NCBI GenBank assembly: GCA_024998595.1
Contig: JACOEK010000004.1
Location: 496,001-560,000, forward strand
DNA: 64,000 nt
DNA from: Nitrospira sp.
GTDB taxonomy: Bacteria; Nitrospirota; Nitrospiria; Nitrospirales; Nitrospiraceae
Reading direction: 5' to 3'
Shown: one piece after another, positions 1 through 64,000 of the stretch
Position numbering within the stretch: the stretch's first letter is position 1
How the letters are laid out: every line of letters begins with the position of its first letter
Made by a program: the position numbers and the translations under genes
Notes under the pieces: model-generated
Databases searched by the model: none
Told to the model about the DNA's origin: nothing
Seen by the model: only the letters and a program-made list of their open reading frames with translations

Positions 1-2
1 GG

Positions 3-1100
3 TGGTGGTCGCAGAAGCTGACGCTCGCGCGTTCGCAGGAAGCCTCGCTGTTTCTGCCGGGGACCTTGCAGCGGAGTCTCGTCGATGGATTGTTCAGCAC
101 GCCGTTCGGGTCTCCGAATGAAACCCGCGTGCTTTCCAATCGCCTGGAATGGCAGCATAACTTCCAGATCACGAAGCTGCTGTTGCTCAGCGCCGGGTAT
201 CAATTTCGGGAACAGCAGGGGGAAAACGACACGGGACTGATCAATCGCGTCCTGAGTTCTCACGCAGGATTCGCGCAGGCGCAATTCAATCTGTGGGATC
301 GAGTCTTCGCGACGGCCGGTGTGCGGCATGACAGTTACAACGTCTTTGGCGATGCCACTACCTACCGTCTCACCGGCGGGTATTACCACAAGGAAACCGA
401 TACGAAACTTCGAGCCAGCTATTCCACCGGCTTCCGCGCTCCCAGCATGAACGAATTGTATTTCCCGAATTTCGGCAATCCCAATCTCGGGTCGGAAAAA
501 AGCCAAAGTATGGATGTCGGTATCGATCAATATTTTCTCTCCAAACAACTAAAACTCACCGGAGGGTTTTTCTGGAACCACTACCGGAACCTGATCATCA
601 CGACGTTTGATCCGGCGTTTTGCGCGCCGTTCAGTACCTTTGGCTTCTGTCCGCAGCAACTGGGAGAGGCATCCACGAAGGGATGGGAAGCTGGCCTGTC
701 CTACACCTATTCCAGCGACCGGCCGTTTCTAAAAGGTGTGGTGGTGCAGGCGCAGTATACGAATACGATCACGCGTGATCTGGAGACCCAGACTCGTTTG
801 CCACGCTGGCCGACCGATCAGTGGAGCGCCTCGGTGAGTTATCAACCGATCGACCCCTTGTGGATCACGGTGATCGGCCGGTACGTCGGGTCGCGTTTCA
901 ATACCACCGGAGATCGGCAGCAGCTCCCGGCCTTCGATGTCTGGTCCCTCGCGGTCACCTACGATGTCACCAAGCAGATGCAGGCTTATCTGCGGGCCGA
1001 GAACCTGTTCAACGAAAAGTATGAAGAAATCTCCAGCGCCGGCACGCCGATCCGATCGATTTTCGGCGGCGTCCGGGTCACGTTCGGCGGGAAGTCGTAA
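3..1100 (+). CDS. TonB-dependent outer membrane receptor, BtuB-like (C-terminal part)
   Basis: The reading frame is open from the left edge of the window, so this is the C-terminal part (about 365 residues) of a larger protein whose plug domain lies outside. What remains is a run of alternating amphipathic strands typical of a TonB-dependent beta-barrel, including an RASYSTGFRAPSMNEL segment, a NPNLGSEKS segment and an AYLRAENLFNEKYEEI segment. These are hallmarks of the last third of siderophore and cobalamin receptors. The protein ends in VRVTFGGKS rather than the usual terminal aromatic residue. It lies 20 nt upstream of a cobalamin operon on the same strand, so uptake of corrinoids (BtuB role) is the most likely function. 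The substrate is inferred from context only; the family call is secure. Confidence 0.85.
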   Translation, partial: WWSQKLTLARSQEASLFLPGTLQRSLVDGLFSTPFGSPNETRVLSNRLEWQHNFQITKLLLLSAGYQFREQQGENDTGLINRVLSSHAGFAQAQFNLWDRVFATAGVRHDSYNVFGDATTYRLTGGYYHKETDTKLRASYSTGFRAPSMNELYFPNFGNPNLGSEKSQSMDVGIDQYFLSKQLKLTGGFFWNHYRNLIITTFDPAFCAPFSTFGFCPQQLGEASTKGWEAGLSYTYSSDRPFLKGVVVQAQYTNTITRDLETQTRLPRWPTDQWSASVSYQPIDPLWITVIGRYVGSRFNTTGDRQQLPAFDVWSLAVTYDVTKQMQAYLRAENLFNEKYEEISSAGTPIRSIFGGVRVTFGGKS

Positions 1101-1120
1101 TAGACCATGGCCATTGCATT

Positions 1121-2518
1121 GTGATGCATCGTCCACGACTCGTCATCGCCGGCACCCACAGCGGGGTCGGCAAAACCACCGTCACCCTGGCGCTGATGGC
1201 CGCTCTGAAGGCCAGGGGGCTGGTGGTGCAACCCTTCAAGGTCGGGCCTGATTTTATCGATCCCGGTCATCATCAACTGGTGACCGGGCGCCCCTCGCGT
1301 AATCTGGACGGGTGGATGTTGAGCGAGGCGGTGAATCGGTCGATCTTTTCAGGGGCGTCGGCCGATGCCGATCTCTCCATCATCGAGGGTATGATGGGCC
1401 TCTTTGACGGGAGTTCCCCGACACAGGAACAGGGCAGTACGGCCGAAATGGCCAAACAGCTCCAAGCCCCGGTGTTGCTGGTGATCGACGGCAGCGCCAT
1501 GGCGCGCTCGGCAGCGGCTATGGCGTCGGGATATGCGAGATTCGACCCCGCACTTCCTGTCCAAGGAGTCCTGTTTAATCGCGTGCGGAGTGAAGGGCAT
1601 TACCGCTTACTGCAGGAAGCGGTGGAGTCAGAGACAGGGCTTTCCGTGGTTGGGTACCTGCGGCCCGATCCGACGCTCACCATTCCGGATCGGCATCTCG
1701 GTCTCCGGACCGCCATAGAAACGGGGCACTGTGATCTGTACGAGCGGCTCGGGCAATCAGCCGCCGAGACGATCGATCTGGCCCGGGTGGAAGCGCTCGC
1801 CCGCTCCGCCGGAGGATCATTCGCAAAAGATCTTCCGGTCACCGCAGGCCGGCAGGAACCGGTCCGCATCGGCCTGGCCTATGATGCCGCCTTTTGTTTC
1901 TACTATCAGGACAGCCTGGAATTACTCGAAGCATTCGGAGCGGAGATCGTGAAGTTTTCCCCCTTGCACGATGCCTGTCTGCCGGAAGTGGATGCGTTGT
2001 ATTTCGGCGGCGGATATCCTGAACTCTATGGAGCGGCGCTGGAGGGTAATGTGAGCATGCGAGCCGCCGTGAAGGAGTTCAGTGACGGGGGCCGAACGAT
2101 CTATGGGGAATGTGGTGGATTGATGTATTTGACGCAAGCCATTTGTGACAGCGAGGGCGGGCGGTATGAGATGGTCGGGGTATTTCCTGCCGAGGCCGTC
2201 ATGCGCAAATCCGGCATGACCCTGGGCTACCGCAGGGTTGAAACGGTGCGGACCTGCCTGCTTGGCCAGGCCGGCACGTCATTGCGCGGGCATGAGTTCC
2301 ATTACTCCCTCCTGGAACCGAAAGGGGCCTTGGAGTATGCCTGCACGCTGGCAGATGCCGCGGGCAAGCCGGTGGGTCGGGATGGCTTGATGAGGGGAAA
2401 CACCCTGGCGTTGTATAGTCATCAGCATTTCGGCAGCCGTCCGGAAATAGTGGTGAATCTGCTTCAAGCTGTGAGACAAGAGAAGACTGCTCGCCAAACC
2501 GTGAAAGGCCTGAGATGA
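1121..2518 (+). CDS. cobB: Cobyrinic acid a,c-diamide synthase (CobB/CbiA)
   Basis: This 465-residue protein fits the ATP- and glutamine-dependent amidase that amidates the a and c side chains of cobyrinic acid. The N-terminal dethiobiotin-synthetase-like domain opens with a P-loop GTHSGVGKTT at residues 11-20. The C-terminal half is a class I glutaminase domain with YGECGGLMYL, whose nucleophile is Cys331, and a late SHQHFGSRP segment carrying the partner histidine. Length is normal for the family. The start is GTG at 1121, directly followed by an in-frame ATG at 1124 that could equally be used. The last 4 nt overlap the next gene (ATGA), showing translational coupling. It opens the cobalamin operon after the BtuB-like receptor. 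In aerobic-pathway nomenclature this is CobB, in the anaerobic one CbiA; the sequence alone does not separate them. Confidence 0.93.
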   Translation: MMHRPRLVIAGTHSGVGKTTVTLALMAALKARGLVVQPFKVGPDFIDPGHHQLVTGRPSRNLDGWMLSEAVNRSIFSGASADADLSIIEGMMGLFDGSSPTQEQGSTAEMAKQLQAPVLLVIDGSAMARSAAAMASGYARFDPALPVQGVLFNRVRSEGHYRLLQEAVESETGLSVVGYLRPDPTLTIPDRHLGLRTAIETGHCDLYERLGQSAAETIDLARVEALARSAGGSFAKDLPVTAGRQEPVRIGLAYDAAFCFYYQDSLELLEAFGAEIVKFSPLHDACLPEVDALYFGGGYPELYGAALEGNVSMRAAVKEFSDGGRTIYGECGGLMYLTQAICDSEGGRYEMVGVFPAEAVMRKSGMTLGYRRVETVRTCLLGQAGTSLRGHEFHYSLLEPKGALEYACTLADAAGKPVGRDGLMRGNTLALYSHQHFGSRPEIVVNLLQAVRQEKTARQTVKGLR

Positions 2519-3114
2519 CCGACCGGGATGACCATACCGCCAGGATGCAGCGAGTGAAAGCCTCCGTCGATCGACGCATCGAGGCGGCCCAGGAAGAAAA
2601 GGGGCTCCTGATGGTCTACACCGGCGCGGGCAAGGGAAAAACGACCGCTGCCTTCGGCATGGCACTTCGTTGCCTCGGCCATGGCATGAACGTGGCCGTC
2701 GTACAGTTCATCAAAGGGGCCATCGATACGGCCGAGGAACGTATCCTCACGTCGTTCGGGGATCGCGTGACGTTCCTCCGCATGGGGGAAGGATATACCT
2801 GGGAGACGCAAGATCGTGAGCGAGACACGAGATTCGCCCGGGAAGCCTGGAACAAAGCGTGCGAGTTCATGGCAGATCCCTCCTACGCGATGGTGATTCT
2901 TGACGAGTTCAATATTGCGCTAAACCACCACTATGTGGAGGTGGCGGAGGTGTTGCCTCGATTGCAGGCGCGACCGCTCATGCAACATGTGGTCATCACC
3001 GGTCGAGGGGCTCCGGCCGAGCTTATCGACGCGGCCGATCTGGTGACCGAAATGAAACAGGTGAAACATCCGTTTCGAAAGGGAATCAAGGCGCAGGCGG
3101 GGGTGGAATTTTGA
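2515..3114 (+). CDS. cobO: ATP:corrinoid adenosyltransferase, CobA/CobO/BtuR family
   Basis: This 199-residue enzyme transfers the 5'-deoxyadenosyl group from ATP to the reduced cobalt of corrinoids. The P-loop is TGAGKGKTTAAFG (residues 36-48), the variant typical of the CobA/BtuR family. The expected VVQFIKG, ILDEFNIAL and VITGRGAPAELIDAADLVTE motifs follow in order. The gene overlaps cobB by 4 nt. A second, unrelated adenosyltransferase (PduO type, starting at 3393) lies two genes downstream, so this operon encodes both families. The C-terminus ends shortly after the FRKGIKAQAGVEF segment, as expected for full-length members. Confidence in family is very high; which of the two enzymes serves de novo synthesis and which serves salvage cannot be read from sequence. 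Confidence 0.93.
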   Translation: MTDRDDHTARMQRVKASVDRRIEAAQEEKGLLMVYTGAGKGKTTAAFGMALRCLGHGMNVAVVQFIKGAIDTAEERILTSFGDRVTFLRMGEGYTWETQDRERDTRFAREAWNKACEFMADPSYAMVILDEFNIALNHHYVEVAEVLPRLQARPLMQHVVITGRGAPAELIDAADLVTEMKQVKHPFRKGIKAQAGVEF

Positions 3115-3122
3115 GAGGACCG

Positions 3123-3326
3123 GTGAGCAAGACCTGTGAGCATTGCCGACAGCCGTTCGAGTGCGTCGGATACCAATGCTGGTGCGGAAAGATCGGGATC
3201 ACCGAAACGCAGATGGATTGGATTGCGGCGCGGTATCGAGATTGCCTCTGTCCCGCCTGTCTTCAACAGGTGGCGGATGGGACGCTTGGACCAACGGTGA
3301 CGTCTCCGGAGAATCAAGGACAATAG
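3123..3326 (+). CDS. Small cysteine-rich CWC-family protein
   Basis: This is a 67-residue protein with eight cysteines: CEHC near the N-terminus, a CWCG motif near residues 18-21, and a CLCPAC cluster near residues 40-45. The pattern matches the Cys_rich_CWC family, whose function is unknown; metal binding is a fair guess. I chose GTG at 3123 because GAGAGGA lies just upstream. A TTG at 3111 overlapping the cobO stop codon would add four residues. The gene sits between the two corrinoid adenosyltransferase genes, inside an otherwise fully assigned cobalamin operon. That suggests a corrinoid- or cobalt-related role, but this is inference from position only. Confidence 0.75.
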   Translation: MSKTCEHCRQPFECVGYQCWCGKIGITETQMDWIAARYRDCLCPACLQQVADGTLGPTVTSPENQGQ

Positions 3327-3392
3327 CCTGTCGAGAGCAGATCTCTGCTGCGTGCATCCGAAGACGCAGGCCGGGAGTGAAAGGATACAGCA

Positions 3393-3989
3393 ATGCGAAT
3401 CACCAAGGTCTATACACGAACCGGGGACGCGGGCCAAACAAGACTCGCGGGGGGACAACAGGTCTGGAAGGACTGCTTGCGGGTCGAAGCGTATGGCACC
3501 GTCGATGAACTGAATGCGTCCGTGGGATTGGTACGGGCGATGAATGCCGAGGATGGAGGTGCGTCTCCGGCCTCCGCGCAACTCGAGGCAGACCTGCGCT
3601 GGATCCAGAATAAGTTGTTCGATGTGGGAAGTTTGCTCGCCACCGCGCCAGGTCAGAGCTTTCCGAACATGCCCACAGTCACGGCCGGCGACGTGACCAG
3701 GCTCGAGCAGATGATCGATCGCTGCCAGGAGGACCTGGCCCCGCTCAAGGAATTTATTCTGCCCGGCGGAGGGAAAGTCTCCGCCACGTTGCATCAAGCG
3801 CGAACGATCTGCCGGCGGGCCGAGCGCGACTGCATCCGGCTGAGCCGCGAAGAGGCCGTTGCGGCCGAGCTCAACAAGTATCTGAACCGGTTGAGTGATG
3901 CCTTGTTTGTCATGGCGCGCTGGGTGTCTAAGACGCAGGGGGAGCCGGAATTTTTGTGGCAGCGTGAATCTGATGTCTCGACCAAGTGA
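3393..3989 (+). CDS. Cob(I)alamin adenosyltransferase, PduO/MMAB type
   Basis: This 198-residue protein belongs to the PduO-type ATP:cob(I)alamin adenosyltransferases, a fold unrelated to CobA. The N-terminus MRITKVYTRTGDAGQT is the ATP-binding signature of the family. It is followed by VEAYGTVDELNASVG, and later by the FILPGGGKVSATLHQART and ICRRAERDCIRL segments that surround the active site between subunits of the trimer. The ATG follows a 66-nt gap after the CWC gene and has GTGAAAGGA upstream. Four nt separate its stop codon from my preferred cobU start. Encoding both adenosyltransferase types in one operon is unusual. Confidence 0.93.
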   Translation: MRITKVYTRTGDAGQTRLAGGQQVWKDCLRVEAYGTVDELNASVGLVRAMNAEDGGASPASAQLEADLRWIQNKLFDVGSLLATAPGQSFPNMPTVTAGDVTRLEQMIDRCQEDLAPLKEFILPGGGKVSATLHQARTICRRAERDCIRLSREEAVAAELNKYLNRLSDALFVMARWVSKTQGEPEFLWQRESDVSTK

Positions 3990-3993
3990 GTCG

Positions 3994-4530
3994 ATGACGA
4001 AGCGACGGCGTTCAAGGTCCCGCCTCATTCTGGTGCTGGGGGGCGCGGCCTCGGGGAAGAGCCAGGCGGCACTGGAGCGGGCGGGCACCCAGGCCCCGAA
4101 GGCTTTTGTCGCGACGGGGCAGGCGCTGGATGGCGAAATGAAGGCGCGTATTGCGCGACATCGCGCGACCCGTGCCGCCGATTGGGTGACGGCTGAGGTG
4201 CCGCGCGATCTGGCGGCTTGGTTTCGCTCTGAGGGACCGGGGTATCGTACGATCCTGGTCGATTGCCTCACGCTCTGGCTGAGCAATGTCTGCGGGCGCC
4301 GTATCGCGGACGTGGATATGACTGCCCGGGTCGACGAGGTACTGGAGGCCATTCGCCGCACCCCGGCGCGCGTCGTCCTGGTGAGCAACGAATTGGGATT
4401 CGGGCTGGTGCCGGCCAGTCGTAGCGCGCGCGCGTTTCGCGATGTCGCCGGGCGGGTCAATCAACAGATTGCCGCCTCGGCTGACGAAGTCTATTTTGTC
4501 ATCAGCGGCCAGTCGCTCAGGCTCAAGTAG
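3994..4530 (+). CDS. cobU: Adenosylcobinamide kinase / adenosylcobinamide-phosphate guanylyltransferase
   Basis: This 178-residue bifunctional enzyme phosphorylates adenosylcobinamide and then attaches GMP, giving adenosylcobinamide-GDP for nucleotide loop assembly. The P-loop GGAASGKS is at residues 16-23. The following ARIARHRATR segment carries the histidine that is guanylylated in the family, and VDCLTLWLSN and VSNELGFGLVP are the other conserved blocks. The frame is open further upstream, and an ATG at 3973 would overlap the previous gene by 17 nt. I prefer ATG 3994, 4 nt after the pduO stop, because family members begin just before the P-loop strand. The N-terminal TKRRRSRSR stretch is unusually basic. 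Cytoplasmic; cobT follows after 14 nt. Confidence 0.9.
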   Translation: MTKRRRSRSRLILVLGGAASGKSQAALERAGTQAPKAFVATGQALDGEMKARIARHRATRAADWVTAEVPRDLAAWFRSEGPGYRTILVDCLTLWLSNVCGRRIADVDMTARVDEVLEAIRRTPARVVLVSNELGFGLVPASRSARAFRDVAGRVNQQIAASADEVYFVISGQSLRLK

Positions 4531-4544
4531 GAGAGGGAGATACC

Positions 4545-5597
4545 ATGACGCTCGATGAGGTAGTGGGCCTGACTCAACCGGTGAATCGTGACAGTGGGGC
4601 GAGCGCTCAACGGCGTCTTGATCGACTGACCAAGCCGCTTGGCAGTCTGGGGCGGTTGGAGGAGATGGCCGTGCACTACGCCATGATCACGGGCGACGTG
4701 AAGCCCAATGTCCCGCGCGGCGTCGTGTTCACCTTTGCGGCCGATCATGGCGTGGCGAGAGAAGGCGTGAGTGCCTACCCCAGTGAAGTCACGCCGCAGA
4801 TGGTCTTGAATTTCCTTCGGGGCGGTGCCGGAGTGAACGTGCTGGCGCGGCATACAGGAGTCGAGGTCCGTGTGGTGGATATCGGCGTGGCCTATGATTT
4901 CGGGTCAGTGCCCGGCCTCATTCAGAAAAAAATCATGCAGGGGACGAATAATCTTTTTCGCGAACCGGCGATGTCCCGGGCACAGGCGATACAGGCCGTG
5001 CAGGTCGGAATCGATCTGGCGACAGAAGCTGCGCGGGAAGGTATTGGGCTCATCGGCACGGGCGAGATGGGCATCGGCAATACGACTCCAAGCGCGGCGA
5101 TTACCGCGATCATGACCGGTCGGCCTGTTGCCGACGTGACCGGCCGGGGAACCGGCATCGATGAAGCCGGTCGTGTCCGTAAGGTTCAGGTCATCCTGGA
5201 CGCGCTGGAGCGGCATCACCCTGATCGGGCTGATGCGCTCGACGTGCTGGCCAAGGTAGGTGGACTGGAAATTGCCGGGCTGGCGGGACTCATCCTGGGC
5301 GCGGCTGCGTCCCGGGTACCGGTGGTGTTGGATGGCTTTATTGCTGGCGCCGCTGCATTGATTGCGGTGGGCCTGCAACCACTCTGCCGCGACTACGTGA
5401 TTGCGTCGCACCGATCGGTTGAACGGGGCCATCAGACGATTCTGGAATATCTGGCACTCAAGCCGCTGCTCGATCTGGATCTCCGGTTGGGCGAAGGAAC
5501 GGGGGCTTGTCTCGGGATGGGGCTGGTGCAAGCCTCGATCAAGATTCTCACCGAGATGGCGACGTTCGATGAAGCTGGTGTGACCGAACGTGACTGA
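4545..5597 (+). CDS. cobT: Nicotinate-nucleotide--dimethylbenzimidazole phosphoribosyltransferase
   Basis: This 350-residue protein matches CobT, which activates the lower-ligand base to alpha-ribazole phosphate. Conserved features are LDRLTKPLGSLGRLEE near residues 25-40, the FTFAADHGVAREGVSAYP block, GTGEMGIGNTTPSAAI, a long Ala/Gly-rich central region, and the C-terminal RLGEGTGACLG segment containing the catalytic glutamate. Length is normal. AGGAGAGGGAG precedes the ATG. The last 8 nt overlap the GTG start of cobS. Whether dimethylbenzimidazole or another base is the native substrate cannot be told. Confidence 0.95.
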   Translation: MTLDEVVGLTQPVNRDSGASAQRRLDRLTKPLGSLGRLEEMAVHYAMITGDVKPNVPRGVVFTFAADHGVAREGVSAYPSEVTPQMVLNFLRGGAGVNVLARHTGVEVRVVDIGVAYDFGSVPGLIQKKIMQGTNNLFREPAMSRAQAIQAVQVGIDLATEAAREGIGLIGTGEMGIGNTTPSAAITAIMTGRPVADVTGRGTGIDEAGRVRKVQVILDALERHHPDRADALDVLAKVGGLEIAGLAGLILGAAASRVPVVLDGFIAGAAALIAVGLQPLCRDYVIASHRSVERGHQTILEYLALKPLLDLDLRLGEGTGACLGMGLVQASIKILTEMATFDEAGVTERD

Positions 5598-6363
5598 GTT
5601 GGCCGCCATGACCAGACCGTTTGTCTTCGCCTGGCATTTCCTGACGGCGATCCCGATCAGCCGGCAGCACCATGTGCCGACGGGGCAGGAGCTGGCGGCA
5701 TCGATGGCCTGGTATTCCACCGTCGGACTCTTGATCGGCGGTCTGACGGCGCTGGCGGACTATGGCTTGCGGTTGTGGGTGGCGGCGGAGGTCGGCAACG
5801 CGTTGCTGATCGTGCTCCTTGTGTTGCTGACGCGCGGGTTGCACCAGGATGGACTGGCAGACACGGTCGATGGATTGGGCGGCGGCCGAACCGTTGAAGA
5901 CCGTTTGCGCATCATGCGTGATCCACGAGTCGGCGCTTTCGGTGCGACGGCCCTGTTTCTCTCCCTGTTGTTGCGATACGCGGGATTGCTGGCGTTGCCA
6001 TCAACGCTGCGGCTGCCCGTGTTGCTCTGCATGCCGGCGCTCGGTCGCTGGGCGATGGTCAGCCTGGCTTGGGCCTCTCCTTCTGCGAGACGTGAAGGCG
6101 GGCTGGCCGCGGCGTTTCTGACCCATTTGTCCTGGCAACATGTGTTGCTCTCGACCCTCGTGTTGGGCGCCGCGTTGACGATCGCATTGGGAGGCAGCGC
6201 GACGGTGGCGACGATGGGTATGGGCATTCTGTTGCTTGTCCTGATCAGGCAGCGGTGCCTGACCTGGTTCGGTGGTGTGACGGGTGATGTCCTTGGGGCG
6301 ACGAATGAATTGGTCGAGATCCTCTTCCTCTTGTCGATTCCGGTGTTGGTGATGGCCCGATGA
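5590..6363 (+). CDS. cobS: Adenosylcobinamide-GDP ribazoletransferase (cobalamin synthase)
   Basis: This 257-residue integral membrane protein joins adenosylcobinamide-GDP with alpha-ribazole (phosphate) to give adenosylcobalamin. Family marks are FVFAWHFLTAIPI near the N-terminus, TRGLHQDGLADTVDGLGGG with its acidic metal-binding residues, and RIMRDPRVGAFG. Several hydrophobic helices then run to the end, and GVTGDVLGATNELVEI lies near the C-terminus. I used GTG 5590, which overlaps cobT; ATG 5608 is an alternative that removes six residues. The stop overlaps the ATG of cbiB by 4 nt. Confidence 0.94.
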   Translation: MTELAAMTRPFVFAWHFLTAIPISRQHHVPTGQELAASMAWYSTVGLLIGGLTALADYGLRLWVAAEVGNALLIVLLVLLTRGLHQDGLADTVDGLGGGRTVEDRLRIMRDPRVGAFGATALFLSLLLRYAGLLALPSTLRLPVLLCMPALGRWAMVSLAWASPSARREGGLAAAFLTHLSWQHVLLSTLVLGAALTIALGGSATVATMGMGILLLVLIRQRCLTWFGGVTGDVLGATNELVEILFLLSIPVLVMAR

Positions 6364-7316
6364 CCGGCGTCGAATTGGCGTTCGCAGCCGTGCTCGATGT
6401 TGCGGCGGGGGATCCGCGCTGGTTGCCCCATCCGGTCAAGGGTATGGGCGCCGTTATAACCTGGGTCGATCATCGTATCCGCACCATCTGTCAGAGTGAG
6501 CAGGCCCTCCAAATTGCGGGAGTCTGTCTGGCGCTGGGTTTGCCGGTTGCCGTGTATGCCGTTGCCACCTGGGTGATTGCGCAGGTGACGGCGATCTCCC
6601 CCCTGCTTGGAACAGTGGTCGGCATCGGATTGGCTTATACGACCCTGGCGGGGCGGGATCTGTTTGACCACGTTCAGGCGGTGCTCCGTGAATTGGAGGC
6701 AGGCAACCTGACCGGCGCTCGTGAAGCGGTGGCGATGATCGTGGGCCGTGACAGTGCGGGGCTCACGGAGCCCGAGGTCGCCCGAGCCACGGTGGAAACC
6801 CTCGCTGAAAGCAGTTCCGATGGCATTATTGCGCCGTTGGTCTATCTCTCCCTGGGGGGGGCGCCGCTCGCGCTGGCGTATAAGGCGGTCAATACGCTGG
6901 ACTCCATGATCGGTCATCGCGACGAACGCTATGAACACTTTGGCTGGGCCTCCGCCAGACTCGATGATGTGATGAATTGGGTGCCCGCGCGATTGGCGGG
7001 CGGCTTCATTGCGCTGGCGGCAGGTGTATCGACCGGCCAGTGGCATCGCATCCACGAGAGTTGGTACATGCTTCACCGCGACGGGGACAAACATGCGAGC
7101 CCGAACAGCGGGCTGCCGGAAGCGGCGATGGCCGGCGCGTTGGGCGTGCAACTTGGTGGAACAAATTATTATGACGGCGTGGCCCACGAGGCTCCGCTCA
7201 TCGGTGACGGAACCGCCGACATCACGCCGGAGCATATCCGTCAAGCCTCCCGGATCATGATCGTCACCTATGGTCTCGGGCTGTTCTTCGCATTGCTCTC
7301 CCTGTGGGTATCATGA
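6360..7316 (+). CDS. cbiB: Adenosylcobinamide-phosphate synthase
   Basis: This 318-residue polytopic membrane protein attaches the aminopropanol (phosphate) arm to adenosylcobyric acid. Conserved blocks are DVAAGDPRWLPHPVKGMG at the N-terminus, ARDAVAMIVGRD-like EAVAMIVGRDS, VETLAESSSDGIIAPL, AYKAVNTLDSMIGH and SPNSGLPEAAMAGALGVQLGG. All are typical for CbiB (also called CobD in the aerobic nomenclature). It overlaps cobS and the following decarboxylase gene by 4 nt at each end. The next gene is the threonine-phosphate decarboxylase that makes its substrate arm, which supports the call. Confidence 0.94.
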   Translation: MTGVELAFAAVLDVAAGDPRWLPHPVKGMGAVITWVDHRIRTICQSEQALQIAGVCLALGLPVAVYAVATWVIAQVTAISPLLGTVVGIGLAYTTLAGRDLFDHVQAVLRELEAGNLTGAREAVAMIVGRDSAGLTEPEVARATVETLAESSSDGIIAPLVYLSLGGAPLALAYKAVNTLDSMIGHRDERYEHFGWASARLDDVMNWVPARLAGGFIALAAGVSTGQWHRIHESWYMLHRDGDKHASPNSGLPEAAMAGALGVQLGGTNYYDGVAHEAPLIGDGTADITPEHIRQASRIMIVTYGLGLFFALLSLWVS

Positions 7317-8422
7317 CACGAGCGACGCATGGCGGTGATGTGTATGCCGCGGCGCGTGAATTGGGACGAAACGTCCGGCACGTGTTGGATTTCAGCGCCA
7401 GCATCAATCCTTTGGGGCCGTCCCCTGCGGCGCGGCGCACGATCGGCCAGGCGAATGAACTGCTGCTCCATTATCCGGATCCGGCCTGTTGGGATCTGCG
7501 GCAGGCGCTGGCAACGTTCTGGGACCGCTCACCGGAAGAGTTTCTGATCGGCAACGGCTCGACCGAATTGATCCACCTGCTTCCCGCGGCCTTGCAGATC
7601 AGGCACCTCTTGATCCTGGGCCCGACTTTTTCCGAATATGCGGCGGCCATGGCGCGCGTCGGGGGACGGATCAGCACAGTCATGGCCGCGCGCGCGGACG
7701 GATACCGGCCGCCGCTTGAGCAGGTCCTGCTCGCTCTGGACAAGTTACCGACCAAAAAACCCAGCATGCCTCCTGTTGATGCGGTGATGCTGTGTAATCC
7801 CAATAGTCCGACCGGGCAAGCCTGCGATGCCGCCATGGTCAGGAAGCTGGCTCGCCGGGCGGCCCGCCTTGGACAATGGTGCATTGTGGATGAAACCTTC
7901 GCCGAATATTGCGAACAGGTCTCGATCATGCCGGAGGACCTCCCTCCGCGGACCATCGTGTTACGGAGCTTCACAAAGTTTTATGGTCTGCCGGGACTTC
8001 GTGTGGGGTACGTCGTTGCGAGTCCCAAGGTCATTCAACAGATCGGGGCTCAGCAGCCTCCTTGGTCGGTGAATATGCTGGCTCAACGAGCCGCTCAAAT
8101 GGCGTTGCATGATAGGCTGCACAGTCAACGGAGCATTCGCTTCATGGAGCGAGAGCGGGCGCGTTTTGTGAAAGGACTGACGCAAATACCGGGCTGTTCG
8201 CTGTTTCCTTCCGTGGCCAATTTCCTGCTCGGGGAATTGCCGGCGAGACTGAAAGCTGCGCGGCTGGTTCCGATGCTTCGGCGGCAAGGCCTTCTGATCC
8301 GGGATTGTTCGCAGGTACCGGGACTGAATGATCGTTCGATACGCGTGGCCGTTCGGTCACGCGCCGACAACGATCGCCTTCTTGGAGCCCTGGCGGACAT
8401 TCTCAGGGACATGCGGGCATGA
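7313..8422 (+). CDS. cobC: Threonine-phosphate decarboxylase-like PLP enzyme (CobC/CobD)
   Basis: This 369-residue class I/II PLP enzyme is related to histidinol-phosphate aminotransferase. The N-terminal MTRATHGGDVYAAA and LDFSASINPLGPS segments are characteristic of the cobalamin-pathway decarboxylase that makes 1-amino-2-propanol phosphate. The cofactor lysine is expected in SFTKFYGLPGLRVGY (Lys222), and the VDETFAEY block supplies the aspartate that binds the pyridine ring. I chose ATG 7313 because it gives the ATGA overlap with cbiB; a GTG at 7304 adds three residues. In Salmonella nomenclature this is CobD, in Pseudomonas CobC. Confidence 0.9.
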   Translation: MTRATHGGDVYAAARELGRNVRHVLDFSASINPLGPSPAARRTIGQANELLLHYPDPACWDLRQALATFWDRSPEEFLIGNGSTELIHLLPAALQIRHLLILGPTFSEYAAAMARVGGRISTVMAARADGYRPPLEQVLLALDKLPTKKPSMPPVDAVMLCNPNSPTGQACDAAMVRKLARRAARLGQWCIVDETFAEYCEQVSIMPEDLPPRTIVLRSFTKFYGLPGLRVGYVVASPKVIQQIGAQQPPWSVNMLAQRAAQMALHDRLHSQRSIRFMERERARFVKGLTQIPGCSLFPSVANFLLGELPARLKAARLVPMLRRQGLLIRDCSQVPGLNDRSIRVAVRSRADNDRLLGALADILRDMRA

Positions 8423-9150
8423 ACGGGGGGCGAGCAGACCGCATTTCTACTCGGCATTGGGTCGCCTGTGACACGCTCATTGTGGATCTTAGCGCCCGCA
8501 TGCGCGTGTTGTCCTCGGCTCCACGAGGGGGAGGCCTTCGAACGACCCGGTATATCCTGAATCATCAAGTCCCTCCAAATCCGCCAGGTGCAGGCGTACG
8601 GGAAAACTGGGAACATCCATCCCGTTACCTCAGGCGGCTTGCGGAGAGGCTCGGCGTGGAATCCGACTGCGTCGGCCTCATGACGGCGGTTCCTATGACC
8701 CAGCTGGTGGCTCATCGAGAAGAGCGAAAGGGGCTCTGGGTGGAGGGTTTTGCTACCGTGGGGGTCACCAATGCCGTGCGGGCAGGGGAGCCTGTTCGGC
8801 GAATGCAGGGCGAACCGAGCGGAGCGACGGCAGGAACGATAAATCTCATCCTGGTCACGAATGGATGTCTAGCGGTTCCTGCCATGGTCGGCGCGGTTCA
8901 GGTGGCAACGGAGAGCAAAACCGGCGTATTGCGAGATCATGCGGTTCCCAGCTGGACCGGTCTTGCCGGTGCGACCGGGACGGGAACGGATGCCGTGGTG
9001 GTCGCTTCCGCCCTGCGAGGCAACGGTCCCTGGCATCCGTATGCCGGCACTCATACGGAGATCGGTTCGATGATCGGCCAGGTCGTTGCAGAGTGTCTCC
9101 TTCAGGGGCTGGCCCTGTCAGCGCAGTGGGCCGATAGACATCGTAGCTGA
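8419..9150 (+). CDS. cbiZ: Adenosylcobinamide amidohydrolase, CbiZ family
   Basis: This 243-residue protein matches CbiZ, which cleaves adenosylcobinamide or pseudo-cobalamins to adenosylcobyric acid so that salvaged corrinoids can be remodelled with another lower ligand. Diagnostic segments are LSSAPRGGGLRTTRYILNHQV, GLMTAVPMTQL, ATVGVTNAVRAGEP, TNGCLAVPAMVGAVQVATE, and the C-terminal GTGTDAVVVAS with YAGTHTEIGSMIG. CbiZ was first described in archaea and occurs in scattered bacteria. Its position between cobC and cobQ, overlapping cobC by 4 nt, implies that the operon supports corrinoid salvage as well as final assembly. Confidence 0.92.
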   Translation: MNGGRADRISTRHWVACDTLIVDLSARMRVLSSAPRGGGLRTTRYILNHQVPPNPPGAGVRENWEHPSRYLRRLAERLGVESDCVGLMTAVPMTQLVAHREERKGLWVEGFATVGVTNAVRAGEPVRRMQGEPSGATAGTINLILVTNGCLAVPAMVGAVQVATESKTGVLRDHAVPSWTGLAGATGTGTDAVVVASALRGNGPWHPYAGTHTEIGSMIGQVVAECLLQGLALSAQWADRHRS

Positions 9151-9165
9151 ACGTCGATCATTCTC

Positions 9166-10722
9166 ATGAGCCATCCTCCTCGCGCCAAAGCCATCGCGAT
9201 TCTTGGAACCGGGTCCGATGTCGGGAAAAGCCTGGTCACGGCCGGCCTTTGCCGGCTCCTCCATCGAGCCGGAATCGACGTGGCCCCTTTCAAGGCGCAG
9301 AATATGTCGCTGAACTCATTCGCCACGCCGGAAGGCGGGGAGATTGGGCGCGCGCAGGCGATGCAAGCCGAGGCCTGCGGGATCGCTCCCCATGTCGATA
9401 TGAATCCCATCCTGCTCAAGCCGGAATCCAACGCCAGATCGCAAGTGGTGGTTCAGGGGAAGGTGTTTGCGACCTTGGATGCCCGGGCGTACTTTACACG
9501 CGGACGGGATTCGGAGTTGTGGCGCGCGGTGCAAGAGAGTTATGAACGGCTCGCCGCGAAACACGAGGTGATCGTCATCGAGGGGGCCGGCAGCGCTGCC
9601 GAAGTCAATTTGCGCGATCGCGATCTCGTGAACTGGACTACTGTGGAGCTGGCGGATGCGCGAGTGGTGCTGGTGGGCGATATCGACCGGGGAGGCGTCT
9701 TCGCTCAAATCATCGGGACCCTCGATCTGATTACGCCGGAGGAACGGGCCCGCGTCTGCGGGATCGTGATCAACAAGTTTCGAGGGGACCGGACACTCTT
9801 TGCCGATGGCGTCCGCTTTCTCACAGAACGAACGGGCATACCCGTCCTGGGAGTATTGCCGTATCTTCGCGATCTCGCATTAGATCAAGAAGACAGCCTC
9901 GACATAGGCGCACGACGGCAGGTCGCGTTCACGGCCGATTGCGTCAACATTGCCGTGCTACTCGTGCCGCACATGAGCAATTTCACGGATTTTAACGCGC
10001 TGTCTCAAGAAACAGATGTGGCGTTGCGCTATGTCGCAACATCCGAAGAGGCAGACGGTGCTGACGTGATGATAATTCCCGGCTCGAAGACGACGCTGTC
10101 CGATCTGGGGTATTTGCGCGAGAAGGGGTTTGAACGTCTGTTGCATGACCATGTACAGCGCGGAGGGGAATTGGTTGGCATCTGTGGTGGGTATCAGATG
10201 TTGGGCCAATCGATCGCCGATCCCGATGGGGTAGAGGATGGCGGCCAGGGAACCGGTTTGGGATTTTTGCCGGTCGCCACCGTCTTGGCTCGAGACAAAA
10301 TTACGGAGCAGGTCGAGGCGCAGGCGCTGCATCTCGATGGATCGATCGCCTTGCCTGTCCGGGGATATCTCATTCACATGGGCAGAACGGATCGTGGCGG
10401 CCTTCGGCCCTGCTTCCAGCTGTTGGGAAAGCCATGTGTATTGGAAGATCACGGCAGAGCCACTCCTCGGGAGCAGGCGTCCCAGGATGGCGCGGTGGGG
10501 CATGACGGGTTAGTGTGGGGGACTTATATCCATGGTCTGTTTGATCAGCCGGTGTTTCGCCGCGCCTGGTTGAACCGGCTGCGCAGCCGCAAGGGATTGG
10601 CGGCGGTCCCTCTGGAATGCTCCCAGCGCGTGAATGAGACACGTCTGAAAGCCATGGACCGGTGGGCTGACCACGTTGATCAGCACCTCGATCTCGCTCC
10701 AATCCTGGCATGGCTCCGTTAG
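9166..10722 (+). CDS. cobQ: Cobyric acid synthase, glutamine-hydrolysing
   Basis: This 518-residue enzyme amidates four side chains of adenosylcobyrinic a,c-diamide to give adenosylcobyric acid. An N-terminal synthetase domain starts with P-loop GTGSDVGKS (residues 14-22), followed by FKAQNMSLNSFAT, EGAGSAAEVNLRDRD and GDIDRGGVFAQIIGT. The C-terminal glutaminase domain has GICGGYQMLG with nucleophile Cys340 and GTYIHGLFDQP with the histidine. Length is normal for CobQ/CbiP. It is the last gene of the cobalamin run, 15 nt after cbiZ; a non-coding stretch of about 400 nt follows. Confidence 0.95.
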   Translation: MSHPPRAKAIAILGTGSDVGKSLVTAGLCRLLHRAGIDVAPFKAQNMSLNSFATPEGGEIGRAQAMQAEACGIAPHVDMNPILLKPESNARSQVVVQGKVFATLDARAYFTRGRDSELWRAVQESYERLAAKHEVIVIEGAGSAAEVNLRDRDLVNWTTVELADARVVLVGDIDRGGVFAQIIGTLDLITPEERARVCGIVINKFRGDRTLFADGVRFLTERTGIPVLGVLPYLRDLALDQEDSLDIGARRQVAFTADCVNIAVLLVPHMSNFTDFNALSQETDVALRYVATSEEADGADVMIIPGSKTTLSDLGYLREKGFERLLHDHVQRGGELVGICGGYQMLGQSIADPDGVEDGGQGTGLGFLPVATVLARDKITEQVEAQALHLDGSIALPVRGYLIHMGRTDRGGLRPCFQLLGKPCVLEDHGRATPREQASQDGAVGHDGLVWGTYIHGLFDQPVFRRAWLNRLRSRKGLAAVPLECSQRVNETRLKAMDRWADHVDQHLDLAPILAWLR

Positions 10723-11129
10723 CCTGATCGAACCCCTCTCGAACGCTCTCCTGTCTTCACCCCTCTGTAATTTTGACACTTCCACCGTCAAGCGACCAAA
10801 CTTTGGCGCTCCGATCGAATTCTTGAACAATTGAGTGCCCGACGCAGGCTCACTGATCATAGTGGGTATAGTTGGTCGTCCACATCTAATCATCCGCAAA
10901 ATCGCCGACTTCATTTCATTCGCTTCTGGTCATCCACGGAATTCTAAGTAATTGTTTTGTTTGGCACCGAACATGCACGAGGCAGGCCGGGGCTGCAGGG
11001 GCTGGCGAAACCGTCACGCCGCCGGAAAATTGTCAATGGCTAATTTTGCGCTATCTTTGACAGAGGTTTGGCGCAGTTAACGCAATCGATTCCTCAGGGG
11101 CGACATCGAGATCGGCAGGAGGAGGGGGC
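10723..11129. other. Intergenic region between cobalamin and chemosensory operons
   Basis: These 407 nt contain no convincing reading frame. There is no obvious rho-independent terminator after cobQ. The right half holds the candidate sigma-54 promoter described separately, and a ribosome binding site GGAGGAGGGGGC stands just before the ATG at 11130. The left half has an AT-richer stretch around 10780-10920 with no structure I could assign. Confidence 0.6.
10962..10977 (+). promoter_or_regulatory. Candidate sigma-54 promoter (-24/-12)
   Basis: The sequence TGGCACCGAACATGCA has the GG (10963-10964) and GC (10975-10976) doublets at the exact spacing of the RpoN consensus TGGCAC-N5-TTGCA, with one mismatch in the -12 block. 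It lies about 155 nt upstream of the haem protein gene and would start a transcript near 10988. Two weaker GG-N10-GC matches follow, at 11037-11052 and 11069-11084; the latter would start close to 11095, nearer the gene. A sigma-54 activator with an intact GAFTGA loop is encoded at 59.3-60.9 kb, but no link between them is shown. Confidence 0.45.
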
Positions 11130-11864
11130 ATGGCAAATCATTTTATCAGCACAATCGTGGGGGCTGTCCTGGCGGCGGCTTGTATCGGAGTGTCCGTTCC
11201 CGCGTCGGCCAATACCGAGGTGGAAACAGCTGAGTTACTCATTAAATTGCTGCAAGTCGGACGTGGTGTGCTGTCGGAAAACCAGGCCACGATCAATGAC
11301 GCGAGTAAGGGAGACAAGGGATTTACCGGGGATTACGTTGCCAACCAGGTTATCGACCGGTTTCGCAAAGCGACCAAGATCGATCTGAGCCGCCCGGCTA
11401 CCGTGCCTCAAGCGCCGCTGTTTCTCGCCATGGTGGAATCAGAGAAAGAAGTGATCGATGAGGCGCAGCCTGTGATCAACAAGCAGGGCGTCGGGTTCAA
11501 AGGCATTATTCCTGCCGTCTTCGCACGCAAATCAGGGGAGCGCTTCTATCGCAAGACCGGTATTCGCGTCAAGCTGACGAGCATCGACTATCGCTTTCCT
11601 GGAAACCGGCCGGATGATTTCGAATCCGAAGTGTTACGGATTTTCGCCGACACGCGCCATCCCAAGGGACAGCCCTATAGCAAAGCCACCATGTTGGACG
11701 GGAGACCGGTGCTGCGCATGATGGATCCGGAATATGCCGCGACCACCTGTCTCAGCTGTCATGGGAATCCCAAAGGCGAACGTGACGTGACGGGCGCCAA
11801 GAAAGAGGGCTGGCACGAAGGCGATCTGGCCGGCGCCATCAGCATTGTTATTCCTATGAAGTAG
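11130..11864 (+). CDS. Periplasmic haem-c DUF3365 (Tll0287-like) protein
   Basis: This 244-residue protein has a clear signal peptide (hydrophobic core in residues 8-22, ending PASA-N). The mature part of about 215 residues resembles the DUF3365 / Tll0287-like haem-binding domain. A single c-type haem site CLSCH is at residues 207-211. The upstream part has the family-type segments GFKGIIPAVFARKSGERF and GIRVKLTS. Such domains occur alone or as periplasmic sensor parts of receptors and cyclases. Here the protein is free-standing and is the first gene of a chemosensory operon with a strong Shine-Dalgarno sequence. A role as redox or gas-ligand sensor that talks to the MCP is an inference. Confidence 0.85.
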   Translation: MANHFISTIVGAVLAAACIGVSVPASANTEVETAELLIKLLQVGRGVLSENQATINDASKGDKGFTGDYVANQVIDRFRKATKIDLSRPATVPQAPLFLAMVESEKEVIDEAQPVINKQGVGFKGIIPAVFARKSGERFYRKTGIRVKLTSIDYRFPGNRPDDFESEVLRIFADTRHPKGQPYSKATMLDGRPVLRMMDPEYAATTCLSCHGNPKGERDVTGAKKEGWHEGDLAGAISIVIPMK

Positions 11865-11929
11865 GCACCACGGCGGATTCCACACGTGTCTGTCGCACAT
11901 TTTAGCCGGTTTGAAGGGGGGATGGATTC

Positions 11930-12292
11930 ATGAGCAAAATTGTTGTGGTCGATGATTCGTACGCCGAACTGCAGTTGATCGAAGGGTATCTCAAGTCGGC
12001 CAATCATACGGTGGTGTCCTATCCGAATACCGACAAACTTGAAGACAAGCTGGCGTTGGATAAGCCGGATCTGATCGTGTTGGACGTGGTCATGCCCGGA
12101 CGCAACGGATTTCAGGCCTGCCGCGACTTGAAGAGCGATGATCGGTTCAAAGGGATTCCGATCGTCCTCTGCACCTCTAAGGGCCAGGAGAGCGATAAGT
12201 TTTGGGGGCAGCAACAGGGTGCGAACGGCTATGTGGTCAAGCCGTTCAAGGCCGAAGATTTGGTCGCAGCCGTGAAACGGGCACTGAACTAA
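11930..12292 (+). CDS. Single-domain response regulator, PilH/CheY-like
   Basis: This 120-residue protein is a bare receiver domain. The acidic pair is Asp8-Asp9, the phospho-acceptor is Asp52 in LIVLDVVMPGRNGF, the switch residue is Thr82 in LCTSKGQ, and the conserved lysine is Lys104 in VVKPF. All catalytic residues are present. Receivers of this type with a CTSKGQESDKFWGQQQGA segment resemble PilH of type IV pilus chemosensory clusters. GGGGGGATGGATTC precedes the ATG, and the next gene starts 3 nt after the stop. It probably receives phosphoryl groups from the CheA-like kinase at 14.9-18.2 kb. Confidence 0.9.
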   Translation: MSKIVVVDDSYAELQLIEGYLKSANHTVVSYPNTDKLEDKLALDKPDLIVLDVVMPGRNGFQACRDLKSDDRFKGIPIVLCTSKGQESDKFWGQQQGANGYVVKPFKAEDLVAAVKRALN

Positions 12293-12295
12293 CTC

Positions 12296-12841
12296 ATGAG
12301 CGACGTTCCACTCATCCAGTCTCAGCCCTCCGCTTCTTCCCCGGCTCAAGGATCCTCCGGTTCATCGAGGTCTTCCGCCGCACCGACCGACGGCGTGCTG
12401 CGCATGTGCGTACTGACGCTGGGAGGAGAGCTGTTCGCCATTGATCTTCGCCACGTCAGTGAAGTGTTCGAAGTCGAATCCGTGACCGCCGTACCTAGCA
12501 TGCCCAGCTACCTGACGGGAGTGACCAATCTCCGGGGAACGGTGATCACTTTGGTCGATCTGCGCGGGAGCCTCGGCTTGTCGGTGAGTCATACGGCGTT
12601 GCCGTTCGCGGTCGTGATCCGTCACGGCGCGAGGCAAGTTGGTGTGCTGGTCGATCACGTGCCGGAGATTCATACGGTTGCCCGCGAGCACTTGCTGCCG
12701 GCCATGCAGGCGGGACCGGCAGGCGCACGACCCTGTGTGTCGGCAGTGCTTCGTCTGGATCAGCGCCTGGGAGGCGTGCTGGAAGTGCCGCAGGTCTTCG
12801 CGCAGGTGGACGGTGGGAGTGCGACGTTGTCGGTCGTGTAA
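12296..12841 (+). CDS. cheW: CheW/PilI-like coupling protein
   Basis: This 181-residue protein has a Ser/Ala-rich, probably disordered N-terminus of about 35 residues, followed by a CheW domain. Typical CheW segments are LRMCVLTLGGELFAIDL, SEVFEVESVTAVPSMPSYLTGVTNLRGTVITLVDLR, and GVLVDHVPEIHTVAREHL. This is the best-conserved of the three stand-alone CheW-type proteins in the operon and is the likely scaffold linking the MCP to the kinase. It starts 3 nt after the receiver gene and is followed by a gap of about 95 nt. Confidence 0.9.
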   Translation: MSDVPLIQSQPSASSPAQGSSGSSRSSAAPTDGVLRMCVLTLGGELFAIDLRHVSEVFEVESVTAVPSMPSYLTGVTNLRGTVITLVDLRGSLGLSVSHTALPFAVVIRHGARQVGVLVDHVPEIHTVAREHLLPAMQAGPAGARPCVSAVLRLDQRLGGVLEVPQVFAQVDGGSATLSVV

Positions 12842-12936
12842 GAGACAAAGCAATGACGGTTCGTGGGCCCGCGCGACCAGGGATTGTGCGACCGGCCTTC
12901 GAGCGTTGAGAAAGCAGTAACAAGGAGGAGCGCACC

Positions 12937-14811
12937 ATGATCGGGCAAGGCGTCACGAATCGATTCCAGGACATGAAGACACGATCGAAGCTGCTGCTCA
13001 GTTTCGGTCTGGTGAGTTTCATCATCTTGATCATGGCCAGCGTCGGCGTATTCACCCTGCGCCAGCTCAGTGCTCAGTCGCAAACCGTGTACGTGGACTA
13101 TACGGTGCCGCTGGCCGAATTCGCCCAGATGGGAACGGCGCTCACCAAGCATCACCAGATCTTGCTGGACGTTGCGTCTGCCACCAAACAAAGCGACTTC
13201 GCCCAAGAGATCACGAAACTTCCCCCCTTGAAAGCCGAAATCGACAAAGCCGTGAACAACTATAAGAGCACCAACTTGCGGGTGTCTCGGTCTGGCCGCG
13301 ACGAAATGAAAGACCTCACGCTGTTTGAACCGGCTCTCAAAAAATACTTCCAGGAAGCCGATGGCGCGCTCAGCGCGATGGCGGATAGCTTCGATCGCAA
13401 TACGTTGTCGTCGGCACAGGCAGAGCAGATGCGAGCCCTCGGCGTCTTGGCCTTGACGGTCAACTTGACGCCGTCCTTCGAGAATGCCGTGAAGCGCCAC
13501 AACGAGCAGGTGACCAGTATTGAGGCGGTGGCGAAGGATCTGAACGACGACGCCCAATCCCTGGCAGCCAGCGGTACCTTCATTCTCGTGGCCGGTGGTC
13601 TGGTGGCCGTGGCGCTGGGATTGTTCGTCGGATATATGCTGGCGACCTTCTTGTCGCGAAACATCACGCATATTGCCAATGTCGCTACGCAAGCGGCCGG
13701 CGGTAACCTCCAGGCGCGCGCGAAAATCGCATCGCACGATGAACTGGGGCAAATGGCCACGGCGTTCAACTCCATGCTCGATCGTATTACGGCTCTCGTG
13801 TCCACGGAGGAAGAGCGCGACCTGATGCAGAAGCGCTTGATGCAATTTCTCGTGCTCGTCTCTGAAGTGGGTAAAGGAGATCTGACCCGTCGAGGTGAGG
13901 TGACGGCCGACATGTTCGGTAACCTTGCCGACGGTTTCAACCTCATGATCGCCCGATTCGGACAATTGTTGAAACAGGTGCGTGAAGCCGCCGATCGCGT
14001 GAACAAGTCGGCCGGTACGCTGCGGGATTCAGCCGGACAGATGTCCGGAACGGCCCGGGCACAAGCGGAAGAGTCGGTGCGGACGCTGGGCGCGGTTGAA
14101 CAGCTGGCCGCAGGTATGCGCCAAGTGGCCACCACAGCCGGCGCGTCGTCGGATTCCGCCAAGCAAGTGTTGTCGGCGACGGAACGCGGAAACGTCGCGG
14201 TGCAGGAAACGGTGCGCGACATGCAGAGTATTCGCTCCGCGGTGCAACGCATGTCCAAGCAGGTGAAGGGCCTCGGTGACCGTTCACTGGAAATTTCCCA
14301 GATCGTTTCGACCATTCGTGATATCGCCAACCAGACGAACCTTCTCGCGCTCAACGCCGCCATCGAGGCGGCGGGCGCCGGTGAGGCCGGTGCGCGATTC
14401 GCCGTCGTCGCCGACCAGGTAAGAAAGCTGGCGGAAAGCTCGACGCAAGCCACGCGTGAAATCGCGGACCTCGTCAAAGTGATTCAAACGGAAACGCAAG
14501 ATGCGGTGGTCGCGATGGAGCATGAAACACAGGCCGTAGAAGCGGGATCTGCGTCCGCTCTCCGCACCGGTGACGTGTTCGCCGAAATTTCAGACATTGC
14601 GAAACGGTCATCGGAACTGGCGCAGAATATCGCCAGCGCGGCCTCGGATCAGACCTCATCGACTGAAAAAGTCGGTCGCGCGATTAAGGAGTTCACCGGC
14701 GGCGCCGTGGCGACGCAGAAACAAACCGACTCCACGCGACTCACGATCGAGGATATGGCCAAGCTGGCCGAAGGCCTCAACTCTTCAGTCGCCCAGTTCA
14801 AGCTCGCGTAG
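12937..14811 (+). CDS. Methyl-accepting chemotaxis protein with two HAMP domains
   Basis: This is a 624-residue transducer. A first transmembrane segment at about residues 19-41 is followed by a periplasmic helical region of about 165 residues of four-helix-bundle type, then a second transmembrane segment at about 207-230. A HAMP domain ([20 protein letters not shown]) and a second HAMP-like unit ([22 protein letters not shown]) precede the signalling hairpin. The tip includes [15 protein letters not shown] (residues 466-480) and [15 protein letters not shown]. No CheR-docking pentapeptide is visible at the C-terminus (SVAQFKLA), and no cheR or cheB is in the operon. Similar to PilJ in context. 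AAGGAGGAG precedes the ATG. Confidence 0.92.
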
Positions 14812-14863
14812 CAGAATTCTAGAAGAGCGGTAACCTGTCTCCGCTCGGATGTGAAGTAGGGCT

Positions 14864-17800
14864 ATGAGCGCTGATTTTGATCGCGACCAGCTGCTGGACA
14901 TTTTCGTGGCCGAAGCCGGCGACGACATGGAACGGTTCTGGAAGGCATTACACCTGGGAGGGAAGACGCGTCCTGAACCGGGTGATGTAGCAGGTTTCCA
15001 TACCGTCGGCCATAAATTGAAGGGCGCAGCGCTCCTGTACGGGTTTCCTGGTCTCGGCCAACTGGGCGCGTTACTCGAAGAGATCCTTGAACATGTTCAA
15101 GAGATTTCTCCGAGTCAGTGGCCGGTCGCCTTTGATGTGATCCGGGATATCGTCGCATCCTTCCGCCATCAGGTGGCGCAGATCGGACGAGGGGAAGGCG
15201 AGGATGCTTCGATCGTGGACGGGTTCGTTCAACGGTGCGCGCAATTCCTGCCGGCAGCCTCTGACGACGCTGCACCTTCTTCCCACACATCAACTGTGCC
15301 GGCAGACGAATATCTTCTCCCTGTGATGGATGCAGAGGTCCTTTCCTACTTTGCTCCTGAGGCCGAGGAATATCTGACTACGATTCAAACCCTTCTCCAG
15401 CGTTTGGAAGTCAATGTGTCGGATGCCGAGGCCATTCACCAATTGTATCGTGTTGCCCATACCCTCAAGGGCTCGGCCTATACCGTCGGCTTTCAGGTCG
15501 TGGGTGATGTGGCTCTGCCGATTGAAACCTGCATGATCGCCGTTCGCGAGGGCACGGCCGTCATTGCACCTCAGTGGATTGCGACGATCCGGCATGCAGT
15601 CGACGTGATGCGTTCGTTGATGGCCAGAGACGCGCAGCAGTTGGCCAGGCTGCGTCAGGATGTGCCCTGCATTACGACGATGCTCCGCGAACTAGAGCAA
15701 GGCATGCCACAGACCCAGCAGCCGGAAACGGCTTCCGTGCCAACCACGAGCGAACCGGTCGAGGACGTGCCCCCCCATGCGGCTGTTGCCGCTGAGCCGA
15801 GTGCTCCTTCTGCAGAGCAGAATCACTCAGGCGAACTGTCGGAAGCCTACTTGATTCCTTCACTGGATGCCGAAGTCATTTCTTATTTTGCTCCGGAGGC
15901 GCAGGAGTACCTGGAAAGCCTCGAGACCGACTTCTTGCGAGTGGACAAGGATGAAGCCAACCCGGACATCATCCATCAATTGTTTCGCACGGCCCATACG
16001 TTGAAAGGGTCGGCCTACACCGTCGGATTCCAATCAATCGGTGACTTGACGCACCACATCGAAGATTTTATGGGCGCGGTTCGCGAAGGACGTCTGAAGT
16101 TTCTTCCCGGCCATACGGACGTGCTTCTGCGTGCCATCGACGTCATTCGTGCCTTGATGCGGCGCGACCCGTCGCTTCTCAGCCGAACGAGACAGCGGTT
16201 CGCCGCGTCACTTCAGGAATTGAAAGGATTGGGAGAAGCCTCTGCGCCAGAAGGCCTAGAGCCTGCCGTGTCTTCGTTGACCGAAGCGATTGTTCCCCTC
16301 GGTCCGGGCGAACCTGAGACGGCCGAGTCGAGTCATGCGGGCGAGAGTAAAGCGGGAGAAGAGCGCGAGGTAATCCGGGTCAGCCGTGATCGCTTGGAAC
16401 GACTGCTCAATCTGGTGGGCGAATTGGTCATCGATCGCGGACGTCTCGAACAGCGATTGCGCACGCTGGATCAATTGGCGACCCAAGTGCTCGCCAATAA
16501 GAATCGACTCACCGATGCCGTACGGACGTTCGAAGACAAGCATACGTTCTCCTTTCAGCCTTCCCCTTCGTCGCAGGGAGAATCAGTGCCCCAAGCGTTT
16601 CCCGGTGTCAGCGACTTCGGCAGTCTGGAATTTGATAAGTACGATGATTTCAATATTCTGGCTCGTCGAATCAGCGAAGTGACGGCCGATATCAGCGAGT
16701 CCATGTCGCAGTTGTCAGGATCGATCCACCGCGCCCAGGATGACATGGGATCCCTGCAGCAGTTGACGCTCGGCATGCGTGATGAGATCGCACGCGCGCG
16801 TATGGTCCCGATCGGCACTCCGTTTACCCGGTTCCGCCGTGCGGCGCGCGAAATGGCCCGGGCCACGGGAAAAGAAGTGAATCTGGTTACTTCAGGAGAA
16901 CATACCGAAATCGACACCGGCGTCGTCGAGCGTTTGGTGGACCCGTTGGTGCACTTGGTGAGAAACGCCGTCTACCACGGCATTGAGCCGGCGGCGGTTC
17001 GTCGGATACAAGGCAAGCCGGCGGCGGGCACGATTTACCTGCACGCAGCGCATCGAGGCAACTCGGTACTGATCGAGGTCGAAGACGACGGGGCAGGACT
17101 CGACATCACCAAGATCAAAGCGAAGGCCGTCAAGCTCGGACTTGTCAGGCAGGATGTCGCGGAAACCCTCCCCGAGAGCGAAGTCATCAAGTTTATCTTC
17201 CTGCCCGGATTCTCGACCGCTGATGCCGTCGGCGACCAAGCGGGACGCGGAGTCGGCATGGATGTGGTCAAGCGCGTCATTGAGACGATGAACGGCCATA
17301 TCGAAGTGGAATCGGTACGCGGGCAGGGCACCAAGTTTACGATGCATCTGCCCCTCACTCTGTTAATTGCCACGGCCTTGCTGGTACGGGTTGGAAAAGA
17401 GCGCTATGCGATTCCTCTCCCGAGCGTGCGCGAAGTGACCATGTCGACGGCATCCACGATCCAACACATGGGTGATCGACGAGTGGTGCAAATCGGCGAC
17501 GAGGCCATCGAGGTCTATCCGCTGGGAAGCCTCATACGGCGCGAGGCCGGAACAACGGATGGAGTCTCTCCCGTGGTGATCGTACGAACGTCGACCGGCG
17601 CACTGGGCTGTGCGGTGGACGAATTGCTGGGCCGGCAGGAAATCGTCATTAAGTCGTTGGGTGGACTGAAGCCGTATGAGCGGTCCGTGTTTGGTGGGGC
17701 CACGATCGATCCGGAAGGACGTGTGGTGCTGGTGTTGGACGTCAGCCGCCTGACCACGCGCGAGTATCATGACACCCTGTCGATTGCGCAGGCTCCCGCC

Positions 17801-18241
17801 ATGGCGTCGATTGAAGACGCGACGGGGCACAGCGATGCAAGTTCGGATTCCCGCGCGCCGTTACCCCTCCTGTTGATCGACGACTCCCTCAGCATCAGAA
17901 AGTTCGTGGGTCGCATGCTCGAAGCTGCCGGGTATACGGTGGAAACGGCGGTCGACGGCGAAGAGGGCTGCCGCAAAGCCATGGTGCAAGCCTACCAACT
18001 GATCATCACCGATCTCGAAATGCCCAAGTTGAACGGCTACGAAGTTATCCAAGCCCTACGAGCCAGGCCTCAAACTCAGGCGACGCCAATCCTCGTGATG
18101 ACGACGCGGGCGGGAGAAAAGCATCGCCAGATGGCCGTGAGTGTCGGCGCATCGGGCTACATTGCCAAACCCGTCGAGGAACGGGCGTTGATTCAGGAAG
18201 TGCGCAAATGGACCGGTGTCGAGGCACGGGCCGAAAAATAA
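14864..18241 (+). CDS. CheA/ChpA-type hybrid histidine kinase with three Hpt domains and a receiver
   Basis: This 1125-residue kinase has, in order, three Hpt domains with histidines His50 (GHKLKGAALL), His199 (AHTLKGSAYT) and His378 (AHTLKGSAYT). A dimerisation region around 500-620 and an HATPase domain with N-box HLVRNAVYHGIE (from residue 697) and GRGVGMDVV follow. Then come a CheW-like P5 domain (about 830-970) and a C-terminal receiver with Asp1006-Asp1007 and phospho-acceptor Asp1050. Hpt2 and Hpt3 are close copies of each other, both preceded by an EV(L/I)SYFAPEA motif; Hpt1 is more diverged. The architecture is that of ChpA/PilL in type IV pilus chemosensory systems, with fewer Hpt units. 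It is the central kinase of this operon. Confidence 0.94.
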   Translation: MSADFDRDQLLDIFVAEAGDDMERFWKALHLGGKTRPEPGDVAGFHTVGHKLKGAALLYGFPGLGQLGALLEEILEHVQEISPSQWPVAFDVIRDIVASFRHQVAQIGRGEGEDASIVDGFVQRCAQFLPAASDDAAPSSHTSTVPADEYLLPVMDAEVLSYFAPEAEEYLTTIQTLLQRLEVNVSDAEAIHQLYRVAHTLKGSAYTVGFQVVGDVALPIETCMIAVREGTAVIAPQWIATIRHAVDVMRSLMARDAQQLARLRQDVPCITTMLRELEQGMPQTQQPETASVPTTSEPVEDVPPHAAVAAEPSAPSAEQNHSGELSEAYLIPSLDAEVISYFAPEAQEYLESLETDFLRVDKDEANPDIIHQLFRTAHTLKGSAYTVGFQSIGDLTHHIEDFMGAVREGRLKFLPGHTDVLLRAIDVIRALMRRDPSLLSRTRQRFAASLQELKGLGEASAPEGLEPAVSSLTEAIVPLGPGEPETAESSHAGESKAGEEREVIRVSRDRLERLLNLVGELVIDRGRLEQRLRTLDQLATQVLANKNRLTDAVRTFEDKHTFSFQPSPSSQGESVPQAFPGVSDFGSLEFDKYDDFNILARRISEVTADISESMSQLSGSIHRAQDDMGSLQQLTLGMRDEIARARMVPIGTPFTRFRRAAREMARATGKEVNLVTSGEHTEIDTGVVERLVDPLVHLVRNAVYHGIEPAAVRRIQGKPAAGTIYLHAAHRGNSVLIEVEDDGAGLDITKIKAKAVKLGLVRQDVAETLPESEVIKFIFLPGFSTADAVGDQAGRGVGMDVVKRVIETMNGHIEVESVRGQGTKFTMHLPLTLLIATALLVRVGKERYAIPLPSVREVTMSTASTIQHMGDRRVVQIGDEAIEVYPLGSLIRREAGTTDGVSPVVIVRTSTGALGCAVDELLGRQEIVIKSLGGLKPYERSVFGGATIDPEGRVVLVLDVSRLTTREYHDTLSIAQAPAMASIEDATGHSDASSDSRAPLPLLLIDDSLSIRKFVGRMLEAAGYTVETAVDGEEGCRKAMVQAYQLIITDLEMPKLNGYEVIQALRARPQTQATPILVMTTRAGEKHRQMAVSVGASGYIAKPVEERALIQEVRKWTGVEARAEK

Positions 18242-18288
18242 GAAGGTTTTGCCGACTGCTGCCGTGGCTGGCAGAATGAAGGGCACCA

Positions 18289-18858
18289 ATGGGTCTTCGT
18301 GGACAACGGGCAGTCACCATATCGAACGGTCACGCAGTCAGATTTCTTGTCACGTCGATCGGCGGCTCTTCCGTGGCTCTTCCAGCACATTGGGTTCGAG
18401 GCATCGTGACGCCCGCTTCCGCCGGGCCTGATGGGCTCGTCGCATGGGCCGGTATGCAATACGAACGAACGGATCTGGCCGCTCGACTCAAAATCATCTC
18501 TGGCGGTCTCTCTCACGATACCCGACTCATTCTGTATGGCAATGAAGAAAAAGCTCGATCGTTTGCGGTGGATAAGGTTCTCGGACTGCTGGACGTCGAG
18601 CGGGCGCTGATTTGTCCGTTGCCCCCTCAGTTCCGTGGCCAAGAGCGAGAACGACTGCTGGGATTTTTTGTCGATCCATCGTTCGTTGCGCTGATCGCCA
18701 ATCCATTTTGGGCCCTCGAGCTTCCACTCAGGCCCCAGGCGTTAGAGATATTTGCCATCCGCTCTTCGGAACGCAGTCCGTCAGAAGCTGAGTCGATCCA
18801 TCTTCCTGCGGTGGCAATGGATGAGGCGCTGTCGATGTCAACGGGCCCTGTGAGTTAA
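18289..18858 (+). CDS. Divergent CheW-like protein 1
   Basis: This 189-residue protein is not strongly recognisable by itself. Its segments VRFLVTSIGGSSVALPAHWVRGIVTPA, LAARLKIISGG, TRLILYGNEEKARSFAVDKVLGLLDVE and LPPQFRGQERERLLGFFVDPSFVALIAN follow the two-barrel layout of CheW domains, including a final ALIANPFWALEL strand. The ATG at 18289 has GAAGGG nearby. It starts 47 nt after the kinase gene. A second CheW-like gene follows after 15 nt, so the pair may be a scaffold or adaptor for particular outputs. The family call is a moderate-confidence inference from layout and context. Confidence 0.6.
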   Translation: MGLRGQRAVTISNGHAVRFLVTSIGGSSVALPAHWVRGIVTPASAGPDGLVAWAGMQYERTDLAARLKIISGGLSHDTRLILYGNEEKARSFAVDKVLGLLDVERALICPLPPQFRGQERERLLGFFVDPSFVALIANPFWALELPLRPQALEIFAIRSSERSPSEAESIHLPAVAMDEALSMSTGPVS

Positions 18859-18873
18859 TCGTCAAAGGTCATC

Positions 18874-19350
18874 ATGCTACGTGGGCAACTACGCAGACAG
18901 TCACAAGGTACGGCAGGAAGCGCGACCCACGCGCGGGTCCAGAATATGGTGGTGTTTTCAGTCGCCGGGCAACGGCTGGCTGCCCGGACCGAAGAGATCG
19001 GCGGCGTTCTGCCCTGGCCCGGGACCACGCCGGTTCCCAGTGATACGCCGTTGGTCACGGCGCTGGTCCGGTATGAGGAATCGTGTCTCCCGGTGTTCGA
19101 TCTCGCCGCAAAATTTAACCGAACGGTGCGCGAAGAGGATTCGTTGTGTCTGATCGTCAAACATGTTGATGGTCCTCTCGCGATTTGCATCGATGCACAG
19201 GTGCCATCGCTGCATGTGGTGCCGCGCTCAGAGCTACAGTATCAAAGCGGCCTCGATCCTGATATCGCCGGATCGTGTGTCGCAGGCGACGAACAACTGC
19301 CTCTCATCAACCTGGCAACTTTAGGGGTCGCGTCAAGGCGTTCTACTTAA
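18874..19350 (+). CDS. Divergent CheW-like protein 2
   Basis: This 158-residue protein has a CheW-like course after about 22 N-terminal residues. It runs NMVVFSVAGQRLAARTEEIGGVLPWPGTTPVPSDTPLVTALVRYEESCLPVFDLAAKFN, then SLCLIVKHVDGPLAICID and a final LPLINLATLG strand. The strand order and the VTALVRYEESCLPVFDL turn, which takes the place of the VxGvxNLRGxvvPvidL motif of CheW, support the assignment. It lacks the NLRG motif itself. Its neighbours are the other divergent CheW-like gene and a receiver/coiled-coil protein. Its function beyond scaffolding is unknown. Confidence 0.65.
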   Translation: MLRGQLRRQSQGTAGSATHARVQNMVVFSVAGQRLAARTEEIGGVLPWPGTTPVPSDTPLVTALVRYEESCLPVFDLAAKFNRTVREEDSLCLIVKHVDGPLAICIDAQVPSLHVVPRSELQYQSGLDPDIAGSCVAGDEQLPLINLATLGVASRRST

Positions 19351-19378
19351 TGCATCCGACATCTCGTAGGGGAATGAC

Positions 19379-20854
19379 ATGCCAAAGATCTTGATTGCCG
19401 ATGACAGCATTGCGGTTCGCAAGGTGGCGGAGCGGCTTTTGACTGAGGCCGGAATGGGCGTCACACTCGCGGCGAACGGTTCGGAAGCCTTGGCGATGTT
19501 GGCAAAGGATCGTCCCGATCTGATCGTCTCCGACGTCATCATGCCAGACAAGAGCGGGTATGAAGTCTGTGCATTCATCCGCGGGCAGGCAAACCTGGCC
19601 GATCTTCCCGTACTTCTGATCAGCGGCATAGTCAACGACGAAGTGTCCAGGCAGGCCGAATCCTGCAAGGCCGATGGGGTGCTGAAGAAGCCCTTTCAAG
19701 GATCGTCCCTCAAAGATCGCGTGCTGGATTTGCTGACGAAGCGTCCGCACAAGCCTGCGCCGGTGTCAGAACCTGACCATGCCTCACTCGCCGAGTCACC
19801 GGTCGTGACGGAGGTCGCGCCTGCGCCGGTGCCGCCGATGAAGGAAGACTTCGTGCCAAGCTCAGTGGTTCAACGGGAGTGGCAGCAACCGGCTGAACCG
19901 GTGGCGATCGCGATGGACCTGGCCCCTGCGGTGCCGGTGAGCAGTGAGGAATTTCCCACTGAGGGTATGCCCGCCCACCAGGCCTCTGAGCCGAGCCCTT
20001 CGGTGCAGGCAGATGATCGACATCAGGCGATTCTGGCCGAGCGGGATGCTCGAATTACTGAACTGGAAGAGCAGCTGGGCTCCGAACGCAGGAACAATCA
20101 GGAAGAGCGACAACAGAATCAACTGGTGTTGTCGGAACATCGCGAACAGATCGCTGCCGTATCTTCCCGAGCACAGGCGCTTGAACAAGCCCTGACAGAA
20201 GAGCGCGCTCATCGGGATGCGATGACTCAACAGCTGGAAGACCTGTCGAGACAGGCGCACCGATTGAGCGAGGTCGAGGCGGCATTAGTCGAAGAGCAGC
20301 GGCGCGCCCAACTGTTGGCGCAGCAGGTCTCGGAGGGGGCTCGTCTCGGCGCGCGCATCGTGGAATTGGAAGCTCATCTCGAAGCCGAGCGGGAAGCCGC
20401 CAACCAACTTGTCAGCCAGATTACAAGCCTCGAGCATGTCGAGGACCGCATGCGCGAGCTCGAACGGGTCCTGGCGAGCGAGCGGGAAACGGCGATGGCT
20501 CAGCGTCACGAACGTGCACAATTGGAAAAAACTGCAGCCATGGTGCCGGTACTGGAGGAGGCGGGGGAGAAAGCTCGAGCCCAGGTTGCCGAACTCGACG
20601 GGGCACTCGCGGCCGAGCGCGAAGCCGCGGCCGCCCTGTTGACGCAATATAAGCAGATGGAAGAGAAGGCGCAGCGTGTGGAGGAATTGGAGCAGGAGCT
20701 GAGTGCCGAACGTGACCACTCCATGCAATTGGGCAAACGCGTGGCTGATGCCGAGCTGATAGCCGAACAGTCTACGCGACGATTTGAAGATTTGGCGAGA
20801 AAACTGGGCGAAATCGCGGGACTCGCCTCGCAACTCGGAAACGCAAAACGCTAA
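19379..20854 (+). CDS. Response regulator with long C-terminal coiled coil
   Basis: This 491-residue protein has an N-terminal receiver (residues 1-118) with Asp8-Asp9, phospho-acceptor Asp52 in LIVSDVIMPDKSGYE, Ser82 and Lys104 in VLKKPF, so it is competent for phosphorylation. A Pro/Ala/Glu-rich linker (about 120-210) leads to a long heptad-rich region (about 215-475). There, units resembling IxELExxLxxEREAAxxL recur roughly every 45-60 residues, predicting an extended coiled coil. No enzymatic or DNA-binding output domain is visible. It may act as a phosphorylation-controlled structural or localisation factor, similar in spirit to FrzS or AglZ of Myxococcus; that comparison is architectural only. 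Confidence 0.85.
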   Translation: MPKILIADDSIAVRKVAERLLTEAGMGVTLAANGSEALAMLAKDRPDLIVSDVIMPDKSGYEVCAFIRGQANLADLPVLLISGIVNDEVSRQAESCKADGVLKKPFQGSSLKDRVLDLLTKRPHKPAPVSEPDHASLAESPVVTEVAPAPVPPMKEDFVPSSVVQREWQQPAEPVAIAMDLAPAVPVSSEEFPTEGMPAHQASEPSPSVQADDRHQAILAERDARITELEEQLGSERRNNQEERQQNQLVLSEHREQIAAVSSRAQALEQALTEERAHRDAMTQQLEDLSRQAHRLSEVEAALVEEQRRAQLLAQQVSEGARLGARIVELEAHLEAEREAANQLVSQITSLEHVEDRMRELERVLASERETAMAQRHERAQLEKTAAMVPVLEEAGEKARAQVAELDGALAAEREAAAALLTQYKQMEEKAQRVEELEQELSAERDHSMQLGKRVADAELIAEQSTRRFEDLARKLGEIAGLASQLGNAKR

Positions 20855-20883
20855 GAGGCCGTCACCCGTCCCATACCGGGCGA

Positions 20884-21858
20884 GTGCATGTGTCAGAGGC
20901 AGGACGCACTGTGTCGTCGGAATCAGAGCAAACCCAGGACGATTTCCAAAAAGAACTCATCGAGCTGTTCGGGCAAGAGGCGCAGGAGTGGCTCCTCCAG
21001 ATCCACGCGGCGCTGGTTGAGCTCGAAAGCCTGCCGGATTCGGATCGGCACACCCAACTGATCGACGCAGTCGTGCGAGGCATTACCAGTCTCGGCGGCT
21101 CCGCAGCCACGGTAAGTCTGCCTGATGTCGAACGGGCCACATTTGCGCTCCTGCCGTTCATCGAGACGATCAAAGACCGGACCACGGCGACGAAACAGGA
21201 TTTCAACACTGTCCGAGAACATTTTCGCATCGTCATCGCATCTGTGAGGGTGGCCACCGGAATCACGCTCGACATCGAACCTTCGCAGGAGTCGGCGCCC
21301 GCGCCAGAACCGGTTCTCGATTTTCTTACCCTGTTAAACGCACTGCATCGGCTACAGGATGAACTGGCGGCGCAGGGGAGCATGTCCCGCAGCCTCATCC
21401 CGCAGGTGCTGCAACGTGTGGAGCAGGAGGCGCGGCAAGGAGACGGACAGATCCAGGTCGCTAGGTTTCAGGAACTGTTGGTGACGGTCCATCACACGGA
21501 TGCTCAATATCTGGGCTCGCTACGACAGGAATTGCCCGGCATTGCACTGCATCTAAGCCGGCTTCGAGCCGGTGGACAGGCAATCCTGTCTTCTGACGTC
21601 GGATTCGACGCTCCGATGCAGATGGTTGCAAGCCTTCAGGACGTTGCCAAACAAACCAATGCCACGCCGCTCGTGACTTTTCTCACCGGTCTGCAGAATT
21701 TCCTTACATTAGTCGTCCAACGCCGCATTGAGATTGCGGCTCATCGGGTCGAATCGGTGGAGACGCGCATTTTGGCCATCGCCAGCATGGTCGAAGAGTG
21801 GATTGCCGACGGACAAAAAGAGTTGGATCTGATGAGTCGACTCGTCCCGTCGACCTGA
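20884..21858 (+). CDS. Hpt-like protein lacking the phospho-acceptor histidine
   Basis: This 324-residue soluble protein has an N-terminal helical domain (about 20-130) that aligns with the Hpt domains of the operon's kinase. Where those have RTAHTLKGSA, this protein has RGITSLGGSA (residues 65-74), so the phosphorylated histidine is Thr68 and the following lysine is Gly71. The C-terminal part (about 145-324) is entirely helical and resembles the C-terminus of the HD-GYP protein encoded next. The GTG start at 20884 is uncertain; GTG codons at 20890 and 20911 are in frame. It may be a non-phosphorylated partner or competitor in the phosphorelay. Confidence 0.6.
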   Translation: MHVSEAGRTVSSESEQTQDDFQKELIELFGQEAQEWLLQIHAALVELESLPDSDRHTQLIDAVVRGITSLGGSAATVSLPDVERATFALLPFIETIKDRTTATKQDFNTVREHFRIVIASVRVATGITLDIEPSQESAPAPEPVLDFLTLLNALHRLQDELAAQGSMSRSLIPQVLQRVEQEARQGDGQIQVARFQELLVTVHHTDAQYLGSLRQELPGIALHLSRLRAGGQAILSSDVGFDAPMQMVASLQDVAKQTNATPLVTFLTGLQNFLTLVVQRRIEIAAHRVESVETRILAIASMVEEWIADGQKELDLMSRLVPST

Positions 21859-22048
21859 GGACGCCACCCCGCCACCGGGAGGCCGGTTAAGACCTTCCGC
21901 AGACGTCCGGTCGGATAGCGGAGGATGCTCACCCTGTGCGCCACACCGCAACGGCCATGATCCTGTACGAGCTAGATAGGGGCGATCGTTGATCGCGACG
22001 GACGTATAGGCCCCAGGCTCTGCAGACAATGCGAGCGAGAGAGAGGGA

Positions 22049-24145
22049 ATGGAAGAGAATCACTACCGGCGGGCCGAGGAGATAGTGGCCAAGGTGGCTG
22101 CCTCCGTACAACGGCAAGACGCCGTGGACCTCGCCGATGTCACGCATCTCGCAGACGCCATCGTCGAATCGTTGCAGGCCAGCGACCAATTGGTTGTTGA
22201 AGCGCTCTCCAGTCCTGCCGGGCCTCCGCTGGTGACCAATCTCATCAATGTCGGAATCCTCGCCACGAAGGTCGGTATCGGCCTTGGATACTTCGGTGTC
22301 GAATTGCACCGGCTCGCCTTAGCCGGGTTGTTGCATGACATCGGCATTTTTGCCGTGCCGCAACATCTCCTCACAAAAACCGGGCGCCTGACCTCTGAAG
22401 AACGGACGTTGGTCGAACAACACCCTCGGCTGGGTTCCGAAGTTATAAAGCGTGCGGGGCCGGACTATGCGTGGTTGGCCGAGGTGGTGCTGCAAGCACA
22501 CGAGCGGGGAAAGGGGCAAGGATATCCTCTTCGCTTGAAGGGGCGAGAGATCAACGAGCTGGCGCAGATTATCGGCCTGGTGGACATCTTCGATGCGCTG
22601 GTCAGTCCGCGTCCCTATCGACGGCGGATGCTGCCCCATGAGGCCGTGCGTGAGTTACTCACGACGGAACGCACCGCGTTTCCGCGCGAAATCATGAAAG
22701 CGTTGGTCGAACAGTTGTCGGTCTATCCACTCGGCACCAGGGTGCGGGTCAGCAGCGGAGAGGAAGGGGTGGTGGTGCGTATTGCCGCCCGGTATCCTTC
22801 TCGTCCGGTGTTGCGTGTCATGGGCACAGAGAATGCGCCGGCCTCTGAACCCCCGCGTCTACTTGATTTGAGCCTGTTGCCGCACGTATCGGTGGTGGAT
22901 ACCGTCGAGCCGCCGGCCTTGGAACGTGTCACATTCGAACCTGCTGAGCCTGCCACGACGGCACCTGCTGCGCCGACAAACGTCTCCGATCAATTTGCCG
23001 CCTTGCTGGAAAGTCTCGATGCCATTGCCGGCGTCATCCAGGCCGCCGTAGATCAGCCGGCGGCAACGCCGGGGTCTGCCCAGGAGGCCGTCGAAGTTGA
23101 GCCGGCTGAGGCAGTCGAGCCGATGATTCCTGTACGCCGGGAAATCCTGGGCTTGTTCGTCTTGGAAGCACGAGAATGGCTCAATCAGATTCAAACGGCG
23201 TTGGAACGGCTGGACACCACCAGTGAGCAGGCCCGTCGCGCGCAATTGGCCACGATTTTATGGCAGAGCGTCAACAACCTCGCACGTTCCGCAGCCACGG
23301 TCGGGTTGACGGCAGTGGAGAATATGGCGACCAGGCTGTTTCCGCTGCTGCAGGCGGCGGCGAGGCATGAGAGAGCCGTGGCGGTGCATCACGTGGCGTC
23401 GCTTCGAGAGGGACTGCTGGAGATCAGCAAAACGGTCCAGGAGCTTCGGGCGGTCGATGAGACTCAAGCGACAGGCGAGGGGGCCGTTGAGCATCAACAG
23501 ACGGATGTTGAGGAGTCGAGGCCGCCAAAATTTCAGGATCCGCAGGTCCCTATCGAGATTGCTTCCCATATCGTCCCGCCCTCGAACAGTTCTCCCCATC
23601 CCGGGCCCTCGTCTTCCATTCTTGATGCCTTACGGCACCTGCATGTGGCGCGTGGACGGTCGCTTGAGCCCGTGCGTGATGTGTTGGAGACGGTCATTCA
23701 GCGAGCCGAACGGGAGATGGCGGAAGGCGCTGCGGTGGTGGATGCGCGGACCATCGGCCGTCTGCTGCAAGAATTGGATGATTTGGATGAACGGTTTCTC
23801 GGCCACATGCAAGCCCGGGTTCCATCGGTCATCGCGACGCTCGGCCGCATCGCACGCGCGAGCGAAGAGCGAGTGCTGCCTCCTCAGGCGTTGGAGCCGA
23901 TTTTTGACGAAATCGATGTGCTATTCGAGGCCTCCGAACGGGTGTCCGCAGCGAACATCAGCGTCTTCCTTCAAGGTCTGCGAACATTCCTTCGCGTGAC
24001 CGCGCAACACAAGCCTGCTGCCATTCGGGAGCGGTTGGCTGCCGTGGAAGAGCGCTTGGCCACGCTTATTCCGCTGGCTCAGCAATGGGTTGATGTCGGG
24101 CGTGTGGAACGGGCGGCCATTTTTGATATTCTGCCCATGACCTAG
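22049..24145 (+). CDS. Degenerate HD-GYP protein fused to an Hpt-like module
   Basis: This 698-residue protein has an N-terminal HD-GYP domain (about 30-235) with His96-Asp97 in LLHDIGIF, His125 in EQHPRLGS, HERGKGQGYP at 151-160 and Asp179 in GLVDIFDAL. Two expected metal ligands are changed: Asn64 replaces the first histidine, and Ala150 replaces the first residue of the HHE motif. The HDIG lysine is Ile100. A small beta-rich segment (about 240-285) and a Pro/Ala linker follow. Next is an Hpt-like helical domain whose histidine position holds Asn (VNNLARSA), then a helical C-terminus shared with the preceding gene product. Cyclic-di-GMP hydrolysis is therefore doubtful; binding or scaffolding is possible. 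GAGAGGGA precedes the ATG. Confidence 0.8.
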   Translation: MEENHYRRAEEIVAKVAASVQRQDAVDLADVTHLADAIVESLQASDQLVVEALSSPAGPPLVTNLINVGILATKVGIGLGYFGVELHRLALAGLLHDIGIFAVPQHLLTKTGRLTSEERTLVEQHPRLGSEVIKRAGPDYAWLAEVVLQAHERGKGQGYPLRLKGREINELAQIIGLVDIFDALVSPRPYRRRMLPHEAVRELLTTERTAFPREIMKALVEQLSVYPLGTRVRVSSGEEGVVVRIAARYPSRPVLRVMGTENAPASEPPRLLDLSLLPHVSVVDTVEPPALERVTFEPAEPATTAPAAPTNVSDQFAALLESLDAIAGVIQAAVDQPAATPGSAQEAVEVEPAEAVEPMIPVRREILGLFVLEAREWLNQIQTALERLDTTSEQARRAQLATILWQSVNNLARSAATVGLTAVENMATRLFPLLQAAARHERAVAVHHVASLREGLLEISKTVQELRAVDETQATGEGAVEHQQTDVEESRPPKFQDPQVPIEIASHIVPPSNSSPHPGPSSSILDALRHLHVARGRSLEPVRDVLETVIQRAEREMAEGAAVVDARTIGRLLQELDDLDERFLGHMQARVPSVIATLGRIARASEERVLPPQALEPIFDEIDVLFEASERVSAANISVFLQGLRTFLRVTAQHKPAAIRERLAAVEERLATLIPLAQQWVDVGRVERAAIFDILPMT

Positions 24146-24282
24146 GGCCTATGCCCCCTCACGGATCCCATCTCCATTCCTTCTGAACATCGTTCTTTCA
24201 GTCGCCTAATCCTTGGGCAGTTGACGTCCGCGCCCTCGCAGTCCGCGTGCAAGCGTTCCATCCACATGGTTGCGCACAGTCC

Positions 24283-24301
24283 GTCCACAGTTCTTGTGGA
24301 C
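24283..24301. repeat. Inverted repeat downstream of chemosensory operon
   Basis: GTCCACA (24283-24289) and TGTGGAC (24295-24301) form a perfect 7-bp stem with a 5-nt loop, about 140 nt after the HD-GYP gene stop and 108 nt before the next ATG. No U-run follows, so it is not a typical intrinsic terminator. It could be a weak terminator or an operator for the membrane protein gene. The flanking CCACA motifs resemble imperfect DnaA boxes, but matches are poor. Confidence 0.35.
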
Positions 24302-24408
24302 AGGCGGCAGGAGCCGGCTCACAGCGGCCATTCGGGACGAAACATATCTCATCGAATCCGTACAATTTCTCTTGCGGTTGGGGTTGGGATTGTACGACCA
24401 TCACCGCC

Positions 24409-24933
24409 ATGCCAAAACTTGTCTCAGTCAAACAGCAGGAAGGCCACGACGCTCGCGCGACGGCCTATATCAAAGCCTACATGTTATTTCCCGCCGGTAT
24501 CCTCGGCCTGATCTCCATGATCGGCGGGGTGGGCGGGTTGGGGTATCAGCTGCTTGCCACGGACACCTATTCGTGGACAACATTTCTCCAAAGCTCAGGA
24601 CTATTGTTGTTAGGAGGCGTGCTGGGCTGGCTGCAGACCACGTATCATCGCTGGATCCTGGCCAATCGTCCGGAAGTATTTGCCGAACGCATGCGGCAGC
24701 CGGCGCTCAACAAAGCTGGCCGGCCCAAGCGGGAGAGTGGAAAAAGTCAGGAGTCGGCCAGTGGCTCGCCATGGGCTCCCGGCGCATACATGGTCGGTCT
24801 TGCAGTCCTGCTTGCTGGATCGATGCTTAGCGTGCTCTACGGTGCGGTGCATCCGATCGCGGCTTGTTTTCTGCCTTGGGCCGGATTCTTCTGGGCCAAA
24901 CTCTTCTTCTGGAAGACGCTGCTGAAGACCTGA
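24409..24933 (+). CDS. Small membrane protein of unknown function
   Basis: I do not recognise this 174-residue protein. It has about four hydrophobic segments: AYMLFPAGILGLISMIGGVGG (residues 24-44), a second at 59-75 (LLLLGGVLGWLQ), a third near 125-147 and a fourth near 150-167 rich in Trp and Phe (WAGFFWAKLFFWKTLLK). A basic hydrophilic loop containing PKRESGKSQESASGS separates segments 2 and 3. The frame is open upstream of ATG 24409, but that ATG fits the start of charged then hydrophobic sequence. Its stop lies 15 nt from the convergent lpxD stop. Confidence 0.65.
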   Translation: MPKLVSVKQQEGHDARATAYIKAYMLFPAGILGLISMIGGVGGLGYQLLATDTYSWTTFLQSSGLLLLGGVLGWLQTTYHRWILANRPEVFAERMRQPALNKAGRPKRESGKSQESASGSPWAPGAYMVGLAVLLAGSMLSVLYGAVHPIAACFLPWAGFFWAKLFFWKTLLKT

Positions 24934-24948
24934 CGAGTGGTCAGAATG

Positions 24949-26031
24949 CTATTTGCGGCGAGGCTTGCGGGATTTGGCGGCAGGTTTTGCTGCTTGCTCC
25001 AGAGTTGCGAGACGTTCCTCCAACTCCCGCACCCGTTGGCGCAATTCCGGCAATTGTGGAATCACAGCCTGCGCTTTGAGAAAGGTGGTGTGCGGCATCA
25101 CCGGCGCGCCGGAGACGATCTGATTCGGTTCCAAGCTTCTGGTGACGCCGGATTTCGCCGCGATCATGACCTGATCGCCGATCTGCAAATGATCGGCTAG
25201 GCCTGCCTGGCCTCCCACCATCACATAGCGCCCGAGAGTGGTGCTTCCGGCAATGCCGACCTGTGCAACCAGAATGTTGTGTTCGCCTACGACTACGTTG
25301 TGAGCGATCTGCACGAGGTTATCGATTTTGGTACCGCGCTTGATCACGGTATCGCCAAAGGTCGCGCGATCCACGGAGACGTTGGCGCCCAATTCCACGT
25401 CGTCCTCGATGAGGACGCCGCCTAGCTGAGGGATTTTCTGGTGGCGGCCTTGGTATTGGACATACCCGAACCCGTCACTGCCGATCACCGTCCCGCTGTG
25501 TACGATGACGCGTGCCCCCAGCCGGCATCCTTCCCGGACCACCACATTCGGGTAGAGGAGGCTGTCGTCTCCAATGACGCTGTCGTCCCCGATGAAGACA
25601 CCGGGATACAGTGTCACCCGTGCGCCAATGGACACCCGGTCTCCCAAGGTCACGCCGGGCCAAATCGAGGCGTCGGACCCGATCGTCACGCCGTCTCCCC
25701 GCGTCATGCCCTCCGCAACCCCGCGCGCCTGACTCGGCCGCGCAAAAAACTGTTGCGCGGCGCGTGCGAACGCGTAGGCCGCGTTGTCCACCACGATTTG
25801 AGGGGAGGGGCAGCCTGGGATGTGCCGTCCGACTAGCAATGCGCCGATGGTAGCCGTTTGCGGAGACTTCAGATGGCGCTCGGAAGTCACAAAGGCCAGA
25901 TCGCCGGGTCCCGCCTGCTCCAGGCTGGCCACACTGGTGACGGTTGCATCCGGGGAACCGATCAGTTCGCCCCCCACATACTCGTGCAGTTCGCGAAGTG
26001 TCAGTGGGGTGCGCCTGGGTGCCGTACTCAT
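24949..26031 (-). CDS. lpxD: UDP-3-O-acylglucosamine N-acyltransferase
   Basis: This 360-residue protein matches LpxD, the third committed step of lipid A synthesis, which transfers a 3-hydroxyacyl chain from ACP. An N-terminal uridine-binding domain is followed by a left-handed beta-helix made of hexapeptide repeats (IGxxxxI pattern from about residue 115 to 310). His244 in [12 protein letters not shown] is the catalytic histidine, and GSDGFGY is present. The C-terminus ends in a Lys/Arg/Ala/Pro tail ([14 protein letters not shown]) that looks like an add-on. The gene starts 4 nt after the acp stop codon, which places the acyl carrier next to its user. Confidence 0.94.
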
Positions 26032-26035
26032 CCGG

Positions 26036-26383
26036 TTAGGCTTTCTTACTCTTGGGTGAGCGTGTCGCGGCTGGCTTCTTGGTGACGGTTTTTGCGGCGG
26101 GCTTCGCTACGGTCTTGGCTGCAGTCTTGGACGGGGCCGGTGCCACACGCCCTTCCACGTAAGCGATGACATGGCCGACCGTGGTGAGGCCGACCAGATC
26201 TTGGTCGGGGATCTGTAGGTTGAACACCTCTTCGATCCGATACAACATTTCGATGACCGCCATCGAATCCAACCCAAGATCTTCTCGCAAGTGATGCGTC
26301 GGCGTGATCGAGGTCGCATCCCGCTTCAAATATTCCGCCAGTGCTTGAATGATCTTGCCGGAAACGTCTGTTGTGTTGGCCAT
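26036..26383 (-). CDS. Acyl carrier protein with basic Lys/Ala/Pro tail
   Basis: This 115-residue protein is an acyl carrier protein over residues 1-78, with the phosphopantetheine attachment Ser40 in [11 protein letters not shown]. The remaining ~35 residues are a low-complexity basic tail made of AAKTVAKP-like units ending PKSKKA, similar in composition to histone H1 or AlgP C-termini. This is very unusual for an ACP, a class of acidic proteins. I chose ATG 26383 because a GGAACGAAGGAA sequence precedes it; the frame extends to 26422. It lies between fabF and lpxD, so it is likely a specialised ACP for lipid A or related hydroxyacyl chains. Confidence 0.87.
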
Positions 26384-26447
26384 GACCGAGTTCCTTCGTT
26401 CCTTACCTGGTGAGTCGTCCATCGACCGCTGTCGTTGCGAACAGGGA

Positions 26448-27704
26448 TCAGGAGGAGACAGCTTTTAAGACGACCGCAGCATTGTTGCTGCCGAATCCAA
26501 ATGCGTTGATCAGCGCCACCTTCGCCTTGCGCGTTTGCTGCTCTTTGGACAGGCCCGCCAGGGCGCAAGCGGGGTCGGGATCGTCAAGGTTGAGCGTGGG
26601 ATGAACCTGCCCGCTGGTGAGCGTAAGAGCCGACACGATACCGGCGAGTGATCCAGCCGCACCCAGCGTATGGCCCACGAGCGACTTCGTGGCGTTCACC
26701 GCGAGCTTGTCCGCTCGTGATTTGAAGACCAGGCGAATAGCCTTCACCTCGACCGCGTCGCCGACCGACGTCGAGGTGGCATGAGCGTTGATGTAATCCA
26801 CCTGCGCCGGCGTCACACCCGCATCTTTGAGGGCCAGCCGTATGGTCGTGGCGACTTCTTCGCCGTCCTCCCGGGGAATGACCATGTGATGGGCCTCGCT
26901 CGTAGCGGCATAACCGGCCACTTCCGCATAGATCCGCGCCTTGCGTTTCTTGGCGTGGGCGAGCGATTCGAGGATCAGCGCGCCGGCTCCTTCTCCCATC
27001 ACGAACCCGTCCCGTCCACTGTCGAAGGGACGTGAGGCCCGCTCCGGGGCATCGTTATACTTTGTGGAGAGGGCTCGAAGCGAGCAAAATCCTGCAAAGA
27101 CCAGGGGAGTGATGCTGGCATCTGCCCCGACCACGATCACGGCATCTGCCGTGCCCGCGCGAATGGCATTCATGGCTTGCCCCAAAGCATGGGCACTCGA
27201 CGAGCAGGCGGTTGAAATCGTGAGGTTGGGCCCCTTGGCGCCATAGGCCATGGCCACGATGCCCGAAGCGGAATTCAGCGTGATGACCGGAATAAAATTC
27301 GGATGTACCCGATGGGGACGTTTCTGTTCATAGAGTTGCGTGATCTCGCGCTCGCCCATCACCATCCCGCCCATGCCGGCGCCGACGATCACGCCCACCC
27401 GGTGCGGGTCTTCACGCTCCATCTTGAAGTCGGCATCGGCGAGCGCCTCCTTGGCGGCCACCAGCGCAAATTGGGCATACCGATCGACACGATCGCCTTG
27501 CCCCGCCGGTAGATATTCCTCGGGAGAGAATCCCACGATGCGACCAGCGACGCGCGAGCGATACCCTTCCAACGGGAACGGGTCGAAGGACGTAATGGCC
27601 GAGATCCCGGACCGGCCTTCCAGCGCCGCTTTCCAGAACTGCGGTACACCGATGCCGATGGGGGAGACGACTCCCAGACCTGTGATGACAACCCTCGTCG
27701 ACAT
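26448..27704 (-). CDS. fabF: Beta-ketoacyl-ACP synthase II
   Basis: This 418-residue condensing enzyme has the Cys-His-His triad of KAS I/II: Cys167 in TISTACSSSAHALG, His308 in INAHATSTSVGD and His345 in SLVGHTLGAAG. Length and the N-terminal RVVITGLGVVSPIG are typical of FabF. It elongates acyl-ACP chains. It lies 64 nt upstream of the acp gene and 122 nt downstream of lptG on the same strand. This may be a dedicated KAS for the tailed ACP rather than the housekeeping one; that is inference from context. Confidence 0.94.
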   Translation of the reverse strand: MSTRVVITGLGVVSPIGIGVPQFWKAALEGRSGISAITSFDPFPLEGYRSRVAGRIVGFSPEEYLPAGQGDRVDRYAQFALVAAKEALADADFKMEREDPHRVGVIVGAGMGGMVMGEREITQLYEQKRPHRVHPNFIPVITLNSASGIVAMAYGAKGPNLTISTACSSSAHALGQAMNAIRAGTADAVIVVGADASITPLVFAGFCSLRALSTKYNDAPERASRPFDSGRDGFVMGEGAGALILESLAHAKKRKARIYAEVAGYAATSEAHHMVIPREDGEEVATTIRLALKDAGVTPAQVDYINAHATSTSVGDAVEVKAIRLVFKSRADKLAVNATKSLVGHTLGAAGSLAGIVSALTLTSGQVHPTLNLDDPDPACALAGLSKEQQTRKAKVALINAFGFGSNNAAVVLKAVSS

Positions 27705-27785
27705 AAACCCCTTTCGCTGCCGCGTGACGATGGTGAGTGCGGCCTGTCTACTTACCGCACGGTGGCGTCACAGTCAATGCTGTAC

Positions 27786-27801
27786 GCAGACAGGTGTCTG
27801 C
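27786..27801. repeat. Perfect inverted repeat downstream of lptG
   Basis: GCAGACAGGTGTCTGC is a perfect 7-bp inverted repeat with a 2-nt centre, 26 nt beyond the lptG stop codon (minus strand) and 82 nt upstream of the fabF start. No T-run follows on either strand. It may be an operator-like palindrome for fabF or a short hairpin in the mRNA. No regulator is assigned. Confidence 0.3.
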
Positions 27802-27826
27802 CGCTAGTGGACAATTTCAGCATCTT

Positions 27827-28918
27827 TCAGTAGCGCACCTTCAACAACAGGTACAAGCCGAACGTCAGAAACACCATATTCGCCATCCATCCGGCCAGCA
27901 TCGGCGAAAGCGCGCCGCCGCGGCCCAGCGCAATGGCGACGGAGTGTGTGGACCAATAGAAGAAGCCCACGGCCATCGCCTGGCCGATGCCCATGGCCAT
28001 CCCGCTTCCGCGGACGCCGGTCCGACGCAGGCTCAACGCGATGCCGACGATCACCATGATAAGTGTGACGCAGGGAAAGGCGATCCGGCCGTAATAATCC
28101 GTCAGCAATCGGGGGAGGATGGTGCCGCCCAGGTGGAGACGATCGACATAGGCGCGAATTTCTCGCAGGGTCATCGTTTCGGAGTCCAATTCAGCCCAGG
28201 TGGTAAAGTCATCGGGAATGTGGGGAAGTGCCAGCGGTTGCGTCTGGAAACTGCTCACCGATACCGTGCCGTCCTGGCGGAATGAGCGTGTCATGCCGTC
28301 GTGCAACGCCCAACCTTGGGCGGAATAGACCGCGCGCTTGGCCTCCGCGATCTCCTCTAATTGAAACGTCGGTGTCAATCGATACAGCCGGATGTTGCGC
28401 AAGACTGCGCCTCCCGGATCAATCGTGTCGATGTTCATGAGGGTTTGGCCGCCGAGACTCACCCAGGGCTGTGCGGCCTTCAGAGAGACCGGCGTGATGC
28501 GTTTCTCGATCTGTGTCGTCTTGATCTGTTCGGCCTTCGCCAGAGCGAGTGGAATGACGGTGGAACTGAACAGGAACAGCACCATCGCCAGCACGGTTCC
28601 CAGAAAGATAAACGGGGAGGTAATCCAATAGAGACTGATGCCGCAGCTCCGCATGGCGGTAATTTCATGGCTGCGCGAGAGCAGGCCGATGGTCAACAAG
28701 GTCGCCATCAAGACCGCCAGCGGCGCAATCTGATAGGAGATGGCCGGCATCTTCAACACGAAGTAAGCCAGCACATCCAGGGCGTGAGCGTCATACCGCA
28801 GGAAGCGGCGGACCTTTTCAAAAAAGTCGATAACGAGATAAATCGTCATGAGCCCGGAGAAGCACATGCCGAAAATCTTCACATACTCGCGCAGCATGTA
28901 GCGGAAGAGAATACTCAT
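27827..28918 (-). CDS. lptG: LPS export permease LptG
   Basis: This 363-residue YjgP/YjgQ-family membrane protein has six predicted transmembrane helices, three at each end, with a central periplasmic beta-jellyroll of about 170 residues. Family marks include the N-terminal ILFRYMLREYVKIFGMCF, the PLAVLMATLLTIGLLSRSHEITAMRSCG segment, and the C-terminal YGRIAFPCVTLIMVIVGIALSL. With LptF and LptB it extracts LPS from the inner membrane. I call it LptG rather than LptF because it is the second gene of the pair and has the GLLSRSHEITAMRSCGIS form. The start is 4 nt from the lptF stop. CspA and TPR genes lie on the other side of the promoter region. Confidence 0.88.
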   Translation of the reverse strand: MSILFRYMLREYVKIFGMCFSGLMTIYLVIDFFEKVRRFLRYDAHALDVLAYFVLKMPAISYQIAPLAVLMATLLTIGLLSRSHEITAMRSCGISLYWITSPFIFLGTVLAMVLFLFSSTVIPLALAKAEQIKTTQIEKRITPVSLKAAQPWVSLGGQTLMNIDTIDPGGAVLRNIRLYRLTPTFQLEEIAEAKRAVYSAQGWALHDGMTRSFRQDGTVSVSSFQTQPLALPHIPDDFTTWAELDSETMTLREIRAYVDRLHLGGTILPRLLTDYYGRIAFPCVTLIMVIVGIALSLRRTGVRGSGMAMGIGQAMAVGFFYWSTHSVAIALGRGGALSPMLAGWMANMVFLTFGLYLLLKVRY

Positions 28919-28922
28919 GACG

Positions 28923-30008
28923 TTACTGCCGGCTTACCCGATAGAACCACAGAATCGTGACGATCGTGAAGATGACATTCGGTAACCAGGCGCCCGCGAA
29001 CGGAGAGATCCAGAGTGTGGTCACCAGAAACTCGCAGGCGACGTTGATCACATAATAGGCGATGACGACGAGCACCCCGACGGCGAACCCGCCGATGCTG
29101 CCGGAGCGTTTGGAGACAATCCCGACCGGCACTCCCAGGATGCAGAACACCAGCGACGCGGCCGGAAACGCCAGGTCTTTATAATATTCCATGAGCCGCC
29201 GCAAGGCGTTGGTGTCCGTCCAGTTGGAACTTTCCAGTTTCGCGCGAATCGCCTCCATCGGCGTGCGCTCTTCGGCGCCATACAGGCTCGCGTTGATACT
29301 CAATTTGAGATCGTAGGCCGCAAACGAAATTTTCTGATACTCCTCGGGGTTTTGTGGGCGGCTGTGGATGACACCGTTCATGAGCCGTAGCGCCACCTGA
29401 CTGCTCGCTGAATCCGTCATGACCTGGTACTGCTGCGCCACGATGATGCGTGGATCAGCCGGATTGCGTTCATCCGCCACAAAAATGCCACGGTTGTCCT
29501 GTCCCTCCTGGGCATCGGGTACGTAGATCGTCATCTTGGGAATGGCTTCGTTGAACACGCCGCGGTCGAGTTCCAACACCAGTTCGTCGCGCAACAGATT
29601 AAGCGCCACCTTCTTCAGATTCACATTGCTCCACGGCTGGCCGTATTGCGCCATCATGAGCGTGAGGCCGCAGACGAGTGCCGCGAACAGGAACACCGAT
29701 TGGGAGAGGCGTAACAGGCTGAAGCCGGCGGCGCGCATGGCCACCAGTTCTTTGTCCAGGGACAGCCGGCCGAAGGCCGTAATCGAGGCGATAATGCCGG
29801 CGATGGGCAGCGTGAGGACGAGGAACGAGGGTAGCAGGTGCGCAAACACTTTGAGCACCGAGAGAAAGCCGATGCCCTTCGTGACCAGCAGCTCCACCAG
29901 GCGGAGCAGTTCCTTCGTGAGCATCACGAAGCAGAGCGCGCCCAAGCTGATGCAGAAGGGTGAGAGAAGTTCGCGAAAGATGTAACGATCGAGGATGGTG
30001 TGCAGCAC
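28923..30008 (-). CDS. lptF: LPS export permease LptF
   Basis: This protein of about 361 residues is the paired YjgP/YjgQ permease. It starts with LDRYIFRELLSPFCISLGALCFVML, continues with LPSFLVLTLPIAGIIASITAFGRLSLDKELVAMRAAGFS and ends with the three C-terminal helices (FPAASLVFCILGVPVGI). The frame is open to an ATG at 30137, but family members begin at the LDRY segment. I therefore chose the GTG at 30008; TAGGA lies 15 nt upstream. First gene of the minus-strand envelope cluster, with the cold-shock gene divergent. Confidence 0.88.
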   Translation of the reverse strand: MLHTILDRYIFRELLSPFCISLGALCFVMLTKELLRLVELLVTKGIGFLSVLKVFAHLLPSFLVLTLPIAGIIASITAFGRLSLDKELVAMRAAGFSLLRLSQSVFLFAALVCGLTLMMAQYGQPWSNVNLKKVALNLLRDELVLELDRGVFNEAIPKMTIYVPDAQEGQDNRGIFVADERNPADPRIIVAQQYQVMTDSASSQVALRLMNGVIHSRPQNPEEYQKISFAAYDLKLSINASLYGAEERTPMEAIRAKLESSNWTDTNALRRLMEYYKDLAFPAASLVFCILGVPVGIVSKRSGSIGGFAVGVLVVIAYYVINVACEFLVTTLWISPFAGAWLPNVIFTIVTILWFYRVSRQ

Positions 30009-30318
30009 GAGAGCGGTCGGGGTCCTACATCGGAAGATTGGTTGCTGCACTATAGAAGAGTCTGCGTGGGTTGTAAACAGATCAGATAGGCCAGGGCCAA
30101 AAGATACGCTTGACAAGCTTTTCACCTCATGGTACATCGCTGCGCACTTTTCAGCAGGTCAAGATGGTTCGGGTTGAATATTGTCTGAACGCCCCCGCAA
30201 GAGCTGCCGCGCTCGTCGCTGTTGTTCCCCATTTTTATCGTCATCATTCCATGCCATGCGACTCAGCCGACGAGCTGATGCGCTCTTTATGTCCGTGCGT
30301 TGAGCAAAGGAGGACCGT
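30009..30318. other. Divergent intergenic region between lptF and csp
   Basis: These 310 nt separate lptF (minus strand) from the cold-shock gene (plus strand). The region contains the candidate csp promoter at 30110-30138 and the long csp leader. If the alternative lptF start at 30137 is used, the two transcripts would overlap here. No other gene or structured RNA was recognised. Confidence 0.5.
30110..30138 (+). promoter_or_regulatory. Candidate sigma-70 promoter for cold-shock gene
   Basis: A perfect -35 TTGACA (30110-30115) is followed after 17 nt by TACATC (30133-30138), a weak -10. Transcription from it would give a leader of about 170 nt before the csp ATG, similar to the long, temperature-responsive 5' leaders of many cspA genes. 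The sequence shows only the promoter-like hexamers; the leader structure was not computed. Confidence 0.4.
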
Positions 30319-30537
30319 ATGAAAACTAAGGGCACCGTGAAGTGGTTCAATGATCGTAAGGGATTCGGATTTATCCGGCTCGATGGCGGAGACGATGTCT
30401 TCGTGCATTACTCTGCGTTGCAGGGCGATGGATTCAAGACTCTGAAAGAGGGCGAGAACGTGGAGTTCGACATCGTTCAAGGCGCCAAGGGACCGCAGGC
30501 GGCGAACGTGTTGAAAGACCTCGCGCCGGCTTCCTAA
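30319..30537 (+). CDS. Cold-shock domain protein (CspA family)
   Basis: This 72-residue protein is a single cold-shock domain: [19 protein letters not shown] with RNP1 KGFGFI, RNP2 DVFVHYSAL, and a C-terminal [17 protein letters not shown]. It binds single-stranded RNA/DNA as an RNA chaperone. AAAGGAGGACC gives a strong ribosome binding site before the ATG. A GC-rich hairpin follows the stop codon. Monocistronic by layout. Members of this size are often constitutive or growth-phase regulated rather than cold induced; the sequence does not tell. Confidence 0.96.
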
Positions 30538-30560
30538 CCGGCTACACGTGTCATCATCCG

Positions 30561-30587
30561 CGGCCCCTCTGTCGCATCGAGGGGCCG
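30561..30587 (+). terminator. GC-rich stem-loop after cold-shock gene
   Basis: CGGCCCCTC (30561-30569) pairs perfectly with GAGGGGCCG (30579-30587) around a 9-nt loop, starting 23 nt after the csp stop codon. No clear T-run follows, so termination may be weak or factor-assisted. It could also serve as a 3' stabiliser of the short csp mRNA. Confidence 0.6.
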
Positions 30588-30654
30588 CCGGTTGCTTCGT
30601 CGAACACCCGCTCTGGACGCCACGTTTGCGGTGTCTCTCTTTTATCCATTTGTT

Positions 30655-30683
30655 TTGACAATAAATAGGTTGACTGTTAGCGT
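30655..30683 (+). promoter_or_regulatory. Candidate promoter for TPR protein gene
   Basis: TTGACA (30655-30660) is followed after 17 nt by TAGCGT (30678-30683), a poor -10. The local sequence is AT-rich compared with its surroundings (TTTATCCATTTGTTTTG before it), as expected for a promoter. The gene start is 30 nt further on. Confidence 0.3.
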
Positions 30684-30712
30684 GGACTCTCAACGTCCGG
30701 TGAGGGCACTCC

Positions 30713-32632
30713 TTGGCTGTCGACCGTCGAACAGTTCTTCAGAACGCGCAGCTCTTTGCGTCCAAAGGGCAGTACGATGCCGCCATCGCCGAATGGCGGA
30801 AGCTGACCACCGACACGCCTGCCGACGGGACCATCTTTAATTCCATCGGCGATCTTCAACTCAAACGGAACGCCACCGCTGATGCCGTCGCGGCCTTCCT
30901 GCAAGCCGCCGGCGCCTTCCGTTCAGAAGGGTCCGTCCTCAAGGCCATTGCCGCCTACAAGAAAATTCTCAAGGTCGATCCCGCGCGGATCGAAATCTAT
31001 CGGCATCTCGGCGATTTGAATGCCGAGCGGGGATTGCTGAGCAGCGCCGTTCAGGATTATCTCACCCTGGGTAAGCATTACTTCAAGGACGGCCGTAACA
31101 AAGAAGCGCTGGAAATTTATCGCAAGATCGTCTCCCAGGATCCGTCGAACCTGGACGCCCAATTACGTGTCGCGGAACTCTGTGTGCAGGAAGGGCTTGT
31201 CGATGAGGCGGTGCGGATGTACCTGCAGCTCGGGCGGGAGCAATCTGCCGCGCAGCAGTACGATCAAGCTAAAGCGATGTATACGGCGGTCCTTCGCCTC
31301 GACCCCGAGAATGCCGAAGCCAAAGAAATTACCTCGATGATCGAAACGGGCGGCAGCGTGGCACCTAGTGCGGCGCGCCCTGCCAAAGCCGCGACGGCCG
31401 CAGCCAAACCAGGCGATGCCAGCGATCTCATGGCTGAAGCCACGCGCCGGATCGAAGAAGGGCAGTATGCCGGAGCCGAGGCCATGTTGACCCAGCTGCT
31501 GAGCCGCGAGCCCGGCAATCCGGAGATCTGTCAACTGCTGGCCCGGATGCATCTCCTGCAGGGCAATCTGGTCGTCGCTTTGGGAGAATATCGGTTTCTC
31601 GCCGGTGCGGCCCTGCGCGCGCAGGACTACGGCATGGCCGAATCGTTGATTGCGGAGTATCTCAAAGTCGAGCCGGCCTCCGTCCCCATGTTGGAATTGC
31701 TGGGCGAGCTGTATCAGGAAAAGGGTGATGCCGCCACGGCCGCGCAGCATTTCGGCCGGGCGGTGGAAATTTTGTTGGAGCATCCCGAGCCGGGCATGCC
31801 GACGCTGCCGGCTGAACTGTTTGAAAAGGTGCAGGCGTTGGCTCCGGGCAGTGCCATTGCGCGCAAACTTGCGCCCGCATTCGATCCCAATGCCGGTTCG
31901 ACTCCCGAACCGGAACCAATCGCGCCGATAGTAGAAGTGGCCCAGGCGCCAATGCCCGAGCCGGAGTCAGTGCCTATCGTCTTGGCCGCCGAGCCTGTCG
32001 CGGAATCTCCCTTCAGACTCGTGGATCCCTCGGCGCCTCCGGTCGAGACTGTGGCCGTGCGGCCTCCGGTGGTCGAGCCGGTCGTCGTGCAAGCCGTGCC
32101 GCCACCCGTTGCGCCTTCCGCACCAATACTCGAAACCGCACCCGCCCTCGCGGCCTCGCCTCCGCCACCACCACCGGTGGCGCCGCCTGCTTCGATTGCC
32201 GAGCCAGTGGATGCGGAAACCCGCTACGCCCTGGGCATGGCGTATAAGGACATGGGGCTCTGCGAAGAAGCGAAGGAAGAGTTTATTTTGTCGATGAAGG
32301 ATTCAGGGTTTTTCGTGGATTCCTGCCTGATGATGGCGCTCTGCTGCAAGGAGCAGGGCCGCTCGGATCAAGCGATCCAGTTGCTGGAGAAACTCATTTC
32401 AGACTCGCGCTGCCGGGGAGGCAATGCGCAACTCGTCCGGTACGAACTCGCATTGCTCTACGAAACGACAGGTGCTCGCGAGCGGGCGCTTAGCATGTAT
32501 CAAGCCATTCCGTCCTTCCACGACGTGCCCCGCCGGGTCGAAGCGCTACGCCTGCAGTCTACCAACGGGGCCGCCCATACGGAACTTCCCGCATCCGCTC
32601 CGACCAGTCCTCTGCCGATTGCCGGGCACTAA
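30713..32632 (+). CDS. Tetratricopeptide repeat protein with Pro-rich linker
   Basis: This 639-residue protein is made of TPR units. An N-terminal array (about 1-200) contains units such as GQYDAAIAEWRKLTTDTPADG and AIAAYKKILKVDPARIEIYRHLGDL. A second array spans about 235-350, and a C-terminal pair (about 500-610) begins DAETRYALGMAYKDMGLCEEAKEEF. Between them (about 395-500) lies a Pro/Val/Ala-rich, probably disordered linker. No signal peptide is visible, so it is likely cytoplasmic. The start is TTG at 30713. Proteins of this layout are often next to pilus or export machinery, but none is seen here. Function unknown. Confidence 0.8.
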   Translation: MAVDRRTVLQNAQLFASKGQYDAAIAEWRKLTTDTPADGTIFNSIGDLQLKRNATADAVAAFLQAAGAFRSEGSVLKAIAAYKKILKVDPARIEIYRHLGDLNAERGLLSSAVQDYLTLGKHYFKDGRNKEALEIYRKIVSQDPSNLDAQLRVAELCVQEGLVDEAVRMYLQLGREQSAAQQYDQAKAMYTAVLRLDPENAEAKEITSMIETGGSVAPSAARPAKAATAAAKPGDASDLMAEATRRIEEGQYAGAEAMLTQLLSREPGNPEICQLLARMHLLQGNLVVALGEYRFLAGAALRAQDYGMAESLIAEYLKVEPASVPMLELLGELYQEKGDAATAAQHFGRAVEILLEHPEPGMPTLPAELFEKVQALAPGSAIARKLAPAFDPNAGSTPEPEPIAPIVEVAQAPMPEPESVPIVLAAEPVAESPFRLVDPSAPPVETVAVRPPVVEPVVVQAVPPPVAPSAPILETAPALAASPPPPPPVAPPASIAEPVDAETRYALGMAYKDMGLCEEAKEEFILSMKDSGFFVDSCLMMALCCKEQGRSDQAIQLLEKLISDSRCRGGNAQLVRYELALLYETTGARERALSMYQAIPSFHDVPRRVEALRLQSTNGAAHTELPASAPTSPLPIAGH

Positions 32633-32656
32633 GGCCCAGCTCCAGTCGTCGCCTCG

Positions 32657-33622
32657 CTACGTAGGGTGGACCTGATTCGGCGCCGGCCTTCCGGCAAAAA
32701 CCGCTGCAATATTCTCCAGGCAGATCATTCCCATCCGGACCCTCGTCGCCAGCGTGGCGGAACCCAAATGCGGGAGGAGCACGACCTGCCTGAGTTCGCG
32801 GAGGCTGGGATGGAAGGCCGGTTCCTGTTCGAATACGTCGAGCCCTGCACCGGCGAGGCGACGTTGAAGCAACGCATCGGCCAGCGCGGCCTCCTCGATG
32901 ACCGATCCTCGTGACGTATTGATCAGGAACGCTGTGGGTTTCATCAAGGCCAGCTGGCGAGCCCCGATCAGGTGATGGGTGACGGCGGTCAGCGGCACAT
33001 GCAGACTCACAAAATCGGCTTCTTTCAGCAAGTCGGCGAGCGCGCGAGGTTCCCACTGGGGCGGCAACCCTTCGAGGGCTGCGGCCGTGCGTGAGGTGTA
33101 ACGGACGCGCATGTTGAACCCCGTCGCCCGTTGCGCCACGGCCTGCCCGATGCGGCCCATGCCGATGATGCCCAACGTCTTGCCCGACACATCCGTGCCC
33201 AGCATCTGAGTCGGCGCCCAGCCGGACCAGCCTCCGGAGCGTACGTAGGCATCCCCCTCCGCCACCCGCCGTGCCACCGCCAGGAGCAGAGCCCAGGTCA
33301 GATCCGCCGTGGAGTCGGTCAACACATCCGGCGTGTTGGTCACCACAATGCCGCGCGCCTTCGCGGCGGCGAGGTCGATGTTGTTGTAGCCCACGGCATA
33401 ATTCGCCAGAATTTTGAGACGGGTCGCCTCGGCCAGCAAGGAGGCATCCACGCGATCGGTCAGCGTACAGATCGCGGCGTCCGCCTCGCGCAGGCCTGTT
33501 TTCACGGCGTCCCAGGAGGGTGAGCTATCGCGAGGATCGTTTAGCAGCTGGAATTGCCGCCTGGCGGCGGTCATGACCGGATCCGGGAGCAGGCGGGAAA
33601 TGTACAGTGTAGGGGCAGACAT
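32657..33622 (-). CDS. D-2-hydroxyacid dehydrogenase, glyoxylate/hydroxypyruvate reductase type
   Basis: This 321-residue NAD(P)-dependent enzyme has the Rossmann motif GIIGMGRIGQAVAQRA in the middle. The three catalytic residues of the family are present: Arg in LINTSRGSVI, Glu in DVFEQEP, and His in LPHLGSATL. The overall layout LANYAVGYNNIDLAAAKARGI matches glyoxylate reductase (GyaR/GhrB) rather than phosphoglycerate dehydrogenase, since no ACT domain is present. It is divergent from a glycolate-oxidase-like fusion gene, so the pair may interconvert glyoxylate and glycolate. Substrate is inferred. Confidence 0.87.
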   Translation of the reverse strand: MSAPTLYISRLLPDPVMTAARRQFQLLNDPRDSSPSWDAVKTGLREADAAICTLTDRVDASLLAEATRLKILANYAVGYNNIDLAAAKARGIVVTNTPDVLTDSTADLTWALLLAVARRVAEGDAYVRSGGWSGWAPTQMLGTDVSGKTLGIIGMGRIGQAVAQRATGFNMRVRYTSRTAAALEGLPPQWEPRALADLLKEADFVSLHVPLTAVTHHLIGARQLALMKPTAFLINTSRGSVIEEAALADALLQRRLAGAGLDVFEQEPAFHPSLRELRQVVLLPHLGSATLATRVRMGMICLENIAAVFAGRPAPNQVHPT

Positions 33623-33797
33623 GAAAGCCTCGCCGGACTGAGCAGCATCTTAGCGGATCGCGCGACACTCAACAACCGGCTTGACCTCCCATTATCCCAG
33701 CGACTAGCAGATCGCGAAAGGGCTCGATTGTTCCGCGAGAACGACGCTGGCGGACTTTTTCCGTATCCTGCTAGAATGCGGCAGTGAACACACAAGC

Positions 33798-36638
33798 ATG
33801 ACCCTCATCCTGCCCAACACCTCATCCGCCGTCGCCAGCGATCTTCGGCGTCTTCTTGGACATGCGAAGGTCCAGGACGACGTGCCCACGCTGACCGCCT
33901 ATGCCGTCGATGCCAGCATCTACCGCATGACGCCGAAGGCCGTGGTGTTGGCGGAGCATGAGGCGGATATCGACGCCGTCATCCGGTTTGCCGTATCGAG
34001 AGGCATCCCCCTCACGCCGCGCGCTGCCGGGACCAATCTTACCGGCTCGGCAGTCGGTGCGGGCATCATCCTCGATGTCTCCAAGATGAACCGTATCCTC
34101 GAACTGAACGAGGAGGAGCGCTGGGCCCGCGTGCAGCCCGGCATCGTGCTGGCGGAACTCAACAAGCAGCTGGGGCGGCGCAATCTGTTGTTCGGCCCGG
34201 ACCCTTCCAGCGGTGACATGTGCAAGCTTGGCGGCATGGTAGCGAACAATTCCTCCGGCCCTCACACGTTGATCTACGGCTCCGTGAAAGACAATGTGCA
34301 AGCCTTACGAGTCTGTTTGCCCTCGGGATCCTGGCTCTCTGCCGCGCCGATGGGATTGGACGATCCGGCGCTCGACCGGACGCTGGCCGCGCATCCCACG
34401 CTCAAACCGATCCTTGACCTCGTGCAACGGCAACGCGCCTTGATCGACAGGAAGAAGCCGACCGTCAGCAAGAACAGTTGCGGCTACAATCTCTTCGGGT
34501 TGGCCGACGGGTTGAACCAGGGCCTCTTCGATCTTCCCAAACTTTTCGTCGGCAGCGAAGGCACGTTGGGCATCGTCAGTGAGGCCACGCTCCGACTCGT
34601 GCCCAAGCCACAAGGGACGCTGACCGCCTTGATCCATTTCCGCCGGCTGGAAGAAGTCGGGGAGGCGGTGCCGCATCTTCTTGGCCTCCGCCCGAGCGCG
34701 CTGGAAGTGATGGACGCCAACACGTTGAACCTGATCGGACGCGCCGCGCATGGCATTCCGGCCGACGCCGCTGCAACCCTGCTCGCCGAACTCGATAGCA
34801 GCGACGGCGAAGCAGACTTGCGTGACCGCGCCGACCGCATGGCCGCGATCTGCCGCCGGTACCAACTCTGCGGTGACCTCACCATTGCCTATGACAAAGA
34901 GCAGCGGGACCAACTGTGGAAAGCCAGGAAAGCCCTCTATCCCACTCTCTACCGGTTCGATCCACGCAAGAAGCCGATCAACTTCGTCGACGATGTGGTG
35001 GTGCGCGCCGAACGCATCAGCGAACTGATCCGCTACCTCGAAACGTTCTTCGAGAGCCAGCATGTGCCGGTGGCGATCTTTGGCCATATCGGCAACGGCA
35101 ACGCCCACATCACGCCGCTGCTCGACGTCAACGACCGGCAGGACTTCGACAAGATGGTGCTGGCCTACCATGAGATCCATCAGGCCGTCTTGACCCGCTT
35201 CGACGGGTCGATCTGTGGCGAGCACGGAGATGGGCGGGTCCGCGCCGAATATGTCCGCAAGATGTTTGGCGAGGAACTCTATCAGCTCTTCGTGGAGGTC
35301 AAGCGGACCATCGATCCGGCGAACGTCATGAACCCCGGCATCAAGATCAGCGACGCGCCGTTCACCGACCATATCGACTACCAGCGGTTGTCCAAATCCT
35401 GCGCGACCTGCGCCAAGTGTAATTCCGTCTGTCCGGTCTACGATGTGTTTCAGTCGGAAGACATGAGCTCGCGCGGCTGGTACGAAATCGTCACGGCTAA
35501 GGACTATTCCTATCTGAACTCGAAGCGGGTGGTGGAAGCCTGCCTCAATTGCAAATCCTGTCGCACGATCTGTCCGGCAGGCGTCGATGTCTCGGAGCTG
35601 ATCCTGCAGCGGCGCGCCGAACAGCCCAATCAAGGAAGCCGTTGGCTGTTTGCGCTCCAGGCCAAGCTCCCGATATTTGAAGCGATGCTGAAACTTCTGG
35701 CGAAGACCCAAGGTCTCTGGGATCGCCCCGGCCCACGCGCCCTGCTCGAACGTCTGGCGGCGCCCTTGTTGAAGCGCATCGCTCCAACGGCCAAATTGCC
35801 GGCCGACATGGTCCTGCCGAAGCTGGCTCCCCGGCACCTCCGCGACCGCTATCAGGAGCTCACTCAGCCGAGTCCAACTGGAGTAGGCCCCCGCGTGGCC
35901 TATTTTCACGGCTGTGCGGCCAACTATTTTGACGACGGGGTGGGGGATGCGGTGATCGGTGTGTTGCAAAAACATCATGTGAAGCCTGAGCTTCCGCCGC
36001 AGCGCTGCTCCGGCACGCCGATCGAAACCTATGGCCATGTGGACCTCGTGAAGGAGAATGCGCGATTCAATCTTCAGTCGCTCAGGGGGTACGATCAGGT
36101 CGTGACTGGTTGCGCTTCCTGTACGCTCATGCTCAAGGAATACAAGAAGTTCTTCGAGGACGGGCCGGAGCGCCAGGCGGCGGACGCGTTGGCGAAGAAG
36201 GTGGTCCACATCACGGAATTCGTAGCGCGCTCGCCGGAACATCCACCCATGGGGGCGGCCGAGGGCTTGGGCAACCGGGTGACGTACCATTCCTCCTGCC
36301 ATCTGCGAGCGGCCGGCGTCACGAAGGAGCCGCGCCAGTTGCTCAAGCAGGTACCGGGATCGGACTATGTCGAGATGACCGATGCCGATCGCTGCGCAGG
36401 CGGAGCGGGCACGTATCTCGTGAAGGACTACGAGACCTCACAAAAGGTGTTCGAGCGGAAGCGCCGGAACATCGAGCAGAGCGGCGCGGACACGGTGGCC
36501 ACCAGCTGCCCGGCCTGCATGATCCAGCTGAACAACGGCCTGCGGGGGCGCGCGGCGGTCAAACACGTCGCGCAGGTGTTGAACGAGGCCTACGAGGCGG
36601 GCACACAACAGACGAAGACAGGACCAGGAGCCGGCTGA
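33798..36638 (+). CDS. FAD-linked 2-hydroxyacid dehydrogenase fused to GlcF-type iron-sulfur subunit
   Basis: This 946-residue protein joins two normally separate units. Residues ~40-510 are a VAO-type FAD domain and FAD-oxidase C domain (GTNLTGSAVGAGI, SSGPHTLIYG, VGSEGTLGIVSEATLRL, FGHIGNGNAHITPL, CGEHGDGRVRAEYV), as in GlcD or D-lactate dehydrogenase. Residues from Cys535 form two 4Fe-4S sites (CATCAKCNSVCP and CLNCKSCRTICP). Then come two CCG domains (FHGCAANYF/RCSGTPIETYG and YHSSCHLRAAG/CAGGAGTYLV), as in GlcF. It would oxidise a 2-hydroxyacid, glycolate or D-lactate, and pass electrons on through its Fe-S clusters. The stop codon overlaps the ATG of a diheme mini-cytochrome gene by one base, suggesting an electron-acceptor partner. 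Confidence 0.9.
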   Translation: MTLILPNTSSAVASDLRRLLGHAKVQDDVPTLTAYAVDASIYRMTPKAVVLAEHEADIDAVIRFAVSRGIPLTPRAAGTNLTGSAVGAGIILDVSKMNRILELNEEERWARVQPGIVLAELNKQLGRRNLLFGPDPSSGDMCKLGGMVANNSSGPHTLIYGSVKDNVQALRVCLPSGSWLSAAPMGLDDPALDRTLAAHPTLKPILDLVQRQRALIDRKKPTVSKNSCGYNLFGLADGLNQGLFDLPKLFVGSEGTLGIVSEATLRLVPKPQGTLTALIHFRRLEEVGEAVPHLLGLRPSALEVMDANTLNLIGRAAHGIPADAAATLLAELDSSDGEADLRDRADRMAAICRRYQLCGDLTIAYDKEQRDQLWKARKALYPTLYRFDPRKKPINFVDDVVVRAERISELIRYLETFFESQHVPVAIFGHIGNGNAHITPLLDVNDRQDFDKMVLAYHEIHQAVLTRFDGSICGEHGDGRVRAEYVRKMFGEELYQLFVEVKRTIDPANVMNPGIKISDAPFTDHIDYQRLSKSCATCAKCNSVCPVYDVFQSEDMSSRGWYEIVTAKDYSYLNSKRVVEACLNCKSCRTICPAGVDVSELILQRRAEQPNQGSRWLFALQAKLPIFEAMLKLLAKTQGLWDRPGPRALLERLAAPLLKRIAPTAKLPADMVLPKLAPRHLRDRYQELTQPSPTGVGPRVAYFHGCAANYFDDGVGDAVIGVLQKHHVKPELPPQRCSGTPIETYGHVDLVKENARFNLQSLRGYDQVVTGCASCTLMLKEYKKFFEDGPERQAADALAKKVVHITEFVARSPEHPPMGAAEGLGNRVTYHSSCHLRAAGVTKEPRQLLKQVPGSDYVEMTDADRCAGGAGTYLVKDYETSQKVFERKRRNIEQSGADTVATSCPACMIQLNNGLRGRAAVKHVAQVLNEAYEAGTQQTKTGPGAG

Positions 36639-36880
36639 TGACTTTTCGCAAAGTGGATCTGATTTTTGTGGTACTGGCGCTACTGGTCGTCGGGGGCGTC
36701 GCCTTACTGCCGTCGCCGCGTGACCGCAACCCGAAGGTGCCGGCCAACAGCGCGCACCAGGCCATCACAACGGAGAGCCAGTGTGCGACCTGCCATGCGC
36801 CTCAAGCCGTTCGCCCCTTGCCGGTGCAACATCCCAAGCGGCAGGATTGCCTGCATTGCCACGCGCGGGCGCAGGGGTAG
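36638..36880 (+). CDS. Membrane-anchored diheme mini-cytochrome c
   Basis: This 80-residue protein has one N-terminal hydrophobic anchor (residues 7-24, VDLIFVVLALLVVGGVALL) and two c-type haem sites, CATCH and CLHCH, in the short periplasmic part. ATG 36638 overlaps the TGA of the preceding dehydrogenase gene (TGATG), so the two are translationally coupled. I infer that it relays electrons near the fused GlcD/GlcF enzyme, although that enzyme has no visible export signal, which leaves topology unresolved. The protein fits no named family I can recall with certainty. Confidence 0.75.
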   Translation: MTFRKVDLIFVVLALLVVGGVALLPSPRDRNPKVPANSAHQAITTESQCATCHAPQAVRPLPVQHPKRQDCLHCHARAQG

Positions 36881-36958
36881 AGACACGCGCGACGAAAGAG
36901 TCGCGATGAACAGTGCAACAGGATTGAACGGGTCACTAAATGGAGGCCAGGTAAACAC

Positions 36959-37237
36959 ATGGTAAAGGTGCTGATTCTTGGACCGACCTTATTACAGCGG
37001 GTGACCGAGCCGGAATTGGATGTGGAAGTCGAAGGACCCACGGCCATCAAGCTGCTGATCGAAGGCAATGCGGAGTTGATGGATGCGCTGGCTCCGTTCA
37101 TCGTGCGCGGCGAATTGCTCGTGACCGTCAATCGCAAGGTCGGCTCGCTGGACTCGTTGGTAAAAGACGGCGACACGCTGAAAATCGCGCATCAATCCCG
37201 CGCCTCCTATGACGGGACGACCGACATTCCCACCTGA
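36959..37237 (+). CDS. MoaD/ThiS-like beta-grasp protein without terminal Gly-Gly
   Basis: This 92-residue protein has the course of a MoaD/ThiS ubiquitin-like fold: MVKVLILGPTLLQRV, VEVEGPTAIKLLIEG, LLVTVNRKVGSLDSLVKDGDTLKI. The last segment matches the 'v-x-D-G-D-e-v-x-i' turn of sulfur carriers. It then continues into AHQSRASYDGTTDIPT instead of ending in Gly-Gly, so thiocarboxylate chemistry is unlikely unless the tail is trimmed. GGAGGCCAGGTAAACAC gives a good ribosome binding site. It lies between the mini-cytochrome and a WYL regulator. Function unknown. Confidence 0.7.
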   Translation: MVKVLILGPTLLQRVTEPELDVEVEGPTAIKLLIEGNAELMDALAPFIVRGELLVTVNRKVGSLDSLVKDGDTLKIAHQSRASYDGTTDIPT

Positions 37238-37297
37238 GTCCGCCACTCAGGGGAAGCGAAGGGGCAAGCGCGAGGAGCGACGGAGGCGTGGGCAGCC

Positions 37298-38281
37298 ATG
37301 GCGCGTAACGATCAGGCCGTACGTCTGTTAGTGGTGTTGAAACAGTTGGAGGCATCGCGCCAGGGCCTCACGCTGGAGCAGTTGGCGGAGTCGCTGGCGC
37401 CCGGGTCCACTCGCCATCCCCGCACCCTCAGGCGCGATCTGGCCGCACTGGAAGAAGCCGGGTATCCCGTCGTGACCGAGCGGATCAACGGCCACACCTG
37501 TTGGCGGCTCATGGAGGGATTTCGCCAGGTTCCCGGTCTGCGGTTCTCGCCGTCGGAATTGATGGCACTTACGTTCAGCCGCCGCCTGATTTCCCCGCTG
37601 GAAGGCACCGAACTCCATACCTCGCTTCAATCGGCCCTGGGCAAGGCCGCCGCTGCGTTGCCGCCGCAAGGGGTGGCGCTGGTGCAACAGCTCGACGGCA
37701 CGTTCAGCGTCGGGCTCGGTCCGCACAAACGCTATCGACAACATCGCGATACTATCGACCGGCTCACCCGCGCCATCGCCAATGCCACCACCGTGCAGAT
37801 CCGGTACGACTCCGCCTCGCGTGGCCGCACGACCAGGCGCGAAGTCGATCCCTATCGGCTCTGGTACGCCACGGGCGGTCTCTATCTCATCGCCTATTGT
37901 CACCTGCGGCGCGAGCCGCGCCTGTTCGCCGTGGAGCGGATCAAGTCCGTCACGCCGACCGACCATCCCTATCAGATGCCCCTGCATTTCGATCTCGATG
38001 CGTTCGTACAGGATGCGCTCACGGTCATGCGCGGGCCGCGTATCGAGGTGGAACTCGAGTTCAACAAGGCCACGGCAGCCTGGGTGAAGGATCGGGTCTG
38101 GCATCCCACGCAGGGGACAAAGCGGGCGAAAGGCGGCGGGCTCCGCATGACCCTCTCCGTCGCTGATACTAGAGAGCTCGTCGGTTGGGTGCTCAGTTTC
38201 GGCAGCGGGGTGAAAGTCCTCAAGCCGGAGAGTCTGCATCAAGCCGTGGTCGACGAAGCCTGCCTCATCAGTCAGGGCTAA
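37298..38281 (+). CDS. WYL-domain transcriptional regulator
   Basis: This 327-residue protein has an N-terminal helix-turn-helix (about 1-65, with LTLEQLAESLAPGSTRHPRTLRRDLAALEEAG resembling DeoR-type winged helices). A WYL domain follows (about 150-240, with YRLWYATGGLYLIAYCHLR and LFAVERIKSVTPTD), then a C-terminal WCX-type extension (VELEFNKATAAWVKDRVWHPTQ). WYL regulators bind nucleic acid-like ligands and often sit in defence or DNA-damage contexts. Here the nearest genes are a MoaD-like gene and a symporter; the defence island is 6.5 kb away. Its target is unknown. Confidence 0.88.
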   Translation: MARNDQAVRLLVVLKQLEASRQGLTLEQLAESLAPGSTRHPRTLRRDLAALEEAGYPVVTERINGHTCWRLMEGFRQVPGLRFSPSELMALTFSRRLISPLEGTELHTSLQSALGKAAAALPPQGVALVQQLDGTFSVGLGPHKRYRQHRDTIDRLTRAIANATTVQIRYDSASRGRTTRREVDPYRLWYATGGLYLIAYCHLRREPRLFAVERIKSVTPTDHPYQMPLHFDLDAFVQDALTVMRGPRIEVELEFNKATAAWVKDRVWHPTQGTKRAKGGGLRMTLSVADTRELVGWVLSFGSGVKVLKPESLHQAVVDEACLISQG

Positions 38282-38359
38282 CAAGTCCGCTTGCACGTGT
38301 CGCTTCTCGCAGGATGCTTTCTGCGCGGGAAACGGGTATTCTCCCCAATTCGATTCTCT

Positions 38360-39712
38360 ATGACGACGACCAACGCCACATCCAATTGCCTCCCGATGCC
38401 CCTGTATACCCAGGTGCTCATCGCCGTGATCTTCGGCGGTCTGCTCGGAGTGATCTTCGGCCAGGAACCCTACCTGGGCGGGATCACCAATGCGCAGTTG
38501 GGCAAGCTCGGCATGGTCGTCGTGCAGTTGCTCAAGACGCTGGCCATTCCGCTGATCTTCTTCGCCATTCTCGATGCCCTCATCCGCACCAGCCTGCCGC
38601 TCAGCCAGGGGACCAGGCTGCTGGTCATTTGTCTGGTCAACGTGACCGTGGCGATGACGATCGGTCTGGTGATCATGAACACGTGGCAGCCGGGCTTGTC
38701 CTGGCAGGGGCATGTCGATCAGTTGTTGCAGCTCGTGCCCGGTTCGAAAGCACCGGCCAAAGTGGCGACGTCACAAACACCGATCGAAGACCTCGCCGCT
38801 TACATTCCCCGCACCATTCTTTCGCCCTTTTCCACCAATAACATCATCGGGGTCGTGTTGCTGGCGCTGGTTCTCGGCACGTTCCTGCGCCGCTTGCACA
38901 TCAAGGCGTCCAGAGCCGGCGCGGAGGACCATGCGGTGGTGCGGGTCGTGGAATGGGTATACGAATGGCTGGTGCGTATCCTCGGCTGGATCATTCACCT
39001 GGTGCCGTTGGCGGTGTTCGGCGTGGTGGCGCAAGTGGTCGGCAAGTCCGGCGTGGGCGTCTTTTCCGTGCTCTGGATCTTTCTGGTGGCCATGCTCGCG
39101 GGGCTGACGATTCACTCTCTCATCTATTACCCGCTGGTGGCCTGGTTCGTGGGGAAGAAATCGCCGAAGGTCTATGTGGGGGAGGGGGCCGACGCAATCA
39201 TGACGGCCATGTCCTGCAACAGCAGCCTGGCGACGGTGCCGGTCACGCTCCAATGCCTCCACCGGATGAACGTGTCGGCACAATCGGCGCGCCTCGCGGC
39301 CTGTGTCGGCACGAACCTCAACAACGACGGCATCACCCTCTACGAAGCGATGGCTGCGCTGTTTCTCGCCCAGGCCCTGGGGTATGACTTGTCGTTGACC
39401 AGTCAGTTCTTGATCGTGGCCGCCTCGATCATTGCCGGGGCCGGCGTGGCGGGCATTCCTGAAGCCGGGCTGATCGTCCTGCCGCTCGTACTGTCGGCGG
39501 CCGGCCTGCCGGACACCGTCATCGCTGCCGCCATTCCTCTCATCATGACGGTGGATTGGATCATCGCCCGCGCGCGCTCGGGCGTGAATGTCATGAGCGA
39601 CATGCTCGTAGCGATTCTCCTGGATGTGGGGCACGCAGCGCCTGCCGCCCAACCAGCCCCAGCCCACTATCAACCAGAGCCGGTGCGGCGGTCCGAGTCG
39701 CCGCTATCCTAG
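38360..39712 (+). CDS. Dicarboxylate/amino-acid:cation symporter (SDF/DAACS family)
   Basis: This 450-residue membrane protein matches the glutamate/dicarboxylate symporters. It has eight or so hydrophobic helices plus the two re-entrant loops: SCNSSLATVPVTL (the serine-rich HP1 motif), NLNNDGITLYEAMAALFLAQ (the NMDGT region, here NNDG), and GAGVAGIPEAGLIVLP (HP2). I chose ATG 38360; the frame is open upstream, and ATG 38396 at MPLYTQ is an alternative. The change of NMDGT to NNDGI suggests altered cation or substrate coordination. Substrate not determinable. Confidence 0.88.
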   Translation: MTTTNATSNCLPMPLYTQVLIAVIFGGLLGVIFGQEPYLGGITNAQLGKLGMVVVQLLKTLAIPLIFFAILDALIRTSLPLSQGTRLLVICLVNVTVAMTIGLVIMNTWQPGLSWQGHVDQLLQLVPGSKAPAKVATSQTPIEDLAAYIPRTILSPFSTNNIIGVVLLALVLGTFLRRLHIKASRAGAEDHAVVRVVEWVYEWLVRILGWIIHLVPLAVFGVVAQVVGKSGVGVFSVLWIFLVAMLAGLTIHSLIYYPLVAWFVGKKSPKVYVGEGADAIMTAMSCNSSLATVPVTLQCLHRMNVSAQSARLAACVGTNLNNDGITLYEAMAALFLAQALGYDLSLTSQFLIVAASIIAGAGVAGIPEAGLIVLPLVLSAAGLPDTVIAAAIPLIMTVDWIIARARSGVNVMSDMLVAILLDVGHAAPAAQPAPAHYQPEPVRRSESPLS

Positions 39713-39752
39713 CTCCATCACTGCTTACCGAACGCTCAATTCCCCTGCATCC

Positions 39753-40934
39753 TCACGGCCGCATTTCAGCCCGTAACGTCTCCCCGCGAAAATGATTCGG
39801 CAGCAGCATGATGCAGTTGGGATTGAACCCCTGCGATTTCAGCGTATCGATGCTGCCCACCACTTTGCCGCCCTTTTTCAGGTCGATCACCGTGACGGAG
39901 CCGTCGCTCATGCCCTCCAGGTTGAGCAGGCTGTTCTGCACGAACAGGTAATGTTCATCGGGGGAGAGCACAGAATGGTGCGCGCCGTTGGCGGCTGGAA
40001 TGGCCTGCAGAAACTTCGGGTGGCGCGGATCGCTGTTGTCGTACACATTCACGAAGCCCGGCTTCGCCGTGGTGACGAATAGGCGATCGCCCTTGGCGTT
40101 GTAGAGCATTTCCAGCGGCATACCCTGCTGTCGCGGCCCGAAGTCATCGATCTCGTGAAACGAGAATGACGCGGTGGTCGGGTCCCAGACCCCGGCCCAG
40201 AGTGTGGCTTCCAGCATGTTCGTGATGTGGACCACCGGCGGCGTCGCGTTCGGCGAAAACATCACTTCAACCGGCGCAGATTTCGAGGGAGTCGGTTTGG
40301 ACGACACCCGATGCGTCGAGAGCACCGCGCCGGTGGTGGCCTCGATCACCGTGATGGAATCACCCGCTTCAGACATGTCGGGCTTGACCGTGCTGGTGAT
40401 CAATACCCGGTTGATGCCGTTGTGGATCGCAATCCCGTGCGGATAGCGCACGGAGACCGGGGCGCCCTCGCCCGTGCGCACCACCTTCGTCGGCTTGTCC
40501 GTCATCGCATCACCCATGATCACCGTGCTCGACCCCATGCAGGTGAGGAACCAGGTGCGGTTGTCTTCAGAGACCACCAGGTCTTCCAGTACCTGGCACT
40601 CCGGCACTTCGATCGCGCGCAGCCGATAGGGGAAACGGGTCAGATCCACGGCGTGCAGTACGCTCTTGTTCAGCGCGGTGATGTAGGCCTTGGTCCGGTC
40701 GCGGTTGAAGAAAATGTGGTGCGCGACCAGATCGGGGGGCAGCGGCACTTCCATCAGGATTTTACCGAAGTCGGCGGATTCGGGATCGATGTCCATGATC
40801 GCGATCCCTTCGCGGCGCACCGGCTGGTTCGGCTTGCTCTCATAGTTGAGCAGCGCCAGCAGTTCGGCCGAGGCTACTGACGTACAGGAGAGGAGCAGCA
40901 GGGAGAGACAGGTGAGGAGCCGGATGCGTGTCAT
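39753..40934 (-). CDS. Secreted beta-propeller (YVTN/lactonase-like) protein
   Basis: This 393-residue protein has a signal peptide (MTRIRLLTCLSLLLLSCTSVASA), possibly with a lipobox-like LLSC, although cleavage at ASA-E is more likely. Blade-like repeats follow: AYITALNKSVLHAVDLTRFP, TWFLTCMGSSTVIMGD, RLFVTTAKPGFVNVYDN and YLFVQNSLLNLEGMSDGSVTVIDLKKGGKVVGSIDT. They are typical of seven-bladed YNCE/YVTN propellers. AAGGAGGCTGATC precedes ATG 40934, which I preferred over upstream in-frame starts. The likely location is the periplasm. Ligand or enzymatic role unknown. Confidence 0.82.
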   Translation of the reverse strand: MTRIRLLTCLSLLLLSCTSVASAELLALLNYESKPNQPVRREGIAIMDIDPESADFGKILMEVPLPPDLVAHHIFFNRDRTKAYITALNKSVLHAVDLTRFPYRLRAIEVPECQVLEDLVVSEDNRTWFLTCMGSSTVIMGDAMTDKPTKVVRTGEGAPVSVRYPHGIAIHNGINRVLITSTVKPDMSEAGDSITVIEATTGAVLSTHRVSSKPTPSKSAPVEVMFSPNATPPVVHITNMLEATLWAGVWDPTTASFSFHEIDDFGPRQQGMPLEMLYNAKGDRLFVTTAKPGFVNVYDNSDPRHPKFLQAIPAANGAHHSVLSPDEHYLFVQNSLLNLEGMSDGSVTVIDLKKGGKVVGSIDTLKSQGFNPNCIMLLPNHFRGETLRAEMRP

Positions 40935-41152
40935 GATCAGCCTCCTTGAATAAAGTAGGGCGTATGAGTTGTGAAAAAGGGTACTCCTGTAATGGGACAT
41001 AGGCAAGGGCGCGTCAGTGAAATGGAAGCATTTGAGGGAGGTGGGGCGAACAGACGACAAGCCGTCAACTCGCAGTGCCTCGTGGTCTTTCCATGGACCG
41101 CGTATCGAGAATCCTGTATGCTGCGCCTCGCCCAATGGCCGGGAGGACGAGC

Positions 41153-41923
41153 ATGACGGACGACGCACGCATCCGCATTTTCGATAGCCAGGGACAGGAC
41201 TACAAGCAGGCCTTTCAAATTTTCCTCGACCACACGGACCAAAAGCGTAATGCCCGCACGTGGCTCGAGCGGGTGGTGAAGGGACTTCCGAATCGGCAGA
41301 CCTTCATCGACGCAGGGGCGGGGAACGGAGAGCTGGCCAAGACGTTCGCCGGCTCCTTCCATCGCACCATCGCCGTCGAACCGAATACCTATCTGTTAAA
41401 TCAGCTCCGCCAGGCCCTCCCTGATGTCGAAGCACACGACCGGCCGATCATGGAGGCGCAACCGACCGCCCAGGGCGATTTCGTGCTCTGCTCCCACACC
41501 CTCTACTATATTCCCGCCACGGAGTGGCTGGCCCACATCGAGCGGCTCGTCAGCTGGATGGCTCCGGGCGGCGTCACGGTCCTCGTCCTACAGCACCGCG
41601 AGAGCGGCTGCATGAACATGCTGCATCATTTCTTCGGCCACCGCTTCGAACTCCGGCAGACCATGGAGGCGTTTCGCGCCAAACATGGCGACCGGTATGA
41701 AGTCACCATGACGATGGACCCGGCCCACGTCGAGACGCCCGACCTCGTGAAGACCAGCGCCGTGGCGGAATTCATGCTGAATCTGCTCAACCTCACCAAC
41801 CCGCCGACCAAGCGCGATGTGGAGACCTATCTCAACGCCCACTTCGCGCAACCGAACGGAAGTTTTAAGATCCCGGTCCACCAGGATTTCGTTGAAATCC
41901 GGCATGGAGCCGCGCGGCGCTAA
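41153..41923 (+). CDS. Class I SAM-dependent methyltransferase
   Basis: This 256-residue protein has the SAM-binding motif I FIDAGAGNGELAKTF at about residues 51-65, an acidic end of strand 2 (TIAVEPN), and a motif IV region (DFVLCSHTLYYIP) typical of small-molecule methyltransferases. The second half contains a helical cap (MNMLHHFFGHRFELRQ). GGGAGGACGAGC lies before ATG 41153; the frame extends 78 nt upstream without good support. It is divergent from the propeller gene. Substrate unknown. Confidence 0.82.
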   Translation: MTDDARIRIFDSQGQDYKQAFQIFLDHTDQKRNARTWLERVVKGLPNRQTFIDAGAGNGELAKTFAGSFHRTIAVEPNTYLLNQLRQALPDVEAHDRPIMEAQPTAQGDFVLCSHTLYYIPATEWLAHIERLVSWMAPGGVTVLVLQHRESGCMNMLHHFFGHRFELRQTMEAFRAKHGDRYEVTMTMDPAHVETPDLVKTSAVAEFMLNLLNLTNPPTKRDVETYLNAHFAQPNGSFKIPVHQDFVEIRHGAARR

Positions 41924-42037
41924 CAGTGTCGTCTGGTCACGGAAGGTTCGGGCTTCTCTCCACCTCCCTTGACCTCTTCCGTCGTCCGGCCCATGCTAGG
42001 GCGCAACTAGCGACTTGTTGAGACTCCATACCCTGAG

Positions 42038-44116
42038 ATGCGCCTCCCACCATTGATGCATCCGCTGGTGCTGGTCGCCCTCGTGGCGATCGCGCTCCCT
42101 TCCGGCCTGTTTATCCATTTCCTCCGACCGCATGTCCTCTGGGTGCACCTGCCGCTCCATTCCACGGTGGAAGCCTTGGGCGGCCTCGCGGCAGTCCTCA
42201 CGGGCTTGGTGTTGCTCGCGCGAAAAGTCGAATGGGACGACGAACGGCTTCAGGGCATCGCGAGCGGCTTGCTGGGCATGGGGATTCTCGAAGGGTTTCA
42301 CGCCATCTCCACTCCCGATCATGGATTCGTGTTGTTGCGCAGCGCCGCCAGCCTGCTTGGGGGCGTGGCCTTCTCGTTCGTGTGGCATCCGCCGCGTTTG
42401 ATCAGCACCAGGACGAGGGCGTTGATGCCCTATCTCGTCGGTGGCGGCACGCTGGCCTTCGGGCTGCTCGTCGTCACCATGCCTCATCGCCTGCCGCATT
42501 TTACCGAACAGGCCCAATTCGTGCCGATGGCCCTCGCGCTCCACGGGCTCGCCGCCTGTCTGTTCTTCGCCGGCGCGGCCGGCTTCTGGATCGAAGCCAA
42601 ACGGACCGGCAGACCGGAGCACCAACTGCTGGGCACGCTCGCGATTCTCTTCGGCTTGGCCGAAACGATGTTTCTCTTCTCGGCTCCCTGGCAGAGCGAC
42701 TGGTGGATCTGGCACGGCGTGCGCTTCGCGGGCTACGTGATTGCGCTCCTGCATGTCAGCCGCGGCTACGTGCGCATGGTCAGCGACACGCGAAACGCGC
42801 TGGCCGAGGCCAGGCGAGCGGCGCGGCGTCTGGGGGCGGAATATGCCGTGACCAGGGTCCTGGCGGAAACAGTCACGTTGAAGGATGTCGGCCATGCCGT
42901 GCTCCAGGCGATCGGCGAAACGCTCGAATGGGAGTTGGGCATGTTCTGGGAGCTGGATGAGCAGGGCCAGGCCCTCCGGTTCGTCGATCTGTGGCATGTC
43001 CCGCAGCTGGACGCGGAGGAGTTTGTGCAGGATAGCCGCGGCCGGACATTCGGGCGGAGTGAAGGACTCGTCGGGCGAACCTGGGCGGCCGGCAAGCCGA
43101 TCTGGGTTCCGGACGTGGTGGTGGATCCCGCATTCCGGCGGACCAAGATCGCGGAGAAGATCGGCTTGCACGGGGCCTTTGCCTTTCCGGTGCAGAAAGG
43201 CCATGAGATTTATGGCGTCATGGAGTTCTTCTTCCGCGCGATCCGCGAGCCGGATCAGGACGTCCTCGACATGGTGGATAATCTCGGGACCCGGCTGGGC
43301 CTGTACGTGGATCGCAAGCGAACTGAAGAAGAGCTACGCCGGACCGAAGCCCGCCTGGTCGAGGAGCAGCGTCTGGCTGAAGTGGCACGGGTGCTGGGCG
43401 ACATCGGTCACGATCTGAAGAATCTCCTCATGCCCATCATGAGCGGGGCCCAGCTGCTGGAGGAAGAAGTGCGGGACTGTTTCACAAAACTCCCCGAGTC
43501 GACCCTGCATTCCATGAAGCCGAGCCATGACGTGGCGCAGGAACTCATCGAGATGATCCGGGGGTCATCCCAGCGCATTCACGAACGGGTCAAGGAGATC
43601 GCCGATTCCGTGAAAGGGCTGACCCGGCCGCTTCAGTTTGCCCCCTGCCGCGTAGACGATGTCGTCGCCGGCGTCATGGAGACGCTGCGGGTCCTCGCCG
43701 ATGAACGGCAGGTGGCGCTCCGCACCGAAGGGCTGAAAGAGCTCCCGGTCATCGAGGCCGATGAGAACCGGCTCTTCAACGCGTTCTACAATCTCGTCAA
43801 CAACGCCATTCCCGAAGTCCCCCCGGGCGGCTCGGTCACGGTGCGGGGCCGCACCGACGCAAACGGAAGCACAATCGTCCTCTCGGTCGTCGATACGGGC
43901 AAAGGCATCTCCCCGGAAGTTCGCGACAGTCTGTTCACCTATCGGGCGATCAGCAGCAAGGCCGGCGGAACTGGACTGGGGACGAAGATCGTCAAAGACG
44001 TGGTGGATGCGCACGGCGGCACGATTAGCGTCGAAAGCGAGGAAGGAAAAGGAACGGCCTTCCACATCACGCTGCTCGTGGATGGTCCCCCGCGGAAGGC
44101 CGCACCGAAGCCGTAA
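42038..44116 (+). CDS. Membrane sensor histidine kinase with GAF domain
   Basis: This 692-residue kinase has an N-terminal block of seven or so hydrophobic helices (about 5-245) with conserved-looking HSTVE and EGFHAIS motifs, reminiscent of MASE3-type sensors. A short coiled coil leads to a GAF domain (about 270-415, ending in DMVDNLGTRLGLYVDRKR). A transmitter with an atypical H-box GDIGHDLKNLLMP (His458) and an HATPase domain follow, the latter with FNAFYNLVNNAI, DTGKGIS and GGTGLGTKIVKD. No response regulator gene is adjacent, so it is an orphan kinase. Signal unknown. Confidence 0.88.
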   Translation: MRLPPLMHPLVLVALVAIALPSGLFIHFLRPHVLWVHLPLHSTVEALGGLAAVLTGLVLLARKVEWDDERLQGIASGLLGMGILEGFHAISTPDHGFVLLRSAASLLGGVAFSFVWHPPRLISTRTRALMPYLVGGGTLAFGLLVVTMPHRLPHFTEQAQFVPMALALHGLAACLFFAGAAGFWIEAKRTGRPEHQLLGTLAILFGLAETMFLFSAPWQSDWWIWHGVRFAGYVIALLHVSRGYVRMVSDTRNALAEARRAARRLGAEYAVTRVLAETVTLKDVGHAVLQAIGETLEWELGMFWELDEQGQALRFVDLWHVPQLDAEEFVQDSRGRTFGRSEGLVGRTWAAGKPIWVPDVVVDPAFRRTKIAEKIGLHGAFAFPVQKGHEIYGVMEFFFRAIREPDQDVLDMVDNLGTRLGLYVDRKRTEEELRRTEARLVEEQRLAEVARVLGDIGHDLKNLLMPIMSGAQLLEEEVRDCFTKLPESTLHSMKPSHDVAQELIEMIRGSSQRIHERVKEIADSVKGLTRPLQFAPCRVDDVVAGVMETLRVLADERQVALRTEGLKELPVIEADENRLFNAFYNLVNNAIPEVPPGGSVTVRGRTDANGSTIVLSVVDTGKGISPEVRDSLFTYRAISSKAGGTGLGTKIVKDVVDAHGGTISVESEEGKGTAFHITLLVDGPPRKAAPKP

Positions 44117-44310
44117 GTGGGTGAAACCAGGATCGGATCGGTTGGCGGATACGGAATATACGTCAGGTGCCATTGCCCGCCGCGTTGGTGTTGAACTACT
44201 TCATAGGTTTCCCGTCGAACCGTTCACCTATAGCGCCCGAGAGTGACCCCGGATGTCACGGCAGGGGAGTATGCTGCAGGCAGAAATGCACAGGCACAAG
44301 GGAGGCGGCC

Positions 44311-44691
44311 ATGCGACAGGCTCAGGTGCTAAATGGAATGATCGTCGGATGGCTTCTGCTGGTGGCGATGATCGGGACCGGTCGGGCGGAGTCCGGCTTC
44401 GACGAGAAGTACCAGCGCGACTTCAACATCTTCAATCCCATCAACCAGTACCAGCCAGGGAACCCGCTGAATCCCATCAACGCCTACGACCCGGCGAATC
44501 CGTTCAACCCCATCAACCGGTTCGATCCCGGCAACCCCGCCAATCCCATCAACCAATTCAACCCCAACAATCCGTTCAATCCGGTGAATCGCTATCGGCC
44601 GGAGAATCCGTTGAATCCGATCAATGAGTTCAATCCGGCCGTGCCGTTCGCGCCGTTGGATGGTGGGGGAGGCATGGGGAAGAGGCGGTGA
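44311..44691 (+). CDS. Secreted Asn-Pro repeat protein
   Basis: This 126-residue protein has a signal peptide (hydrophobic core at about 9-22, ending GTGRAES). It then has six tandem 12-residue repeats (residues 41-112) of the form [FLA]NP[IV]Nx[YF]xPxNP, and a Gly-rich basic end GGGGMGKRR. GGGAGGCGGCC precedes the ATG. Nothing enzymatic is visible. The regular spacing of Asn-Pro and aromatic residues suggests a turn-rich extended or solenoid structure, possibly exposed on the envelope. I recognise no family. It immediately precedes the defence island. Confidence 0.8.
   Translation: MRQAQVLNGMIVGWLLLVAMIGTGRAESGFDEKYQRDFNIFNPINQYQPGNPLNPINAYDPANPFNPINRFDPGNPANPINQFNPNNPFNPVNRYRPENPLNPINEFNPAVPFAPLDGGGGMGKRR
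44431..44646 (+). repeat. Six tandem 36-bp coding repeats
   Basis: Six in-frame 36-bp units encode the 12-residue Asn-Pro repeats of the surrounding gene. AATCCCATCAACC-like cores recur every 36 bp in units 1-4, while units 5 and 6 are more diverged (GTGAAT and GATCAAT variants). Such in-frame arrays can change copy number between strains. Confidence 0.85.
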
Positions 44692-44846
44692 ATGCTTCGT
44701 CTATCCACCGGAGATAGCTCCACGTAGGAAAAGCGGTCGTCTGAGAGGGTAGCCAGGTAGGCCATCAGCCGCTTTTGCCCGTAAAAACGCGAGTGATTAA
44801 AAGAATGGAAACGGGTATGCTGCCGGCGCCGCGCTCAAGAGGGACT

Positions 44847-47024
44847 ATGCCGTTAAACCTTTCTGGCGATTTCTATCCTGCCTTCACTGATAACGCAGTC
44901 ATTTATGGCCAAGCTGATAGAGCGTGCATTCAACAGACCGTCGAACGCCTCCTCTCAGTTGAAACCAGTGCTGCACAACCAGGAATGCTGCTTGGAAAAA
45001 TCCAATCTGGAAAGACCAAGACGTTTCTCGGAGTCATTGCTCTCGCGTTTGATAGCGGTTTCGATATTGCCGTGATCCTGACAAAGGGAACGAAGGCCTT
45101 AGCCCGACAAACCTTGGAACGTGTGCGCCGGGATTTTGCGCGATTTACCGTGGACGATAAGTTACAGATCCACGACATCATGACCATTCCGTCTGGACTG
45201 ACTCCTTGGGAATTGAATCAGAAGCTCATCTTCGTTGCGAAGAAGCAGACGGATAATTTGGACCGGCTCGCCAAACTCTTTCGGGAAACGTATCCTCAGC
45301 TTATTGGAAAGCGTGTTCTGATAATCGACGACGAAGCTGATTACGCCAGCATTGGGTTCAAGAGCACAAAGGAAGAAGGGATTGTCATAAACAAGACCAC
45401 CCGACAAATTGAGGGACTGCGCCAGATTCTTGCCAAGTCGGCCTTTTTGCAAGTCACGGCAACACCTTATTCACTGTACCTGCAGCCACAGGACATGGTC
45501 GTGAACGGGGTAGAGTTTAGGCCTGTTCGTCCAGCATTCACAGAACTGGTGCCTGTCAATGACAGGTATATCGGTAGTGATTACTACTTCGATAGGAGTC
45601 AGGAAGACAACACTGTCGCCTCCTTTGTCTTTCGCCCCCTCACGTTGGACGACCTGGAAATACTCCGCCAGGAAGACCGCAGAAGATTTCGGATCGAGGA
45701 TTGTCTGACAAGCGACGCTATTAGTTCACTGCGGAGAGCAATCTGCAATTTTGTTGTTGGGGGTTGCCTTCGACGATTACAGGATGGGCAAGCAGGACAG
45801 CCATTACGGAAATTCAGCTTCCTATTTCACACTGAGTCGGCAAAAGCTGCCCATGCCTGGCAGGAGCGAGTAGTCACCGCCCTTAACCAGAAGCTGATGG
45901 AGGCGGTCAGTGATCAGCCTGAGTTGCTCCGACAATTGCTCACTGAGTCTTACAACGATCTAGCCAATTCTGTGCGGGTCCTAGATCGCTACCTGCCCCC
46001 GCTCGATGCGGTCATCTATCAGGCCTTTGCCGCACTTCGGGAAGGATGGCTGATGATTACGAAGGTCAATTCTGAGCAGCAGGTTGAGGAATTGCTCGAT
46101 CGTGAAGGGCAGCTCCGCCTCCGAACACCGCTCAATATCTTCATCGGGGGGCAGATTCTTGACCGAGGTATCACGCTCGCCAACTTGATCGGATTCTTCT
46201 ACGGGCGCCGGCCCCAGATCTATCAGCAAGATACAGTGCTCCAGCACTCCCGAATGTTTGGCTTTAGGCCAATCGAAGATCTGGCCGTCACAAGGTTCTA
46301 TACCGAGCCGACCATTCATGCCGCTATGCGGCGCATGCACGAAAGCGATGTGGCCCTGCGCGAGACAATCCAGTCCAACCCAGACCGGGCGGTCGTGTTT
46401 ATTCAGCGAGACCCACGCGGACAGATCGTGCCATGTAGCCCCAATAAGATTCTGATCTCGAATACGACGACACTACGGCCATTCAAGCGCATCCTACCGA
46501 TCGGGTTCCAGACCGATGTAAAAACTCGAGTTCAGCCGGTGATTCGACAAGTCGATACAATCCTGGATCAAGCGCTCGCACGACAGGACCCGACCAACCC
46601 ATTCGAAGTCTCCCTCGCCTTTGCGCTCGATCTCCTGCGAAGAATTGAGCCGACACTCATTCTGGAAACAGACATGGGATACGAGTTTGACTGGGAGGCA
46701 GCGCGTGCGGCGCTCGAATATATGAGTGGTCGAGCCAGTAATCCCAATCATCGAGGGAAGGTCTGGTGTCTCGTTCGGAGAGACCGGAATCTTAGTCGCT
46801 TTCAGCCGGCTCTAGGCCCCCCTTACTTCTCGGATGCCCCAGACACAGCCCAGCGCGAAGGAGCTATTGCGCGGCGCGTGGCAACAGAGATTCCGATGCT
46901 CATCATGATTCGTCAGAACGGGACCGAAGAACAAGGCTGGAAGGGAACGCCATTCTATTGGCCTGTGATCATGGCTCAAGAGACTATCCCTCTCTCGATA
47001 TTCGCCCACGAAACGACACCTTAA
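44847..47024 (+). CDS. Z1-domain superfamily II ATPase (restriction-associated)
   Basis: This protein of about 725 residues has a P-loop GKIQSGKT (residues 50-57), an IDDEAD motif (Asp161-Asp165, DEAD-type Walker B), and a helicase motif III-like VTATPYSLYL. A Z1 core follows with GGQILDRGITLANL and DTVLQHSRMFGFRPIEDL. Z1 ATPases are known from R-M systems, where they accompany MORC ATPases and methyltransferases. The frame is open from TTG 44775 with ATGs at 44805, 44817 and 44847. I prefer 44847 because AGAGGGA precedes it. The next gene, a methyltransferase, starts 9 nt after the stop. The role is probably nucleic-acid translocation in defence; activity is inferred. Confidence 0.85.
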   Translation: MPLNLSGDFYPAFTDNAVIYGQADRACIQQTVERLLSVETSAAQPGMLLGKIQSGKTKTFLGVIALAFDSGFDIAVILTKGTKALARQTLERVRRDFARFTVDDKLQIHDIMTIPSGLTPWELNQKLIFVAKKQTDNLDRLAKLFRETYPQLIGKRVLIIDDEADYASIGFKSTKEEGIVINKTTRQIEGLRQILAKSAFLQVTATPYSLYLQPQDMVVNGVEFRPVRPAFTELVPVNDRYIGSDYYFDRSQEDNTVASFVFRPLTLDDLEILRQEDRRRFRIEDCLTSDAISSLRRAICNFVVGGCLRRLQDGQAGQPLRKFSFLFHTESAKAAHAWQERVVTALNQKLMEAVSDQPELLRQLLTESYNDLANSVRVLDRYLPPLDAVIYQAFAALREGWLMITKVNSEQQVEELLDREGQLRLRTPLNIFIGGQILDRGITLANLIGFFYGRRPQIYQQDTVLQHSRMFGFRPIEDLAVTRFYTEPTIHAAMRRMHESDVALRETIQSNPDRAVVFIQRDPRGQIVPCSPNKILISNTTTLRPFKRILPIGFQTDVKTRVQPVIRQVDTILDQALARQDPTNPFEVSLAFALDLLRRIEPTLILETDMGYEFDWEAARAALEYMSGRASNPNHRGKVWCLVRRDRNLSRFQPALGPPYFSDAPDTAQREGAIARRVATEIPMLIMIRQNGTEEQGWKGTPFYWPVIMAQETIPLSIFAHETTP

Positions 47025-47033
47025 GGACGGGAC

Positions 47034-50000
47034 ATGCCTAAAAAGAAAGCGGCGGCGAAGACGAAAGCATCTAGGCCAGCAGATCAGAACCAGACAACCG
47101 ACGCGATCACTACATATAAGTATCCGTCGAAGCGGAAGAATATTCCACCGGCTGGATTAGAAGCACACGGGTATATTCGTGAAGTGCCGCGAATCCGCTA
47201 CGAATACAATCCGCACCTTCCGCCGGTGTTGCGGTCGGCCACGGATGCAACGGGGACAGACAAACTGCCGGATCTGCTAGCTACGGCAAGGAAACGGGCA
47301 ATTTCGGCAGAAGAAGCGACCGTGCTGGTAGAGGCGCTTCGCCGGCATGAGCCATGGCTAGAGTGGAGTGGAAAGCGGGAGAAGCCGTGGTTCGAAGTCG
47401 AGCCGGTGGCTTTACACATGCACGAGCGGATCTCAACCCAGGCGATCTTGCGCGTACTCGCGCGCGAAGATGTAGAACGCGATCTCTTTGCCGATCCGCA
47501 GCAAGACTATGCCAAAGCTGTCCAGTTTTACCAGCACGACGTGGACTGGACGAACCGGATGATTCTGGGTGACTCCCTCCAGGTGATGGCAAGCCTCGCC
47601 CGACGCGAAGATCTCGCGGGCAAGGTGCAGATGATTTACCTTGACCCGCCCTACGGCATCAAATTCGCCTCGAACTTCCAGCCTCAGCTCGGCCAACGAG
47701 ACGTGAAGGATCGCGAGCAGGATCTGACCCGTGAGCCGGAAATGGTGAAAGCGTACCGGGACACTTGGACGCTTGGCATCCACTCCTACCTTGCTTACCT
47801 GCGCGATCGGTTGGCCATGGCCAAGGAACTCCTCGCCGATACCGGCAGCATATTCGTCCAGATTAGCGATGAAAACCTTCATCGAGTGCGATCGGTAATG
47901 GATGAGGTGTTGAAGCCTCAAAATTTTTGCGCAATCATCGCTTTTCGAAAAACCACAGGCCAGTCGGGCGACCTGCTCCCCGATACTAACGACTACCTGC
48001 TCTGGTTCGCAAAAGAGAAAGAGAAGGTCAAGTTCAGACCGCTCTACGCAGATCGCGAGGGTGGCGGCTGGGTTAATTACAGCTTCGTGCGACTTGCTAA
48101 CGGTCTACATCGAAAACTCACTAAAGAAGAAGCTGAAGACTACTCGCTAGTTCCCGAGGGCGGGGGAGTGTATCGGCGGTCTCCTGCAACATCTACTTCA
48201 AGTAGCGAAGCAACGCTCGTTCCGGTCCAATTTCAAGGAAGGACATTCACTCCCGGTAAGGGTGGTTGGAAAACCAATCTCGACGGTTTCGTGCGCCTCG
48301 GACGTGCTGAGCGTTTAGAGGCATACGGCACCACGCTTTCATATCGTCGTTTCACTGGCGACTTCCCTTTTTTCCCTCGAAGCAACGCTTGGTTGGACAC
48401 CGCTAGTGGCGGATATGGAGACGAAAAAGTCTATGTTGTTCAGACCAACACAAAGGTCGTGGAGCGTTGCCTTCTAATGACCACCGACCCTGGTGATTTG
48501 GTGCTGGACCCGACTTGTGGGAGCGGAACAACGGCGTATGTGGCCGAGGACTGGGGTCGGCGTTGGATCACCTGCGATTCCAGCCGTGTAGCGTTGGCAC
48601 TAGCAAAACACAGATTGCTAACGGCCAAGTTTGACTTCTACAAGCTCCGCGAACTCAGCGCAGAGGACGTAAATCAGAACCCGAAAGGGACGTGGATTGC
48701 GGACCTAGACGAGGAAGGCAAGGCAACAGGTAGAAAACTGACGTTTCAGTGCAAGACTGTTCCGCACATCACACTTAAGAGCATTGCCCGCAACACCTCA
48801 CTCGATCCTATCTTTGCCAAGCATGAGCCGATTCTTGCCGAAGCGCTCAAGACATTGAACAAGGCACTCGCGGGCGTTACGTCGGCGATCCGCGAGGCAA
48901 TGGTACAAAAGTTGGTGACGAAACACCGTGAACAGGGAGTAAGCGCTGTAACCGAAGCTGACTTGCGTCGGTGGTTGCTGCCTAACACGCAGCCTGCTTT
49001 GATCAAATCCATTCCCGCCCGCCCACCCCTCAAGGGCATCACGCCTAAGCAGGCGGAAAGCTATCGCGCTGCGATTCCCAAAGACATTTGGAAGGAATAT
49101 GAAGTGCCCTTTGACACCGATCAAGCTTGGCCAAAGCCGTTGGCTGCTGCGCTTACCACGTACCGCGCTTCGTGGCGGGCAAAGATGGACGAAGTGAACG
49201 ATTGCATTGCCGCCAATGCCAAAATGGAAGAACTCGTTGACAAGCCAGAAATAGTTAATGGGGTGGTGCGGGTGACGGGCCCGTTTACGATGGAAGGCGT
49301 TATCGCAGTGGAGGAGGGACCGGATACGCCAATTGGTGGGGCACCGGAGGAATTGGACACCTTCGGTCAGAGCGAAGGCGCCGACAAAGCCGTAGTTAAC
49401 GCCGAGGCACATCTGGACAAGATTCTGCGCCTGCTCAAGGCGAGCGGGGTGGATTTTCCTGGCAATAAGAACATGAAGTTCAGCCGGCTTGATCCAACGG
49501 CTGGGGCCTCGCTCATACACGCCGAGGGTGAATGGGTGAACGGCGACAAGAGGGATAGGCGCGTGGCTGTCAGCATCGGCCCTGAAGTCGGCAACATCAG
49601 TGCGATGCAGGTGGAGGACGTGATCAGAGACTCGAATCGCAAAGGCTACGATGATGTGGTCTTCGCTGGATTCGGTTTTGACGCAGCAGCGCAGGATGCC
49701 ATTGAGAGCGGAAGCCATCCGAAGCTGAGGCTCCACATGGCGCTTATTCGCCCGGACGTGGCTATGGGCGACCTGCTCAAGACACAGCCTGGCAGCCAGT
49801 TGTTCACCGTCTTCAGTGCCCCGCGCGTGAAAGGTCCTACAAAGCAGCCCGACGGCGAATATGTGGTCGAAGTCGAAGGGATGGATGTGTATGACCCTGT
49901 CAGCAATACGCTGTTTCCCACGGACAAGGAGCGCATCGCTGCGTGGTTTCTCGATACAGATTACGATGGACGGACGTTCTGTATCTGTCAGGCCTTTTTT

Positions 50001-50207
50001 CCAGACAAGAGTAAATGGTCTAAGCTTGCCAAGGCGCTCAGCGACACCGACGTGATCGAGGAGGATGCGTTTGAAGCGTTGAGCGGGCTGACCAGCCTTC
50101 CCTTTCCGCGACCGGCTCGCCTCCAGAAAGGTGAGAAGTGGCGTGTCGCGATCAAGGTGATTGATCCGAGGGGGAACGAAGGATTGCGCGTTCTCGAGGT
50201 TAAGTAG
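47034..50207 (+). CDS. Type III-like adenine-specific DNA methyltransferase with long C-terminal extension
   Basis: This 1057-residue protein has catalytic motif IV DPPYG at residue 204 and the SAM-binding motif I DPTCGSGTT from residue 492, so the order is IV before I (beta class, as in type III Mod proteins). Target-recognition sequence lies between them (about 280-470). A C-terminal extension of about 500 residues follows with no methyltransferase motif, including GVDFPGNKNMKFSRLDP, GYDDVVFAGFGFDAAAQDAIE and LHMALIRPDVAMGDLL. Typical Mod proteins are about 550-650 residues. It is 9 nt after the Z1 gene and 12 nt before the restriction subunit, forming a tight operon. The recognition sequence cannot be read. 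Confidence 0.9.
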   Translation: MPKKKAAAKTKASRPADQNQTTDAITTYKYPSKRKNIPPAGLEAHGYIREVPRIRYEYNPHLPPVLRSATDATGTDKLPDLLATARKRAISAEEATVLVEALRRHEPWLEWSGKREKPWFEVEPVALHMHERISTQAILRVLAREDVERDLFADPQQDYAKAVQFYQHDVDWTNRMILGDSLQVMASLARREDLAGKVQMIYLDPPYGIKFASNFQPQLGQRDVKDREQDLTREPEMVKAYRDTWTLGIHSYLAYLRDRLAMAKELLADTGSIFVQISDENLHRVRSVMDEVLKPQNFCAIIAFRKTTGQSGDLLPDTNDYLLWFAKEKEKVKFRPLYADREGGGWVNYSFVRLANGLHRKLTKEEAEDYSLVPEGGGVYRRSPATSTSSSEATLVPVQFQGRTFTPGKGGWKTNLDGFVRLGRAERLEAYGTTLSYRRFTGDFPFFPRSNAWLDTASGGYGDEKVYVVQTNTKVVERCLLMTTDPGDLVLDPTCGSGTTAYVAEDWGRRWITCDSSRVALALAKHRLLTAKFDFYKLRELSAEDVNQNPKGTWIADLDEEGKATGRKLTFQCKTVPHITLKSIARNTSLDPIFAKHEPILAEALKTLNKALAGVTSAIREAMVQKLVTKHREQGVSAVTEADLRRWLLPNTQPALIKSIPARPPLKGITPKQAESYRAAIPKDIWKEYEVPFDTDQAWPKPLAAALTTYRASWRAKMDEVNDCIAANAKMEELVDKPEIVNGVVRVTGPFTMEGVIAVEEGPDTPIGGAPEELDTFGQSEGADKAVVNAEAHLDKILRLLKASGVDFPGNKNMKFSRLDPTAGASLIHAEGEWVNGDKRDRRVAVSIGPEVGNISAMQVEDVIRDSNRKGYDDVVFAGFGFDAAAQDAIESGSHPKLRLHMALIRPDVAMGDLLKTQPGSQLFTVFSAPRVKGPTKQPDGEYVVEVEGMDVYDPVSNTLFPTDKERIAAWFLDTDYDGRTFCICQAFFPDKSKWSKLAKALSDTDVIEEDAFEALSGLTSLPFPRPARLQKGEKWRVAIKVIDPRGNEGLRVLEVK

Positions 50208-50219
50208 GACAGGAATACC

Positions 50220-53200
50220 ATGCCTGAAGAGTCCATTCCCATTCAGCCGGTTGAGAATCCGATCCTCTGCTCTCCCTACAAGGAACCAGATCAACATTGG
50301 CTCTATGACACACGCACAGGCATTCCAAGCAAGATGCCTAAACGGCGTCCCGCAAGTTATTGGTTCAAGACTGAACGTACAGGCAGCACTCAGATGTCCC
50401 TGCTTGCTGAAGAGGAGCGTGATGATCTTCCTCTTGTGAATGCCTTACGAGAAGATGTGAAACGCTGGCATGAATCAGGCTGGGAGAATGCGTCAGAGAC
50501 AACCAAAAGGCTGTTGAGGCATTGGTGGCGTGAAGATCGAAGCCGGCGCTTGTTCTTCTGCCAGGTCGAGGCCGTTGAGACGATCATTTATCTGCAAGAA
50601 ATCCTCGCGCAAGGTAAGAAACCTCGTTGGACACCGAAGCTAGGGGTGGATGAATACCTCTCGCTCTGCAAGGGGAAGAATCCACGGCCAGATGAATGGC
50701 TGACGAAGATAGCCCAACATCCCAAATTGGTCGACATCCCGCATGAGCCAGGTTTGAGGCCGATCCCTCGTTACGCCGCCAAGATGGCGACGGGGAGTGG
50801 CAAGACCGTGGTGATGGCTATGTTGATCTCTTGGGCTTTCTGCAATCGTGGTACTAAGCCTGGAGATCCTCGTTTCCCTCGCCGCGCATTGGTGGTGTGT
50901 CCCAACCTCACTATCAAAGAACGCCTCTCAGTGCTCTATCCCGGTGATCCCAACAACTATTATGAACAGTTTGATTTGGTGCCGAGTTCACTCCGGCCAG
51001 AACTAGCGAAGGGCAAGGTGCTGGTTACAAACTGGCATTGGTTCAGCCCAGAGTCGGAAGTGATTAAAGTTGGCGGCGTCACGGTGGGAAAACTGGGTGC
51101 CGAAACAGCAGAGGCATTTGCCAAAACCAGACTGGAAGATTTGTGGGATCCAGAACCCTTGATGGTACTGAATGACGAAGGGCATCACGCCTATCGCCCC
51201 GCGCCGGTTGGTGAGGATGAGAAACTCACGGCGGAAGAGAAGGCCGATCGTGAAGAAGCCACTGTCTGGGTTTCAGGATTGGATAAGATCAATTCAGCCT
51301 GCGGCATTTCTGTCTGTGTAGATCTGTCTGCTACTCCATTCTATATACATGGCAGTGGTTATCCGGAGGGCTCGCCGTTTCCATGGATTGTCAGCGATTT
51401 TAGCTTAGTCGACGCTATTGAAAGTGGCATCACGAAGATTCCCCGTCTCCCGGCCATTGATAACACCGGCCGGCCAGACCCGAAATATTTCAAGCTTTGG
51501 GAACACATTACGCGTGACCTGCGACCGGGGGAGAAATTGAACGGCGGCAAGCCTAAGCCTGAGGTCGTCTACCGCAAGGCGGAGGATGCGTTACTCACAC
51601 TGGCAGGTGAGTGGAAACAGCGCTTTGAACAATTGCAGGCTTCGGCACCCGGCCAAGATCGTACGCCACCAGTCATGATTATCGTCTGTGACAACACCGA
51701 CATTGCTGAGCATTTTCACCGGATGATTTCCGGTGAAGAGATGATCCAGGCGGATGTGCCAGAAGAAGATGATGATGACGACGATGCGCCGAAACAAAAG
51801 AAGAAGCCAAAGCCACAGAAGCGTTACCAAAATGGGATTGCTGGTTTTCAGGAGCTGTGGAATCGGAAAGGTGAGGAGGTTACGCTACGCATAGATTCAG
51901 ACCTCTTGAGCGCCGCTGAAAGTGCAGACCCCAAAGCCACCCGTAAAGAAGCTGCTGAAGAACTCAGGAAGATCGTTTCGACTGTTGGACGTCCTGGTGA
52001 GCCCGGTGAACGGATTCGCTGTGTCGTGAGTGTGAATATGCTGAGTGAGGGCTGGGACGCGAACAATGTGACGCACATCCTAGGACTCCGAGCATTTCAT
52101 AGTCAGTTGCTCTGCGAGCAAGTAGTTGGACGTGGATTGCGTCGGATGGATTACACACCTGACCCGACGACAGGATTGCTGACGGCTGAATATGTAGACA
52201 TTTTTGGCGTGCCGTTCTCGTTGATTCCGTTTAAAGGGCGTGATCCGAAGAAGGGGGCGCCGCCAGAAGACCGGCCTAAGCACGAGGTTATGGCTCTGCC
52301 AGAGCGAAAAGGTTTCGAGATCCGCTTCCCTATCGTTGAAGGCTACGTGGTGGACCTAAAACGCAACCTGATCCGTTGCGATGTGGATCAAGTTGAGCGA
52401 ACGGCTCTGGATCCCTGGAGCGTACCTATTGCAGCTTTCGTTCGTCCGCAAGTGGGTTATCAAGTCGGCCATCCCAGCTCTCACCGTGGCTTCGGTTTCG
52501 AGGAGGTGAACCGGCAGGAGTATTACGACTCGGTTCATCCTCAAACCATCACGTTCGAAATGGCACGAGAAATCGTACGAATCCTTACAGAGGCTGCCCA
52601 TCCTGGGAAAGAACGATTGAAGACTCAGAGCCGAGGAGCGTTATTCCCCCAGGTGCTGAAAGTAGTGCAGGAGTACATTGCCACTCGCGTAGATTTTGGT
52701 GGTTGCCATCCTTGCGAAGTGGGCCTGCAAACTTATACCCAGCGAATTATTGGCTTGCTCGTTGCCGCCATTGTTCCCGATGACGAGCAGGGAGAAGCTC
52801 CGTTACTCCCTCGACTGAATAGGTACAAACCAGTTGGGAGCACTGAGAAGGTGCATTTCAAGACTGTGAAACCTGTGCAGGCAACGGAAGTGAGTCACCT
52901 CAATTATGTAGCCTGCGATACAAACTCATGGGAACAGGCCGCTACGTTTCAACTGGAAAGATTAGCCAAGAATGATGGAGTGCTTTGTTATGCCCGCAAC
53001 GATCATATGGAGTTCAACATTCCATATGAACTATACGGGTATCCTCATGTATATGAGCCTGATTTCTTAGTACGTTTGAAGAATTCACTGACCGTCATAT
53101 TAGAGATTAAGGGGAGGCCACACGAGGAGACGGATGCCAAGCATCAAGCGGCTCGCCGCTGGGTTGCAGCCGTCAACCGCTGGGGTCGATTAGGCGAATG

Positions 53201-53408
53201 GGATTTTCTTGTATGCTGGGAACCCCAGCGACTTCCCGAGGCGTTCGCAGGACTACTGGCTGCCCGAAAAGATCGAATACGAGCCGTAGCTAGTGAGTTG
53301 CATCGTAAGGCTGAAGCAGAGTTGGAGCGTTTGCGATCGGCTGGGTGGACCCAATCTGATTTTGCAAGAGCTTTGCGGGAACTTTTAGAAGGTGAGACGT
53401 CGCACTAA
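50220..53408 (+). CDS. Type III-like restriction subunit: helicase plus PD-(D/E)xK nuclease
   Basis: This 1062-residue protein has a superfamily II helicase core: P-loop ATGSGKT (residues 190-196), DEGH box at 319-322, SATPF motif III, and motif V/VI region VNMLSEGWDANNVTHILGLR with QVVGRGLRR. Near residue 520 there is a highly charged linker, six Asp followed by KQKKKPKPQKR. The C-terminus holds a nuclease motif PDF (Asp948) with EIK (Glu962-Lys964). This matches the Res subunit of type III systems in organisation. It resembles large restriction proteins of a family I recall as BPTD_3080, not checked. The stop is 2 nt from the PIN gene. Confidence 0.9.
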   Translation: MPEESIPIQPVENPILCSPYKEPDQHWLYDTRTGIPSKMPKRRPASYWFKTERTGSTQMSLLAEEERDDLPLVNALREDVKRWHESGWENASETTKRLLRHWWREDRSRRLFFCQVEAVETIIYLQEILAQGKKPRWTPKLGVDEYLSLCKGKNPRPDEWLTKIAQHPKLVDIPHEPGLRPIPRYAAKMATGSGKTVVMAMLISWAFCNRGTKPGDPRFPRRALVVCPNLTIKERLSVLYPGDPNNYYEQFDLVPSSLRPELAKGKVLVTNWHWFSPESEVIKVGGVTVGKLGAETAEAFAKTRLEDLWDPEPLMVLNDEGHHAYRPAPVGEDEKLTAEEKADREEATVWVSGLDKINSACGISVCVDLSATPFYIHGSGYPEGSPFPWIVSDFSLVDAIESGITKIPRLPAIDNTGRPDPKYFKLWEHITRDLRPGEKLNGGKPKPEVVYRKAEDALLTLAGEWKQRFEQLQASAPGQDRTPPVMIIVCDNTDIAEHFHRMISGEEMIQADVPEEDDDDDDAPKQKKKPKPQKRYQNGIAGFQELWNRKGEEVTLRIDSDLLSAAESADPKATRKEAAEELRKIVSTVGRPGEPGERIRCVVSVNMLSEGWDANNVTHILGLRAFHSQLLCEQVVGRGLRRMDYTPDPTTGLLTAEYVDIFGVPFSLIPFKGRDPKKGAPPEDRPKHEVMALPERKGFEIRFPIVEGYVVDLKRNLIRCDVDQVERTALDPWSVPIAAFVRPQVGYQVGHPSSHRGFGFEEVNRQEYYDSVHPQTITFEMAREIVRILTEAAHPGKERLKTQSRGALFPQVLKVVQEYIATRVDFGGCHPCEVGLQTYTQRIIGLLVAAIVPDDEQGEAPLLPRLNRYKPVGSTEKVHFKTVKPVQATEVSHLNYVACDTNSWEQAATFQLERLAKNDGVLCYARNDHMEFNIPYELYGYPHVYEPDFLVRLKNSLTVILEIKGRPHEETDAKHQAARRWVAAVNRWGRLGEWDFLVCWEPQRLPEAFAGLLAARKDRIRAVASELHRKAEAELERLRSAGWTQSDFARALRELLEGETSH

Positions 53409-53410
53409 TC

Positions 53411-53857
53411 ATGCAAACACCGGTCTACCGTGTTGTATTAGACACGAATCAGATGATCGCGGCTGGTACCAGGTGGTTAGAGGGCGAGCAACCTCAATCG
53501 GGCGATAACACTTGCCGTCGCTTGCTAATCCGTGTGGCGCAGTCTCACTGCGGTCTCTATTGCGGAAAGATTATTGGCGAATATCTTGAGAAGCTTGTGG
53601 ACCGAAATCATCCGCACGAGCGAGCGTTGAAGATGATCGCATATGTAATGGGGGCATTCACAAAGGTTCCTATCGTGACTGCATCTGCCCCAGTGCAGCC
53701 ATCTGATCCAGACGATGAAGTCTTTCTCCTTTGTGCCTTGGATGGCCAAGCGCACTACCTTGTCTCGGAAGACAGGTCATTGTTGGCTCTGAAAGAAAGC
53801 TACGCCCAACCAATCATTGGGGGGAGCGAAGAGGTAGCACAAGTGTTGGGGGTCTGA
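53411..53857 (+). CDS. PIN-domain ribonuclease
   Basis: This 148-residue protein is a PIN domain. It has VLDTNQ with Asp11, GEYLEKLV containing the second acidic residue, DPDDEVFLLCALDG, and the final HYLVSEDRSLLAL with the fourth acidic cluster. The residues needed for a metal-dependent nuclease are all present. No small antitoxin gene is adjacent on either side, unlike VapC pairs. The 2-nt gap to the restriction subunit shows that it is co-transcribed with the R-M genes, so an effector or tRNA/RNA-cleaving back-up function is plausible. That is inference. Confidence 0.85.
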   Translation: MQTPVYRVVLDTNQMIAAGTRWLEGEQPQSGDNTCRRLLIRVAQSHCGLYCGKIIGEYLEKLVDRNHPHERALKMIAYVMGAFTKVPIVTASAPVQPSDPDDEVFLLCALDGQAHYLVSEDRSLLALKESYAQPIIGGSEEVAQVLGV

Positions 53858-53981
53858 GCGCATTTCGACAATACGCCTGTGATGCCCCCTCAGGCCTTAC
53901 CTGTGGACACGCGTTTCCTGCATCAGCCAGAGTTTTAATGACACCTGTTCATAACACTCAACCAGCACAAGTGAGGAATAT

Positions 53982-54974
53982 ATGCGTCCAGCGAATGCCT
54001 TTGTATTAAGGCAATCTCCCGGCGGAATTCGGGCGCTCGAGGTTATATCGCTACCTAATAACGTCATTGTTAACGGTTGGTCGGACGCCAGAGAGCTGAT
54101 TTCAGAGAAAGACTATTCCAAGTTTCGCGAGATCATCAGCGAAAGTTGTTACCCAGGAGAAAAAAGCCTTAGAAAGTCTGGGTATGGTGCGAGCACAATG
54201 TGGCGATTCCTCAATGAAATGCGCCTCGGCGATTGGGTTGTTGTTCCCGATAGAAATGGGACTTTTTATCTCGCCGAAATTTCGGGCGAACCATTTTATG
54301 ATGATACCCAGGAAGCTCATAAAACGGACAGCTGTTACCGCAGGCAGGTCAAGTGGTTGAACGATAAAAAACCAATTCGTCGAGACTATGCTCGCTCGGG
54401 TTTGATTTCGCGCATGAAGACTCAGCAAACGTCGGCTTATGCGCAGGATTTGATTGATGAGATTGTCGAGGCTTTACAGCTTGCGTCAAAGACTGAGGAA
54501 GTCAACCCAGAAAACTTGTTTGAAAAAGAGTTGCGACAAAAAATGAGCCAAGCCGTGCTCAAAGAAATCCATTCAGGATACATGGATGAAAGGAGGTTTG
54601 AGCGACTTGTTCAGACATTATTGAGGGCGATCGGTGCATCGCGTGCCGAGATAGTGCCAAGGTTGCATGATAAGGGCGTCGATATCCTTACGGAGTTCCC
54701 GCTCGGCCCCATGCAAATTCGTGTCGGCGTACAAGTTAAATGGCATCAGGGCCAGACGACCAAAGAGTATATCGATCAACTTGCTGGCGGATTAGAGGCG
54801 GAGAATCTGACCGTGGGATGGTTAATATCGTCGGGTAACTTTGCGGAGGATTGCCAAGCGTTATCGGAAAAGCTCTTTCAGGAGAAGGGACTGCAGATAA
54901 ACCTGATGGACGGTGAACAAATAGCCACAACCATCATCGATAATGGCCTTCAGACTTTTCTCACAAAAGTATAG
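53982..54974 (+). CDS. Mrr-type restriction endonuclease with N-terminal PUA/EVE-like domain
   Basis: This 330-residue protein has a C-terminal Mrr-type nuclease domain (about 205-325) with catalytic Asp234 in KGVDIL and the Gln-x-Lys variant VQVKWHQ (Gln251-Lys253) that is typical of Mrr. The N-terminal ~140 residues, including MWRFLNEMRLGDWVVVPDRNG and YLAEISGEPFYD, look like a PUA/EVE-like domain that reads modified bases. Mrr-family enzymes often cut methylated DNA. It follows the PIN gene by 124 nt, with GTGAGGAATAT before the ATG. The codons are visibly more A/T-rich than those of flanking genes. The reader-domain call is tentative. Confidence 0.85.
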   Translation: MRPANAFVLRQSPGGIRALEVISLPNNVIVNGWSDARELISEKDYSKFREIISESCYPGEKSLRKSGYGASTMWRFLNEMRLGDWVVVPDRNGTFYLAEISGEPFYDDTQEAHKTDSCYRRQVKWLNDKKPIRRDYARSGLISRMKTQQTSAYAQDLIDEIVEALQLASKTEEVNPENLFEKELRQKMSQAVLKEIHSGYMDERRFERLVQTLLRAIGASRAEIVPRLHDKGVDILTEFPLGPMQIRVGVQVKWHQGQTTKEYIDQLAGGLEAENLTVGWLISSGNFAEDCQALSEKLFQEKGLQINLMDGEQIATTIIDNGLQTFLTKV

Positions 54975-55159
54975 GCAGGCAAATTTTCATTGATACGCAG
55001 GGTTCCGGCATTCACAAAGCGCATCTGTTGTAGAAGTAGATTGGCATGAAGCTAGCCCGCAGTTAACGTTGCAATGGCATTGGCCTCAGCGTTAGTGAGG
55101 GGAAAGCAGCGATCTCCCGGTCGTGCGTGATGAATTGATCAAGAGAAGGGAACCCAGAC
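54975..55159. other. Gap after Mrr gene, no feature recognised
   Basis: This stretch of about 185 nt holds no reading frame of note, no terminator and no recognisable attachment site. A GAGAAGGGAACCCAGAC sequence at its right end serves as the likely ribosome binding region of the next small gene. Confidence 0.5.
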
Positions 55160-55372
55160 ATGGCACAAGGGCGACCGAGTAAATGGGCAAGTGTCAACAT
55201 CAAGCAAACCATCTGGCTCGACAAGACTGGCATCTCTATTGTGGTATGGGACAAGGGGAAGACAAAGCGCCAAGGCACGCTTGTGGTCTCGATCGGTGGT
55301 CTTCGTTGGTATCCTTACAAGGGCAAGAAACCATCACAACTTATCAAGTGGAACAAGCTGAACGCTGATTAA
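55160..55372 (+). CDS. Small hypothetical protein
   Basis: This 70-residue basic protein (KWASVNIKQTIWLDKTGISIVV, then LRWYPYKGKKPSQLIKWNKL) shows no family I know. Its alternation of hydrophobic and basic residues suggests a small beta-rich fold. GAAGGGAACCC precedes the ATG and the frame is free of stops for 213 nt. It lies at the right edge of the defence island. Its short length lowers confidence that it is a real gene. Confidence 0.5.
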   Translation: MAQGRPSKWASVNIKQTIWLDKTGISIVVWDKGKTKRQGTLVVSIGGLRWYPYKGKKPSQLIKWNKLNAD

Positions 55373-55455
55373 AGGAGTTAGGGGCACCTCACTCCCGTTC
55401 CACTCCTCTTACCTGGAACGCACGTACATCCTATTGATCGAGGAGAGAGGTCACC

Positions 55456-55560
55456 ATGAAGTCTTTTCCGATGGTCATCTTAGGCGGCGGCGTGGTGGCC
55501 GGGTATGCGGCGAAGGAATTGGTGTCGCAAGGCGGGGCCAAGTGCAGGTCGCAATCCTGA
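55456..55560 (+). pseudogene. Decayed N-terminus of an FAD/NAD-dependent oxidoreductase
   Basis: From ATG 55456, with GAGGAGAGAGG upstream, the frame gives 34 residues starting MKSFPMVILGGGVVAGYAAK, the Rossmann nucleotide-binding start (GGGVVAGYAA) of pyridine-nucleotide-disulfide oxidoreductases. It then stops at 55558. In another frame just after, GQVQVAIL resembles the next strand of such enzymes, so a frameshift near 55540 is likely. No further conserved domain is visible in any frame before the DUF1232 gene, so the rest appears lost. Confidence 0.5.
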
Positions 55561-55927
55561 GATTGACGAAGACACTTCTGTAACGCTCACCCAATCGACG
55601 GCGGCCTCCGGCCCACGAAGAAGCTGATCAGACAGGCCACGAGAACATCAAAAGCACCACGTAGGATAGCGCCGTCGTGGTGCGTGGGAGCGAAAGAGGG
55701 TCAGGTCTTGCAATCAAGCATTCTGGCCGGACGGGAATCTATCCTTCCCGTGCGCCCCACACCTCGGGCCTTCGGTTTATTCACCCGCCAGTCCGGAATT
55801 TCCGTCCCCACCACTGATGATTTGTTCCTGTGCTTTGCCCTTTGCCCAAATTGATCCTTCGCGAACTGCCTGTTATCCTCAATCGTGATTGTATAGCGGG
55901 TCGGTGCTCACCCTCAGGGAGGACGAC
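55561..55927. other. Non-coding stretch at right edge of the island
   Basis: These ~365 nt follow the oxidoreductase fragment. A minus-strand frame of about 60 codons (ending in CKT near 55709) is open but lacks a plausible start codon. No inverted repeats or target duplications that would mark an insertion element were seen. Confidence 0.4.
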
Positions 55928-56326
55928 ATGAAGCTGATGACACCGGGGATGGTGCTGAAGGCGTTGACCATGTTTCAAGGGTTCACACAGACGGCGGCAG
56001 GGTATCTCAAGGACAAAGACCGGCTTCGGTATCTGCTAGCCGCGGCCCTCTCGATTGCGCAGGGCCGTGGTGGCAAGCTGTTGGACGACCTTCTGTTACT
56101 GGTGCGGCTGGTGAAGGCGTCGGTGAGCGGGGCCTATACAGGCTTCTCGGTCCAGAAGCTGGTGACCATTGTCGCGGCGATTCTGTACCTCATTAGCCCG
56201 CTTGATGTGATCCCGGACTTCATTCCCGTGGCCGGCTATGCGGATGATGCGGCGGTGATCGCCTGGGTGTTGAACAGCCTTGCCGAAGAACTGAAGGGCT
56301 TTAAGAGTTGGGAACAGGGGGCGTGA
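55928..56326 (+). CDS. DUF1232 (YkvA-like) membrane protein
   Basis: This 132-residue protein has a C-terminal DUF1232 domain with the characteristic YLISPLDVIPDFIPVAGYADDAAVIAWVL (residues about 84-112), which holds one or two hydrophobic helices. The N-terminal half is helical and amphipathic. ATG 55928 is preceded by AGGGAGGACGAC; the frame extends 39 nt upstream. DUF1232 proteins are found next to diverse envelope and stress genes and have no established function. Confidence 0.85.
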   Translation: MKLMTPGMVLKALTMFQGFTQTAAGYLKDKDRLRYLLAAALSIAQGRGGKLLDDLLLLVRLVKASVSGAYTGFSVQKLVTIVAAILYLISPLDVIPDFIPVAGYADDAAVIAWVLNSLAEELKGFKSWEQGA

Positions 56327-56420
56327 CCGGGAAAGGTCCTGCGACGCCAGTAGGCTTTCACACGAAGTTCCCTGGTACAATGCCGACCCTCACGAAGATG
56401 TGATCAAGGAAAGGCCTGCG

Positions 56421-57836
56421 ATGTCGAAGCCCTCACAATCGAATGCCGTGCTGGTGGCGATCCGCACCCCCCGGGTGACTGCGGAGGAACTGGACAGTTC
56501 GCTCCAAGAGCTCACCCGTCTGGTGAAGACCCTCGGGTACCACGTCGTGGGCCGCGTGACGCAAAAGCGGAGTTCCGATAAATACGCGGCGGTTCTGGGG
56601 CAGGGCAAACTTTCTGAACTGGCGCAGTGGACCGGTGGGTCCGGAAAAATCGAGGCGGCGTTTGCACGGCCGAAGCACAAAGCGGCATCGCAACACGAGG
56701 GGGAGGCTGAGGACGTCGAGGACGAATCAGACGAGGACGAATCGGATGACCGCATCGAGGCTGCTCCAGGACCCCGCGAACCGGCGCAGATCGTCATCGT
56801 GGACTGTGATCTGTCGCCGTCCCAATTGAAAAACCTGGAACGTGCCGCCGGCGTGCCGGTGCTTGATCGGACCGGGGTCATCATTGAGATTTTCAGCCGG
56901 CATGCGCGGACCAGAGCGGCCCGGCTGCAGGTGGAGATCGCGCGGCTCAACTACCTCGCGCCCCGGTTACGGGAAACCGGCGGCGGCAGCGAGCGGCAAG
57001 GCGGGGGAGTCGGCGGCAAAGGAGCCGGAGAGACGAGTCTGGAACTCGATAAGCGCCGAATCCGCGATCGCCTGAAAGAACTCCGGACGGAACTGGCGGC
57101 GATCGGGGACGAGCACCAGACGCGGCGCGCGCGACGGGAACACGAATTGACGGTCGCGCTCGTCGGGTACACCAATGCCGGGAAATCCTCGCTCATGCGG
57201 GCGATGACGGGTAGCGAGGTGCTGGTGGCCGACAAGCTGTTCGCCACGCTCGATACCACGATCCGGCCCCTGTATCCTGAAACGCGTCCCAAAGTGCTTC
57301 TCTCCGATACGGTGGGATTCATCAAAAAGCTGCCGCATGACCTGGTGGCGTCGTTCAAGTCGACCCTGGATGAAGCGGCCTCCGCCTCGCTCTTGCTGTT
57401 TGTCGTCGATGCTTCAGATCCTTCTTTTCGATCTCAACTCGAGGTGACGCGGAAGGTGTTAGCCGAAGTCGGCGCTACGGAGGTTCCCAGCCTGTTGGTG
57501 TTGAATAAACGGGATCGTCTCGGGCCGGACGAGCTCGCGGCACTGAAGGCCGAATATCCCGACGCGGTCTTGCTGTCCACGAGAAACAAGGAGGACCTGC
57601 AGGCGCTCCGTGAGCGGATCATGGGGTACTTCGAGAGCGATATGACCGACGAGGAGTTGCGGATCCCGTTTACGGCTCAAGGGGTCGTGGCAGAGATCCG
57701 CGCCAAGATGCGTATCCTGTCCGAAGAATACGATGCCGAGGGACTCACGATACGGGTGCGCTCGACCCCAGAGAACCTGGCTGCCATCAAGAAGAAGCTC
57801 GCGCGAAGCGGTGTTGCGGAGACCAGGAAGCCGTGA
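56421..57836 (+). CDS. hflX: GTPase HflX
   Basis: This 471-residue GTPase binds ribosomes and helps rescue stalled 70S particles. The G1 motif is VGYTNAGKSSLM, G3 LSDTVGF, G4 LNKRD and G5 STRN. The N-terminal HflX domain (SSDKYAAVLGQGKLSELAQW) and the Gly-rich linker (GGGSERQGGGVGGKGAGETSLE) precede the G domain, as usual. An odd acidic insertion (EGEAEDVEDESDEDESDDRIEAA) interrupts the N-terminal domain between the glutamine-rich loop and the VDCDLSPSQLKNLE segment. ATG 56421 is preferred over the upstream GTG 56400. A rho-independent terminator lies about 180 nt downstream. Confidence 0.93.
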   Translation: MSKPSQSNAVLVAIRTPRVTAEELDSSLQELTRLVKTLGYHVVGRVTQKRSSDKYAAVLGQGKLSELAQWTGGSGKIEAAFARPKHKAASQHEGEAEDVEDESDEDESDDRIEAAPGPREPAQIVIVDCDLSPSQLKNLERAAGVPVLDRTGVIIEIFSRHARTRAARLQVEIARLNYLAPRLRETGGGSERQGGGVGGKGAGETSLELDKRRIRDRLKELRTELAAIGDEHQTRRARREHELTVALVGYTNAGKSSLMRAMTGSEVLVADKLFATLDTTIRPLYPETRPKVLLSDTVGFIKKLPHDLVASFKSTLDEAASASLLLFVVDASDPSFRSQLEVTRKVLAEVGATEVPSLLVLNKRDRLGPDELAALKAEYPDAVLLSTRNKEDLQALRERIMGYFESDMTDEELRIPFTAQGVVAEIRAKMRILSEEYDAEGLTIRVRSTPENLAAIKKKLARSGVAETRKP

Positions 57837-58013
57837 GGAGGCTGTCTCGGTCTGAGCGAACCCAAGAGTGCCGGTGAATTTCTAGGGATTTTCCTAACTC
57901 TCATAGTGATGGCGATGCGATAAGGTGAACTCATGAAGAATTTGCAATGGAAATATTAGGCACGCATGACGGAAACGTTATGAACGCATAATATAAAAAT
58001 TGTAAATTCTGGG
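57837..58013 (+). other. Non-coding region with palindrome before the hflX-side terminator
   Basis: About 175 nt separate the hflX stop from the terminator hairpin, an unusually long 3' region. It contains TAGGGATTTTCCTA (57883-57896), a palindrome with TAGG and CCTA arms that resembles LuxR/NarL-family (RcsB-like) binding boxes. It also has AT-rich segments, including TAATATAAAAATTG. A small RNA starting in here and ending at the terminator is possible but not shown. Confidence 0.35.
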
Positions 58014-58049
58014 AGCTCCGTCTTCGAAAGAGGACGGAGCTTTTTTTTT
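58014..58049 (+). terminator. Rho-independent terminator downstream of hflX
   Basis: AGCTCCGTC (58014-58022) pairs perfectly with GACGGAGCT (58033-58041) around a 10-nt loop (TTCGAAAGAG), followed by an uninterrupted run of T (58041-58049). It is oriented for the + strand, so it ends hflX or a short transcript between. It is the clearest intrinsic terminator in the window. Confidence 0.9.
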
Positions 58050-58100
58050 GGCCTTTATCCTGGATGATCTGACCGGATAGGCGACGCGGTCGTTCTCCAA

Positions 58101-59027
58101 TCACACCAGCCGAATCAATATCACGCCGGCGACGAGCAACAGCACGCCGCCGATGCGCAATGGAGTCGGCGAACGTTGAGGCAGGCCGAGCAGGCCGTAC
58201 CGATCCACCAGCACGGAGATCAACTGTTGTCCGGTGATGGTGAGGCCGACCGTGACTGCCGTGCCGATGACCGGCATGGCCACGAAGACGATCAACACGT
58301 AGTAGGCGCCAAGGACGCCTCCCAGCCAACCCCACCAGGGCATTTGCGAGAGACGTAGCTTTCCCGACGGGAAGGCTGATGCCATGAACACGGCCGCACA
58401 GAGCACGGCCAGTATCATGCTCGCGGTCGCCACAGAGAAACTGATCATCCCGACGGCCAATGGCGCCTGCAAATCGTTGCGCAAGAGTCCGTTGACTGCG
58501 CCCTGGACGGGAAGGAGGGCGCCGGCCAGGAGACCCAACAGGAGCGAGCCCAATTGTGTGGAGAGCTGCCGGATATGGCCAGCGCCCTGGCCGAGCACGA
58601 TGCAGGCTGCCCCTGTCACCACGCTGACTGCTCCCAACAGCATCGTTCCGGTCAGCGGCTTTGCCGTGATGCCGAGCAGGCCATGGACATCGAGGACCAA
58701 CGATGCGGTCATTTGCCCGGCGATGACGAGCCCCATGGTGGCCACCGCTCCCAGGCGCGGCAACAACAGAATGCCGGAAAGGACGTAACAGGCGCTGGCC
58801 AGCCCTCCCAGGGCATGCCACCAAGGCACGTCGGGCAATCGCCCGACGGCGCCCAGGGTGCCGCTGAGTCCGGTGACGAGGAGGAGGATGAGTGAGCCGA
58901 CTCCAAGCTGGGCCGTGGTGGCCAGAAGGGGAGAGCCGAACGATTTGCTCAGTTGCGCGTTCGCGCCGGCTTGCACCGGCAATCCCGCGCCTGCGAGTAA
59001 CACCAACGGTATCAGGAACTGTTCCAT
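58101..59027 (-). CDS. DMT-family permease of the YdcZ (DUF606) type
   Basis: This 308-residue protein has about ten hydrophobic helices in two homologous halves. Each half has a GAxLPxQxGxN motif near its start (GAGLPVQAGANAQL and GALLPVQGAVNGLL) and an internal GxGxxG-like WWxxLGG (WWHALGG, WWGWLGG). This is the tandem DUF606/YdcZ layout of the drug/metabolite transporter superfamily. GTGGAGGAAAAGA precedes ATG 59027; the frame is open further upstream without support. Substrate unknown. It is convergent with hflX. Confidence 0.88.
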   Translation of the reverse strand: MEQFLIPLVLLAGAGLPVQAGANAQLSKSFGSPLLATTAQLGVGSLILLLVTGLSGTLGAVGRLPDVPWWHALGGLASACYVLSGILLLPRLGAVATMGLVIAGQMTASLVLDVHGLLGITAKPLTGTMLLGAVSVVTGAACIVLGQGAGHIRQLSTQLGSLLLGLLAGALLPVQGAVNGLLRNDLQAPLAVGMISFSVATASMILAVLCAAVFMASAFPSGKLRLSQMPWWGWLGGVLGAYYVLIVFVAMPVIGTAVTVGLTITGQQLISVLVDRYGLLGLPQRSPTPLRIGGVLLLVAGVILIRLV

Positions 59028-59266
59028 TCTTTTCCTCCACGTGGTCCGTTCCGACGGCTGGTTGCGAAGAATGTTCCCACAGGCCTTTGTGGGAACGATC
59101 GCTAGAGTCAGCAAGGATCGTTCCGTCGCGTTTCGGCGGAGGAAGAAATGCGAAGTCGAAGAGATGTCAGCGAATGTTCGGTGGAAGCTATCGAAGAATG
59201 GGCGGGGAATCGTCGGAAGTGCCGCGCGCTCTGCCCAAATACAGGCACTGTGCCCATGGGAAGGCT

Positions 59267-60895
59267 CTAGGGTGGACGGGAGATGTTGAGTTTGCGCATC
59301 TTCCCTTGCAACGTGGTCCGCTTCATTCCCAGCTTGGTGGCGGCCCCGTCCGGTCCTCCGACGATCCAATTGGTTTGTTGGAGGGCGTGGGAGATCAGGG
59401 CGCGTTCCGCATCCTCCAGAGGAAGGATCGGATCGGATGGCACCTTCGCGGCGCGCTGCAACTCATCGATGGGAATCTGCAGCGTCTTTCCCTGGGTGAG
59501 GATGACGGCGCGCTCGATGACGTTTTCGAGCTCCCGAATGTTTCCCGGCCAGTGGTAGCGCGAGAGTGCGCGCTGGGCCTCCGCCGGAATATCCTCGATC
59601 TGCTTGTGCAGGGTGCGGGAAAACTTGGCCACAAAGTGACGAACCAGGAGCGGAATGTCCTCGGTGCGGTCGCGCAGGGGAGGCGTGGAGATGGGAAACA
59701 CATTGAGGCGATAGTACAAGTCGCTCCGGAACTCCTTCGCTTCCACCTGTTGGGCCAGGGAGCGGTTGGTGGCCGCGATCAGCCGGATATCCGTGCGAAT
59801 CGTGCGGGTGCTGCCCAGCCGCTCGAATTCCCGTTCCTGCAACACGCGAAGCAGCTTCGATTGAGATTCCAACGAGAGATCGCCGATCTCGTCCAAGAAG
59901 ATCGTTCCCCCATGGGCTAATTCGAATCGCCCGATCTTGGTGGTGATGGCTCCGGTAAAGGCTCCCTTTTCATGCCCGAATAATTCGCTTTCCAACAGTC
60001 CCGTCGGGATGGCCGCGCAATTCAATTTGACGAAGGTCGCCGTGCGCCGGCGGCTGCGATCGTGGATCGCACGCGCGATCAGCTCCTTGCCGGTCCCGGT
60101 TTCGCCTTGGATCAGCACGGTGGAATCGGTCGGGGCCACCACTTCGATCTGCCGCAGTGTGGCGAGCAGGGAGGGGCTGGTTCCAATCATCTCCCCGAAA
60201 TTGTGATCGGCTTTGATTTCGTCTTCGAGATAGAGTTTTTCTTTCGACAGCTTCTCGTTCAGCTCGGCGATGCGCTGGTATGCCAGGGCGTTGTCGACGG
60301 CAATGGCGATTTGAGTCGCGATCTGCTGGAGCAGCTCGACGTCGTTCTGTCCAAACGCGGTTCTGCGGAGACTGGCGACATTCAGGGTGCCGAGTATCCG
60401 ATTGCGGGACATGAGCGGGACGCAACAGACCGATTGCATGCCTTCGGCGAGCAGACGGCGGGCGATTTCCGCCCGGAACTGTTTCAGGTCATCGGCGTCG
60501 AACAATTCCGGCCGGCGCGATCGGACCGCCCGTCCAGCCGGGCCGGTCTCCACCGGTTCCGTCAGCACCTCTCGAAGCGGGCCTTTGCTGGTTGGGAAAT
60601 CGAGGGCATGCATACGGAGTGTCGTCTGGTCGCGGTCGTAGAGCGCCAGACTGGTATATTCCTGATGGATGATCCGGCCGGTGCAGGACGCGATGGCCGT
60701 CAGCAGTTGCGGCAATTCCAGATTCGCAAGGATCACATTGTTGACATCCAGCAGTAACTGGAGCCGATCGCGATCACGGAGGAGTTGTTCTGGGCGGGAT
60801 ACGTTGTTCACCGGGTCACAAATCTGCTCATCTCGGTGGTACCCTCCACAGCCACAGCCGTTGCTAGAAGCAGAACAATGAGCAGACTGTACCAT
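59267..60895 (-). CDS. Sigma-54-dependent activator with GAF and Fis domains (FhlA/NtrC-like)
   Basis: This 542-residue protein has a GAF sensor domain (about 48-205, ending [33 protein letters not shown]), then an AAA+ domain with P-loop GETGTGKE (264-271), GAFTGA at 311-316 for sigma-54 contact, LDEIGDL Walker B and the R-finger region [20 protein letters not shown]-terminal Fis-type helix-turn-helix follows ([24 protein letters not shown]). No receiver domain is present, so a small molecule bound by GAF is the likely signal. The ATG at 60895 lacks a strong ribosome binding site; GTG 60811 is an alternative. It is the only obvious enhancer-binding protein in the window. Confidence 0.92.
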
Positions 60896-61019
60896 TCTGA
60901 GCGGAATAAGGCAGCAGGGGTAGCATCAGGATGATCGCCATAATATTTCCCCAGCGATCCTGGTAGGATGGGCGAATGAAGGAGAGGCAAATGAGTTGTA
61001 GGCAAGGAGTAGCGATCAC

Positions 61020-61190
61020 ATGAAACGACAGGAACTGGAAGAAAAACTCCCGACCATGACGCGGGAACAGCTCGTCGAGACGGTCAAGACCTGCCTGGAC
61101 ATGATCGAACGGTTGGAAAACGACCTCACGGCCGGGACGCACAAGCTCGAGGAAATGTCGGCGTTGGTGAAAAAATTATCCCACGTGTAA
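61020..61190 (+). CDS. 56-residue coiled-coil micro-protein
   Basis: This short frame (ATG 61020, TAA at 61190) encodes 56 residues, MKRQELEEKLPTMTREQLVE at the start and HKLEEMSALVKKLSHV at the end. It is strongly amphipathic with heptad spacing and predicted to form one or two helices. A good ribosome binding site (GCAAGGAGTAG) lies upstream. Its last 15 nt overlap the 3' end of the convergent DUF1328 gene. I recognise no family. Confidence 0.6.
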   Translation: MKRQELEEKLPTMTREQLVETVKTCLDMIERLENDLTAGTHKLEEMSALVKKLSHV

Positions 61191-61412
61191 GACGATTCTC
61201 GGGACTGTTCGCTTATTCGCTCGACGGCGTTTTCGTCCGACGAAAACGCTGCCCAGGTAAGCCACAAAGAACAGCATGAAGACCACATATGAAAAGGCGG
61301 TCGCGGTACCGGCAAAGCCGGAGAGGCCCACAATGCCCGCGATGAGGGCCAGCCCCAGGAACAGCCAGGACCAGTAAGTGATTGGTCTCTGCATGACAGT
61401 CCTCGTTTCCAT
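61176..61412 (-). CDS. DUF1328 (YtjA-like) small membrane protein
   Basis: This 78-residue protein has two hydrophobic helices, YWSWLFLGLALIAGIVGLSG and AFSYVVFMLFFVAYLGSVFV, around the GFAGTAT turn. That is the pattern of DUF1328/YtjA stress-associated membrane peptides. A basic C-terminus (GRKRRRANKR) follows. GGAGGTCTAT precedes ATG 61412. Shorter (61394, with GAGGACTGTC) and longer (61424) starts are possible. The 3' end overlaps the convergent micro-gene. Confidence 0.82.
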   Translation of the reverse strand: METRTVMQRPITYWSWLFLGLALIAGIVGLSGFAGTATAFSYVVFMLFFVAYLGSVFVGRKRRRANKRTVPRIVLHVG

Positions 61413-61655
61413 ATAGACCTCCATCGGCGTTGGTTCGCTGCTATCGCACGCATCACCATGCCTTCCTGGTCATTATTTTAGCCTGGCCCTATGGGTGCCT
61501 CGACTGGAACAATCCCTAGCCGAGTGACCTACCTTTTCTAAGGGGTGCAACTGCCGTTCTATTCATTCGCCAATCCGAATCCCGATCTGGGAGCAAACTT
61601 CACGTCTTCTCATTCCGCGCATGGAGACAGGGCAGATCTCCATGTATAATCATCC

Positions 61656-62906
61656 ATGTCTCTCACGACGAAGCTGAAGTTCCTTGCTGAAGCTGCTAAG
61701 TATGACGTGTCCTGCGCCAGCGGCGGCTCCCGCCGGTCCGGCTCCAAAGACGGCCTTGGCCATACGGACGGCCACAGCATCTGCCACAGTTTCACGCCTG
61801 ATGGCCGCTGCGTCTCGCTCCTGAAAATTCTGCTCACCAACTACTGCGTCTACGACTGCGTATTTTGCGTCAACCGGGTCTCGAGCGACATTCCGAGGGC
61901 GGCCTTCACCCCGCAGGAAGTGGTGGGCCTCACGCTCGATTTCTACCGGCGCAACTACATCGAGGGTTTGTTCCTGAGCTCCGGTATCTTTCGCTCGCCG
62001 GATGACACGATGGAGCAGCTCGTGGCCGTGGTGCGGACGTTACGTCAGGCGCACCGGTTCGGCGGCTACATTCATCTGAAGGCCATCCCGGGCGCATCGC
62101 AGGGGCTCATCGAGGAGGCGGGACGCTGGGTGGACCGGCTGAGCGCCAACATCGAGCTGCCGACTCAGGCCGACTTGGTGCAGCTCGCCCCCGAGAAACA
62201 GATCACGGTCATCGAAGGCACGATGTCGCAGATTCAAGAAGGCGTGCAGGCGGCGCGCGAGGAGAAATCGTATCGCCGAGCCGCGCCTGCGTTCGCGCCG
62301 GCCGGCCAATCGACGCAGATGGTCATCGGGGCCACGCCGAGCACGGACGCGACGATTCTCGCCACGGCCGCGCATCTCTATCAGAGCTACGGCCTCAGGC
62401 GGGTCTACTACTCCGCCTTCAGTCCCTATCCCCACGCCGATCCGCGCCTGCCGTTGCAGGCGCCGCCGCTCGTGCGTGAGCATCGTCTCTATCAAGCCGA
62501 CTGGCTGACCCGGTTTTATGGGTTCTCGATGGAGGAGCTGACCACCACCGACGATCCGAATCTCTCGTTGGATCTCGACCCGAAACTGGCCTGGGCTCTA
62601 CGACATCGAGATCGCTTTCCCGTGGATGTGAATCGCGCGTCGCGCGAAGTGCTGTTGCGGGTGCCTGGGTTGGGGTACAAGAACGTCGCTAAGATCCTGT
62701 CTATTCGCCGCTACCATCGGGTGACGTTGGATGATCTGCGGAAGTTGCACGTGCCGTTGCGACGGGTGCGTCCGTTCGTGCTCACGCCCGCCCATTCGGA
62801 GCGGTTCTTGCGATTGGACCGCGACGATCTCCCTTCGTTGCTCGTCAAACCGGCGCAGTTGGAACTGTTCTCCGCCTCGCTCGACACCCTCTCCGGGCAA
62901 CTCTGA
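61656..62906 (+). CDS. Radical SAM DNA modification/repair protein with helix-hairpin-helix
   Basis: This 416-residue protein has the radical SAM cluster motif CVYDCVFC (Cys64, Cys68, Cys71), preceded by ILLTNY and followed by segments of the TIM barrel (EGLFLSSGIFRS, GYIHLKAIPGAS). A C-terminal helix-hairpin-helix region (LLRVPGLGYKNVAKILSIRR) suggests DNA binding. It matches the family named putative DNA modification/repair radical SAM protein, which is typically encoded next to a UDG-family partner, as here: the next gene starts 2 nt after the stop. The reaction is unknown. Confidence 0.9.
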   Translation: MSLTTKLKFLAEAAKYDVSCASGGSRRSGSKDGLGHTDGHSICHSFTPDGRCVSLLKILLTNYCVYDCVFCVNRVSSDIPRAAFTPQEVVGLTLDFYRRNYIEGLFLSSGIFRSPDDTMEQLVAVVRTLRQAHRFGGYIHLKAIPGASQGLIEEAGRWVDRLSANIELPTQADLVQLAPEKQITVIEGTMSQIQEGVQAAREEKSYRRAAPAFAPAGQSTQMVIGATPSTDATILATAAHLYQSYGLRRVYYSAFSPYPHADPRLPLQAPPLVREHRLYQADWLTRFYGFSMEELTTTDDPNLSLDLDPKLAWALRHRDRFPVDVNRASREVLLRVPGLGYKNVAKILSIRRYHRVTLDDLRKLHVPLRRVRPFVLTPAHSERFLRLDRDDLPSLLVKPAQLELFSASLDTLSGQL

Positions 62907-62908
62907 CC

Positions 62909-64000
62909 ATGCGCGAGATTCGTTTCACGCCGACGCCTGACGGATGGCTGACAGCGGCTATGGAACAGTTGGGCGACCGCCGTATGCCTTCCGACCTGCT
63001 CTGGACGGAAAACACAGCCGACCAACCGGCGTTGCCAGGCCTCTTTGCCGAGGGACCGGACGAAGGCCTGACAGCGAATCCTCCAGTACGTTCTGCGCCG
63101 GCGGCTTCAGTACCCGGTGAGTTTCGCAAGTTGCTTCGCATGGTGGCCTGCCATCGGGATCGCTCCAAGTGGGCGCTGCTCTATTCCGTCTTGTGGCGAC
63201 TGACGACCAGCCAACCGCGATTGTTGGCGATCGAAGTGGATGGTGAGGTGAGTCGCCTGCTGACGATGCAACGGCAGGTCCAGCGCGACGTCTATCACAT
63301 GAAGGCCTACGTGCGGTTTCGGAAAGTCACGGATGGCCCGGACGACCACTACATCGCCTGGCACCAGCCGGATCATCCCGTGCTGCCGCTCGCGGCTCCT
63401 TTTTTCGTAGAGCGGTTTGCCGCGCTGCGCTGGTCGATCCTGACTCCGGATGCCTCGGCCCATTGGGACGGGGAGACCGTCTCCTTCGGCCCCGGCATGA
63501 CGCAGCGGGAAGCCCCGACCGACGATGCGTTGGAGACGGCCTGGCGGACCTATTACGCCGCGACGTTCAACCCGGCCCGCATTAATCCGACGGCCATGCG
63601 GGCGCAGTTACCTGGACGATTTTGGAAAGGCCTGCCGGAATCTCGCCTGATCGCGCCGCTCACGCAGGCGGTGCGCGCCAGCGTGGGGCACGTAATGGAC
63701 ACCCGTCACCACATGGCCGCCTTGCCGATGGCCGCCTCCTTGCCGGAGCTCGCGCAAGCCGCCACGAGCTGTACAGGTTGCGATCTGCACCTGGCTGCCA
63801 CGCAGACTGTCTTCGGACGCGGCCCGTCCAATGCCCGCATCATGCTCGTGGGGGAGCAGCCTGGCGATCAGGAAGATCTGGCCGGCGAACCGTTCGTGGG
63901 CCCGGCCGGTGAGGTGTTGAATCACGCGTTGGAACAGGCGGGCATCGACCGTTCACAGCTGTATGTGACGAATGCCGTCAAACATTTCCGCTTCGTGTTC
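62909..64000 (+). CDS. DNA-repair fusion protein with UDG-family (UdgX-like) domain, cut by window edge
   Basis: The frame is open from ATG 62909 to the window edge (364 codons). Residues ~1-265 match the 'probable DNA metabolism protein' family that accompanies the radical SAM partner (FRKLLRMVACHRDRSKWALLYSVLWRL, DVYHMKAYVRFRKV, WHQPDHPVLPLAAPFFVERF). From about residue 285 a family 4/UdgX-type uracil-DNA glycosylase domain begins with SCTGCDLH, then MLVGEQPGDQEDLAGEPFVG with GPAGEVLNHALEQAG and TNAVKHFRF. The active-site end lies outside the window. The two units are thus fused in one chain. Confidence 0.9.
   Translation, partial: MREIRFTPTPDGWLTAAMEQLGDRRMPSDLLWTENTADQPALPGLFAEGPDEGLTANPPVRSAPAASVPGEFRKLLRMVACHRDRSKWALLYSVLWRLTTSQPRLLAIEVDGEVSRLLTMQRQVQRDVYHMKAYVRFRKVTDGPDDHYIAWHQPDHPVLPLAAPFFVERFAALRWSILTPDASAHWDGETVSFGPGMTQREAPTDDALETAWRTYYAATFNPARINPTAMRAQLPGRFWKGLPESRLIAPLTQAVRASVGHVMDTRHHMAALPMAASLPELAQAATSCTGCDLHLAATQTVFGRGPSNARIMLVGEQPGDQEDLAGEPFVGPAGEVLNHALEQAGIDRSQLYVTNAVKHFRFVF

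Follow-up and report, generated by a model that had tools for sequence, protein, structure and literature searches.

Two proteins closing a Nitrospira chemosensory cluster carry Hpt-like domains that lack the phospho-acceptor histidine

Results

Gene content of the cluster

The window analyzed here is a 64,000-nucleotide stretch of DNA from a Nitrospira genome (4.23 Mb, 99.4% complete). A chemosensory cluster spans positions 11130 to 24145 of the window; all features given with coordinates below lie on the + strand. The cluster encodes a Tll0287-like protein that carries a heme-type CxxCH motif, a single-domain CheY/PilH-like receiver (11930..12292; Response_reg, E = 6.9e-24), CheW, an MCP, a CheA-type hybrid kinase with three His-bearing Hpt domains and a receiver (14864..18241), two CheW-like proteins, and a protein joining a receiver to a long coiled coil (19379..20854; Response_reg, E = 3.2e-22). 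Its final two genes encode proteins of 324 and 698 amino acids, here called S324 and F698. The coiled-coil receiver gene lies directly upstream of the S324 gene and adjoins it in syntenic loci as well. Across Nitrospiraceae, the S324 and F698 genes close a conserved chemosensory cluster.

S324 (20884..21858, GTG start) consists of a His-less Hpt domain and a C-terminal all-helical domain. In F698 (22049..24145), a degenerate HD-GYP domain is fused to a His-less Hpt module. Pfam Hpt matches S324 at E = 3.6e-4 (residues 24 to 88) and F698 at E = 0.014 (residues 365 to 456), both under the curated cut-off. A mis-called frame can be rejected for either protein: both are single open frames without an internal stop in the host genome.

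Hpt-like bundles and a shared C-terminal domain

Structural models were built from 50 sequences for S324 (pLDDT 87.8, pTM 0.53) and from 38 sequences for F698 (pLDDT 75.2, pTM 0.46). The S324 Hpt four-helix bundle comprises residues 15 to 126 (20926..21261). A Foldseek search with the S324 model returned nothing at E ≤ 0.001; on a second look with VIA-align, its first bundle (model residues 20 to 126) superposed on Thermotoga CheA P1 (1tqg) with Z = 12.9 and an rmsd of 2.4 over 104 aligned residues. The F698 bundle lies in the middle of the protein, at residues 361 to 472 (23129..23464), and its model residues 361 to 468 matched the same structure with Z = 14.7 and an rmsd of 2.2 over 103 residues (VIA-align). 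Other helical bundles reach similar Z values, so superposition of the fold is by itself weak evidence.

Profile comparisons pointed the same way. In searches of the PDB, CheA P1 was the best match for the S type, i.e., modules of the S324 kind (E = 3.6e-5, 2ld6/1tqg), and the best match within the Hpt region for the fused type found in F698 (E = 4.1e-6, 2ld6). With hhalign, the S-type Hpt region matched the alignment of CheA Hpt3 (probability 96.4, E = 1.1e-9) and the fused-type region matched CheA Hpt2 (probability 95.4, E = 1.7e-8), whereas control profiles of the CheA receiver, the CheA dimerization region, and the MCP four-helix region each gave a probability below 1. Since the profile matches agree with the fold and the controls stay below 1, we consider the Hpt assignment settled and not due to chance. 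With a threshold of E = 0.01, Pfam detects single members unevenly, matching Hpt in 33 of 50 S-type rows but in 1 of 38 fused rows. The first-pass annotation of this DNA had assigned Hpt folds to both proteins; the predicted structures, which superpose on CheA P1, and the agreeing profile-profile searches with Hpt profiles support this assignment. On this basis, S324 and F698 each contain a predicted CheA-P1–type Hpt bundle.

The C-terminal helical domain occupies residues 143 to 322 of S324 (21310..21849) and residues 524 to 696 of F698 (23618..24136). The likeness noticed earlier over ~180 C-terminal residues reflects homology: the two families align over ~175 residues with an hhalign probability of 99.95 (E = 2.2e-38). 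The S-type and fused-type Hpt regions are homologous as well (probability 99.86, E = 3.4e-31). The idea that the C-terminal domain is a hidden second Hpt domain found no support in these comparisons; the S-type C-terminal domain gave a probability of 9 against the S-type Hpt region, and other Hpt comparisons gave less than 4. The proteins had been described as adjacent paralogues, which holds over the shared module but not over the full length, because F698 begins with an HD-GYP domain. This N-terminal domain with its degenerate metal site, as well as the loss of Hpt Lys and Glu residues described below, was missing from the first-pass annotation.

Loss of the phospho-acceptor site

Motifs reported earlier for the kinase and the two proteins were confirmed. 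The kinase Hpt2 and Hpt3 domains read AHTLKGSA, and Hpt1, reading GHKLKGAA, keeps the His too. At the acceptor position, S324 has Thr68 (21085..21087), located in ITSLGGSAAT, and F698 has Asn409 (23273..23275), located in VNNLARSAAT.

We compiled 112 distinct modules (63 S-type and 49 fused), counting identical sequences once and dropping matches below 60 bits and fused modules shorter than 200 residues; many rows are close relatives and are not independent. As had been noted for S324 and F698 themselves, the acceptor His is missing, and it is found in 0 of the 112 modules: the position is occupied by T in 78, S in 14, N in 11, A in 5, and G in 4. S-type rows have T 55, A 5, S 2, and N 1, and fused rows have T 23, S 12, N 10, and G 4; in the genus of the window, nearly all fused rows carry Asn, Ser, or Gly. 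The Lys at +3 and the Glu at +22 are likewise kept in 0 of 112 modules, with L, I, V, or F at the latter position. In an alignment of 55 CheA proteins (the window's included, those below 700 aa excluded), the His is retained in 54 of 55 Hpt1 domains, 47 of 49 aligned Hpt2 domains (6 rows were gapped), and 55 of 55 Hpt3 domains. Glu is present at +22 in 122 of 122 CheA Hpt domains of syntenic loci in which the motif was found. The host genome has 17 matches to Hpt models, 15 of them with H-x-[LIM]-K; the only exceptions are S324 and F698.

No alternative conserved His was found at the canonical site. Two His residues are common in S-type Hpt domains, H41 (55 of 63 rows) and H56 (54 of 63), and they sit elsewhere: in the S324 model, H41 lies on helix A and H56 at the start of helix B. 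In the fused-type Hpt region, no His column exceeds 26 of 49 rows.

The residues that follow the lost site of S324 (L70, G71, G72, S73, A74, A75, and T76) are invariant or nearly so. The Gly at +4 is kept in 60 of 63 S-type modules and in 0 of 49 fused ones (R 28, K 19, Q 2), so modules of the two types may bind different partners. Replacement of this Gly by Arg, Lys, or Gln in 49 of 49 fused modules could block the canonical face, which would speak against receiver docking there.

The HD-GYP domain of F698

The N-terminal domain of F698 (residues 1 to 228, 22049..22732) matches Pfam HD_5 at E = 4.7e-28, and HD_5 is found in 38 of 38 fused rows. In VIA-align comparisons, the top structural match was Bd1817 (Z = 21.3, rmsd 3.1, 210 residues aligned), and PmGH (4mcw) was matched with Z = 15.7 and an rmsd of 3.6 over 183 residues; 4mcw, 4r8z, and 3tmb are all among the structures matched, in support of an HD-GYP fold. 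The available portion of PMC4159591 gives E185, H189, H221, D222, H250, H276, H277, and D305 as the metal ligands of PmGH. Counting without gaps from the HD motif places H189 at Asn64 of F698 (22238..22240); H276, the first His of the HHE motif, corresponds to Ala150 (22496..22498).

Both columns are readable in 72 of 73 family rows, fused and standalone. All 72 readable rows, whether fused or standalone, carry Asn at the H189 position and Ala (67) or Val (5) at the H276 position. The seven metal ligands common to both HD-GYP groups, as listed in the available portion of PMC4159591, are thus incomplete, with the H189 and H276 positions replaced. Among the eight other HD-GYP proteins of the host genome, seven (all but L125) could be read; they keep both His residues in 7 of 7 cases and the equivalent of K225 in 4 of 7. 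In the F698 family, each of the 73 rows has I, L, or V in place of K225; this change alone says little because the Lys is also missing in 3 of the 7 other readable domains. Equivalents of H221/D222 and of H250 are kept in 73 of 73 rows and those of H277 and the GYP motif in 72 of 72; F698 itself also keeps the D305 equivalent and retains GYP, R188, and R191.

In PmGH, Ala at H189, H276, or K225 essentially abolished activity, and changes in the GYP motif or at R314/K317 had no large effect, according to the same portion of PMC4159591. Given the loss of ligands required for catalysis and the retention of the GYP motif and of residues that contact the substrate, the F698 HD-GYP domain looks catalytically disabled and is predicted to bind c-di-GMP without hydrolyzing it. 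Five residues of F698 (H96, D97, H125, H151, and D179) could still form a metal site.

Selection and evolutionary history

The ratio dN/dS, calculated for the window proteins versus three relatives, was 0.026 to 0.065 for the S324 Hpt domain and 0.040 to 0.057 for that of F698, within or below the range of the kinase Hpt1 to Hpt3 domains (0.029 to 0.107, two relatives). Low values in all six comparisons indicate strong purifying selection, i.e., the His-less Hpt domains are maintained. For the C-terminal domain, the ratio was 0.129 to 0.155 in S324 and 0.032 to 0.046 in F698; the Hpt domain is therefore the better-conserved part of S324, and the two domains of F698 are conserved about equally. 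Decay toward a pseudogene was rejected because of the low dN/dS and because, of 79 genomes from this family, 73 retain the proteins, counted as matches at E ≤ 0.001; a few of these matches could be plain Hpt domains.

Of the 112 modules, 74 were placed in a tree built by a quick method and containing several long branches; all 27 fused modules in it lie on one side of a single branch with support of 100. This agrees with the duplication origin proposed in the first-pass annotation. In outgroup genera (loci L083 to L087), an S-type gene is present in the same cluster and adjoins the receiver–coiled-coil gene; no HD-GYP gene was found in these clusters, one of which (L085) is on a short contig. 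A quick tree of 34 HD-GYP domains and one outgroup requires three changes between the fused and standalone states, and L088, a long branch, was left without placement in it. We initially considered the standalone HD-GYP genes of other genera as the state before fusion. This idea was dropped, since standalone copies mostly cluster with fused copies from their own genus, which makes later losses of the module likelier. The simplest reading of these sequence relationships is that S324 is old, that a copy of it was fused once onto an HD-GYP domain, and that this copy was later lost in some lineages.

Discussion

The loss of the acceptor residue and the disabled look of the F698 HD-GYP domain suggest that S324 and F698 are probably docking parts and not enzymes. 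By analogy with FimL, the reading we lean toward is that both serve a single chemosensory array as docking proteins that are non-enzymatic and independent of phosphorylation, with F698 coupled to c-di-GMP through its dead HD-GYP domain. An Hpt-type bundle unable to take up or pass phosphate would serve as a docking surface for a receiver of the cluster; the neighboring coiled-coil receiver, the CheY/PilH-like receiver, and the kinase's own receiver are candidates. The mode would be that of Pseudomonas aeruginosa FimL, which holds phosphorylatable and non-phosphorylatable PilG alike. The HD-GYP domain of F698 would bind c-di-GMP without hydrolysis and relay the second-messenger state to the array, which may be coupled to type IV pili or another output. 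No pilus genes were seen in the annotated stretch; two PilT-family proteins above cut-off in the host genome make a pilus output possible. What we infer is that receivers are bound, that phosphodiesterase activity is lost, that F698 binds c-di-GMP, and that the array is coupled to such an output.

A more elaborate version, which we offer tentatively and with some doubt, makes F698 a doubly dead connector that arose by fusion of an S324 duplicate to an HD-GYP domain and combines a non-hydrolyzing, c-di-GMP–binding domain with an unphosphorylatable Hpt domain. The level of c-di-GMP would then decide which receiver of the array is held, and S324 would act as a nucleotide-blind competitor.

FimL of the Pil-Chp system has Gln at both acceptor sites, and canonical phosphotransfer was judged unlikely in the accessible text of PMC3019171. 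According to excerpts of PMC10519157, it recruits PilG together with ChpA, and the D58A and D58E variants of PilG are recruited alike. FimL resembles S324 and F698 in having His-less Hpt-like domains beside a multi-Hpt CheA-type kinase, its published interpretation being docking without phosphotransfer (excerpts of PMC3019171 and PMC10519157), and replacement of the acceptor His in an Hpt-like domain is found throughout the S324/F698 family. Going by its description, FimL has two Hpt-like domains with Gln and resembles the ChpA N terminus, whereas S324 joins one His-less Hpt domain to a different helical domain; its gene shares a cluster with that of the kinase, and its paralogue is fused to an HD-GYP domain. 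The NCBIfam and Pfam matches include no model named for FimL.

Plant AHP6, an inhibitor, carries Asn in place of the acceptor His. Proteins of this type, for which available parts of plant papers use the term pseudo-HPt, are also Hpt proteins without the acceptor His, but they are free single-domain proteins of the cytokinin relay. The non-phosphorylated Xpt domains of ChpA, proposed as protein-binding scaffolds in the available text of PMC12632253, share Thr or Ser at the His position with the S324/F698 family; they are parts of a kinase, whereas S324 and F698 are separate proteins. Excerpts of PMC13090378 describe DvhD as a metal-ligand–poor HD-GYP protein acting as a c-di-GMP–binding switch. 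Both DvhD and Bd1817 have the HD-GYP fold of F698, lack phosphodiesterase activity, and have no Hpt module joined to them as far as the available portions of PMC13090378 and PMC4159591 describe them, whereas F698 keeps the HD and GYP motifs without H189 and H276. Within the accessible parts of the open-licence literature, we found no description of the S324/F698 pair or of a fusion of HD-GYP with a pseudo-Hpt domain.

The family as a whole offers a conserved case of relay domains under strong selection despite having lost all phosphate chemistry, and in F698 such a domain shares a polypeptide with a second-messenger domain of similarly disabled appearance. Should the proposed binding steps be correct, c-di-GMP would be linked physically, directly, and without catalysis to a chemosensory array in nitrite-oxidizing bacteria of the nitrogen cycle.

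Alternatively, the Hpt bundles could be purely structural, holding the C-terminal helical domain, dimerizing, or binding the CheA dimer or CheW, with no receiver involved. The altered acceptor-side surface of F698, where the +4 Gly is never kept, and the conservation of its C-terminal domain at about the level of the Hpt domain fit this explanation. S324 does not follow suit: its Hpt domain is better conserved than its C-terminal domain, and the near-invariance of L70 to T76 suggests that the face around the lost site still contacts something. We therefore regard a purely structural role as rather unlikely, although it is the alternative that survives best.

It is also conceivable, with a lower probability still, that the F698 HD-GYP domain works as a phosphodiesterase despite its altered metal site and is brought to the array by the Hpt module. 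The HD and GYP motifs and the equivalents of H250, H277, and D305 are all kept, but both H189 and H276, each essential in PmGH as far as PMC4159591 is available, are replaced in every readable row.

Phosphorylation of Thr68 (Ser or Thr in relatives) instead of His, as proposed when the Thr/Ser Xpt domains of ChpA were named, would suit the frequency of Thr in S-type (55 of 63) and fused rows (23 of 49). However, the acceptor-position residue varies, being Ala, Asn, or Gly in 20 of the 112 modules and nearly always Asn, Ser, or Gly in fused rows of the window genus; the site has also lost its Lys and Glu, and phosphotransfer occurs in only five of the nine ChpA Xpt domains, all of them Hpt (available text of PMC12632253). 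We rejected this possibility as very unlikely. Least plausible of all is that S324 still takes part in phosphotransfer in an unorthodox way, through H41 or H56: common as these are in S-type rows, both lie away from the acceptor position, H56 is aligned with a gap in CheA P1 when the profiles are compared, Lys and Glu are absent from the acceptor site, and the fused type has no comparably frequent His.

A further observation concerns the acceptor column of the S type, where Thr, at 55 of 63 rows, is more constant than would be expected of an unconstrained position, which counts against the docking reading.

Hpt residues and neighboring genes

In the hybrid kinase CheA of the chemosensory cluster, the Hpt3 His is present in all 55 aligned proteins, and the Lys at position +3 of Hpt1 in just 27 of 55. 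Three CheA proteins of relatives, at the loci L094, L113, and L090, have Asp at the His position of Hpt2 (two proteins) or Hpt1 (one protein).

Since some relatives have 315-aa ORFs beginning at about codon 10 of S324, the 324-aa protein with a His-less Hpt domain, the true S324 start may be the GTG at this codon (window 20884-20913).

In the window, only 190 bases separate S324 from F698, the degenerate HD-GYP protein fused to a His-less Hpt module. Many relatives have an additional gene with a P-loop-type stretch between the S324-type and HD-GYP genes, for example, L103:10952-11827, L092:10594-11418, and L088:8830-9621; other loci carry one too. By eye, we take its product to resemble ExeA-type ATPases.

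The protein encoded downstream of F698 (window 24247-24933) had no Pfam match at an E value of 0.001. Most syntenic loci have a relative of it in the same position; this relative is often a shorter ORF (about 174 aa).

The protein encoded by the first gene of the cluster (window 11130-11864) is Tll0287-like, carries a heme-type CxxCH motif, and may be a sensor input. Several relatives have a Tll0287-like protein at the same place.
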